Origin: an uncultured Bacteroidota bacterium
Lineage (GTDB): Bacteria; Bacteroidota; Bacteroidia; Chitinophagales; Saprospiraceae
Direction of reading: 5' to 3'
Assembly: GCA_903933805.1 (NCBI GenBank)
Contig: CAIZLM010000054.1
Span: forward strand, 1-40,602
DNA: 40,602 nucleotides
Below, piece by piece: positions 1 to 40,602 of the stretch (its first letter is position 1; every line of letters begins with the position of its first letter). The position numbers were made by a program, and so were the translations under genes. Under the pieces are notes generated by a model. It did no database searches. It was not told where the DNA came from and saw only the letters and a list, made by a program, of their open reading frames with translations.

Positions 1-2
1 CA

Positions 3-209
3 GCCTGGGAGTTTGAGTTTAGATCTGAATCAGAAGGTGTGTTTGAAATGCATGGCAATCCAGACCCATTGGCCGGACTCAAACAAGATTGTGAAGGAGT
101 CCCAATGATGTTGAATTTAACTGAACAACCAAGTCTTGCACCTACAATTACCACGTCGGGAGACAATCAAAATATTTGGTTCTCTACGGTAAATAATGCA
201 TTGGAGTAA
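3..209 (+). CDS. C-terminal fragment of an unidentified protein
   Basis: Frame 3 is open from the left edge of the window to a TAA at 207-209, giving 68 residues that begin AWEFEFRSESEGVF and end WFSTVNNALE. The composition is that of a normal soluble or exported protein and no other frame is open across the stretch. The start lies outside the window, so neither length nor N-terminal features can be judged. The fragment shows no motif I recognise. It is convergent with the GLPGLI gene, with about 127 bp between them in which I see no clear terminator. Confidence 0.6.
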   Translation, partial: AWEFEFRSESEGVFEMHGNPDPLAGLKQDCEGVPMMLNLTEQPSLAPTITTSGDNQNIWFSTVNNALE

Positions 210-336
210 ACATGGCTGATATACCATTGGATCTTGTGAGCAAAGCCCGTAATAAGGTACTCCGCCAACCATGATTGTTTCCAAAAAGAACTGTTTAGGC
301 TAGGCTTGGTATCCCTAAGTCGTGATTTTATACGCC

Positions 337-1116
337 TTACAAATAACGAAGGCCCCAAAACCACGGTTCTTCGTTTTTTTGCTTCTCCGTAATATGATCT
401 CGGATCACACTTTGATAGCCTGTTTCTGTTATTTTTTTTCCTTTGAGTTTTTTGGGTGTAGTCATTTCTGTTGGCAAATCCCTGAACTCAATTTTATCTG
501 CCATGAGCGTAACAGCTCCTTCATTGACATCCACCTCTAGGATGAGGCCGGGTAGTCCACAAAGTCTCTCCGGCCCTGCACTGTTGGGTATGTCTAGCGC
601 AAACCATACGGTAATTCTCTGCTTCTTGATGGTATCTTCCCGATAAGCGTTCATGCAGAGGTGGCCTGCAACCTCTTTTAAATCGTTCATTATTTTCCAT
701 CCTTGGGGCCTGATCGAGTCTTCTACGACGTACGTTTGGCCCAGCACATCAATTTGGTCACGCATGGTTCCGGCAGCAAAATTCCGCCGAATGGTGTACA
801 TTTCCTTTCGACCGGCATAGCCCATTTCTTCATCCTCCACCTTTTCTTCCGACACTTCATACTTAGATTCTGAGGGGGTAAAAAATAAGGTTGTATAGCT
901 TTTCCATTCCGATCTGCTTCCTCCCCACATATAGGCGTTGCGCTCTTTGCGCTGTTTGCTGATGTAATCGAGTGATGCCAACTGTTTTGTCCAGTTGTGG
1001 GTTACGACGTAACGTATTTTACCCTCCGGTGGCGTCAAATTTTCTTGTGCCTGCGCGCAGGTTTCAGCAAATAAAAAGGCAAAAACAAACACCAAAGGTT
1101 TCATTGTAAGCGGCAT
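337..1116 (-). CDS. GLPGLI family protein
   Basis: A 259-residue exported protein of unknown molecular function. The N-terminus has a signal peptide (hydrophobic MKPLVFVFAFLFAETCAQAQ) and the family-defining hexapeptide GLPGLI is present near residue 190, inside CGLPGLILEVDV. The family is restricted largely to Bacteroidota, and its members are commonly encoded beside TonB-receptor-like or beta-barrel outer-membrane proteins. That is the case here: the beta-barrel gene lies 83 bp upstream on the same strand, so the two probably share a transcript. The first ATG (1116) and the one four codons later (1104) are both possible; the second gives a more conventional signal peptide. Inference: an envelope protein working with its barrel partner. 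Confidence 0.88.
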   Translation of the reverse strand: MPLTMKPLVFVFAFLFAETCAQAQENLTPPEGKIRYVVTHNWTKQLASLDYISKQRKERNAYMWGGSRSEWKSYTTLFFTPSESKYEVSEEKVEDEEMGYAGRKEMYTIRRNFAAGTMRDQIDVLGQTYVVEDSIRPQGWKIMNDLKEVAGHLCMNAYREDTIKKQRITVWFALDIPNSAGPERLCGLPGLILEVDVNEGAVTLMADKIEFRDLPTEMTTPKKLKGKKITETGYQSVIRDHITEKQKNEEPWFWGLRYL

Positions 1117-1199
1117 AATATCCTGGTTTACAGTATTGACAGATGCTATTCCGGGTTAACACACGTGCTAAATTTTGTGCTCGCCCCATTCCAACGGTG

Positions 1200-4004
1200 T
1201 TACCACCAATCATTCTTTTTGATTTTATTTTCATACCCACGCACATTGTAGCTCACACTCAGCATGAAATAGCGGGCCAACGTAGGCGCCACGCTCCTGG
1301 TCACGTAGTTGAGTGAAGCGCGCTGGGTGATGTTCACACGCTGATTCAGTAGGTCGAAAGCCGCAAGGCGAACTTCTATACGGTTGTTTTTTCCAAACAG
1401 TCGGCGAACAGAGGCATTCCAAAGGGATATATTTCGGGTAAAGGAAAAACGGTCATTTCGGTACAAGGCATAGTTGAAATTGCTTTCAAAAAACATTTTA
1501 TCGGCAAATTGCCATTTAATGGAGGCATCTGCACTGTGTGTTTCAATGTTTTGTGTGAGGTCCTGGTTGATATCGTATTCGGTGTGGTTGAACTCTACGT
1601 TACCATTTAGGCCTACAATTACTTTTTTGTTTGGCGTCATGGAAAATCCTGTCCGGAGGTTGTATCCATTGCTGGTGGTTACGGCCTCGGAAGCGTCTAT
1701 GAAAACAGGTGATTGGTCAAAGTTGATGTTTCCGCTTAGATTCATAGACAGCTTTGTCTTGATAATGGGGAAACTTGACCACATCCCAGTTGAAAATCGT
1801 GTGCCGCCTGCAACATTTTGCGGCTGCGCTGTTACCCGCACCAGTTTGCCAGTAAACTCAGTTGTTTGGCTCTCCACGATTTTGCTGTCATACATGTTGT
1901 ACTCGCTCCAGACACTCATGTTAGCAAAATTAGCAGGATTCCAATAGTTCAGGTTCACATTCATGCTGTGATTGGTTTCTGGCGCTAAATTTGGATTGCC
2001 GATGTAGCGAAAAGCGGGATTGTTCACCTCAGGAATCGGTTGAAGCTGTTGCAGTTGTGGCTCGCTGACCCCATACTCGTAACTCCCGCTGATTTCCAGG
2101 TGGTTGGAAAATTCATAGCCTAGGCGTACGTTTGGAACAAAATTGTTGTAGGATCGACTGATTGGGTCTACGAGCAAGGGCTCGTCCCGGTCGCGGGAAT
2201 ATTCGCCGTAAAGATGTATTTGTTGTGCAGCGAGCCCAACCGAGGCATTCAGTCCCTCATGGGCATACCTGATGCTACTACCGATTCGGTTGTAGCGGGT
2301 ATTGTTTTGGTAGAAAACACTCAAACTATCAATACGGAGCCCCGTATTTTCAGGATTGGAAACCTGTCTGTTTACGTTGTTGCTGGTTTTGTTGATGTTG
2401 TAGAAAGTTTCCCAGAACCAGCGTTGCGAGATAGCCTCGGTAAAAAGGACACTTGATTTTAGTTGTTGGGTTTCATTGTTGCCGTTGTTTGCTTGTTTTA
2501 CAGCACCGAATAGCAGGCTGTTACTGGAGCTTAAAGCGTCCAAAGCAGCGGTTTGGCTGCTGTTATAGCCACCACTGATCGCAAGGGATCGACCCTTTTT
2601 CTTAAATTTATGACGGAAGATGGTTGATGCTGCTATCCGCCAGCTATCGCCATCATTTGTGTTGTCGAGGTTTAGGTTGTTGACTGGGGTGTTGTTTTCA
2701 TCGGAGAAAACCTGTATTTGCTTGTTGCGGCCATTGTTGTTGCCCAAGCGCCCGCTGGCCTTAAAAATGAGTATATTGGAGGAGTCAATATTTTGCTCCA
2801 AACGGGTTGAAATATTGTGGGTCCCCCTAAAATCTGTTTTACTGGTGGTGTCGGTGTTGAAAAAAGAGGTGTCCCGCAGAAATGTCTGGCGGTTGTCAAA
2901 TTGGTCAACGGTCAATGCTGTCTGGTTATAAAAGTAACTGACGTTAAATTTTGTCTTTTTGTTGTCAAAATTATAGTTCGTACCGGCGCCGTAATTTTTG
3001 GTAAAGCCTCTTCCATCAAACCAAGAAATCGGCGCATCATCCCCTCCCATCATGTAATAGCGCCCGCCCTGAGAAAACCCGAAATCCCCATTGTCTTGGC
3101 TTCCAAAGGTATTTTGACCTTTAAATTCACCATAATCTTCCCAATTGACCCCTGTCTGGTTGATGTTATTGCCATATCCAATGAAGGAAAGTTGTTCTTT
3201 TTCATTGAACTTATTGTAGTTGCCTCGACCCGCCCATCTTGACTCATTTCCGATGGCAGCGGTCATTTTTCCAAAAGAACCTTTCTTGTATTCTGCCTTT
3301 AGTTCTAGGTTCATGGCTTTTTCCTTCTTACCGTCATCAACGCCAGTTAATTTTGATTGCTCGGATTTTTCATTGTACACCTGTACTTTAGAAATCGTTT
3401 CGGCTCCTAGGTTTTTGGTGGCAGCCTTTGGGTCGTCTCCGAAGAAGGACTTTCCATCGACATAGACTTTATTTACGTCTTTGCCTTGTGCCTTGATATT
3501 GCCCTCGGCATCCAGTTCTATGCCTGGGAGGCGTCGCAGAAGGTCTTCCACGGTAGAGCCCGGGGGGACTTTGAAGGTAGAGGCATCGTATTCAATGGTG
3601 TCTCCACGGATACGGAGGGGGGCTTTTGCTGTTTTAATGACGACCTCCATCAGTTCGTTGGAGATGGGTTTGTTGCGCAGCGTACCGAGGTCGTTTATGT
3701 CTTTGTCGGATACCGAAATGTGCTGTTGAAACGGGAGGTATCCGATATAGGATATTTTGAGAAGGTAAGCGGTGTTTTTTACATTTTTAAAAGAAAAACT
3801 CCCTTTTTCGTCGCTTCGGGTAAAATTTTCCAAGGTTGTATCCTTGGGGTTTAGGAGCATTACGGTGGCATAGGCCAATTCATTTCCCAGGGTATCTTTG
3901 GTGGTTCCTTTGATGGTAATTCGGGATGGAGCCTGGGCCATGGTTACTTGGTTGATGCAAAGCAACAGGCTAAGGATCTGGATGGATCTTGTCATAAAAT
4001 TCAT
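1200..4004 (-). CDS. Outer-membrane beta-barrel protein with carboxypeptidase-regulatory-like domain (TonB-receptor-like)
   Basis: A 934-residue outer-membrane protein. A signal peptide (about residues 1-23) is followed by a carboxypeptidase-regulatory-like beta-sandwich (about 28-110, with a GSFSFKNV segment and SYIGYLPF). Next is a plug-like region (about 125-235; DTIEYDASTFKVPPGST, LLRRLPGIELD and KVYVDGKSFFGDDPKAA). The remainder is a large beta-barrel with alternating aromatic strands, ending YNVRGYENKIKKNDWW. This is the architecture of the Bacteroidota outer-membrane beta-barrel family related to SusC-like TonB receptors, but no SusD partner is next to it, so the substrate cannot be named. 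It is transcribed with the GLPGLI gene just downstream. The start at M1 or M4 is uncertain. Confidence 0.9.
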   Translation of the reverse strand: MNFMTRSIQILSLLLCINQVTMAQAPSRITIKGTTKDTLGNELAYATVMLLNPKDTTLENFTRSDEKGSFSFKNVKNTAYLLKISYIGYLPFQQHISVSDKDINDLGTLRNKPISNELMEVVIKTAKAPLRIRGDTIEYDASTFKVPPGSTVEDLLRRLPGIELDAEGNIKAQGKDVNKVYVDGKSFFGDDPKAATKNLGAETISKVQVYNEKSEQSKLTGVDDGKKEKAMNLELKAEYKKGSFGKMTAAIGNESRWAGRGNYNKFNEKEQLSFIGYGNNINQTGVNWEDYGEFKGQNTFGSQDNGDFGFSQGGRYYMMGGDDAPISWFDGRGFTKNYGAGTNYNFDNKKTKFNVSYFYNQTALTVDQFDNRQTFLRDTSFFNTDTTSKTDFRGTHNISTRLEQNIDSSNILIFKASGRLGNNNGRNKQIQVFSDENNTPVNNLNLDNTNDGDSWRIAASTIFRHKFKKKGRSLAISGGYNSSQTAALDALSSSNSLLFGAVKQANNGNNETQQLKSSVLFTEAISQRWFWETFYNINKTSNNVNRQVSNPENTGLRIDSLSVFYQNNTRYNRIGSSIRYAHEGLNASVGLAAQQIHLYGEYSRDRDEPLLVDPISRSYNNFVPNVRLGYEFSNHLEISGSYEYGVSEPQLQQLQPIPEVNNPAFRYIGNPNLAPETNHSMNVNLNYWNPANFANMSVWSEYNMYDSKIVESQTTEFTGKLVRVTAQPQNVAGGTRFSTGMWSSFPIIKTKLSMNLSGNINFDQSPVFIDASEAVTTSNGYNLRTGFSMTPNKKVIVGLNGNVEFNHTEYDINQDLTQNIETHSADASIKWQFADKMFFESNFNYALYRNDRFSFTRNISLWNASVRRLFGKNNRIEVRLAAFDLLNQRVNITQRASLNYVTRSVAPTLARYFMLSVSYNVRGYENKIKKNDWW

Positions 4005-4124
4005 GAAAATAGGAGCAGTAGTAGGAGCTGAAATAGGTCCGATGAGGTTTAAAGGTGCAATATCTTGCGAAAATGCTGCTTCAAGTATTTACGTTAACTA
4101 AAAGACAACGTTAAGACGGACTTT

Positions 4125-5690
4125 TTAGACCAATCGGTTGGGCGGTAGCGAGTACAACAGGAGGGTGTTTTCGCCAAAATACTCTTTGAACGCAAGGGCA
4201 AAAGAGCCGGGATTAGAGAATCCGACCATTTCAGAAATTGCATTGGGGGTTCCGGCACGTTTTTCTAGCAGGGTTTTTGCTTTTTCGAGCCTCAATTCGC
4301 GGATAAGTTGTACAGGTTCTTTGCCTGTCAACACCAGTAATTTTTTGGTGAAGTGCGTTTTGGTCAACTGAAGTTTTCGGGCAATTTCATCGGCCATATA
4401 GTCGGGATTGGCCAAGTTGTGCTCAATCATTTCTACGGTTTGAAGCAGGAATGGATCCTGAATCTGAATTTTGTTGTCAGAGAAATACAGTTGAATATAG
4501 GCGCGGAATTCGTTGTGTTGTACCTTTCTGGCTTCGAGTAACCGCTGAACGGTGGCGTCAAATTCATCGTCTATTACTGGGCGGGTAAACCAAGCATTTG
4601 CGCCTGCACGCAGTGCATCAAGTTTTCCTTCATTCCCGTATTTATCTGTAAGGAGCACCACGGGCACATGGTTGGTGCGTTCAGACAGTTTAATTTGCCG
4701 GGCAACTTCAATACCGGAATTACCATTCAGTACGGTGTCGCAGACCACTAGATCGGGCAGTAAATCGCTGGCCATTTGAAGTCCCTCAATGGATGTACTG
4801 GCTGTTTCGATCTGAAAACGGTCAGACAAAAGCGATTTTAGGTACAATACAACCTGACGGTTGGGCTCAATCAGCAGGGCTATTTGATTTGGTTTTGGAC
4901 CGTGGAAAGTAGGGTAGTGGGGGGTATCATTGGCCGTATTTACCTGGATGTTTTGCGAAACAGCCAGCACTTGTTGTGCAGCTGTTTCTTCCGCCTCTTG
5001 GTGTATATTTGCGCGCGTGATCTCCCATTCTAGCTCTTTCTTTTTAAGAAAACTGGCCCATTTATTGTTGTTCCGGTAACGAGAAACAATTAAAATTAAA
5101 AATATTCCAAATACAACAGCCCCTACAACCAGTGCATTTTCTTGCTTTAAGACAATATTTTGGCTTTGTAGCGCAATTTCTTGGGCACGCAACGTTGTTA
5201 GTGAATCATATTTTTGCTGCATATCCAAGTTCTCTTTACGGCGTTCGCGGGCGATCATAGAATCTCGGGTAACGGACAGCAGCTGTTGGCAGGTAAGGGC
5301 CTGATCGGGCAATTGCCAAGCGCGACATTCCTGCACCAAAACGGTCAGAAGGGCTGCTTTTGTTGCGGTATTGGGGTCGTGTCTGGCATCCAGTTCTGCT
5401 TCTGTCAGCAAACGTGTGGCACTTCGTTCGTCCCGGTTGGCCTTGTAAATACTTGAAATCAGGGTGACAGATTTTGCCGAAAGTGGTATATTGTGCGTGT
5501 TGAGAAATTCGCGAAGTAGTTCAGCTTCGACCTGCGCTTGTTCGTAATTGGCTGTACGGTAAAGTTGATCCAACAGTTGGAGTTTGAGGGTCATACTATC
5601 CACAACAACGCTGTCCTGCGCTTCCGTGACCTTGGGAAGGGCAAAAATCAGGACAAAAACTATGAATATCGTAAGTTGGCGCATCGGCAT
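4125..5690 (-). CDS. Membrane-anchored receiver-AraC transcriptional regulator (kinase-less hybrid-type regulator)
   Basis: The open frame reaches up to 5768 (547 residues; numbering below follows that frame). I prefer the ATG at 5690, which starts a clear signal or membrane segment (TIFIVFVLIFAL). Order: N-terminal hydrophobic segment (about 31-46); helical, TPR-like presumed periplasmic region (about 55-210); transmembrane helix (about 212-229); receiver domain (about 295-412); AraC-type helix-turn-helix (about 440-530). It resembles hybrid two-component regulators without the histidine kinase. In the receiver the aspartate is present (D344 in VVCDTVLNG) and T374 is present. The conserved Lys is Arg (R396, WFTRPV), and only one residue of the usual acidic pair remains (E301). 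The C-terminus diverges abruptly after FKEYFGEN, see findings. It may regulate neighbouring envelope genes, which is inference. Confidence 0.85.
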   Translation of the reverse strand: MPMRQLTIFIVFVLIFALPKVTEAQDSVVVDSMTLKLQLLDQLYRTANYEQAQVEAELLREFLNTHNIPLSAKSVTLISSIYKANRDERSATRLLTEAELDARHDPNTATKAALLTVLVQECRAWQLPDQALTCQQLLSVTRDSMIARERRKENLDMQQKYDSLTTLRAQEIALQSQNIVLKQENALVVGAVVFGIFLILIVSRYRNNNKWASFLKKKELEWEITRANIHQEAEETAAQQVLAVSQNIQVNTANDTPHYPTFHGPKPNQIALLIEPNRQVVLYLKSLLSDRFQIETASTSIEGLQMASDLLPDLVVCDTVLNGNSGIEVARQIKLSERTNHVPVVLLTDKYGNEGKLDALRAGANAWFTRPVIDDEFDATVQRLLEARKVQHNEFRAYIQLYFSDNKIQIQDPFLLQTVEMIEHNLANPDYMADEIARKLQLTKTHFTKKLLVLTGKEPVQLIRELRLEKAKTLLEKRAGTPNAISEMVGFSNPGSFALAFKEYFGENTLLLYSLPPNRLV

Positions 5691-5935
5691 CGTAAAAATC
5701 AATAGTGCAAACATACGAAAAGGATTCGTTCTTTGTTCCATGTGGAAACTTTCGTTAAGATTGTTCAAGGATGGGTTAAAAACGGGTTAAACCCTGTTGA
5801 TAAAATCTGTACCGCCGCGTCCAATTGTTCTGAAAATGAATTCGTTGCGTGGGGTAAATAAAAAAAAATGTGAAAGAAAAGCAACTTAAGCCTTGCAAGC
5901 AACGTCACAAGGCGGTTCGAAATGCGGAATAACCA

Positions 5936-5943
5936 TACTTTTG
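5936..5943 (+). promoter_or_regulatory. Candidate -7 box (TACTTTTG) for the first OmpH gene
   Basis: TACTTTTG fits the Bacteroidota -7 consensus TAnnTTTG and lies 38 bp before the ATG at 5982. I could not find a well-placed TTG for the -33 element, so this rests on one half-site. Confidence 0.4.
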
Positions 5944-5981
5944 ACCCATTGGACAACAACAATTAAAATCACCTTACCACC

Positions 5982-6500
5982 ATGAGTATTAAAAAAATTG
6001 CTTCAACCACCCTTTTCTGCTTTGCGATAATGTTTTTCGCTACGGCACAACGTATTGCTGTCGTTGATGTTACAGCCGTTTTGGAAAGCCTTCCCGATTA
6101 CCAAAAAGCGCAAGAGCAACTCGACAAGGTTGCAACTACTTGGCGGCAAGAAATTGCACAAGAGCAAGACAAAGTTAAAGGCATGTACAGCAAGTATCAA
6201 GCAGAACAAGTGTTGCTCAGCGAAGAGATGAAAAAAACACGTGAGGAGGAAATCATGGTAAAAGAGAAAGACGTCCGTGAAATGCAGCGCTTGAAATTCG
6301 GCCCAGAAGGTGCACTCTTCAAAAAACGAGAAGAACTGGTCAAACCAATTCAAGACAAGGTGTACGGTGCTATTGAGCGTTTTGCTACCGACAAAGGTTT
6401 TGAATTTATTTTTGACAAAGGGAGTGCTTCAGGCCTTATCTTTTCTGACAAGAAAAATGATAAAACTGAAGATTTGAAAGATGTGTTGAAAAAGGAGTGA
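5982..6500 (+). CDS. OmpH/Skp family periplasmic chaperone (first of two)
   Basis: A 172-residue Skp/OmpH-like protein. These periplasmic chaperones hold unfolded outer-membrane proteins on the way to the BAM machinery. Signal peptide (about residues 1-22, ending FFATAQ), then the typical first strand RIAVVDVTAVLESLPDY, a long charged coiled-coil (about 38-115, many E/K/Q), and the C-terminal ERFATDKGFEFIFDKGSASG returning to the trimer body. Length is normal for the family. A second paralogue follows 119 bp downstream, in front of which there is a separate promoter. In many Bacteroidota the tandem skp genes follow bamA, but here the upstream neighbour is a divergent regulator. Confidence 0.92.
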   Translation: MSIKKIASTTLFCFAIMFFATAQRIAVVDVTAVLESLPDYQKAQEQLDKVATTWRQEIAQEQDKVKGMYSKYQAEQVLLSEEMKKTREEEIMVKEKDVREMQRLKFGPEGALFKKREELVKPIQDKVYGAIERFATDKGFEFIFDKGSASGLIFSDKKNDKTEDLKDVLKKE

Positions 6501-6541
6501 TTGTAGGAATGGAAGACACGCACATCCAAAACAAAATTATC

Positions 6542-6571
6542 TTGCAATGATGTAGCCGTTTCTTATTTTTG
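6542..6571 (+). promoter_or_regulatory. Bacteroidota-type promoter of the second OmpH gene
   Basis: TTG at 6542-6544 is followed after exactly 19 bp by TATTTTTG at 6564-6571, matching TTG-N19-TAnnTTTG. The ATG of the gene is at 6620, leaving a roughly 45-nt leader. This is the best promoter match I found in the window and suggests the second chaperone can be expressed independently of the first. Confidence 0.65.
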
Positions 6572-6619
6572 CCTTTACAGTGCAATTTTCGCGAAAAAAC
6601 AACAATTATTAAAAGAAAA

Positions 6620-7129
6620 ATGAATAAATCAACCGTTCTGACCCTGTGCCTCACTTTGATGATTGCCTCGGTCGGCTTTTCACAAAAATTTGGCTATTGC
6701 AATTCTTCTGCTCTTTTGACCAATATTCCGGAGATGAAACAGGCCGACAGCGAACTTAAAAGCTATCAGACTCAACTGACCAAAAAAGGACAGGAAATGG
6801 TGAAGGCTTTACAGGACAAGGCTGCCGATGTGAAACGAAAAGAGGAACAAGGTGCAATTTCACCCAAAGAATTGGAAAGTCAAAACGCCAAACTTGCGGA
6901 AGAGCAACAGGTTATTGCCCAGTATGAACAAGAGGTTTATGAAAAACTAGCCCAAAAGCGTCAAGAACTCTTTCAACCCATTCTGGATCGTGTAAACACC
7001 GCTATGAGCGATGTCGCCAAAGAAAATGGTTATGTTTTTGTCTTTGACACCAATTCTAACATGGTGCTCTACGCAAACGAATCACTGGATGTTACCAAAT
7101 TGGTGAAATCCAAATTGCACATCGAGTAG
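6620..7129 (+). CDS. OmpH/Skp family periplasmic chaperone (second of two)
   Basis: A 169-residue paralogue of the preceding gene. The open frame extends upstream to 6569, but that start would sit on the promoter -7 box. The ATG at 6620 is chosen because it opens a good signal peptide (MNKSTVLTLCLTLMIASVGF, then SQ). The mature protein starts KFGYCNSSALLTNIPEM, matching the first strand of the family. A Gln/Lys/Glu-rich coiled-coil spans about 45-120 and the C-terminus (DVAKENGYVFVFDTNSN) matches the Skp body. It is followed by a strong double hairpin shared with the convergent PorP-like gene. Confidence 0.92.
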   Translation: MNKSTVLTLCLTLMIASVGFSQKFGYCNSSALLTNIPEMKQADSELKSYQTQLTKKGQEMVKALQDKAADVKRKEEQGAISPKELESQNAKLAEEQQVIAQYEQEVYEKLAQKRQELFQPILDRVNTAMSDVAKENGYVFVFDTNSNMVLYANESLDVTKLVKSKLHIE

Positions 7130-7140
7130 TACAGGATTAA

Positions 7141-7204
7141 TACACAATGTTTTTTTGTGTAGCTAAAATCGGGGTAGCCAGTCATGGACTACCCCGATTT
7201 TTTA
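7141..7204 (+). terminator. Double hairpin, bidirectional intrinsic terminator
   Basis: Two consecutive hairpins lie between convergent genes. The first pairs TACACAA (7141-7147) with TTGTGTA (7155-7161). The second pairs AAATCGGGGTAG (7166-7177) with its complement beginning CTACCCCGATTT (7189-7200), with an 11-nt loop. It is followed by a T run on the plus strand and preceded by an A run, so it can serve ompH in one direction and the PorP-like gene in the other. Confidence 0.85.
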
Positions 7205-7213
7205 ATGTATGGC

Positions 7214-8251
7214 TTAAAACTTAGGACAAATAATATCTTGGCTATCGTAGTTCCCGAGATAGGTTATTGAAATTTCGAGGGCGCCCTGTCGCTGGCTTGC
7301 TTGTATTGCCTTGGTATTTAAGTCGTAACTGATTCCAAAAAGCACATCATTGCGTTCAATGCCGATGAGTCCCACCACGGCATCAAGCCCGAAACCGTCA
7401 AGATTTCGAACCGGACGCGCCCAAGCACCCAAATGAAGTGCCGTGGATCCGTACTGGCCCATGGCAAAACGAAAATTCGTGCCGGCATTGATTTGTAGGT
7501 GATTGCCCTGCACGGCGACCAACAACCGTGGATGTATTTGACTGCGGTTGTCTTTGGTCAAAGGAAGGTTGGCGGCAAACTGAGCGGAGTATTTGGCAAA
7601 CAATTTGTCTCCGCTCCCCGAATTTTCGTAGAATGAAATATTGGGCTGCAAGAAATGGTGAATGGCCGCACCGGCAAAAAAGTGGCCATCCCGACCAATT
7701 TCAGCCGTGTAATTCAGTCCCGCACTGTAATCTGTATAGGAGAAATTGTTCCCGGGGAGTGTTTCAGATGTGGGGATGGAATAGCCCGTATTGCCATCGA
7801 ATTGGTCGTGAAAATATAGTGCGCCATAACTCACATTGCGCTGTGTTAGTCCACCCTGTAAACCTACACTGAGGTATTGTTTGTTGTTGAAGCCCAGGGC
7901 TTTGTGGTAGGCCATTGAAACTGAAATCTGGGTGGTGCTAAAATCTACAACACTTACTTTATCATTGAAAAACATAATGCCCAATCCAATGGCATCGTCG
8001 TTGTTTTTCTTTTTTCGGGCGTCAAAGCGCAGATCAGCGAACATGGAAAAGGTCTTGATCGGATTCTCCAGTACTTTACGCCACTGATCGCGGTATGACG
8101 TACCAACGCGGTAACTGCCTTCCACAGCTCCTGTGAGGGCTGGGTTAAGGCTAAGTGGGGAGGCGTAAAACTGGGTAAACTGCTGGTCTTGTGCAATGGC
8201 CGATGTTGACAAGATGCTGGTAAGGAGCGTAAAAAGGAATAGTTTCTGCAT
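7214..8251 (-). CDS. PorP/SprF family type IX secretion-associated outer-membrane protein
   Basis: The 345-residue reading starts at the ATG at 8251, which opens a signal peptide (MQKLFLFTLLTSILSTSAIA, then Q). The open frame extends 41 codons further up but passes through the promoter. The mature N-terminus (DQQFTQFYASPLSLNPALTG, then AVEGSYRVGTSYRDQW) is diagnostic of the PorP/SprF family, and the rest is a predicted beta-barrel ending in an aromatic-rich strand. PorP is a component of the Por/T9SS system in Porphyromonas. Many paralogues, including SprF, support export or surface anchoring of particular partners such as adhesins. No large adhesin gene adjoins it here, so its partner is unknown. 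A T9SS cargo gene occurs at 21.6-22.7 kb. Confidence 0.92.
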   Translation of the reverse strand: MQKLFLFTLLTSILSTSAIAQDQQFTQFYASPLSLNPALTGAVEGSYRVGTSYRDQWRKVLENPIKTFSMFADLRFDARKKKNNDDAIGLGIMFFNDKVSVVDFSTTQISVSMAYHKALGFNNKQYLSVGLQGGLTQRNVSYGALYFHDQFDGNTGYSIPTSETLPGNNFSYTDYSAGLNYTAEIGRDGHFFAGAAIHHFLQPNISFYENSGSGDKLFAKYSAQFAANLPLTKDNRSQIHPRLLVAVQGNHLQINAGTNFRFAMGQYGSTALHLGAWARPVRNLDGFGLDAVVGLIGIERNDVLFGISYDLNTKAIQASQRQGALEISITYLGNYDSQDIICPKF

Positions 8252-8271
8252 GCTACTGAAATGAATTTGTG

Positions 8272-8299
8272 CAAAGGTAGCGCCTAAAATGTTGCGCAA
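8272..8299 (-). promoter_or_regulatory. Candidate promoter of the PorP/SprF gene
   Basis: On the minus strand TTG (complement of 8297-8299) is followed after 17 bp by TACCTTTG (complement of 8272-8279), close to the Bacteroidota TTG-N19-TAnnTTTG consensus. The gene's ATG at 8251 lies 20 bp downstream. This supports the shorter start. Confidence 0.55.
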
Positions 8300-8441
8300 G
8301 TAATACGATTTTATTCCAATCCACAAATTAACCTGCTGATTTTTCAGATGATACCCATTCATGGTATCGTTCAAAATGTTTTTTTTCTACCTTTCGGCGT
8401 CACAAAGAATACTACTAAACATCCATCACACAACTATTAAT

Positions 8442-10478
8442 ATGGAAAAACAACCAATTTTTAAGCCGTATGTCCCTGCTGACAATGTCTCAGTCAAGGA
8501 ATTCACCCTCCGTGCCATTGTACTGGGTTCTTTGTTTGGCATTCTTTTTGGCGCTGCTACGGTCTATTTGGCCCTAAAAGCGGGCCTTACTGTTTCTGCC
8601 TCTATTCCAATTGCAGTGTTGGCGATCTCTCTGGGACGAAAATTTTTAGGAACCAGTATCTTGGAAAACAACATCATCCAAACGACTGGCTCCGCTGGAG
8701 AATCTGTTGCGGCAGGTGTCGTATTCACCCTGCCGGCATTTCTTTTTCTCAGCGATGGCATCGGGAAGGGCTATTTTAATTACTGGACCATTTTGATGCT
8801 CGCTATTTTTGGCGGTATTCTCGGGGTCTTGATGATGATTCCCCTGCGGCGATCACTTATTGTCAAAGAGCATGATACCCTCCCTTACCCGGAAGGAACT
8901 GCCTGTGCACAGGTATTGATAGCGGGTGAAAAGGGCGGAGATTTTGCGAAAACAGCCTATCAAGGGCTTGGTTTTGCCTTTGGCTATGCCATTCTACAAA
9001 GGGTTTTTCACGTCATCGCGGAGGCGCCACAGTGGGTGTCTAGTGCAACCAGTAAATACCTGCCAGCTGCCCGATTGAGTGGTGAAATTAGCCCGGAATA
9101 CTTGGGCGTGGGCTATATCATCGGTCCGCGAATTGCCGGTGTTCTGGTTGCCGGTGGCGTTATGGCGTGGTTTGGATTGACACCGCTTCTGGCCACGCTC
9201 GTTCCCGCAGATATTATCGCTGCACAACTGGACAAGCTGGACCTCCTGAACCCATTGCAAACCAGTGCTCGCTTTGGTTGGGACCCTACAACGCACGTGT
9301 TTTCCAACCTATCGGAGGCCATATATCGCGCTTATATCCGTCAAATTGGCGCCGGTGCCGTAGCAGGAGCCGGTTTTATTACCTTGATCAAAACAATGCC
9401 CACGATTATCTCTTCGTTTAGGGACAGCATGAATGATATGCGCAACCGAGATAAAAGTGTTGCCGTCGCACGAACAGAAAATGACCTTTCCATCAAAGTA
9501 GTTGCCATCGGCTGCTTGGTATTGGTGTTACTCATTGCGGCTTTGCCCAGTATTCCTGGCGACAGCTTTTTCAGTAAAATACTGATTGGTATCTTGGTAA
9601 TTATTTTTGGCTTTTTCTTTGTTACCGTTGCCAGCCGCATCGTAGGTATCATCGGTAGCAGCAACAGCCCAATTTCCGGGATGACCATCGCCACCATCAT
9701 GGGAACAGCCTTGGTGTTTATCGGTGTGGGTTGGACGGGCAAGTTTTTTGAACCGATGGCGCTTGTTGTAGGAGGTTTGGTTTGTATCGCTGCTGCCAAC
9801 GCAGGGGCTACCTCACAGGATCTTAAAACGGGTTATCTGATTGGTGCCACCCCGCGTTATCAGCAACTTGCCCTCTTTATCGGTGTAGTCGTTTCATCTT
9901 TGGTCATTGGGGCCACGGTGTTATTCTTGGACCATCCGACCGCTGAGATGCGTGCCCTCGGTATAGAACACGCCATTGGTGAAAAATTTAACGCACCACA
10001 GGCCACCCTGATGGCTACCTTGATAAAAGGGCTGTTGTCTTTCAACCTTGACTGGCAATTTGTGTTGGTAGGGTTGTTCTTTGCCATTACCCTGGAATTG
10101 TGTGCGGTGAAATCGCTTTCTTTCGCGGTTGGATTTTACCTCCCACTGGCCACTACGTTGCCCATCTGGATTGGTGGCGCATTGAAAGGGCTTACAGATT
10201 GGATGGCCAGCAGAAAAGGTGAGTCTATTGAGGATGCAGAACTTGGGAAAGGAAGCTTGTTTGCGACGGGATTGGTGGCAGGCGGTGCGTTAGCAGGTGT
10301 TATCGTTGCGCTTTTTCAGGCCTCCGATGGTACGGCAGCAGCGCTCGAAAAAATCAACATGGAACCGGCCATCGTGGGCATGATTGGCCATGAGGGTTAC
10401 AACCTTCTGGCCGTTGCAGGTTTTTCATTGCTGGCCTATTTCCTTATTCGGGCGGCTAGGGCAACATCCGCTACATAA
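8442..10478 (+). CDS. OPT family oligopeptide transporter
   Basis: A 678-residue polytopic inner-membrane protein of the OPT family, which couples uptake of small peptides or metal-chelate-like solutes to the proton gradient. About 14-16 hydrophobic helices are visible from residue 30 onward. Characteristic segments are GAATVYLALKAGLTVSASIP, TTGSAGESVAAGVVFTLPAF, HDTLPYPEGTACAQVL and GSSNSPISGMTIATIMGTAL. Length is typical for the bacterial OPT branch. The ATG at 8442 is chosen over the in-frame one at 8361 because MEKQPIFKPYVPADN matches the cytoplasmic start of relatives. Substrate cannot be deduced. It is divergent from the PorP-like gene and followed by an intrinsic terminator. Confidence 0.93.
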   Translation: MEKQPIFKPYVPADNVSVKEFTLRAIVLGSLFGILFGAATVYLALKAGLTVSASIPIAVLAISLGRKFLGTSILENNIIQTTGSAGESVAAGVVFTLPAFLFLSDGIGKGYFNYWTILMLAIFGGILGVLMMIPLRRSLIVKEHDTLPYPEGTACAQVLIAGEKGGDFAKTAYQGLGFAFGYAILQRVFHVIAEAPQWVSSATSKYLPAARLSGEISPEYLGVGYIIGPRIAGVLVAGGVMAWFGLTPLLATLVPADIIAAQLDKLDLLNPLQTSARFGWDPTTHVFSNLSEAIYRAYIRQIGAGAVAGAGFITLIKTMPTIISSFRDSMNDMRNRDKSVAVARTENDLSIKVVAIGCLVLVLLIAALPSIPGDSFFSKILIGILVIIFGFFFVTVASRIVGIIGSSNSPISGMTIATIMGTALVFIGVGWTGKFFEPMALVVGGLVCIAAANAGATSQDLKTGYLIGATPRYQQLALFIGVVVSSLVIGATVLFLDHPTAEMRALGIEHAIGEKFNAPQATLMATLIKGLLSFNLDWQFVLVGLFFAITLELCAVKSLSFAVGFYLPLATTLPIWIGGALKGLTDWMASRKGESIEDAELGKGSLFATGLVAGGALAGVIVALFQASDGTAAALEKINMEPAIVGMIGHEGYNLLAVAGFSLLAYFLIRAARATSAT

Positions 10479-10552
10479 CGTTGTTTGCAAAAGGCTCTAC
10501 TCCAGCGATTTCGTAGTTTTGAGCTGTCGCAACGATTTAGGCAGTAACAACG

Positions 10553-10573
10553 GACCCCAAAATGGGTCTTTTT
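10553..10573 (+). terminator. Intrinsic terminator after the OPT transporter gene
   Basis: GACCC (10553-10557) pairs with GGGTC (10564-10568) around a CAAAAT loop and is followed at once by five T residues. It lies 75 bp after the transporter stop codon and before the AIM24 gene. Confidence 0.65.
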
Positions 10574-10635
10574 GTACCAAACCGCTTGCAACCTAACGGA
10601 TTAACACCTTTCAGAAATTTATAAATTCTTTAAAA

Positions 10636-11421
10636 ATGCGCAATAATCACGAAATTGATTACAAAATCCACGGGGAGGAAATGCAGTGTGTCGAAGTTGA
10701 ACTTGATCCCCAAGAGACCGTTATTGCAGAGTCCGGCAGTTTTATGTTCATGGACGACGGGATCGAAATGTCAACGGTTTTTGGCGATGGCAGCGATCGC
10801 ACAGAAGGTTTTTTGGGTAAATTGATGACAGCCGGCAAACGCCTGCTTACCGGCGAGAGCCTTTTCATGACCACATTTACCAACAGAAGTCCCAACAAAC
10901 AGCGTGTTACCTTTGCCGCGCCGTATGCCGGTAAAATTGTGCCGCTTGACCTGATGCATTTCAACGGTAAAATTATTTGCCAAAAAGACGCTTTCCTGTG
11001 TGCCGCCAAGGGTGTTCAAATTGGCATCGAATTCCAGCGAAAACTCGGCACAGGCTTGTTTGGCGGCGAGGGATTCATCATGCAAAAACTTGAAGGTGAT
11101 GGGATGGCTTTTGTCCATGCCGGAGGGTTCATACTGGAACGTGACTTGGCTGTCGGGGAGACGCTCCGGGTTGATACGGGCTGCATCGTGGCTTTCACAG
11201 ATCGTGTTGATTATGATATCCAATTTGTGAAGGGCGTGAAAAATATGGTTTTTGGCGGCGAAGGTATGTTCTTTGCTGTTCTGAGAGGCCCGGGAAAAGT
11301 GTGGCTCCAATCACTTCCGGTAAGTCGCTTGGCCGCCAAAATTATTTCTTATGGCACGGGATCACGTCGGGAAGAAGGTGGTATTCTGGGTGGTCTTGGC
11401 AACTTGATAGACGGCAATTGA
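10636..11421 (+). CDS. AIM24 family protein (TIGR00266-like)
   Basis: A 261-residue protein of the AIM24 family, a beta-rich fold found in bacteria and, as Aim24, in mitochondria, whose bacterial function is not established. Visible family features include the N-terminal [19 protein letters not shown], the glycine-rich [38 protein letters not shown], and the late [19 protein letters not shown]. There is no signal peptide or membrane helix, so it is probably cytosolic. Length is standard. Immediately downstream is one copy of the dispersed palindrome (11431-11506), which could act as its transcript end. Confidence 0.88.
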
Positions 11422-11430
11422 TTCCTGTCT

Positions 11431-11506
11431 TAATTGGTTAGATGGTCGCGTCTGGTCCAAAAAACGACCTTTTTTGGGCCAGACAGCGTGCCACCCAACC
11501 ATTTAC
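11431..11506 (+). repeat. Dispersed palindrome, copy 1 (short form, 76 bp)
   Basis: The left arm (TAATTGGTTAGATGGTCGCG and on) is complementary to the right arm ending CCCAACCATTTAC; the complement of the right arm reads GTAAATGGTTGGGTGGC. The core is GTCTGGTCCAAAAAA facing TTTTTTGGGCCAGAC. It starts 9 bp after the AIM24 stop. The left arm is the GGTCGCG type and the right arm the CTGTCTGGCCC type, which defines the orientation. Confidence 0.8.
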
Positions 11507-11584
11507 TTCCTGCCGAGGCTTTTTTAATGCATAACTTCACAGTCAAAACGGTGGTATAACAGCCGTTTTCCGCGAATATTTTAC

Positions 11585-12880
11585 ATGGATTACCGAAATA
11601 TTAGAAAAAGTAAGGGTTGGATTTACAACCTCCTGTTGCCATCTATTCACTTGGAATATAGGAAACTTTTCCAAAAAATTCATCTGCACAACCGGAAAGG
11701 CGTTCCGGCCAATAAACCTGTGCTCATCGCTTCCAACCATCCCACAGCCTTCATTGACCCGCTTTTCTTCTGTATTTTTTTCGATCCTCCGGTGTACAAC
11801 ATGACACGCGGAGACATCTTTCGAAAACCTTTCTTCCGAAAACTACTCGAACATTGCAACATGTTTCCCGTTTATCGACAGCGGGATGGTTACGATAAGC
11901 GCGATCGAAATGATGAAGTATTTGAATATTGTCAAAAAAAATTGGTGGAAGGTGTCGCTGTAAATATTTTTGTAGAGGGTGAACACCACCTGGATAAGCG
12001 CGTACTCTCCATGCAAAAAGGCATCGCGCGCATTGCTTTCGGAACCTATGAAAACCACCCAATGGACGACTTGCAAATCGTTCCCGTTGGGTGTAATTAT
12101 AGTGCCGGAGACATACTTCGGGATGAAGCAAAGGTCAATGTGGGAGCACCTATATTCGTTAAAGACTACTGGGAAAAATATCGAGAAAACCCCGGCGCAG
12201 CCATCAACAGCCTTTGTGGAGACATCAGAAAAGCATTGATCACGCTTTGCTACCACATTGAAAATCGGAATGATGATGCTTTGGCGGAACACCTGCTGAC
12301 CCTCTGGCGCAACGACCATCCCGTCAACGCACTGCCCGTAGTCGAGCATACTGCCGATCGGTTTAAGGAAGAAAAAAAGGTGCTGGATTGCTTGAATTCA
12401 ATGCCTGAGGATCAAAAAAGAGCTCTAGAAGAACAAACAAACGCATATTTCCAAGCGCTGAAGTCATCAGACATCTCGGATAAATCGCTCATGCAGCCAC
12501 AACAAGGCAAATGGTCTTCGTTGTTATTTTTGGTATTGGGCTTTTTACCCATGCTGGTCGGATTTGTCTTGAGCTTTCCCATTCAAAGTCTGGCGCTTTA
12601 CCTGGCGAATACGAAAGTAAAAAAGCGGGAGTTCCGGACCAGTATTTTGGTGGGTATAGGCGTGCTGGGCAACTTTTTTTATTATTTATCCCTGCTGCTG
12701 GTCGGATTGATCTTACAGTCTTCGCTCTTGATCCTATTTGCCGTACTATTGCCCGCCTTATCCTGGTTTTCCATTTATTGGAGCGACCGTTTGTCGGCTT
12801 GGCGTGCCGCACGCAGGGTATTGGTACACCCGGAAAGAAGCCGATTACTGGCCATGAGATCGAGGGTTCACTATACCTAG
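11585..12880 (+). CDS. Lysophospholipid acyltransferase family protein (PlsC-like)
   Basis: A 431-residue member of the glycerolipid acyltransferase superfamily, which transfers an acyl group to (lyso)phospholipid or glycerol-3-phosphate at the inner membrane. The catalytic His-Asp motif is in SNHPTAFIDP (residues about 56-65); His and Asp are five residues apart, a spacing I recall from the NHPNSFLD-type subgroup. Further family blocks are the FVEGEHH segment and KGIARIAFG. After residue about 310 there are four hydrophobic helices (LLFLVLGFLPMLVGFVLSF and others), an unusual C-terminal membrane module for a minimal PlsC. The start at 11585 is followed by a basic, plausible N-terminus. Its TAG stop is the end of the downstream inverted-repeat element. 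Confidence 0.85.
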   Translation: MDYRNIRKSKGWIYNLLLPSIHLEYRKLFQKIHLHNRKGVPANKPVLIASNHPTAFIDPLFFCIFFDPPVYNMTRGDIFRKPFFRKLLEHCNMFPVYRQRDGYDKRDRNDEVFEYCQKKLVEGVAVNIFVEGEHHLDKRVLSMQKGIARIAFGTYENHPMDDLQIVPVGCNYSAGDILRDEAKVNVGAPIFVKDYWEKYRENPGAAINSLCGDIRKALITLCYHIENRNDDALAEHLLTLWRNDHPVNALPVVEHTADRFKEEKKVLDCLNSMPEDQKRALEEQTNAYFQALKSSDISDKSLMQPQQGKWSSLLFLVLGFLPMLVGFVLSFPIQSLALYLANTKVKKREFRTSILVGIGVLGNFFYYLSLLLVGLILQSSLLILFAVLLPALSWFSIYWSDRLSAWRAARRVLVHPERSRLLAMRSRVHYT

Positions 12881-13137
12881 TGCCGTATCCAGTCAATGGC
12901 CCATGAATGTGGCGATCCAATTTTCCATACTACTGGACATTTTCAAATCTGCGTAAAATCTGCGTAAAATCTGCGCGAAATACACTCTAAGTCCTGGGTA
13001 AAACAAAAATATCCATTTTTTCCCTTCCTCCGCGTTGTTCGTCGGTTAAAATATCCCGTTTTGAGCCTTCCTCACGCCTTTATGAAGAAAAAATATGCCT
13101 CCCCAATTCATGGGCCATTGACTTGACGCGGCACTAG
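12877..13137. mobile_element. MITE-like element with 32-bp terminal inverted repeats
   Basis: Positions 12877-12908 and 13106-13137 are inverted copies with 29 of 32 bases matching; both ends read CTAGTGCCG and both share AGTCAATGGCCCATGAAT. The 261-bp interval has no long open frame. It contains three tandem 11-bp units (AAATCTGCGTA) at 12945-12977. The terminal CTAG at each side contains the stop codon of the flanking gene: TAG of the acyltransferase at 12878-12880 and TAG of bshC on the other strand at 13134-13136. No transposase is present, so any mobility would depend on a protein supplied elsewhere. Confidence 0.7.
12945..12977 (+). repeat. Three tandem 11-bp repeats (AAATCTGCGTA)
   Basis: Two exact units and a third ending CGCG instead of CGTA lie inside the MITE-like element. 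Three units are too few to call an origin or iteron array. Confidence 0.75.
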
Positions 13138-14732
13138 TCGGATGCCTGCAACACCACGAATGTATTGTCATAGGACACCAAAGCAGATTTCAAGCTTTCC
13201 AGAAACTTGTCCTCGTATTTCAACAAGTATGGCAGCACGTTTTCGCTCCGTTCTTGGAGTCCATTGGAAGGAAATAGCTTCTCTTTGAGTACCCGTAACT
13301 GGTTGATAGCAACTTCGTGTTTTTGCTTTTCGGCACGGAGTAGCCTGCTTTCCCATTGCTGCAATGCTGCAACGGCCTTTACTTCTTCTGCGCGGACTGC
13401 TTTTTCTAGGGAAGCGTCAATAAGGCTGGCTTTTTCTGTTATTTGATCATAAACCATCCGCAATGCACGGATTTCATCGGACAATGTAACTGAAGCAGCG
13501 GTGTGTTTCTCGATGTATTCCCGCACTAGTGCGTCAGTATCGCCAAAAAGCGCTTCAGCATCAAAGCCTAATTTTTCCAATTTTTTCCCAGTATCTTTGT
13601 CCAGCCACAACACGGAATGGCGGCGCACCAATATCGGAAATGGTATCCCAAAATACTCAAATAGGTCCTTGCGCTCTAGCCAGTAAGCCAGTTCACCACC
13701 GCCGCCGATATACGCCAAATTGGGCAGTATCATCTCTTGAAAGAGTGGTCTGAGCACCACATTGGGACTAAAACATTCCGGGTGCTGCTCCAATTCGGCC
13801 TCCAATTCGGCAGCAGTAAAGGTCAAATTGGTGTTTAATACCTTAAAAATGCCGGACTCTTGTACAATTCGCTCGCGAAGTCCCGGTTTCATGTAAAACA
13901 AGTTGATCTCACGCGGGGCAGCTTGGGTCTTAAAACCCAAGGCGTTGAGTCTCGCAATTGTTTTGTTCACAATACCGTAAGTAGGCATTTGGAACAATTC
14001 CTGCCGCATGACAGGGATAAAATGGCGCTTCAGAACAGCGCTGTTCATGTTGATGACGACCAACCCGTATTCACCCAAAAACTCATGTAGCAAGGCTTGA
14101 GTAGCTTCTGCGAAATTCTTTTCGCCGGAGTAGGCTTTTGCCACACGATCGAAGAGCGAGTGGGCGGATTCGCGCTCTCCGAGCATATTTTTCAAGGTGG
14201 AGAGTGCTGGTTCGAGGGTTGAAACGCTGATGCTACCAACGGCGCCGGTGACACCCGGCTCCCACATAATTTTTTTTCCAAACAGGGAGGTTTGGTTCAG
14301 TTCTTCTAGGTCATGGTCCTCGCTACCAATGACAAAAACAGGGATAATCCGTTTGCCATCTGCTGAATTTTCTTCAATTGATTCGGCCAAATTGATGGTT
14401 GTCAGTGCTTTATAAACCACATAGAGTGGTCCAAGGAAAAGACAAGGTTGGTGCGCTGTTGTGACGGTGAAAGTATTCTCCAAGCGCAAAGCAGCTATGT
14501 TTGCGCGAACTTTTTCCATAACCGGCAACGTTGCATACTGCATATCAAGCAAATCAGCCAGTTCGCTTCGGGGATACACAATTGTTTTTTTTTCCAGCAA
14601 TGCCGCTTCAAAAGACGTTGGGGTTGCTGGCGCTGAGAAAAATGCTCGGAGCTTGTCGTCTCCTGTGGCGTAGGCCACATCTGTTTTCGCCAACTGTGGG
14701 ACGTGCTTGAATGATATCGTCGTCTTTTTCAT
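13134..14732 (-). CDS. bshC: Bacillithiol biosynthesis cysteine-adding enzyme BshC
   Basis: A 532-residue BshC, the putative ligase that adds cysteine to glucosaminyl-malate in the last step of bacillithiol synthesis, a thiol that replaces glutathione. Diagnostic segments are the substrate-site TTAHQPCLFLGPLYVVYKAL, the VFVIGSEDHDLEELN block, and YIGGGGELAYWLERK, followed by a long helical coiled-coil (about 420-500) as in BshC structures. The ATG at 14732 (MKKTTISFKHVPQL) fits the family start; the open frame continues upstream to 14786 without similarity. bshA and bshB are not in this window. The stop codon lies in the terminal repeat of the MITE-like element. Confidence 0.92.
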   Translation of the reverse strand: MKKTTISFKHVPQLAKTDVAYATGDDKLRAFFSAPATPTSFEAALLEKKTIVYPRSELADLLDMQYATLPVMEKVRANIAALRLENTFTVTTAHQPCLFLGPLYVVYKALTTINLAESIEENSADGKRIIPVFVIGSEDHDLEELNQTSLFGKKIMWEPGVTGAVGSISVSTLEPALSTLKNMLGERESAHSLFDRVAKAYSGEKNFAEATQALLHEFLGEYGLVVINMNSAVLKRHFIPVMRQELFQMPTYGIVNKTIARLNALGFKTQAAPREINLFYMKPGLRERIVQESGIFKVLNTNLTFTAAELEAELEQHPECFSPNVVLRPLFQEMILPNLAYIGGGGELAYWLERKDLFEYFGIPFPILVRRHSVLWLDKDTGKKLEKLGFDAEALFGDTDALVREYIEKHTAASVTLSDEIRALRMVYDQITEKASLIDASLEKAVRAEEVKAVAALQQWESRLLRAEKQKHEVAINQLRVLKEKLFPSNGLQERSENVLPYLLKYEDKFLESLKSALVSYDNTFVVLQASD

Positions 14733-14776
14733 GCTGAATTGTTGCCCTTCAAACAAGAATGAAGGCAATAGGTTTA

Positions 14777-14935
14777 GTATAACCAATTAGTTGGCACGCA
14801 TCTTGGCTCCCAAGGCGCATGATTCGCCATTTATCGCGGTTTTTTTGGATCGTGGCGTTGCTGCGGCCTGCAAAAATCCGCTTCGTCTGGCAAAAAATAG
14901 CCACTTTTTTGTCAAAGAAGCGACCACTTAGGTTT
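14777..14935 (-). repeat. Dispersed palindrome, copy 2 (long form, about 159 bp)
   Basis: It lies between the divergent bshC and Nudix genes. The left arm (AACCAATTAGTTGGCACGC) is the type usually next to CTGTCTGGCCC and the right arm complement reads CCTAAGTGGTCGCTTC. The long-form core is present: GGTTTTTTTGGATC facing GCAAAAATCCGCTTCGTC, then TGGCAAAAAATAGCCAC. Arms are more degenerate than in other copies. Confidence 0.65.
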
Positions 14936-15007
14936 TTCCATATAAATTTTATTGGGTGCAGCATGTTATTAGTTTGGGCAGACAATGTTAATCGGCTAAA
15001 TAATTGA

Positions 15008-15015
15008 TACTTTTG
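15008..15015 (+). promoter_or_regulatory. Candidate -7 box directly before the Nudix gene
   Basis: TACTTTTG matches TAnnTTTG and ends only 4 bp before the ATG at 15020, implying a very short or absent 5' leader. A good -33 TTG at the usual distance was not found. Confidence 0.4.
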
Positions 15016-15019
15016 TACG

Positions 15020-15577
15020 ATGATGGACAAACAACGCACGCTGCACTGGCTGACCAGTCTTAAATCGGATTTTGACGAAGAGATCTTTTTTCGAAAACAG
15101 ACCCTTGACTTTGTACAGACCAACGATGAGTACTGGCAACGCAGTACGCTGTCCGGGCATTTGACGGGGTCTGCTTGGGTGCTCAACCCACAGAAAGACA
15201 AGGCACTGTTGATAGACCATCGCGGGTTGGAAAAATGGTTTCAACCTGGTGGTCACGCTGAAGCTACCGATGAATCGCTCTTGGAAACTGCCCGTCGCGA
15301 AGCGTCCGAAGAGTGTGGTTTACAGGAGTTACTCTTACTTTCTGATCAGATTTTCGACTTGGATATCCATCTGATTCCAGCGAAAAACGATGTACCTGCC
15401 CACCTTCATTACGATGTTCGTTTTGCTTTTTTATCGGAGTCTGAATCGCTGGATGGTGATGTAGCCGAAGTAAAAGACCTTCAGTGGGTGCCATTGGAGG
15501 GACTGTTGCGTGCATTGGATACACAGCAGTCGCTGCGTCGGATGGCGATTAAAAGTTTGTTGATTTCCGCATTTTAA
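15020..15577 (+). CDS. Nudix hydrolase
   Basis: A 185-residue Nudix-family protein, expected to hydrolyse a nucleoside diphosphate linked to another moiety. The Nudix box lies at about residues 76-100 (GGHAEATDESLLETARREAS, then EECGL). The REASEECGL half is canonical, but the spacing between the box's first Gly and Glu is six residues rather than the usual five. Such GGHxExxDxSL variants occur in a subgroup, and the substrate cannot be predicted. Two adjacent ATGs (15020, 15023) are possible starts. It converges on and overlaps the GNAT gene by 29 bp at its 3' end. Confidence 0.88.
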   Translation: MMDKQRTLHWLTSLKSDFDEEIFFRKQTLDFVQTNDEYWQRSTLSGHLTGSAWVLNPQKDKALLIDHRGLEKWFQPGGHAEATDESLLETARREASEECGLQELLLLSDQIFDLDIHLIPAKNDVPAHLHYDVRFAFLSESESLDGDVAEVKDLQWVPLEGLLRALDTQQSLRRMAIKSLLISAF

Positions 15578-15986
15578 AGTGTGGCAAGTTGACTTCTTCG
15601 AATTCATTCCCAAGTAATTCGTAACACAGTTTCAGGTAAAACGGCACAGCTGTTTTTCTGGCATGCAGGGTGATCTCTTTGAAATTCAACTGAACTGCCC
15701 GAATTTCAGCGTCTTCCACAAGTGCTGTTCCGACACCCTTCCCTTGTTCCGAGGGCGCAACGGCCACCTGTCGCATCTTTACGATGGTATCATTTTCAGG
15801 AGTTAGGTTCAGATAGCCCACGATACGCCCGGAGTTATCAAAAGCTGCTAGGTGGAGGTTGTCCCATTCTGCCGCAAGTTGTTCTGGAGTGTAAATCAAT
15901 CCGAGTGGACGTCGAAGTACCTCCATGCGAAGGTTAACGGCTTCGTCGTATTCCGGTGTGGCGAATTCAATTTGGCAGATGGTCAT
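15549..15986 (-). CDS. GNAT family N-acetyltransferase
   Basis: A 145-residue acetyltransferase of the GNAT fold, which moves an acetyl group from acetyl-CoA to an amine. The acetyl-CoA pyrophosphate loop is MRQVAVAPSEQGKGVGTALV (about residues 72-91), preceded by strand GRIVGYLNLTPEND and followed by the ITLHARKTAVPFYLKLCYEL motif B region. Length is normal for a single-domain member. The acceptor is unknown. It is convergent with the Nudix gene, and the last 29 bp are shared in opposite orientation. Confidence 0.88.
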   Translation of the reverse strand: MTICQIEFATPEYDEAVNLRMEVLRRPLGLIYTPEQLAAEWDNLHLAAFDNSGRIVGYLNLTPENDTIVKMRQVAVAPSEQGKGVGTALVEDAEIRAVQLNFKEITLHARKTAVPFYLKLCYELLGNEFEEVNLPHFKMRKSTNF

Positions 15987-16087
15987 ATTTTGAATAATAT
16001 TTTCGCAAATTTCGCGAACTTTTTGAGTTCACCGTTACCTTTCAGGCAGAAAGTCGTGCTGGACACTCAATATCCTTGTTTTTATTT

Positions 16088-16099
16088 GTAACTGGTTAC
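16088..16099. repeat. Lone arm of the dispersed palindrome
   Basis: GTAACTGGTTAC is identical to the first 12 bases of the long copy at 22763 and sits 31 bp before the first DUF5362-like gene without an obvious partner arm nearby. It may be a remnant or a chance match. Confidence 0.35.
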
Positions 16100-16129
16100 T
16101 GCTATTATTATCTAAATCTCATTTGTCCC

Positions 16130-16594
16130 ATGGAAAACTTTGATCAACCCCTTGACGTGGGTATGGCGCCCGCCAATGATAATGGGCTTGCCATCACCCA
16201 TGAAGTACGGCAATACTGGCGCCAGACGTCGGCTTGGGCCTTGTTTTTTGCTATATTATTGTTTATACTGTTTGGATTGGTATCGCTTTCTGGACTGATT
16301 GCTGCTGTTGCCGGTGGTATTTCAGGCATTGTGAGCGCAATTTTCATTGTTGTCTTTTATGGTGCGATTTTGTTTTTTCCTGGCTTGTACTACTATCGGT
16401 TTTCAATCCAACTGAAACAAGCACTTACTATTGACGACACGGATCTGTTGGATCGGGCATTCAACAATTTGAAATACTATTACCGCTACGTTGGAATTTT
16501 GATGATTATAGTGCTGACGTTGTACCTCGCATTTTTCTTGTTTTTTGGCGCGGCAATCCTTCGTGGCGGCGCTTTTCCAACTGAACAATATTAA
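16130..16594 (+). CDS. DUF5362-like membrane protein (first of two)
   Basis: A 154-residue integral membrane protein. After a hydrophilic N-terminus (MENFDQPLDVGMAPANDNG) comes a soluble segment with TRP-rich RQYWRQTSAWALF, then two long hydrophobic hairpins (about residues 40-85) and one near the C-terminus (about 120-146). Between them lies a conserved amphipathic stretch, FSIQLKQALTIDDTDLLDRA followed by FNNLKYYYRYVGIL. The pattern matches DUF5362, a Bacteroidota-enriched family of unknown function. The ATG at 16130 is chosen over an upstream in-frame start lacking similarity. A paralogue follows after one palindrome copy. Confidence 0.72.
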   Translation: MENFDQPLDVGMAPANDNGLAITHEVRQYWRQTSAWALFFAILLFILFGLVSLSGLIAAVAGGISGIVSAIFIVVFYGAILFFPGLYYYRFSIQLKQALTIDDTDLLDRAFNNLKYYYRYVGILMIIVLTLYLAFFLFFGAAILRGGAFPTEQY

Positions 16595-16606
16595 CCTTCC
16601 CAAAAT

Positions 16607-16684
16607 GTAACGGGTTAGCTGGCGCGCTGTCTGGCCCCAAAAGACGCATTTTTTGTCTCAGACACGACCACGCAAACCCGTTAC
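16607..16684 (-). repeat. Dispersed palindrome, copy 3 (short form, 78 bp)
   Basis: The arms are GTAACGGGTTAGCTGG and, on the complement of the right side, GTAACGGGTTTGCGTGGTCG. The base that is T in most copies (GTAACTGG) is G here on the left, and the pairing base on the right has changed too, so the arm still pairs. The core is CTGTCTGGCCCCAAAA facing TTTTTTGTCTCAGAC. It begins 12 bp after the first DUF5362 stop and ends 14 bp before the second gene. Confidence 0.82.
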
Positions 16685-16698
16685 CCAAAAATATTATT

Positions 16699-17202
16699 AT
16701 GCCAATTTTTGACGAAAATACAGCACAACACAGCAATTTTTTTGGTGGTCTTGGTGTTACCGAGGCCATGAAACGCAACTGGATGTCAATTTCCAAGTGG
16801 GCGCTGTTCTTCTCGATACTGGGTTTTATTTACGTGGGATTGTCTGTTTTGATGTTGGGTTCTATCGGCACGATATTTCAGATGGTGACGGCCATGGGCG
16901 ATGAAAACCAGATTTTTGCCACCATTGCGCCATATTTGACTTATATCACGGCAGTGTCAGGAGGTGTATTGGTGGGTTGGTTTTTCATCAACATGTATCA
17001 CCTCAATTTTGCGACCCAAATACAGCGTGCTGTAAAAAATACTGACCAACGCGCTTTTGAAAGTGCGTGGAAAAGCCTGCGCAACCATTTCCGTGTGTAC
17101 GGAATATTGACTTGTATTTTGATCCTTTTATACTTGATTGTTTTTGTGGTTGTTGTAAAGACAGCGACGGCATCAAGCGAGTTGTCTTCTCCGATGTATT
17201 GA
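16699..17202 (+). CDS. DUF5362-like membrane protein (second of two)
   Basis: A 167-residue paralogue of the preceding gene with the same layout. There is a hydrophilic start (MPIFDENTAQHSNFFGGLGV), a conserved MKRNWMSISKWALFFSILGF helix, and a second helix around residue 80-95. Then comes the signature amphipathic segment NFATQIQRAVKNTDQRAFES followed by AWKSLRNHFRVYGIL, and a final helix. The alignment of (Y/N)-x-QIxxAx-DxxxxxxAxxxLxxxxRxxGIL between the two proteins makes tandem duplication likely. Function unknown; localisation in the cytoplasmic membrane is inferred. Confidence 0.72.
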   Translation: MPIFDENTAQHSNFFGGLGVTEAMKRNWMSISKWALFFSILGFIYVGLSVLMLGSIGTIFQMVTAMGDENQIFATIAPYLTYITAVSGGVLVGWFFINMYHLNFATQIQRAVKNTDQRAFESAWKSLRNHFRVYGILTCILILLYLIVFVVVVKTATASSELSSPMY

Positions 17203-17215
17203 GCCATCCCCAGAT

Positions 17216-17269
17216 GTAACTACTTAGGCTTAGCCTCTATTGTCTCAGGCGGACCGCCTAAGTAGTTAC
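17216..17269 (-). repeat. Dispersed palindrome, copy 4 (reduced form, 54 bp)
   Basis: Arms GTAACTACTTAGGC and GCCTAAGTAGTTAC are perfect complements over 14 bases, although both differ from the common GTAACTGGTTAG at the same two positions. The core keeps only TTGTCTCAG of the right-hand arm type; the left interior is deleted. It sits between the convergent second DUF5362 gene and ettA and could terminate both. Confidence 0.78.
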
Positions 17270-17304
17270 CGGGAGATTTACAGCCATTTGGCTGGTATGG
17301 GACA

Positions 17305-18972
17305 TTACATGATATGCTTCACTTTGGGTCTGTGGGGCGTGATATCCCCATATTTAGCTTTTTTAGCGTCCTCGTACTCGGTGAATCCCCCTTCAAAGAA
17401 TACGACCTGTGCGTCGTCTTCGAAAGCAAGAATGTGGGTTGCAAGGCGGTCGAGAAACCAGCGATCGTGGCTTATAAGCAGCACACATCCGGCAAAATTA
17501 TCGAGTGCATCTTCGAGTGCACGTAAGGTATTGACGTCAATATCATTGGTCGGTTCGTCCAGTAGCAGTACGTTTCCGCCTTCTTTCAGGGTCATGGCCA
17601 AGTGAACCCTGTTGCGTTCACCACCGGAGCACACGCCTAGTTTTTTCTGCTGATCGGAGCCCATAAAATTGAACCGTGACAAATAAGCGCGGGCATTTAC
17701 AGAGGCGTTGCCCACCTGAATAAGGTCGTTGCCTTCTGAAACAATTTCGTAAATTGTTTTTTCTGGCAGCAGCCCTTCATGGCTTTGATCTACATAACTG
17801 ATTTGGACGGTTTCGCCGATTGTGACGGTTCCGGCGTCGGCTTTTTCCCTTTCTGTGAGTATTTTAAACAGCGTTGATTTGCCAGCGCCATTGGGTCCTA
17901 TGATGCCGACGATTGCATTTTTTGGAATACTAAAGGTCACATTTTCAAACAGTACCCGGTCGCCAAACGATTTTGTAAGCCCATTGATATCGATTACTTG
18001 GTCACCAAGCCTGGTGCCGTTGGGGATCCACAATTCTAATTTGGCTTCTTTTTCGCGACTTTCCTCGCCGGCCATTTTTTCATAGGCATTCAAACGGGCT
18101 TTACCCTTGGCTTGTCTGCCTTTGGCGCCCAATCGCACCCAATCCAACTCGCGTTCGAGTTGTTTGCGTCGTTTGTCTTCTGATTTTTCTTCTTGAGCGA
18201 GGCGCTTGGCTTTTTGCTCAAGCCAGGTAGAGTAGTTGCCCTGCCACGGAATACCTTCGCCGCGATCAAGTTCAAGGATCCAGCCTGCGACGTTGTCGAG
18301 GAAATACCGGTCGTGGGTGACGGCAATGACAGTTCCTGGGAAATTCTGCAAATATTGTTCCAGCCATTGAACCGATTCCGCATCAAGGTGGTTGGTCGGC
18401 TCGTCTAGCAGTAGAATATCAGGTTGTGAGAGCAACAACCTGGCCAGCGCAACACGGCGGCGCTCACCACCGGAGCAGATGTTAATGGGGCGATTGTCTT
18501 CCGGGCATCTTAAAGCATCCATAAAGACTTCGAGGCGGTGGTCAAGTTCCCAGCCACCGAGGTGCTCAATTTGCTCCAACACTTCTCCCTGACGGTCAAT
18601 GAGTTTCATCATTTCATCGTCGTCGGTGACCACGCCTAATTTTTCACCGATATCTTCATTTTCCTGGAGGAGGTCCACAATAGGCTGTACCGCCTCTTCT
18701 ACGATTTGGCGGACCGTTTTGGTCTCGTCCATTTGTGGCTCTTGTGCCAGGTATCCGATTTTGAATTGCTTTTCAAATTCGATTTTGCCTTCATAGTTCT
18801 GGTCAAGGCCAGCGATGATTTTCAGCAGGGTTGATTTTCCGGATCCATTCAAACCCAGTACGCCAATTTTGGCGCCGTAATAAAAAGACAGCCAGATGTT
18901 CTTCAGCACCTGCTTACTAGGCGGGAATGTTTTATTCACGCCAGACATGGAGAAGATTATTTTTTCAGACAT
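17305..18972 (-). CDS. ettA: Energy-dependent translational throttle protein EttA (ABC-F ATPase)
   Basis: A 555-residue ABC-F protein. EttA binds the ribosomal E site and gates the first peptide bond according to the ATP/ADP ratio. Domain 1 has Walker A GLNGSGKST (about residues 41-49), signature CSGGERRRVALARLL and Walker B LLLDEPTNHLD. The linker follows (about 245-310, with the basic RRKQLERELDWVR, then LGAKGRQAKGKARLNAYEKM). Domain 2 has GPNGAGKST, CSGGERNRVHLAMTL and LLLDEPTNDID. Length and the LNAYEKM-type linker match EttA rather than other ABC-F members. The start MSEKIIFSMSGVNKTFPPSK is typical. Cytosolic and probably monocistronic, since palindrome copies lie on both sides. Confidence 0.95.
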   Translation of the reverse strand: MSEKIIFSMSGVNKTFPPSKQVLKNIWLSFYYGAKIGVLGLNGSGKSTLLKIIAGLDQNYEGKIEFEKQFKIGYLAQEPQMDETKTVRQIVEEAVQPIVDLLQENEDIGEKLGVVTDDDEMMKLIDRQGEVLEQIEHLGGWELDHRLEVFMDALRCPEDNRPINICSGGERRRVALARLLLSQPDILLLDEPTNHLDAESVQWLEQYLQNFPGTVIAVTHDRYFLDNVAGWILELDRGEGIPWQGNYSTWLEQKAKRLAQEEKSEDKRRKQLERELDWVRLGAKGRQAKGKARLNAYEKMAGEESREKEAKLELWIPNGTRLGDQVIDINGLTKSFGDRVLFENVTFSIPKNAIVGIIGPNGAGKSTLFKILTEREKADAGTVTIGETVQISYVDQSHEGLLPEKTIYEIVSEGNDLIQVGNASVNARAYLSRFNFMGSDQQKKLGVCSGGERNRVHLAMTLKEGGNVLLLDEPTNDIDVNTLRALEDALDNFAGCVLLISHDRWFLDRLATHILAFEDDAQVVFFEGGFTEYEDAKKAKYGDITPHRPKVKHIM

Positions 18973-18987
18973 AATGTTTAAATTGAT

Positions 18988-19148
18988 ATAACTGGTTAAG
19001 TGGTCGCGTCTGAGACAATAAAGAGGCTATTTTTTCCAGACAAAGCGGTTTTTTGCAGGCCCAAGCAGCTCAATAATCAAAAAACCTGCGAAGTATAGCG
19101 AAAAATGCGTCTTTTTGGGCCAGACAGCGTGCTACCTAAGTTTTTTAC
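18988..19148 (+). repeat. Dispersed palindrome, copy 5 (long form, 161 bp)
   Basis: The left arm is ATAACTGGTTAAGTGGTCGC followed by GTCTGAGACAA; the right arm complement reads GTAAAAAACTTAGGTAGC, then ACGCTGTCTGGCCC. The core carries the long-form block in the opposite orientation to copies 8 and 9: CCAGACAAAGCGGTTTTTTG, then ATCAAAAAACCTGCGAAG. It lies upstream of ettA and downstream of nothing closer than the DUF423 gene end at 19257. Confidence 0.75.
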
Positions 19149-19256
19149 AATTGATGAATGTTGGGCTTGATGGAGGCTGGCATAACCTAGGTTTTGTTTA
19201 TTTTGGAGTAAGCAAGACCAAAGGTCGTAAAAAGGATGAAAAGCCTTTAAAAAACA

Positions 19257-19640
19257 TCACTGCTTTGCGCTGGCGAATAATAAAATCCAGCCTGACAGAA
19301 AAAAGAGTCCACCAATCGGTGTCACAGGACCAGCCCAATAAACGTTGAATGGCAGTAAATCGCGGCAAGCAAGCAAGTAAAGTGAGCCTGAGAAGCCGAT
19401 GATTCCTGCCAAAAAAAACCAACCGGCCCTTGGAAGCCACTTGTTATTGGGATTTTTTCCCACCAACAAACCCACTGCCAGCAACGCAAATGCGTGGTAA
19501 AATTGGTATTGAACGCCTTTTTCAAAAATACTGATTTGGTATTCATTGAGTAATGGCTTGAGTCCATGCGCGCCGAATGCTCCAATGGCCACCGCCAATG
19601 CTCCAACCATCGCTGCTATTCTAATGAATTTTTCGGCCAT
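19257..19640 (-). CDS. DUF423 family membrane protein
   Basis: A 127-residue membrane protein with four hydrophobic helices. The family signature is plain: an N-terminal helix with GALAVAIGAFGAHGLKPLL, then FEKGVQYQFYHAFALLAVGL, IGFSGSLYLLA, and the final GPVTPIGGLFFLSGWILLFA. DUF423 proteins are widespread small cytoplasmic-membrane proteins of unknown function; length is normal. The gene stands alone between two palindrome copies. A TATTTTTG box (complement of 19703-19710) lies about 62 bp upstream, but I did not find a convincing -33 partner. Confidence 0.9.
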   Translation of the reverse strand: MAEKFIRIAAMVGALAVAIGAFGAHGLKPLLNEYQISIFEKGVQYQFYHAFALLAVGLLVGKNPNNKWLPRAGWFFLAGIIGFSGSLYLLACRDLLPFNVYWAGPVTPIGGLFFLSGWILLFASAKQ

Positions 19641-19799
19641 ATCGTTTTTGTTGATTTAATTACCAAGAAAAGGTGCCTGTTTTTGAGTCGTTTTACCGCA
19701 GGCAAAAATACAACGTTGTATATAGTGCATGTTGGAAATTTCGTCGCGGCGTCAAAAAGAGAAACATTTTTTCTAATTATCGCCTTTTTTTAGTCATTC

Positions 19800-19878
19800 G
19801 TAACTGGTTAGCCTGGTCGCATCTGAGACAAAAAAATAGGCCTTTTTGGGCCAGACAGCGCGCCACCTAACCAGTTAC
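19800..19878 (+). repeat. Dispersed palindrome, copy 6 (short form, 79 bp)
   Basis: The cleanest copy: GTAACTGGTTAG on the left and its exact complement CTAACCAGTTAC on the right. The left interior is GGTCGCATCTGAGACAAAAA and the right interior TTTTTGGGCCAGACAGCGCG. It lies between the prenyltransferase gene end (19936) and the DUF423 gene start. Confidence 0.88.
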
Positions 19879-19935
19879 AAAAAGACATTATAACATCTCG
19901 TTGATTACCACCGGCCAGAAATTTCCAACATGCTT

Positions 19936-20838
19936 TTATCCGTGGGACGACAAAAGGTTCAACCATTTTTTTGCGTACAACAACCACACAAAACAACCAA
20001 TCCAACCCATCAGCACCACTTGTAAAAATCGATCTCGAAGCAAGGCGCGGGTGGGAGACTCTGTTTTGTTGAATACGAGCGTTAGCTGCAAGTACCGCAG
20101 AATACCAACAATCACAAAAAAAGCGGTGTAGAATATTTTATCGCTGCCGATGCGTTCGGCAACTTCAGGAGAGAAACAATACATCAGGTAAGCCACCACA
20201 GACACTGTCGAGCAGACAACCATCGCCATGTCGAGGAAGGGGAGGTTGTAACCTTCCAAAGCTTTTCGGAAGTTGTTTTCACCCATCGCGATGATGTATT
20301 CGCCCCGGCGCTTGGCCAGTCCAAGGACCAAGGCCAGCAAAAACGTGAGTACGATCAACCATTGTGATACGACTACCCCAGTTACAATGCCACCCGCTAA
20401 TACCCTGAATAAAAAACCCAAACCAATAAGGGAAACATCAATGAGCGCCAAGTGCTTCAGGGAAAATGAATAAGCAACATTGACAAGAAAGTACGAAACA
20501 CTGTAGAACAACATCTCCGGGCCCAATAAACCGGAGGTTAGTAAACCCATGGAAAGTAAAACAGCCAGAATAACACGCGCTTGTGGTGGCCTGATGGAAC
20601 CAGAAGCGATGGGTCGGCGGCACTTGTCCGGGTGGTTACGGTCTTGGGGTGCATCCACAAGGTCGTTGAGTACATAGACGGCAGATGCCATCAAACAGAA
20701 ACCGAAAAACCCCCAAAAGGCTCTTTCCAGAATCTCCAATTCAAACAAATGTCCTGCAAAAAAAGCCGGAATGAAAATGAATAAATTTTTCACCCAGTGC
20801 TCTACCCGTAACAATACCAGTATGTTTCGCACATTCAT
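19936..20838 (-). CDS. UbiA superfamily prenyltransferase, decaprenyl-phosphate phosphoribosyltransferase-like
   Basis: A 300-residue polytopic protein of the UbiA superfamily with about nine helices. The active-site block VYVLNDLVDAPQDRNHPDKC followed by RRPIASG fits the NDxxDxxxDRxHPxKxxRP pattern of 5-phosphoribosyl-1-pyrophosphate:decaprenyl-phosphate transferase (mycobacterial Rv3806c type) better than quinone-pathway UbiA. The opening LLRVEHWVKNLFIFIPAFFA is also typical of that branch. Such enzymes make polyprenyl-phosphate-linked pentose donors for envelope glycans. Its ATG overlaps the stop of the upstream outer-membrane-protein gene by four bases (ATGA at 20835-20838), implying translational coupling. 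The product and glycan are unknown. Confidence 0.88.
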   Translation of the reverse strand: MNVRNILVLLRVEHWVKNLFIFIPAFFAGHLFELEILERAFWGFFGFCLMASAVYVLNDLVDAPQDRNHPDKCRRPIASGSIRPPQARVILAVLLSMGLLTSGLLGPEMLFYSVSYFLVNVAYSFSLKHLALIDVSLIGLGFLFRVLAGGIVTGVVVSQWLIVLTFLLALVLGLAKRRGEYIIAMGENNFRKALEGYNLPFLDMAMVVCSTVSVVAYLMYCFSPEVAERIGSDKIFYTAFFVIVGILRYLQLTLVFNKTESPTRALLRDRFLQVVLMGWIGCFVWLLYAKKWLNLLSSHG

Positions 20839-21455
20839 AAGGCCTGCGTACGGGGACTTTTACTTGGTTTCTGTTGGTGGTATTTTCCCCATGAAAAACC
20901 GAATTTAAAGGTTGCTTGCCCAAACCATCCACTCAGGTCGTCGTTCCGCAGGTCATCAATGGCGGTATCTGAAACAAATCGGTAACCGCCATCAATACCG
21001 AAGTGAAACCAACGAAAAATATTGATTTCCACGCCCAACGTTGGTTGCATGACCAAAATATGATCGTTTTCACTGCCTAGGGTTACGCGCCCGCGACCAA
21101 TTTCAAATCCGGCCTGAGGATGTATCGACCTGAAGTTCTGCACACCGTATTGCAGCAAGAAAGGACGCCATTTTATGTTCAGTTGCTTGTTTGGGTCGGA
21201 ATTCCAATTAAATTCATCCACCAAGGTGTAATTTCCAAAGCCAACCAGCAATGATTTCCCAAACTCCAGACCAAAAAAACCGCCATTGATATAGCTTTTC
21301 TTGTTTCCCAGTTGGGTTATTTGATGTTTATAGCCCCCCCAGATACCTGAAAATCCCATTCCCCTGCTACCAACAACGGTCTCCTCCTTCTGCGCGAGCG
21401 CAGGAACTGTCAATAACAAGGCGATAGCTACTAAAATGCATTGGGTTTGCTTCAT
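20835..21455 (-). CDS. Small outer-membrane beta-barrel-like protein, function unknown
   Basis: The 206-residue reading starts at the ATG at 21455, which opens a signal peptide (MKQTQCILVAIALLLTVPAL, then AQ). The frame extends to 21551, but that part would run through a palindrome copy. The mature protein has alternating aromatic/glycine strands (GFSGIWGGYKHQ, GGFFGLEFGKSLLVGFGNY, FRWFHFGIDGGYRFV) and a late strand with ATFKFGFSWG, suggesting an 8-stranded barrel. The basic tail (QQKPSKSPRTQAL) is unusual for a barrel. I do not recognise a named family. It precedes and overlaps the prenyltransferase gene by 4 bp. Confidence 0.7.
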   Translation of the reverse strand: MKQTQCILVAIALLLTVPALAQKEETVVGSRGMGFSGIWGGYKHQITQLGNKKSYINGGFFGLEFGKSLLVGFGNYTLVDEFNWNSDPNKQLNIKWRPFLLQYGVQNFRSIHPQAGFEIGRGRVTLGSENDHILVMQPTLGVEINIFRWFHFGIDGGYRFVSDTAIDDLRNDDLSGWFGQATFKFGFSWGKYHQQKPSKSPRTQAL

Positions 21456-21484
21456 GATGTGATTGCAGTGTTTAAGAATATTGT

Positions 21485-21558
21485 GCAACCAGTTGGTCGC
21501 GTTGTTTAGACGAGAAAAGGGCCTTTTTGTCTCTGACGCGACCACACTCACCAGTTAC
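21485..21558. repeat. Dispersed palindrome, copy 7 (short form, degenerate)
   Basis: Right arm complement GTAACTGGTGAGTGTGGTCG, then CGTCAGAGACAAAAAGG; left side CAACCAGTTGGTCGCGTTG. Unlike other copies both arms look like the GGTCGCG type, so orientation is not assignable. It lies 1 bp from the 3' end of the T9SS cargo gene and 29 bp before the barrel-like gene start. Confidence 0.6.
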
Positions 21559-21559
21559 A

Positions 21560-22714
21560 TTACGGTTTAAGTACGACCAATCGTTTTGTCCCAACGATAT
21601 TGCCTTTTTTATCAGAGAGACTGTATAGATAGGTGCCTTTTTTGAAGTTATCAAGTTCGACACGTATAGATCTGTTGCCTGCAAGTTGATAATTTTCTTT
21701 CCAAACGACTTTTCCGATGATGTTGAAAATCTTGAGCGTGTATTCCTCTTGAGGAAGATTGGTGCAATCAAATCGAACCCAATCTACTGCCGGATTGGGA
21801 AACGCTGAAATCGTTGCCGTACCGGGTACTGCTACTTCAGGCGCGGCAGATGATGTTTGGTTGTTTTTAAAGCGAACAGTGACCACGCTGCTGAGGTCAG
21901 GTGTCATGGTAGCTACCGCAATTTCTTCTTTTTCGGTACCGCTGTAAAAACGGTACGTGATGGTGGTGTCCGTTCCGAGGAAAGAACCAAAACCGCCGCC
22001 GCCGCCGCCACCTAGAAACTGGCTTAAGTCAATCCATCCGAGGGGAAACGGTGAGGAAATGTGTGCGTCTAAATTGGTGGTGGTGTACTCCGTGCGTTTC
22101 ATGCGCAACACGGGATATGACCCACCGGGAATGGCACAATTGCCCCAGCCATCAACAATTTCGAGCCGTTCTGTGCTAATTCGAACGCGAATAGAGTCTG
22201 GTAGGATGGGCAATCCCGCCAATAATGTATCTGGAAGTTGTGCGGTAGAAAAAGGAAGCGACAGATTGGTTGATTGCTGGTTGATGTCAAAAAAATTGAG
22301 TGGCGACTTACGTTCTGTATAAGCCGGGCTGAATTTAGCCAATACATTCACGCCAAAGCCGGTTGGGTCACCACCAGCGTAACCCAATACTTCTAGCTTG
22401 TTGTTGGTAACATTGAAATATGTTTCACCGGTAGCGCCGTCCAAAACCAGTTCAGCACCCGCAAAATTCTGAAAACTCATGCCCGCATTGCCGGGTAAAT
22501 ACCGAAATGCGTCTGTGTTGTCAACGACGAGTCCTGTGAAATTCCAGGTTTGATTGCCGCCAGGAGGAGTAGCAGGATTCACGCCAACCGGACTTTCATC
22601 GTAGGCAAAAAGAAGTGTATCGCCCGCCACTGGGAATGTGGCGCTCGTAACCGTGATTTGGGCAGTAGCGCCGAGACATAGGGCGGAGAAGGCTGCAAGT
22701 AGCATTCTTTTCAT
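21560..22714 (-). CDS. Secreted protein with T9SS type A sorting domain
   Basis: A 384-residue secreted protein. Signal peptide (about 1-18, ending LCLGATA). A beta-rich central region of unknown function follows, with GDTLLFAYDESPVGVNPATP and a Gly-rich loop (FLGGGGGGGFGSFLG) near residue 240. The C-terminal about 80 residues form a typical type IX secretion domain: ISAFPNPAVDWVRFDC, YTLKIFNIIGKVVW, and YLYSLSDKKGNIVGTKRLVV ending LKP. Such domains direct export across the outer membrane and surface attachment through the Por/T9SS machinery. The N-terminal opening (TVTSATFPVAGDTLLF) is common in Bacteroidota secreted proteins but does not point to an enzyme activity. Confidence 0.9.
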   Translation of the reverse strand: MKRMLLAAFSALCLGATAQITVTSATFPVAGDTLLFAYDESPVGVNPATPPGGNQTWNFTGLVVDNTDAFRYLPGNAGMSFQNFAGAELVLDGATGETYFNVTNNKLEVLGYAGGDPTGFGVNVLAKFSPAYTERKSPLNFFDINQQSTNLSLPFSTAQLPDTLLAGLPILPDSIRVRISTERLEIVDGWGNCAIPGGSYPVLRMKRTEYTTTNLDAHISSPFPLGWIDLSQFLGGGGGGGFGSFLGTDTTITYRFYSGTEKEEIAVATMTPDLSSVVTVRFKNNQTSSAAPEVAVPGTATISAFPNPAVDWVRFDCTNLPQEEYTLKIFNIIGKVVWKENYQLAGNRSIRVELDNFKKGTYLYSLSDKKGNIVGTKRLVVLKP

Positions 22715-23084
22715 TGAATTGGGTTGCGGTTTGAAAATCAGAAATTCTTATGACGTTTATTTGTAACTGGTTACGTGGTACGTGTTTTCGGCCAAAAAGG
22801 TCCATTTTTTGCCAAACTGAAAAGGGTTTTTTGACTGTAGCGCTGCTACTGATCTCAAAAACCTCCTTCGTCTGGCAAAAAATGGCCACTTTTTTGTCTT
22901 AGACTCGACCATCTAACCAGTTACTTTTAATTTTTGGAATTGGCCATTCCACCGGTCAATAAATTCAAAGGTACAATGTTGAATCAACAATTGAGAACAA
23001 AAAGTTTGTATTTGCAGCCGGCTGACATTCTACGGGTATGTATTTCGCCTTGTTTGTGGAATAATGCCTTTAATGCCGCACATG
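22715..23084. other. 370-bp intergenic region between the T9SS cargo gene and the ABC exporter gene
   Basis: No gene is supported here. It holds the long palindrome copy at 22763-22924 and a candidate promoter box (TACCTTTG on the minus strand, complement of 22966-22973) for the T9SS cargo gene. If that promoter is used, the transcript would read through the whole palindrome before the start codon, placing a long hairpin in the leader. A TTG at a standard distance from the box is not evident. Confidence 0.5.
22763..22924 (-). repeat. Dispersed palindrome, copy 8 (long form, 162 bp)
   Basis: Outer arms GTAACTGGTTACGTGG and CCATCTAACCAGTTAC. Nested inside are a second palindrome (TCCATTTTTTGCCA facing TGGCAAAAAATGGC), a third (AAGGGTTTTTTGA facing TCAAAAACCTCCTT) and a small central hairpin (GTAGC-GCT-GCTAC at 22837-22849). 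The right-hand half from TCTGGCAAAAAATGGCC onward resembles a complete short-form core. Confidence 0.85.
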
Positions 23085-24887
23085 TTACAACGCCTGCAAC
23101 TCAACCAGTCTCTGATAGATTCCCCCTTTTTCCATCAATGCAACATGGGTTCCGCGTTCCACCATGCTACCGCCTTCTAGGACAATAATTTCATCGGCAT
23201 GTTGAACGGTGCTCAGCCGGTGGGCGATAACGAGTGCGGTACGGTTTTGCAGCAGCCGCTCTAGGGCGACCTGTACCAGTTGTTCTGACTCTGAATCGAG
23301 TGCCGACGTTGCTTCGTCCAAAATTAAAATGGGAGGATTTTTCAGCAGTGCCCGCGCGATGGTGATTCTTTGCCGTTGTCCACCACTCAATTTGCCACCC
23401 CGATCGCCAATGTTGGTGTTGTAGCCATCGGGCAATAATTTGATGAAATCGTGTGCATTGGCTGCTTTTGCAGCTGCTTCAACCGTGTCCATGGTGGCGC
23501 CGTTACTCGAAAAGGCAATGTTATTGTACACGGTATCATTGAATAGGATGGCTTCCTGACTGACAATCCCCATCATTCCCCGAATATCTTGTAGCCGAAG
23601 GCTGCGGATATCTCGGCCATCGATTAAAATTTCTCCCTCCGTAACATCGTAAAAGCGTGGCATCAGATCGGCAATAGTACTTTTTCCTGCCCCCGACGCC
23701 CCAACCAGCGCCACCGTTTTCCCTTTTTGTAAAACAAAATTGACCTGATTCAAGGCAGGGCGATCGGCATTTTGGTATTGAAAAACAACATTCCGAAACT
23801 CAATTTTATCCTCAAACGTGTTGACGCTAACGGCGTTTTCACCATCGCGGATCAAGATGTCTGCATGGAGAACAGATTCGACGCGGTCCAAGGCACCCAG
23901 GCCTTTTCGGATGCTGTAGGAAGCCGCGGAAAGGTGTTTTGCAGGTTCAATGATGTTGTAAAACGCATACAGGAAGGTAATGAACGTTGCAGCTGATATT
24001 TGACCTGCAAACACTTGTTTCGCCCCAAACCAAAGCAACACGGAGACAGCCCCAATACCCAGAAACTCTGAAAGTGGAGAGGCCAGGTCACGTCGCCGGT
24101 AAAGTCCCGTCAAAGTATGCGAATAATTGTCGTTTTCACGGCCAAACCGGTTGCTCTGCCACGTTTCGGCGTTGAAAGCCTTGATGATCCTAAGTCCACC
24201 CAGTGTTTCTTCCAGCAAAGAACCGATCAACCCGAGTTGCTTTTGGGCTTCACCCGATTGGCGCTTGAGCGATCGTCCGACCCCGGCGATGATAAATCCT
24301 GAAAACAACATCAATCCAATCACAAAAAACAATAACCCTGGTGAGACAGAGATCATAAACAACAGGCTTCCGACAATCACAATTGGTTCGCGGGCGACGG
24401 CCTCTGTTGCGCCAACAATACTCCACTCAACCTCTTGGACATCTGCAGAGACACGGCTCATCAGGTCTCCTTTCCGCTCCTCCGAAAAATAGGAAAGTGG
24501 AAGATTCAGCGTTTTTTCGACCAGCTTTTGGCGCAAATCACGGACGATTCCGTTGCGCACCGGAGCCAGAAAATACAATGACAGGTATCTAAATAGGTTT
24601 TTCCCAAAAAAGGTGAGTACCAGAAAAAGACAAACGATGAGTAGGGCTTCTTCCCGTCCGTGTTGTTCGATCAGTTGCGCAAAAAAATTGTTTATTTTTT
24701 GTTCTAAACCCTGATAACCAGTGGTTTGAACCGATCTTTTCAGTTCTCCGGGATTGAACAGAATCTGTAAAAATGGCTGTAAAACAGGGATACTTACGAC
24801 CATGAAAATGGACATCAGTAGGTTGCAGATCACAGCCACGCCAATGAGCCGTTTGTAAGGCGCGTAATAAAGTAGAAGTCTTAACAT
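23085..24887 (-). CDS. MsbA-like ABC exporter (fused permease and ATPase)
   Basis: A 600-residue half-transporter that would work as a homodimer in the inner membrane. Six transmembrane helices occupy about residues 15-310. The ATPase domain follows (about 345-600): Walker A LVGASGAGKST, Q-loop MMGIVSQEAILF, signature KLSGGQRQRITIARALL, Walker B ILILDEATSALD and switch IAHRLSTVQHAD. Length and domain order match the MsbA/lipid-exporter and multidrug-exporter group. MsbA-type lipid A flipping is plausible but cannot be told from drug export by sequence inspection. There is no operon partner: palindrome copies lie on both sides. Confidence 0.9.
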   Translation of the reverse strand: MLRLLLYYAPYKRLIGVAVICNLLMSIFMVVSIPVLQPFLQILFNPGELKRSVQTTGYQGLEQKINNFFAQLIEQHGREEALLIVCLFLVLTFFGKNLFRYLSLYFLAPVRNGIVRDLRQKLVEKTLNLPLSYFSEERKGDLMSRVSADVQEVEWSIVGATEAVAREPIVIVGSLLFMISVSPGLLFFVIGLMLFSGFIIAGVGRSLKRQSGEAQKQLGLIGSLLEETLGGLRIIKAFNAETWQSNRFGRENDNYSHTLTGLYRRRDLASPLSEFLGIGAVSVLLWFGAKQVFAGQISAATFITFLYAFYNIIEPAKHLSAASYSIRKGLGALDRVESVLHADILIRDGENAVSVNTFEDKIEFRNVVFQYQNADRPALNQVNFVLQKGKTVALVGASGAGKSTIADLMPRFYDVTEGEILIDGRDIRSLRLQDIRGMMGIVSQEAILFNDTVYNNIAFSSNGATMDTVEAAAKAANAHDFIKLLPDGYNTNIGDRGGKLSGGQRQRITIARALLKNPPILILDEATSALDSESEQLVQVALERLLQNRTALVIAHRLSTVQHADEIIVLEGGSMVERGTHVALMEKGGIYQRLVELQAL

Positions 24888-24916
24888 TCGGGAACCGGTT
24901 TATTGGCTTTCTGTTT

Positions 24917-25075
24917 GTAACTGAATAGTGGTCGCGGCGGGCCCAAAAAAGTCTTGTTTTCGCCATAATTTACAGATTTTTTTGACAATAGCAGCCCTAC
25001 AGCCCACAAAAAGCCACTTCATCTGGCAAAAAATGGCCGCTTTTTTGTCTCAGAAGCGGCCAGCTAAACAGTTGT
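24917..25075 (-). repeat. Dispersed palindrome, copy 9 (long form, about 159 bp)
   Basis: Left arm GTAACTGAATAGTGGTCGC; right arm complement ACAACTGTTTAGCTGGCCGC, then TTCTGAGACAAAAAA. The long-form core is present (ACAGATTTTTTTGAC, AGCCACTTCATCTGGC, AAAAAATGGCC). The right arm runs into the TspO-like gene: its TAG stop (25064-25066 on the minus strand) is the TAG of the arm motif. Confidence 0.8.
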
Positions 25076-25858
25076 GAATCGCTTTATATTTTGAACAACC
25101 ACCACCAATAGGATTGTCACCGAAAGTGTGATGGCGACAAGTGCTACGTTTTCAGACCCTTCTTCTGTCGCATGAATTCTCGCGAGATAAATGCCATACA
25201 GCGCCCACGCCACCGCCAGTCCATGCCCTACATTTCGTTGCCATAGAAGCATGAAAACGGCCAAGGCGCCCCCTACAACAGCCATGATTATGGCCCATAC
25301 CCATTCGGACACTCCGGCGCCACTCCAGCCCAAACCAACCAGCCAAGCGGTTACATTGGCGATCAATGCTACCGTGATCCACCCTTGGTATATGCCAAAA
25401 GGCAGGTGTTGCAACCATTTTTCAAGGCTTCCAGACGCTGACGTGCCAACACCTGCCGCGCGGTTTAGTTGGGTTAATATGTAGAGTAGGTTGGCCATGA
25501 CAACCACAGAAACTAGTAGTTGTCCCCAATGCCAGGCAAACAGCCAACCAATATTTAAGAAGCATGCGTACGCAAACAACCATCCAATTTTTTTTAGCAT
25601 GGGTTCGATACGTACACCCATCTTATCATCAAAAAGGGCCATCACTTGAAATATTCCCCACACGATAAACCACAAATAGAGTACGCCCCATATTGCAAAT
25701 GTGGGCCCTGCGGGGGTAAATAAATTGGGATATTGGCCGGAAAGTTCCCCGGTTGTTTTTCCGTTCAGTGGCAAACTGTTTGCCAGGAAGTTGACCACCA
25801 AGACGGCTGATAGGCCGATGAGGTTGGCAAATACGAGTGTACGGGTATTTTTTTTCAT
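25064..25858 (-). CDS. TspO/MBR-related tryptophan-rich membrane protein
   Basis: The 264-residue reading starts at the ATG at 25858; the frame runs upstream to 26005, but that part overlaps the preceding gene. Seven or so hydrophobic helices rich in Trp. The segment NSLPLNGKTTGELSGQYPNL, then FTPAGPTFAIWGVLYLWF, is the recognisable TspO/MBR-type block (Pro-rich entry and WxxLY). At 264 residues it is longer than the classical 5-helix TspO (about 160) and fits the larger tryptophan-rich sensory-protein-like branch. TspO proteins bind tetrapyrroles or sterols; the ligand here is unknown. The ATG overlaps the upstream lipoprotein stop by four bases (ATGA), implying coupling. The last codons and stop come from a palindrome arm. 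Confidence 0.78.
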   Translation of the reverse strand: MKKNTRTLVFANLIGLSAVLVVNFLANSLPLNGKTTGELSGQYPNLFTPAGPTFAIWGVLYLWFIVWGIFQVMALFDDKMGVRIEPMLKKIGWLFAYACFLNIGWLFAWHWGQLLVSVVVMANLLYILTQLNRAAGVGTSASGSLEKWLQHLPFGIYQGWITVALIANVTAWLVGLGWSGAGVSEWVWAIIMAVVGGALAVFMLLWQRNVGHGLAVAWALYGIYLARIHATEEGSENVALVAITLSVTILLVVVVQNIKRFTTV

Positions 25859-27054
25859 TGATTTGCTTGGTTGTTGCGGTATTGTGTCTGCCATGCTTCT
25901 GTGTTTGGGGTTTGTTTCCAACCCGATTTTTCGCAAATGCCCGTAAATTCCTGAACATCTTTTGCCAGTTGGGTGCCTACATATTTTTGACCAATGTGTG
26001 CCCATACTTTTTTGAAGTCTTCGGCAACGGTATGGTTTTCAAAATCAAAGACACGGGTGTTGTCAGAACCTGTCAGCAATATCAATCGCATCCACTGTTC
26101 TTTTTGCATGGTTTCGTTTTTACGTACGAAGTAAGGGTTTTGCAGGTTGAATTTTTCCCAAAAGACAGCACGCTCGGCCAGTGTATCCAATCCGATAACA
26201 ATACCACCGTCGTCAAATGGATTGTCTTTTTGCTCCGACACGCATTGAAGGAGGTAATCTTTCATCGGTGGCGTTACCTTTTCAACAAAAAAATCGGCCA
26301 ATATTGCCCAGTCAACAATGGGAAATATCATACCTTCTCCTACTTCAAGTCGAAATCCGTTTTCTGCCAGGGATTTTGTAAGCGGATATTTTTTCATGTT
26401 AAATTGTTCTTTCCTGATGGCTTCGCTGTCGTGTTCTTCCCACGCCACGGCTTCTTCGGTAAGGTCATATAAATTTCCAGCAGTTTCCATGCGGAAAAGA
26501 AAGCGCTCCAATAGGATAAAAGCAGCATCTGCGAGGGTGCCAGTCGCACTCGAAAAAGAACGTTTGACGTATTCAATAGCGCTTTTACCGCTGCCCAATT
26601 GGCCAATGGGCAAGGTTTGTAGGTATCCTGACAATGCGCTCAATCGCTCAATATCAGGTTTTGTCGTTTCTGAACCTGCATAAACAGGCTCCAACGCAGC
26701 GCTGTACGCCCATCCTTCAGATAGGGATGACCGGGTGGAGGTTACTTTGAAATAGGGTTCGTTGTATGGAATATTGCGTAGGGTCACCTCTTCTTTGTTG
26801 GCAGAAATTTCTCCGTTACCCGCCACTATTTCACCTTGAGCCAACTGATAGACGACTCGGCCATGCTTGTTGGGCTGGTTGCGCAAATTCAATTTGTCCA
26901 TCGTTACGGCGAAAAGCCATATTTCAGGACTGGGAGAATTGGGGGGCTTTGCTTCAGGGGGAGGCGGTGCACCCGTGTCAATGGTTTTAGAATCTGATTG
27001 GCAACCAAAGCATAAAACAAGGGCAGCAACAAGTAACAGGGGCAGTGTTTTCAT
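25855..27054 (-). CDS. Putative lipoprotein with SH3-like domain
   Basis: A 399-residue exported protein. The N-terminus MKTLPLLLVAALVLCFGCQS looks like a lipoprotein signal with Cys18, though the lipobox (CFGC) is not canonical. A Pro-rich linker (about 29-44) follows, then a bacterial SH3-like segment (about 48-125; DKLNLRNQPNKHGRVVYQLA and EGWAYSAALEPVYAG). The rest is a long mainly helical region of unknown family with no motif I recognise. Anchoring to an envelope membrane is inferred. It lies downstream of nuoN across 158 bp containing a perfect hairpin and is translationally coupled to the TspO-like gene. Confidence 0.72.
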   Translation of the reverse strand: MKTLPLLLVAALVLCFGCQSDSKTIDTGAPPPPEAKPPNSPSPEIWLFAVTMDKLNLRNQPNKHGRVVYQLAQGEIVAGNGEISANKEEVTLRNIPYNEPYFKVTSTRSSLSEGWAYSAALEPVYAGSETTKPDIERLSALSGYLQTLPIGQLGSGKSAIEYVKRSFSSATGTLADAAFILLERFLFRMETAGNLYDLTEEAVAWEEHDSEAIRKEQFNMKKYPLTKSLAENGFRLEVGEGMIFPIVDWAILADFFVEKVTPPMKDYLLQCVSEQKDNPFDDGGIVIGLDTLAERAVFWEKFNLQNPYFVRKNETMQKEQWMRLILLTGSDNTRVFDFENHTVAEDFKKVWAHIGQKYVGTQLAKDVQEFTGICEKSGWKQTPNTEAWQTQYRNNQANQ

Positions 27055-27091
27055 TGTTTGTCTTTTGATGATATACGGTGTATGTAGCAGC

Positions 27092-27127
27092 GAAGCCGAA
27101 GATTCTGTGCACAGATCCTTCGGCTTC
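27092..27127 (-). terminator. Strong hairpin after nuoN, possible end of the nuo transcript
   Basis: GAAGCCGAAG (27092-27101) pairs with CTTCGGCTTC (27118-27127), and the loop itself contains TCTGTG/CACAGA. It lies on the minus-strand path about 85 bp beyond the nuoN stop. There is no T run after it in that direction, so intrinsic termination is not certain; mRNA 3'-end protection is an alternative. Confidence 0.45.
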
Positions 27128-27212
27128 CATTCAGGTAATTATTAAAAAATACCGGACGCGTTATTACAGTATGAAAGTACACACGTTATTGGTCTCAAAC
27201 AAGCTATGTGAC

Positions 27213-28604
27213 TCAAATGATGGCGTAAATATTACCGGGTACAATGGTCATTAAGACGATCAGTATCAAGCATATTACCAAGGTCCAACGAATCGAAGCG
27301 GGCAGAACAATGCTATTATTGGAGGTTGATCCGGGTGTTTCTTTGGTGAAATACGCCGCAACAATGATCTTGAAATAGTAGTAAATGGAAATGGCTGAGT
27401 TGATCACGGCAAGAACCACGAGCCAAGGATATTTCTCAAAAGCTGCGGTAAAAAGAAAGTATTTACCAAAAAAACCTGCCAATGGTGGAATACCTGCCAA
27501 GGACAACATGAAGATGGACAAAACAGCCGCCAAAAAAGGGCTTTGCTTCCCAAGTCCATTAAAAGCAGCAAACGATTCATCGCCTTTCTGCTCAGCAACA
27601 ACAAAAAACGCGCCGAATGCACCAATGGTCGCAACAGCGTATGTCAAAAGGTAAAACATCAGGGCCCTGTCTGCTCCGACGGTGCCAATGGCAAGAATGG
27701 CCAACAATAAGTAGCCTGCGTGCGAAATGGACGAATAGGCCATCATCCGCTTGAAATTCGTCTGAAACAAGGCGGTCGTATTGGCCAGCACCATTGTCAG
27801 GGCAGCAATGATAGAAATCGGGAGGCTCCAAGTCGCTATCGCAGGAGCAAATGCCATGGTAAACAGCCTGTAAAACGCCGCAAACCCGGCAGTTTTCACC
27901 ACGGTGGCCATAAATGCTGTGACAAGGTTTGGGCTTCCGGTATAGACATCGGGGGCCCAAAAATGAAAAGGAGCGGCAGACACTTTAAAACTCAATCCGA
28001 AGATGATCAACAGGATGCCAACGTGCAGCATTCCAGGTGATGTGGTGCCTGCTTCAATGGCCCGACCGATGGTGGCCAAATCGAAACTGGCTGTTGAACC
28101 GTACACCAACGTGATCCCAAAAAGTAAAATGCCGGTAGCAAAAGAACCCATCAGAAAGTATTTCAGGGCAGCTTCATTGCTCGATAAATCATCACGCTGG
28201 CTTCCTGCTAACACGTACAATGGAATGGACAGGATCTCAATACCGAGAAACAGCATCACCATGTTGGTAAAAGAAAACATACACAACGCGCCGCAAACGC
28301 TGAACAGGATCAGGCCGTAGTGGTCGCCCAACGTCTCGTCTAATTTGCGAAATCCCCAGCCTGAAAGGGCAATGATCAGCGCCGTTGACAGGATGGCCAC
28401 GCCGGAAAAAGCCAGTGCAAACCGGTCAAACACAAACATGGTGGGGTATAGGTCGTTCCAGCCGGTGGGTAGCACAACCATGACGCTTCCGAGCGCCAAT
28501 ACACTACCGATGAGGGTGATGGGCTGTAGTAGCGAGCGGTGTTTTGTTAACCCGGTAAACATGGCCACTAGGGCCGTAAAGAAAAGTATGAGTAGTGCAG
28601 TCAT
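27213..28604 (-). CDS. nuoN: NADH-quinone oxidoreductase subunit N
   Basis: A 463-residue antiporter-like proton-pumping subunit in the membrane arm of complex I. About 13-14 hydrophobic helices. Family segments include MVMLFLGIEILSIPLYVLAG, NEAALKYFLMGSFATGILLF, SFKVSAAPFHFWAPDVYTGS, and the KRMMAYSSISHAGYLL helix with its conserved Lys. Length is typical of bacterial NuoN. It is the last nuo gene here, separated from nuoM by a 68-codon S4 gene rather than following it directly. Confidence 0.95.
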   Translation of the reverse strand: MTALLILFFTALVAMFTGLTKHRSLLQPITLIGSVLALGSVMVVLPTGWNDLYPTMFVFDRFALAFSGVAILSTALIIALSGWGFRKLDETLGDHYGLILFSVCGALCMFSFTNMVMLFLGIEILSIPLYVLAGSQRDDLSSNEAALKYFLMGSFATGILLFGITLVYGSTASFDLATIGRAIEAGTTSPGMLHVGILLIIFGLSFKVSAAPFHFWAPDVYTGSPNLVTAFMATVVKTAGFAAFYRLFTMAFAPAIATWSLPISIIAALTMVLANTTALFQTNFKRMMAYSSISHAGYLLLAILAIGTVGADRALMFYLLTYAVATIGAFGAFFVVAEQKGDESFAAFNGLGKQSPFLAAVLSIFMLSLAGIPPLAGFFGKYFLFTAAFEKYPWLVVLAVINSAISIYYYFKIIVAAYFTKETPGSTSNNSIVLPASIRWTLVICLILIVLMTIVPGNIYAII

Positions 28605-28673
28605 TTTTGTACGGTAGCAAAAACAGGTATATTTTCAGTGTCTTTATGGAGTAAGCACTTGAAATTCAATGTT

Positions 28674-28880
28674 TTACAATATTTTTATGGTCATTCTTTC
28701 AAATTGCACCAGATCGCCCGGGCGTATTTTTTTTCTTTTTTGGGTTTCTACCGCACCATTTACCCGTGCTTCCCCATTTTCAATTCTGATGTTGGCCTCG
28801 CCACCTGTTCCCACCAATTGTAGTACTTTCAGGAGGTTGTTGAGGGGTATAAATTCGCTGTCGCGCAGTGTAAATTCCAT
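28674..28880 (-). CDS. Small S4-domain RNA-binding protein
   Basis: A 68-residue protein consisting almost entirely of an S4 fold: FIPLNNLLKVLQLVGTGGEA, then IRIENGEARVNGAVETQKRKKIRPGDLV split across the loop, where GEARVNG, KRKKIRPGD and the final VQFERMTIKI are the recognisable S4 elements. It resembles the stand-alone YbcJ-type S4 proteins, which bind RNA, probably ribosomal, with function poorly defined. It lies between nuoM (98 bp upstream) and nuoN (69 bp downstream) on the same strand, so it is probably co-transcribed with complex I genes without being a subunit. Confidence 0.85.
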   Translation of the reverse strand: MEFTLRDSEFIPLNNLLKVLQLVGTGGEANIRIENGEARVNGAVETQKRKKIRPGDLVQFERMTIKIL

Positions 28881-28978
28881 ATTAGTTGCCAGTTTTTCAA
28901 GGGCTACCGATCTGTATCGGCATGTTGTGCCAACTCGAGGTAGGATTTCTCTCTGTTTATAATAGTGTGCGCTATTTT

Positions 28979-30421
28979 TTACAACTGTACCGCACCCAGT
29001 ATTCTGTTGACGCTGATATCCGTCAGGTTTAGTATCAATCCAGGAAAAAAGCCCAACACCAACACCAAAGCGGCAATCACACCCAACACTAAAAATTCAC
29101 GACCATCAACGTCGGCAAATTTTTCTGTTTCACTGTTGGCCTCGCCAAATACAACCAGACCATACGCGCGCATCATGTACACAGCGCCAAATATTATCGT
29201 CAACCCCGCCACAGCACCCATCCAGAAATTGTAATTCCAAACGCCATTCAACAACAGAAATTCGCCGGGAAAACCATTGGTCAGTGGAACGGCTACCGCA
29301 CCGAGCATGATGATCATAAACAACGTCGCAAACTTAGGGGCTGATTTTGCAATACCACCCATTTCCGCCAACGAACGTGTGCCCAACCTGCGTTCTATTA
29401 AATCTACCACAAAGAAAAGTCCTACTACATTGATTCCGTGGTTCAGCATCTGCAGGAGGCTGCCCTGTAAACCGGCTTTGTTCCAAGCGAATATGCCCGC
29501 AGCTATGAGCCCTACGTGTGCTATGGAAGAGTACGCAACCAAGCGTTTTAAGTCGCTTTGTTTCACCGCAATAAGGCTCGCGTACACAATCCCAATAACC
29601 GCCAGCACCATGAAGGTAGGAACCAACGTATGCGCACTTTCAGGCGCCAAAGGCATCATCCAGCGGATAACACCGTAGGTACCCATCTTCAACATGATAC
29701 CTGAAAGCAACATCGTACCCCCAGTAGGGGCTGTTACGTATGTGTCGGGTTGCCAAGTATGGAAGGGAAATATGGGCATTTTCACCGCAAAAGCAAGGAA
29801 AAAGCCCAACATAACCCAATTCGAAGCACCCGGCGACAACGGTGCCTGTACCAAGTCAGCCCAAGCAAAAGAATGCGTACCCGGTGTCTGAAGGTACACA
29901 TACAGCAGCGACAACAGCATGAAAAGTGACCCCGCAAAGGTGTACACAAAGAATTTTAGCGTTACCCGAATGCGATCCTGGCCGCCCCAAATAGCACAAA
30001 TGAAATAAATCGGAATAAGGGCCAACTCATAAAATATGTAGAACAATAACCCGTCTTGTGCAAGAAACACCCCATTCAGCGCACCAAGCATCAGCAGTAC
30101 CAAGCCATAATACCGCGATTCATGCTCGAAGGTACGCCCCCAACTGCTCAACAAAATAATGGGTGCAAGCAGGTTGGTGAGCAACAACATCAATAAGGTG
30201 ATGCCATCCATACCAAGACTGAAATGAATGCCTGCTGAAGCGATCCACGGAACATCGAAGGTGCAATTCATGCCCTGACTGTAATCACACGTCAGGCAGT
30301 ACAGTGTTGCAATCAGGTTGGCCAGAGATGCTGCCAACGCAATTTGTCGCGAAGCAGTTGACCGTGTGAACAGCAGGAACGCCGACACAAGGAAGGGTAT
30401 GAGTATGAATAAGAGTGACAT
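28979..30421 (-). CDS. nuoM: NADH-quinone oxidoreductase subunit M
   Basis: A 480-residue antiporter-like proton-pumping subunit of complex I. It has 13-14 helices. Family hallmarks are the glutamate-bearing LLFYIFYELALIPIYFICAI, the PIFPFHTWQPDTYVTAPTGG loop, MLKMGTYGVIRW, and the lysine helix SDLKRLVAYSSIAHVGLI. Length is normal. It follows nuoL by 122 bp and precedes the S4 gene. Confidence 0.96.
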   Translation of the reverse strand: MSLLFILIPFLVSAFLLFTRSTASRQIALAASLANLIATLYCLTCDYSQGMNCTFDVPWIASAGIHFSLGMDGITLLMLLLTNLLAPIILLSSWGRTFEHESRYYGLVLLMLGALNGVFLAQDGLLFYIFYELALIPIYFICAIWGGQDRIRVTLKFFVYTFAGSLFMLLSLLYVYLQTPGTHSFAWADLVQAPLSPGASNWVMLGFFLAFAVKMPIFPFHTWQPDTYVTAPTGGTMLLSGIMLKMGTYGVIRWMMPLAPESAHTLVPTFMVLAVIGIVYASLIAVKQSDLKRLVAYSSIAHVGLIAAGIFAWNKAGLQGSLLQMLNHGINVVGLFFVVDLIERRLGTRSLAEMGGIAKSAPKFATLFMIIMLGAVAVPLTNGFPGEFLLLNGVWNYNFWMGAVAGLTIIFGAVYMMRAYGLVVFGEANSETEKFADVDGREFLVLGVIAALVLVLGFFPGLILNLTDISVNRILGAVQL

Positions 30422-30543
30422 GCGTCAGTTTTTCTTTGATTTGATCGGTGCTTATGGCGCACAGGCCAAGTTTGATTTCAAAAGCAATGAATGGCGTTTC
30501 TAGGAGACTAAAGATGTTTTAGCAACCTGAAAAGTCAAGAAAA

Positions 30544-32430
30544 TCACACAAAAAGGGTCAACAGCAACAAAAACACCCCGGCTACCATTCCAAGTAAGTA
30601 GTACTCAATATTGCCATTTTGAAGTTTTCGAAATCCTGCGCCCAATTGTTCGATCCCCTTTCCAATCCCGTTTACAATCCCGTCTATACCCTGAATATCA
30701 ACATAGTAATGGAATATTTTAGACAGTTTTTCAACGGGCCGAACAAACAGGAAGTCGTACAACTCATCGACATAAAATTTGTAGGCAATCAGTTTGGTAA
30801 TGCCTGTTTGTGCGGCGTCCGCTACCGGTAGGTTTGATTTTTTGCCGTAAACAAAATAAGAAATGGTGATGACGGCCAATGCGAGCGCAGTGGTAAAAAT
30901 CATCAGCCCCCATTCCGTACTCGGTTCAAGGTGCATTTCATTGATGGGAATAACCGCCGAAAACCAGTTCGCCAACCATTGCTCATTGCCAAGGTGCATG
31001 AAATGCGGGGTGTTTAAAAACCCGCCGGCAACCGACAACACTGCCAGTACCATCAAGGGAATGGTCATCACTTTTGGGCTCTCATGCAAATGGTGCTCCT
31101 GCTCGTGTGTTCCCCTAAAAGTTCCAAAAAACGTAACGTAAAGTAGGCGGCTCATGTAAATGGCTGTCAACAACGCGCCGAACCCAACCAATCCCCACCA
31201 AACCATGCCGCCATGTGCATAGGTAAAAGCAAATATTTCATCTTTTGAAAAGAACCCGGCCAAGAATGGGAACCCGGAAATGGCAAAAGTCCCAACAAGA
31301 AAAACCCAAAAAGTAACCGGCATGGCTTTGCGTAGTCCACCCATTTTTCGAATATCTTGCTCACCACCCATCCCGTGTATAACACTGCCTGCTCCAAGAA
31401 ACAACAAGGCTTTGAAAAAGGCATGTGTGGTAACATGGAAGATCGCACTGGTGTAAGCACCCATTCCAAGGGCTACAAACATCAAACCCAGTTGTGATAC
31501 GGTAGAATACGCCAGTATTTTCTTAATATCATTCTGACGAAGGCCAATGATGGCTGCAAAAATACAGGTGATTACCCCCACAATGGCCACCAAATGCATG
31601 GCCTCAGGCGATAAGGTGAATATTGGGTTGCACCGCGCAAGGAGATACACGCCTGCTGTCACCATGGTGGCAGCGTGAATGAGGGCTGAAACAGGCGTCG
31701 GGCCAGCCATGGCATCGGGTAGCCAAGTGTACAATGGAATTTGAGCGCTTTTACCCATCGCGCCAATGAAAAGCAACACACAAATGGTGGTTACTACGCC
31801 AGCCTCCAACGGCGTTGTCGATATGCGGGCAAAAACTTCTTGGTAGTTGAGACTTCCAAATATTTTGAAAATTAAGAAAATGCCCAACAGCAATCCCAAG
31901 TCGCCAATTCGGTTCATGATAAACGCCTTCCGAGCCGCTTTCCCGTATTCCTTGTTGGTGTACCAAAAGCCAATCAACAGGTAGGAGCACAAGCCAACAC
32001 CTTCCCACCCAAAAAACAACATCAGAAAATTATCGCCCATAACCAGCAGTAACATGCTGAATATGAATAAATTGAGATAGGCAAAAAACTTGTGGAAACC
32101 TTCATCGTCGTGCATATAACCAATGCTGTACACGTGAATCAGAAATCCAATGCCAGTGACAATCAGCATCATCCACACCGAAAGTTGATCGATGAGAAAG
32201 CCAAAGTTGACACTGAGGTTGTCCACGGTAAAAAAGTTGTACAGCGTCTGTTGTATGGCGCCAGAGGAGCCCACCTGATTGAAGCAGACAACACTCAACA
32301 GGAATGATGCCAGCAAGGTGCCGCTGCCGATGATGCCGACCATGGATTTGCCCAGCTTTTTTCCGAACAATCCGTTTACGACGAACCCAATAAAGGGCAA
32401 AAAGGGTATTAATGGTATCAGTGCATTCAT
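30544..32430 (-). CDS. nuoL: NADH-quinone oxidoreductase subunit L
   Basis: A 628-residue subunit L, the most distal antiporter-like subunit of complex I. Hallmarks are GVGLCSYLLIGFWYTNKEYG, AQIPLYTWLPDAMAGPTPVS, ALIHAATMVTAGVYLLAR and DIKKILAYSTVSQLGLMF with the conserved lysine. The C-terminal part (about 500-628) has the lateral-helix region and the final anchor helix (YLLGMVAGVFLLLLTLFV). Full length for the family. 86 bp separate it from nuoK, which lies upstream on the coding strand. Confidence 0.97.
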   Translation of the reverse strand: MNALIPLIPFLPFIGFVVNGLFGKKLGKSMVGIIGSGTLLASFLLSVVCFNQVGSSGAIQQTLYNFFTVDNLSVNFGFLIDQLSVWMMLIVTGIGFLIHVYSIGYMHDDEGFHKFFAYLNLFIFSMLLLVMGDNFLMLFFGWEGVGLCSYLLIGFWYTNKEYGKAARKAFIMNRIGDLGLLLGIFLIFKIFGSLNYQEVFARISTTPLEAGVVTTICVLLFIGAMGKSAQIPLYTWLPDAMAGPTPVSALIHAATMVTAGVYLLARCNPIFTLSPEAMHLVAIVGVITCIFAAIIGLRQNDIKKILAYSTVSQLGLMFVALGMGAYTSAIFHVTTHAFFKALLFLGAGSVIHGMGGEQDIRKMGGLRKAMPVTFWVFLVGTFAISGFPFLAGFFSKDEIFAFTYAHGGMVWWGLVGFGALLTAIYMSRLLYVTFFGTFRGTHEQEHHLHESPKVMTIPLMVLAVLSVAGGFLNTPHFMHLGNEQWLANWFSAVIPINEMHLEPSTEWGLMIFTTALALAVITISYFVYGKKSNLPVADAAQTGITKLIAYKFYVDELYDFLFVRPVEKLSKIFHYYVDIQGIDGIVNGIGKGIEQLGAGFRKLQNGNIEYYLLGMVAGVFLLLLTLFV

Positions 32431-32516
32431 TGTTTCAATATTTTCGCTGTCGCAGCCGCTTGGGCATCAAGACAGTAAGGCCATTGTCAAAATTATTCTC
32501 CTGGAGATTGAAAGGT

Positions 32517-32837
32517 TTAATGCCTCAATTTATCCAAAAGGGAAATATCTGTGGATTTGGTGTTTCGGTAGATCATGACCAAAATGCCCAACCCTACGGC
32601 AGCTTCCGCAGCTGCCACAACCATAATAAAAAATACCATGATCTGACCCTGTGCATCTGAAAGATAGGTGGAGAAAGCAGCCAATAACAGGTTGACAGCA
32701 TTCAACATCAATTCAATACACATGAGGACTACAATGGCATTTCGGCGGGTCAACACACCAAATATTCCAATGACAAACAGGAGGGTGCTGTACAACACGT
32801 AGTGTTCAATGGGTATGATTCTTATTGTTTCTAGCAT
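32517..32837 (-). CDS. nuoK: NADH-quinone oxidoreductase subunit K
   Basis: A 106-residue, three-helix membrane subunit of complex I. The start IPIEHYVLYSTLLFVIGIFG, the second helix NAIVVLMCIELMLNAVNLLL with the buried Glu, and the third helix with EAAVGLGILVMIYR carrying the second Glu are all present. Length is exactly that of the family. The 141-bp space to nuoJ carries a palindrome copy. Confidence 0.97.
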   Translation of the reverse strand: MLETIRIIPIEHYVLYSTLLFVIGIFGVLTRRNAIVVLMCIELMLNAVNLLLAAFSTYLSDAQGQIMVFFIMVVAAAEAAVGLGILVMIYRNTKSTDISLLDKLRH

Positions 32838-32858
32838 CGTTTTCGATGTTTATTTTAG

Positions 32859-32939
32859 GTAATTACGTAGGTGGTATGCTGTCCGGACCAAAAATTGCCA
32901 CTTTTTCTGTCAGACACGACCTCCTAATTTCAAGGTTAT
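32859..32939 (-). repeat. Dispersed palindrome, copy 10 (short form) inside the nuo operon
   Basis: Located between nuoJ and nuoK. The left arm GTAATTACGTAGGTGGTATG and right interior CTGTCAGACACGACCTCCTA retain the family core: CTGTCCGGACCAAAAATTGCC facing GCCACTTTTTCTGTCAGAC, split at the loop. Outer arms are more degenerate than in copies 3, 6 and 8. Confidence 0.6.
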
Positions 32940-32978
32940 GACATGAACGCCTACAAAAGTGTAAAGCAGGTTTAAACA

Positions 32979-33479
32979 CTATACTTTCAGATCGCGTTTA
33001 CCCACCATAACGGCGCCCACCATGGCAGCCAAAAATAGGATACCAGCAATTTCAAAAGGTACCACGAAGTCCGTGAACAGAACTTTACCCAGGTTTTCTA
33101 CCAATCCAACAGATGGGTTGCTGCTTTCAGGTACTTGCAACTGAATACTGCCTTTCAAAGCACCTACCAAGGTCACCAGAAGCAATCCTGAGGTGATACC
33201 GGCGCCTATTTTCCACCGCGATGACTTTTGTGGTTCTGAATCTTCATTCAGGTTGAGCAACATCAACACGAAAAGGAAAAGGACCATGATGGCTCCTGCA
33301 TATACGATGATGTGAACCACGGCCAAAAACTGTGCGTTCAGCAGCACATATTGGCCAGCGATGGCAAAAAACGTAAGAATCAGGTACAACACGCTGTGAA
33401 CAGGGTTTTTTGAAAAAACCATCAGCAATGCTGTGATAACCGTCAGGAGGGCTAGGGTCAGAAAAATATACTGTGCCAT
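32979..33479 (-). CDS. nuoJ: NADH-quinone oxidoreductase subunit J
   Basis: The 166-residue subunit is read from the ATG at 33479 (MAQYIFLTLALLTVITALLM). The open frame reaches up to 33539, but that would overlap sequence without similarity. Five membrane helices; the family block NPVHSVLYLILTFFAIAGQY and the conserved VVHIIVYAGAIMVLFLFVLM pi-bulge helix are clear. NuoJ couples quinone-site changes to proton pumping. 70 bp after nuoI. Confidence 0.95.
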   Translation of the reverse strand: MAQYIFLTLALLTVITALLMVFSKNPVHSVLYLILTFFAIAGQYVLLNAQFLAVVHIIVYAGAIMVLFLFVLMLLNLNEDSEPQKSSRWKIGAGITSGLLLVTLVGALKGSIQLQVPESSNPSVGLVENLGKVLFTDFVVPFEIAGILFLAAMVGAVMVGKRDLKV

Positions 33480-33549
33480 ATAAGTGGTCTGTTTCTTGTG
33501 TCCCGAGAGGTTGTCCCGGGTAGTTAATTGGTCGAACAATGGATTCGAC

Positions 33550-34104
33550 TTACGGTGCTTCTGTGTGGTGTTTTTGACGGACAGTTACATCAATGCGCTT
33601 GGATGGTTCAATGCCTTCGACAAGTAGGTCCTTGCCAAAAACAAAATTCTGGCGAACATAATCGCTCGGTACAATGCGATCGGTTAGAAAGATCGCTTCT
33701 TTGGGACAAGCCTCTTCACACAGACCACAAAAGATACAGCGCAGCATGTTAATTTCGTACACCGCAGCGTACTTCTCCTCGCGGTAAAGGTGTTCCTCGC
33801 CCTTTTGGCGTTCTTCTGCTACCATCGTAATGGCTTCCGCTGGGCAGGCCACGGCACAAAGCCCACAGGCAGTACAGTTTTCCCTGCCCTGTTCGTCCCG
33901 CTTCAATACGTGCCAACCTCGGTACACGGGCGCGAATATCCGTTTCACTTCCGGATAGCGCAAGGAATTAGATTTGCCAAAAAGCGTCCGCAAAAAGTGC
34001 TTGAGCGTGATCCACATACCGCCCAAGATGGCAGGTAGATAGATGCGTTCCAGAAAAGTCATTTCCTTGTTAACGACAAGTTTTGAGCGCTGTGTAAGTT
34101 GCAT
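33550..34104 (-). CDS. nuoI: NADH-quinone oxidoreductase subunit I
   Basis: A 184-residue ferredoxin-like subunit in the peripheral arm of complex I, carrying clusters N6a and N6b. Two 4Fe-4S motifs are complete: CTACGLCAVACPAEAI (about residues 77-92) and CIFCGLCEEACPKEAI (about 122-137). The N-terminal amphipathic helix (YLPAILGGMWITLKHFLRTL) is typical. The ATG at 34104 gives a somewhat longer N-terminus than MTFLERIYLPAIL, which begins 14 codons later at 34062; both are possible. Confidence 0.96.
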   Translation of the reverse strand: MQLTQRSKLVVNKEMTFLERIYLPAILGGMWITLKHFLRTLFGKSNSLRYPEVKRIFAPVYRGWHVLKRDEQGRENCTACGLCAVACPAEAITMVAEERQKGEEHLYREEKYAAVYEINMLRCIFCGLCEEACPKEAIFLTDRIVPSDYVRQNFVFGKDLLVEGIEPSKRIDVTVRQKHHTEAP

Positions 34105-34149
34105 ATTTTTAAGTATGGTAATATGATAATCGGGAAGTTTGAAAGGATA

Positions 34150-35202
34150 TTATTGACCAAAAAGTAGTGATCCACCGCCTGTCAAAACCATATTCAAAAT
34201 GGCGAGCGGAATCAGTACTTTCCAGCCAAGGTGCATGAGTTGGTCGTAGCGGAAGCGCGGAAGCGTCCAACGAATCCACATGAAAACGAATATAAAGAAG
34301 AATGTTTTGGCGAACAGTACCACCGGTCCCATCAAGCCCCACAGCCAACCTGCATCGATCCCAGGAAAGTTGTAACCACCAAAATAGACGGTGGAAATCA
34401 CCGCCGATGATACAAACATGTTAATATATTCAGCAAACAGGAAAAAACCGAGCTTCATGGCGCTGTATTCCGTGTGATAACCACCCACCAACTCTGTTTC
34501 ACATTCGGGTAAGTCGAAAGGCGCCCTGTTGGTTTCAGCAAGTGCACACACAAAGAAAATCAGGAACCCAAGTGGTTGAACAAAAATATTCCACTGTGGA
34601 ATAATGCCCCACCAAGCACCAGCCTGCCCTTCCGCGATGCCACGCAAACTCAATGTGCCGGAAAGCATGACGATGGCGATTATACTCAGTCCCATGGCCA
34701 ATTCGTAAGAAATCATCTGCGAACTGGCGCGAATAGCACCGAAAAGGGAGTATTTGTTGTTAGACGCCCACCCGCCAATCATGATGCCATATACTCCCAG
34801 TGATACAAAACCCATCACGTACAGAATGCCAATATTCACGTCGGTCACCTGTAAATCAACATGTAGGCCGAAACCGGTGAATACCGTGCCCCAAGGAATC
34901 ACTGCGGAGGTCATCAGCGCTACAAAAATGAAAATACCAGGACCCAGAATGAACAACATCCTGTTTGATTCGCGTGGAATAAAATCCTCTTTGGTAAACA
35001 TCTTTATGCCGTCGGCAATAGGTTGGAGGATGCCAAATGGCCCCGCGCGGTCTGGTCCGAGTCGATCTTGCATGAAAGCTGCCACTTTCCGCTCTCCGTA
35101 AGTGGAGTAGGCCGCAATACCGAGGGTAACGACAAACAGGATGAGGATTAACGCCATCTTTTGGATGACAACAGCCGATATGAGAAGTAATAATGCAGTC
35201 AT
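34150..35202 (-). CDS. nuoH: NADH-quinone oxidoreductase subunit H
   Basis: A 350-residue membrane subunit that forms most of the quinone channel. Family signatures: the first loop STYGERKVAAFMQDRLGPDR followed by AGPFGILQPIADGIKMF, the acidic loop AETNRAPFDLPECETELVGG then YHTEYSAMKLGFFLFAEY, and about eight helices. Length is normal. It lies between nuoG (70 bp upstream) and nuoI (45 bp downstream). Confidence 0.97.
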   Translation of the reverse strand: MTALLLLISAVVIQKMALILILFVVTLGIAAYSTYGERKVAAFMQDRLGPDRAGPFGILQPIADGIKMFTKEDFIPRESNRMLFILGPGIFIFVALMTSAVIPWGTVFTGFGLHVDLQVTDVNIGILYVMGFVSLGVYGIMIGGWASNNKYSLFGAIRASSQMISYELAMGLSIIAIVMLSGTLSLRGIAEGQAGAWWGIIPQWNIFVQPLGFLIFFVCALAETNRAPFDLPECETELVGGYHTEYSAMKLGFFLFAEYINMFVSSAVISTVYFGGYNFPGIDAGWLWGLMGPVVLFAKTFFFIFVFMWIRWTLPRFRYDQLMHLGWKVLIPLAILNMVLTGGGSLLFGQ

Positions 35203-35272
35203 GTTATCTTGTTGTTGGCTTATTTGGGGGCCAATGGTTCGGTAATGATATACCCACGCTCGCTGGAAAGGG

Positions 35273-36205
35273 TTATCGGACGGTCAATGACGCGCCTTCG
35301 TAGTGGTTTTGTGAAATAACGGAGTGACGGTCTATATTGCTTGGACCTTCGATGGTCCAGTCTCCGGCCCCTTTCTTATCAAAACGACAGGTGTTACAAA
35401 TGAATTCATGCACTTCTCCATAGTGGTCTTTGCGTGCAGTAATGCGAAAGATTTCACCACCATACATCCACGCCACTGCTTTGCCGGAACAAGTTGGGCA
35501 ATCGCGGTGTGCATTCATTGGGTTGAGAAACCATACCCGGCTTTTGAATCGGAATGTACGATCGGTAAGTGCTCCAACCGGGCAAACATCAATCACGTTT
35601 CCGCTGAACTCACTCTCGATAGATTTTTCAATGTAGGTGCTGATTTCGGCATGATCACCTCTGCCGATGATACCGTGTACACGCTCCGGGGAAAGTTGTT
35701 GGGCCAAGTACACACAACGCCAGCACATGATACACCGGGTCATGTGCAATTTAATGTACGGACCAATGTCTATTTTCTCAAAAGTCCGCCGCTCGAATTC
35801 GTATCGGGTAGTGGCTTTCCCATGCTCAAAAGCGAGGTCTTGCAGGTGACATTCGCCTGCTTGATCACAGATTGGGCAGTCTAGGGGGTGGTTGAGCAGC
35901 AAAAACTCGACGACACCGGCGCGGGCAGCAGTCACAGCTTCATCCGATTTACTGGCTACTTCCATCCCGTCCATCACCATGGTCTGGCATGACGCCATGA
36001 GTTTGGGCATGGGGCGTGGATCTTTTTCGGAGCCTTTGGTGACCTTTACCAAGCAGGTACGGCACTTTCCCCCGGAGCCTTTCAGCGAAGAGTAATAACA
36101 CATGGCGGGCGGCACGAGGTCGCCGCCGATCTGGCGCGCTGCATGGAGGATGGTCGTGCCTTCGGCAACTTCGATTTCAACTCCGTCTATTTTTACTTTT
36201 GGCAT
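35273..36205 (-). CDS. nuoG: NADH-quinone oxidoreductase subunit G, short form (2Fe-2S/4Fe-4S protein)
   Basis: A 310-residue NuoG homologue carrying only the N-terminal cluster domains. Ligands seen: the 2Fe-2S site C-x11-C-x2-C (MCYYSS to GGKCRTC) with a further Cys in MASCQT; the His/Cys3 site of cluster N5 (HPLDCPICDQAGEC); and N4-type CIMCWRCVY with CPVGALT. A CPTC pair and a CNTC pair near the end stand where the molybdopterin-like domain would begin, but that roughly 400-600-residue domain is absent. Truncated NuoG forms are, as I recall, usual in Bacteroidota. Electrons would still run from NuoF/E to NuoI. Confidence 0.92.
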   Translation of the reverse strand: MPKVKIDGVEIEVAEGTTILHAARQIGGDLVPPAMCYYSSLKGSGGKCRTCLVKVTKGSEKDPRPMPKLMASCQTMVMDGMEVASKSDEAVTAARAGVVEFLLLNHPLDCPICDQAGECHLQDLAFEHGKATTRYEFERRTFEKIDIGPYIKLHMTRCIMCWRCVYLAQQLSPERVHGIIGRGDHAEISTYIEKSIESEFSGNVIDVCPVGALTDRTFRFKSRVWFLNPMNAHRDCPTCSGKAVAWMYGGEIFRITARKDHYGEVHEFICNTCRFDKKGAGDWTIEGPSNIDRHSVISQNHYEGASLTVR

Positions 36206-36385
36206 TGTGGTAATGCTTTAATTTTCAAGTTGTGGTAATATCTGCTGAACACCATTTTGCAATTCCGAGCGTTGACTTTCATCGGTGTGAAATTTCATCA
36301 GCGTGTGTTCAACGCTTGTTCAGCCCGCTAAAGGCTAATATTGAGTTTCAATTATCGCCAAGTTAAGTTCTTGTTTGGTCAACAA

Positions 36386-37738
36386 TTAAACCGCTATTGT
36401 ATTGGCGACAGGCTCGTGTACCAGCCCATAATTTCTTTCCAAACACAACTTTGGTTCTTTCACGTGCCATTCGAACTCCTCCCGGAAATGTCGAATGGCA
36501 GCGTTGACTGGCCAGGCGGCAGCGTCGCCGAGGGGACATATGGTATTGCCCTCCATGTTTTTCGCTACGTCAGTGAGCAAGTCAATATCGCTCATTTTAC
36601 CTTGACCGTTTTCCATGCGGTGAAGAACTTTTTCCATCCAGCTGGTACCCTCGCGGCAAGGGGAACATTGTCCGCAAGATTCGTGGGCATAGAAACGACT
36701 AAAATTCCAGGTGTTGCGCACGATGCACTGGTCTTCGTCGTAAACAATAAAGCCGCCGGATCCGAGCATGGAGCCTGTTGCGAAACCGCCATCGGAGAGG
36801 CTTTCGTAGGTCATCATACGGTTTTCGCCATTGGCTGTTTTGCACACAAGGAAATGCGGCAGGATGGGCACGGAAGAACCACCTGGAACACAGGCTTTTA
36901 GTTTTTTGCCGTTTTTTATGCCGCCGCACCACTCATCGGAGTACAGAAACTCTTCAACAGAGATACTCATTTCAATTTCATATACTCCTGGCTTGTTGAT
37001 GTTGCCACTGGCAGAGATCAACTTCGTGCCGGTACTTTTTCCGGTGCCAATTTTTGCGTATTCGTCGCCACCCTCGTTGATGATGGGCACCACTGCTGCG
37101 ATTGTTTCCACGTTGTTGACCACCGTAGGCGATTGCCAGAGCCCCTTGATGGCGGGGAATGGTGGTTTGATACGCGGGTTGCCGCGTTTGCCTTCGAGGC
37201 TTTCCAGCAGTGCTGTTTCCTCGCCACAGATATAAGCGCCTGCACCAATATTGACATACAAGTCTAGGTCATAGCCCGATCCAAGAATATTCTTACCCAA
37301 CCATCCAGCAGCATACGCTTCGCTGATTGCTTTTTCTAGGATAAAAAGAATCCAGGAGTACTCGCCCCGTATGTAGATATAAGAGGTGTTGGCGCCCAGT
37401 GCATACGAGGCGGTGATCATGCCTTCAATGAGGAGGTGTGGGATTTTCTCCATCAGATACCGGTCTTTGAAAGTCCCGGGTTCGCTTTCATCGGCGTTGC
37501 AAACAAGGTAACGGGGCACCCCCTCCGGTTTGGCAAGGAAAGACCATTTCATGCCGGTAGGGAAACCGGCACCGCCGCGACCGCGAAGGCCACTTTTTTT
37601 AACCTCTTCCACCACGGCATCTGGCGACATGGTTTTCAAAGCCTTTTCTACAGCGCGATATCCGCCGTTTTTGCGGTACACCTCGTAGGTACTGATGCCC
37701 TCCAATTGGGCGTGCTCAAGCAGAAGTTTTCTTGCCAT
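36386..37738 (-). CDS. nuoF: NADH-quinone oxidoreductase subunit F
   Basis: A 450-residue NADH- and FMN-binding subunit, the electron entry point of complex I. The FMN/NADH glycine loop SGLRGRGGAGFPTGMKW (about residues 49-65), CNADESEPGTFKDR, the YIYIRGEYSWI segment and GAGAYICGEETALLESLEGK RGNPR region are typical. The 4Fe-4S (N3) ligands are ESCGQCSPCREGTSW and a fourth Cys in NTICPLGDAAAWP. Length is normal. nuoE is not directly upstream: two unrelated genes and a palindrome copy intervene. Confidence 0.97.
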   Translation of the reverse strand: MARKLLLEHAQLEGISTYEVYRKNGGYRAVEKALKTMSPDAVVEEVKKSGLRGRGGAGFPTGMKWSFLAKPEGVPRYLVCNADESEPGTFKDRYLMEKIPHLLIEGMITASYALGANTSYIYIRGEYSWILFILEKAISEAYAAGWLGKNILGSGYDLDLYVNIGAGAYICGEETALLESLEGKRGNPRIKPPFPAIKGLWQSPTVVNNVETIAAVVPIINEGGDEYAKIGTGKSTGTKLISASGNINKPGVYEIEMSISVEEFLYSDEWCGGIKNGKKLKACVPGGSSVPILPHFLVCKTANGENRMMTYESLSDGGFATGSMLGSGGFIVYDEDQCIVRNTWNFSRFYAHESCGQCSPCREGTSWMEKVLHRMENGQGKMSDIDLLTDVAKNMEGNTICPLGDAAAWPVNAAIRHFREEFEWHVKEPKLCLERNYGLVHEPVANTIAV

Positions 37739-37807
37739 ATTGTTTTTGCCGCCACGTCGCTAAATACGCGGTAGTTTTGTTTTGATACTGCGGGGTGCCG
37801 GTTGATC

Positions 37808-37826
37808 AGCAGACTAATTTTCTGCT
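37808..37826 (-). other. Small hairpin in the leader region of nuoF
   Basis: AGCAGA (37808-37813) pairs with TCTGCT (37821-37826) about 70-90 bp before the nuoF ATG. Only six base pairs with a 7-nt AT-rich loop, so it may be fortuitous; the surrounding 165 bp hold no other feature I can name. Confidence 0.25.
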
Positions 37827-37905
37827 AAAAGCTAAAATTATCAACCCAAACGCCCAAATTTTCAATAGTTGTGCACAAATTTTCACGACTCTTTTCCAAC
37901 AGCTA

Positions 37906-37977
37906 AAGTCAGGAGGCATACTGTCTGGCGCAAAAGGTCCACTTTTAGTCATAGACGCAACCATTCAACCAGATTAC
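37906..37977 (-). repeat. Dispersed palindrome, copy 11 (short form) inside the nuo operon
   Basis: Between nuoF and the DUF2750 gene. The core is CTGTCTGGCGCAAAAGGTCC facing ACTTTTAGTCATAGACGC; the right arm complement reads GTAATCTGGTTGAATGGTTG. The TAA of this arm's GTAA is the stop codon of the DUF2750 gene (37974-37976 on the minus strand). Confidence 0.65.
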
Positions 37978-38369
37978 TCCTTTTCTTTGGCGAAAGCCTC
38001 CATAAAATCTTCGCGCAGCCGTTCCGGCGTCATCACGGCACATTGGAAGTCTGGCGTTGGGAAAACACCGACTTTCATTTTTTCGGTTTCAAAGTCATCC
38101 AGCCATTCCACAAATTCCACAACATCCATGGCTTCCACCCTAAACTCATCATAACCGCATTTTTCCCGAAAAATAGCGGCAAATTCAGCATTTGGGAACA
38201 CGGCGAACACGTCAGAATTATCTTCATCGTCTTCCAGCATCAGCCAACCCTCATCATCTGTGAGGCCCCATACCTCTTCTTCCGCCACGGTAGTTCGGAT
38301 GAAATATTTATACCTGCTCTCTGGACGGCGGGCGAGGGTCGCTTCTATTTCGCTTGGTGATAGTTGCAT
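37974..38369 (-). CDS. DUF2750 domain-containing protein
   Basis: A 131-residue soluble acidic protein matching DUF2750: an N-terminal helix with ESRYKYFIRTTVAEEEVWGL, then TDDEGWLMLEDDEDNSDVFA and VFPNAEFAAIF, then a second unit with VVEFVEWLDDFETEKMKVGV and FPTPDFQ. No signal peptide, so probably cytosolic; function of the family is unknown. Its ATG immediately follows the TAA of the SH3-like gene (no bases between), so the two are very likely translated in tandem. It lies inside the complex I gene cluster between nuoE and nuoF. Its stop codon is part of a palindrome arm. Confidence 0.85.
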   Translation of the reverse strand: MQLSPSEIEATLARRPESRYKYFIRTTVAEEEVWGLTDDEGWLMLEDDEDNSDVFAVFPNAEFAAIFREKCGYDEFRVEAMDVVEFVEWLDDFETEKMKVGVFPTPDFQCAVMTPERLREDFMEAFAKEKE

Positions 38370-39065
38370 TTAATTTGATTTTAAAAATCTTCCGAGTACC
38401 CAGCCCATTTCACCGTTGGTACGGCGGACTTTGTACCAAGTAGAGTACGTGATGGTTTCTACCGCACTGGCGGATATATCTGCGGTCATGTGCCCTTTTT
38501 GAGGGTCTTGATAGGAGACAGTATAGTTGTTGTCGCCGGCGTTGTAACTTTCGATGACAACCGCTTTGCCTTTTGGCAGTATTACGATCGCCCCGTTTCC
38601 GGTTAAGGTTGTTTCCTTTTTCAATATGGCCTCATTTTCGTTCTCCGAGTTTCTGGTTTCCAATATCTCAACGCCTTCGTTGTTTCGGAAACTTCCCAAT
38701 TTGTCAGACTGCACAGTGGCTTCTTTCCGCATGGTCACATTGTTGCCAATGATGGTTCCTTTTGGCCCATTGGAAGTTCCTACATTTGGTTCCACCTGAT
38801 TTGGTGCTGCTGTTGGCACTTCTTTTTGGCTTGGCACCGACGTCGAAATCCCTTTGTCAACCAGTTTTATTTGTCGTTCCAGGTTTTCCAGCTCGTTTTC
38901 AATTTCAGCAATCTCTTGTTTGTCCGAAAGTTCTTTCTTTTTCTCCTCCAGGGCAGCTTTCAACTTTTGAAGTTCAGCACCGACCGATGGCGAACTTTTT
39001 TCTTGGCAAAAAGACAATAAAACTGATGGAATAATCAGATAAATGAGGTATTTTATCTTTTTCAT
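38370..39065 (-). CDS. Exported coiled-coil protein with SH3-like domains
   Basis: A 231-residue protein read from the ATG at 39065 (MKKIKYLIYLIIPSVLLSF, Cys next), two codons after another in-frame ATG at 39071. The N-terminus is a signal peptide or possible lipoprotein signal, but the lipobox (LSFC) is poor. A Glu/Lys-rich coiled-coil covers about residues 30-72, then a Pro/Thr linker, then one SH3b-like segment (GNNVTMRKEATVQSDKLGSF) and a second with TWYKVRRTNGEMGWVLGRFL at the C-terminus. The NVTMRKEATVQSDKLG and GEMGWVLGRFL phrases are typical of bacterial SH3 domains. It follows nuoE by 53 bp and abuts the DUF2750 gene. Confidence 0.78.
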   Translation of the reverse strand: MKKIKYLIYLIIPSVLLSFCQEKSSPSVGAELQKLKAALEEKKKELSDKQEIAEIENELENLERQIKLVDKGISTSVPSQKEVPTAAPNQVEPNVGTSNGPKGTIIGNNVTMRKEATVQSDKLGSFRNNEGVEILETRNSENENEAILKKETTLTGNGAIVILPKGKAVVIESYNAGDNNYTVSYQDPQKGHMTADISASAVETITYSTWYKVRRTNGEMGWVLGRFLKSN

Positions 39066-39118
39066 GATCAATTATATTGGTGGATAGGTAATTTTTGTTC
39101 CAACTTTTCGATGTTCGA

Positions 39119-39664
39119 TCAATGCATTTTCCAAGTGCCTTTGTCAATTTTACCTGCTCGGCAATCCTCTATGAATTGGTCAATTTTATTTTCCGTCAGG
39201 TGTTCATGGTAAAACTCACCTACCTGCATCATGGGAGCATAACCACAAGCGCCTAGGCATTCCACCTGTTTGATGGTAAACATTCCATCTGGTGTAATTT
39301 GATTTTTCCCAATGCCCAATTTTAATTTGGTGTATTCAATTATGCGTTCAGCGCCCTCAATGGCACAGGGGCCGGTATGGCAGAATTCAAGAACGTATTT
39401 ACCAACTGGCTGAAGGTTAAACATGGAGTAAAAAGATGCTACTTCATACACCTCAATGGGGGTAATCCCCAAGGTTGCAGCCACTTCATCCATGGCAGCG
39501 ACGCTGAGCCAACCGTGGTTTTCTTCTTGGGCAATGTGCAAGGCGCGTAGAATAGCGCTTTTACCGCGTCCTTCCGGATAATTTTTCATCAGGCCCAGCA
39601 CTTCTGCGCGGGCTGCTTCAGAATATTGGAACGGGGTGCCGTTTTGTGTAGGTGCTGCGTGCAT
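39119..39664 (-). CDS. nuoE: NADH-quinone oxidoreductase subunit E
   Basis: A 181-residue thioredoxin-like subunit with the 2Fe-2S cluster N1a. Ligand pairs are visible as FCHTGPCAIEGAERI (two Cys) and VECLGACGYAPMMQV (two Cys). The N-terminal helical region (YPEGRGKSAILRALHIAQEE and ATLGITPIEVYEVASFYSMF) is characteristic. Length is normal. 59 bp after nuoD. Confidence 0.96.
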   Translation of the reverse strand: MHAAPTQNGTPFQYSEAARAEVLGLMKNYPEGRGKSAILRALHIAQEENHGWLSVAAMDEVAATLGITPIEVYEVASFYSMFNLQPVGKYVLEFCHTGPCAIEGAERIIEYTKLKLGIGKNQITPDGMFTIKQVECLGACGYAPMMQVGEFYHEHLTENKIDQFIEDCRAGKIDKGTWKMH

Positions 39665-39669
39665 GTTGT

Positions 39670-39697
39670 TGTTCGTTCTTTGTTCGTTCTTTGTTCG
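39670..39697. repeat. Tandem 11-bp direct repeat in the nuoD-nuoE gap
   Basis: Two and a half copies of TGTTCGTTCTT lie just before the nuoE start codon (39664), within its ribosome-binding region. Copy-number slippage here could change the spacer length. Confidence 0.75.
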
Positions 39698-39723
39698 AAT
39701 GGTTTCACCGACGGTGTTGTGCG

Positions 39724-40602
39724 TTATGCGTCGAGTTCTCCGGCTATCACATTCATGGAACTCATGGTGAGGATGGCATCAGAAAGGAGTGATCCTCGAA
39801 TCATTTCAGGATAAGCTTGGTAGTAAATGAAACAAGGTCGTCGGAAGTGCAGCCGGTATGGTTGGCGACCGCCGTCGCTGACCAGGTAAAATCCGAGTTC
39901 GCCGTTTCCGCCTTCGACGGCATGGTACACTTCTCCGACGGGGATTGGTGTTTCTTGCATGACCACTTTGAAGTGATAAATGAGCGCTTCCATTTTGGTG
40001 TACACATCAGGTTTTTCCGGCAAATAAAAAGCAGGTACATCCGCGTGATAAGGGCCTTCCGGCAGGTTGTTGTACGCTTGATGGATGATGCGCAAACTTT
40101 GCCGGATTTCTTCTTGGCGAACCACAAACCGGTCGTAGGTATCACCCGAAGTGCCCACCGGGATGTCAAATTCAAAATCCTGGTAGCTGGAGTAAGGGTT
40201 CATGACGCGAACATCATAATCTACGCCTGCTGCACGCAGATTGGGCCCTGTAAATCCATACGCCATGGCCCGTTCTGCGGAGATTGGTCCAGCGCCAATA
40301 CAACGGTCCATAAAGATCCTGTTGCGTTCGAGCATGCTGTTAAATTCTTCGAAACGCGCAGGAAACCCCTTTAAAAAATCTTTGAGTTTGGTGTGGAATG
40401 CTGGGGTGAAATCTCGCTCCATCCCGCCGATACGCCCAATATTGGTGGTCAGGCGGGAGCCGCACACTTCCTCAAACAGTTCGTAGATCAATTCGCGCTC
40501 CTGAAACATGTAGGTGAATCCCGTGAGGGCGCCCGTATCGACACCAATAACGGTATCACAAACCAAGTGGTCTGCAATGCGGGAGAGCTCCATGATGATC
40601 AC
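39724..40602 (-). CDS. nuoD: NADH-quinone oxidoreductase subunit D (C-terminal part, cut by window edge)
   Basis: 292 residues of the 49-kDa-type subunit, which helps form the quinone site. The gene continues beyond the right edge, so the Met at the window edge is not the true start. Conserved segments seen: MELSRIADHLVCDTVIGVDT, YELFEEVCGSRLTTNIGRIG, the YQDFEFDIPVGTSGDTYDRF block and the C-terminal GSLLSDAILTMSSMNVIAGE, ending LDA. Expected upstream neighbours, outside the window, are nuoA, nuoB and nuoC. Confidence 0.96.
   Translation of the reverse strand: MIIMELSRIADHLVCDTVIGVDTGALTGFTYMFQERELIYELFEEVCGSRLTTNIGRIGGMERDFTPAFHTKLKDFLKGFPARFEEFNSMLERNRIFMDRCIGAGPISAERAMAYGFTGPNLRAAGVDYDVRVMNPYSSYQDFEFDIPVGTSGDTYDRFVVRQEEIRQSLRIIHQAYNNLPEGPYHADVPAFYLPEKPDVYTKMEALIYHFKVVMQETPIPVGEVYHAVEGGNGELGFYLVSDGGRQPYRLHFRRPCFIYYQAYPEMIRGSLLSDAILTMSSMNVIAGELDA

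Follow-up and report, generated by a model that had tools for sequence, protein, structure and literature searches.

Two convergent genes in a 40,602-nucleotide stretch of Saprospiraceae DNA (the window, by which we mean this stretch at its full length) end at the opposite borders of a 261-bp interval, each within a copy of the same four-base motif, CTAG. The locus raises the question of what this interval is, and of how it could come to lie there with both genes intact. We consider it likely that the interval, 12877-13137, is a non-autonomous MITE of the IS630/Tc1-mariner type, moved by a transposase made elsewhere. No earlier description of this MITE family was seen in the literature on bacterial MITEs, IS630, CTAG, Bacteroidetes and Saprospiraceae as far as its available text goes, most subscription journals lying outside the search.

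A composite element between two convergent stop codons

The left-hand gene encodes an acyltransferase (PF01553; 11585-12880, plus strand) and the right-hand gene is bshC (PF10079 and PF24850; 13134-14732, minus strand), for which we chose the ATG at 14732 as the start, the open reading frame (ORF) as listed beginning at TTG 14786. The interval between them has CTAG as both of its termini: the acyltransferase stop is the TAG at 12878-12880, inside the left CTAG, and the bshC stop is the TAG at 13136-13134 on the minus strand, inside the right CTAG. Its arms, 12877-12908 on the plus strand and 13106-13137 on the minus strand, are 32 nucleotides each, are spaced 197 nucleotides apart and match at 29 of 32 positions (91% complementary), whereas the best 32-nucleotide inverted repeat in 100 dinucleotide shuffles of 12600-13400 reached 25 matches. 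No ORF of at least 60 amino acids lies wholly inside the interval, and no Rfam family reached the gathering score anywhere in the window. A preliminary description of this DNA had reported the inverted ends, the two CTAGs with their stop codons and the non-coding interior, and all three were borne out. The interval is short, bears terminal inverted repeats and has no transposase gene, as is characteristic of a MITE.

The interval is nevertheless a composite. The common form of the element is 164 bp long, and the additional 97 bp of the window copy are due to a second small element nested in it. Positions 12926-13016 (plus strand; limits set by reading) match the remains of this second element, with the end CATACTACTGGACATTTT and a damaged right end. 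An intact element of the second kind, of about 205 bp, is present in another genome of the genus (L279:1140-1344); it is MITE-like, with ends CATACTACTGGACATTTT and CATACTACTGGACATTTTTGAAAA, and is flanked by a 9-bp duplication, GTTACCGTG. The 11-bp tandem repeats noted in the preliminary description are indeed present (AAATCTGCGTA, 2.8 copies, 12945-12975, plus strand) but are a property of the nested element rather than of the MITE proper, and a stand-alone relative of the second element in the window's own genome (L036) has similar repeats in an array. A MITE copy at a different locus, on contig C4 (L009), contains this insertion at an identical position, and a decayed 9-bp duplication could be discerned there by reading. 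Two such composites at different loci suggest that the nested insertion came first and that movement or copying of the MITE followed.

Copies of the element and the site of insertion

The MITE-like reading proposed at the outset gains support from the number of copies. In the window's own genome (G000; 4.2 Mb in 336 contigs), a search with the window element returned 99 aligned pieces, which comprise the window copy itself, 22 further full or partial copies and shorter end pieces. These 22 are the long copy on contig C4 (83%) and 21 places that align to all or some of part 142-261 of the query, the left 50 bp directly adjoining in most cases; the left part is missing in four of the 22. The genome search that had been proposed for the terminal sequence, carried out with a 23-base end pattern at up to three mismatches, gave 67 matches in this genome, compared with none for the reversed pattern. 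The copies stop abruptly at or near CTAG and have different flanks, save for two with an identical 82-bp left flank, and neighbouring copies have a single CTAG in common. The element thus recurs at numerous loci and keeps the same ends, as expected of a MITE. The 164-bp element was found in eight of 60 genomes, all eight belonging to the one genus that accounts for 37 of the 60, and in none of the 23 genomes outside it. Another genome of this genus, G025, carries very similar copies at many loci, several of which are broken off at contig ends.

Fifty elements with paired ends were collected from loci of six genomes, two spurious pairings (L010, 225 bp, and L068, 252 bp) being excluded. Half of them (25) measure 164 bp and seven are 47-bp palindromes, the rest ranging from 34 to 261 bp. 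CTAG is present at the left end of 42, at the right end of 39 and at both ends of 33. Among 157 ends, deviations per position numbered 24 at position 1 (the C), 13 and 9 at positions 2-3, 17 at position 4 and 19 at inner position 12, a profile compatible with duplication of either TA or CTAG. In a full copy, L026, the near-repeats ATGGCCCAT and ATGGGCCAT are at positions 20 and 137, and the 47-bp palindromes would fit an internal deletion between the two.

Several loci depart from the regular arrangement. The two copies with a common left flank are L012 (L012:1-82) and L015; the identity runs to the contig start and the right flanks differ, which may reflect recombination between copies or an assembly fault. 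Lone ends, or ends arranged tail to tail around one CTAG, are present at L111:2163-2206, near 2231 in L117 and near 1985 in L084, the outer partner not being visible. At L124:2292-2579 (contig C259), the last residues of an ORF that we take to resemble an AbiEi-type antitoxin are, by reading, encoded in a partial element into which the ORF extends.

We compared the junction between the two genes across the genus, in which bshC was searched in 42 genomes and matched in 39; 30 loci were read, the window's included. No copy of the element lies within 60 bp beyond the bshC stop (within 36 bp in one case) in any of the 29 relatives, and a scan of their loci returned a single end match with two mismatches, inside bshC of L133, which we took as chance. 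The acyltransferase gene was found beside bshC in 18 of these relatives and was not found in the stretch at the other 11 loci. Of the 18, 11 have their two stops separated by -34 to +3, with exactly -4 in three of those, and the remaining seven have a gap of 22 to 836. In the window the gap is 253, and removal of 257 bp (the element with one CTAG) brings it to -4; when the flanks are joined, one CTAG ends both genes. Since removal gives -4 here and the two genes of relatives often nearly abut, the simplest history, and the probable one, is insertion of the element into a single CTAG at which both genes terminated. The relatives are 39-58% identical to the window's acyltransferase and 53-62% identical to its bshC protein, and the evidence from the junction is therefore one of geometry, not of an orthologous empty site. 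The adjacent copies that have a single CTAG in common tell the same story.

Among the 50 paired elements, only the window copy has an ORF of at least 60 codons terminating in each of its two CTAGs. At least one such ORF ends in a CTAG of 18 of the 50 elements, compared with 26 of 127 control CTAG sites (p 0.036), a weak enrichment in copies that are not independent of one another. The window copy illustrates how an element that targets CTAG can settle where two convergent stops overlap, with no damage to either gene.

Candidate movers

A transposase with matching ends had been suggested as a further check, and one was found outside the Saprospirales, though at the level of the end class. When a 17-base form of the end was scanned in 84,980 species genomes, at least 101 stretches matched; among the matches listed, 33 stretches were counted as Saprospirales and 68 as other. 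A partner end lay within 1 kb in 11 of the 68 non-Saprospirales stretches listed and was absent from 57, many of which are probably chance matches. Among the matches listed, four of the 11 partnered stretches span 165-167 bp and come without exception from Actinomycetota MAGs (L331, L335, L376 and L393); the others span 51-681 bp. A blast comparison of the L376 end with plasmids matched 95 records, including 70 from Streptomyces and 10 from Rhodococcus. In the 40 listed of these 95, the gene under the match encodes an IS630 transposase in 10, an IS3 transposase in one and another product in three, with no gene under the match in 20 and no annotation in six. Both ends, each with CTAG, were found in three of six plasmid regions that we fetched (L439, L440 and L437, with the ends 1235, 1237 and 1509 bp apart), and one end only in the remaining three. 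The transposases of L439, L440 and L437 pass the NCBIfam IS630 cut-off, and the one tested in Pfam has DDE_3. By reading, the ends of the plasmid IS630 elements agree with the MITE end at 14-16 of 17 positions, which makes the end class IS630-like, and the inner block GGCAACGTTTGCC, together with the tip, is common to L376, one end of L393 and the plasmid IS630 elements L437 and L440.

No pair of Saprospirales and Actinomycetota elements showed interior homology with z above 3, and the cross-phylum link is therefore one of end class only. In the plasmid collection nothing matched the 164-bp element, the Saprospirales end gave 2 and 9 weak matches to plasmids, none at a transposase and none convincing, and the actinobacterial end gave three weak matches to phages. 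One end class thus extends from Saprospirales to Actinomycetota, in which it is tied to IS630 transposases.

Stretches of this class that go with a gene were observed besides. A 681-bp cassette in an Actinomycetes MAG (L334:4108-4788) carries a glyoxalase-like (VOC) gene and has end positions 25/26 matched; the first part of the same cassette, with another left flank, lies in a second Actinomycetes MAG (L397, from 7660), where the stretch ends. A short ORF inside a 465-bp element on a viral contig (L434:3740-4204) encodes a small membrane-like protein.

Because the matching transposases are of the IS630 family, a duplication of TA is preferred over one of CTAG, and we infer that an IS630-family transposase moved the Saprospirales copies by cut-and-paste, with a 2-bp rather than a 4-bp duplication. 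The TA in CTAG is reportedly the preferred target of IS630, to judge from the title of a 1991 paper by Tenzen and Ohtsubo. In the mechanism that we propose, a transposase made elsewhere would bind both inverted ends and excise the element, which would then insert at the TA inside a CTAG, with duplication of the TA. The putative duplicates here are 12878-12879 on the left, which with the next G forms the acyltransferase stop, and 13135-13136 on the right, which is part of the bshC stop on the minus strand. With G as its first base and C as its last, the element would re-create CTAG at both ends, and the stops would derive from the target, not from the element. The target at this locus would have been one CTAG in which the acyltransferase and bshC stops overlapped by 4 bp; each gene would have retained its own TAG, and the insertion would therefore have been nearly silent. 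The earlier suggestion that CTAG is a target-site duplication thus stands as regards the target site, but the duplication itself is more likely the TA inside it. Duplication of TA is given as a property of the family in the available text on ISY100 (PMC2170065).

Within the genus, we found no autonomous element with the ends CTAGTGCCGYGTCC, although the contigs of G025 go down only to just over 3 kb and a collapsed insertion sequence could escape such a search. Partner profiles were run for PF01609 and PF13358 in six genomes, for NF033593 (ISNCY) and NF033551 (IS1182) in 42, for PF01797 (Y1) in nine and for PF00665 (rve) in five; PF13358 had no matches in G000, G025, G022 and G033. The profile hits, together with 40 small G025 contigs, gave 168 loci (L157-L324), which contained MITE copies and lone ends; at up to two mismatches in 14, none has a transposase flanked on both sides. 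A tblastn search with a Streptomyces IS630 protein against 316 loci of the genus (1.06 Mb) returned nothing, a weak negative since the loci searched include the known IS630 elements of G007 and G009, which were also missed. With respect to the end class, CTAGTGCCG, and CTAG at both ends, the window element is like the IS630 family (Tc1/mariner superfamily), for which the three two-ended plasmid copies encode transposases; it is unlike the family in lacking a transposase of its own, and the searches of its genus revealed no partner IS630.

Individual candidates were rejected on their ends. The IS630 of L194 has ends of its own (954-995 and 2011-2052), and the matching site there is a separate mini-element of about 42 bp; the G009 IS630 and L192 have other ends, and a lone MITE end adjoins a copy of the former (L209). 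No ends were found for the IS630 elements of L187 and L189 (G007). In the window's own genome, L166:514-2155 is a broken ISNCY element whose transposase is split over two ORFs and whose ends, TAGTGTCTGTCC, are like those of the MITE at the tip only.

The CTAGs might instead be whole-motif duplications left by another DDE transposase, of IS5 type or similar. The available text on MITEPsy1 of Pseudomonas syringae, a MITE of 100 nt with 18-nt repeats, describes duplication of CTAG or YTAA (PMC3189936), and CTAG at both ends of 33 of the 50 paired elements is in keeping with such a duplication. We regard this as improbable, because the plasmid elements with the same end class carry IS630 transposases, wherever ends could be found for the DDE_Tnp_1 and IS1182 hits in the genus they are different, and 0 of the 168 loci have a MITE end on both sides of a transposase. 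Moreover, MITEPsy1 is like the window element in target only: its ends are ISPsy2/IS5-like and, as printed (GGAAGGTCTG...), differ from those of the window element (PMC3189936).

Mobilisation of a REP-like or TIR repeat by a Y1 tyrosine transposase (RAYT/TIRYT) is very improbable. The 47-bp palindromes and lone ends do look REP-like, TIR families linked to Y1 transposases exist according to the available text on them (PMC3733652), and in G025 three of the seven Y1 matches have a MITE copy no more than a few hundred bp away (contigs C92, C71 and C14; L244, L269 and L272). However, G000 has no Y1 match despite its 66-67 end matches, the three G025 loci have no matching end on the other side of the gene, as a REP/TIRYT arrangement would require, and the top Y1 gene in G025 is flanked by a different repeat. 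The proximity of Y1 matches to MITE copies in G025 exceeds an informal estimate from copy density.

Finally, an immobile, conserved bidirectional terminator between the convergent genes can hardly be entertained, and is refuted as the sole explanation: the element does lie exactly between the two stops and its folded RNA is far more stable than that of shuffles (z -7.29), but it is multi-copy at different loci and was not seen just downstream of bshC in the 29 relatives read, and a simple scan for a GC stem followed by a T run found no site inside it. Termination may yet be a side effect of the element. A single-copy sequence conserved at this locus was the outcome that the preliminary description had said would point to a terminator only; 22 further places in the genome and 29 relatives without a copy just after bshC show the opposite.

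The IS630-type MITE that we favour can be set beside known small elements. The ends of the Correia elements (NEMIS) of Neisseria presumably differ from those of the window element. These elements resemble it as short MITEs, in 107- and 155-bp forms, and the repeat unit of pneumococcus (RUP), as described in the available text, is likewise a short, intergenic, IS630-related MITE with TA targets (PMC2229807). RUP differs, in a comparison by description, in its host, its length of 107 bp and its proposed driver, IS630-Spn1 (PMC2229807). The MITE papers, so far as their text was available, describe bacterial MITEs species by species.

The address block

The ends of the 164-bp element contain a segment that varies between genomes and is matched to the other arm. 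This segment, which we call the address, comprises element positions 15-31 and lies in the window at 12891-12907 (plus strand) and 13107-13123 (minus strand). The analysis drew on nine Saprospirales genomes and covered 40 elements of 160-168 bp, two genomes contributing 17 and 12 and each of the others one to three; one spurious G000 row is among the 40. In 246 between-genome pairs of 164-bp elements, which largely set G000 against G025, identity was 0.88 for the outer 14 bp and 0.85-0.89 for the interior, compared with 0.60 for positions 15-31 and 0.59 for the partner positions 134-150. In contrast, when positions 15-31 were compared with the opposite arm in 39 elements of 163-165 bp, the match was 0.85 within the same element and 0.58 for arms across genomes. 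With one consensus per genome (nine), the address match was 0.86 within and 0.61 across genomes, a difference reached by 0 of 20,000 permutations; the other blocks also surpassed most permutations, though the margins were small (0.90/0.85, 0.52/0.47 and 0.52/0.46, reached by 208, 156 and 43 of 20,000 permutations).

Copying from arm to arm is unlikely as the cause of the matched blocks, since the two arms still differ at positions 33, 34, 37, 38, 40 and 42. In line with Tc1/mariner biology, we propose that the address may be the site to which the transposase attaches through its DNA-binding domain, and that it would follow the divergence of the transposase. The conservation of the interior may have a dull answer, namely recent horizontal spread. 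We tentatively raise a second reading, which is possible but rather unlikely: the MITE would be modular, its outer catalytic ends and a functional, conserved 102-bp interior persisting across species while both copies of the paired 17-bp address change together, which would let the element pass from one diverged IS630 transposase to another. As part of this joint reading, the interior would be kept for a function such as host-factor binding or RNA or DNA structure, and not by chance. The turnover of the presumed transposase-binding block in both arms provides, in Saprospirales, a data set on how non-autonomous elements follow a changing transposase. Two address types coexist in G025, the commoner being present in nine of 12 elements.
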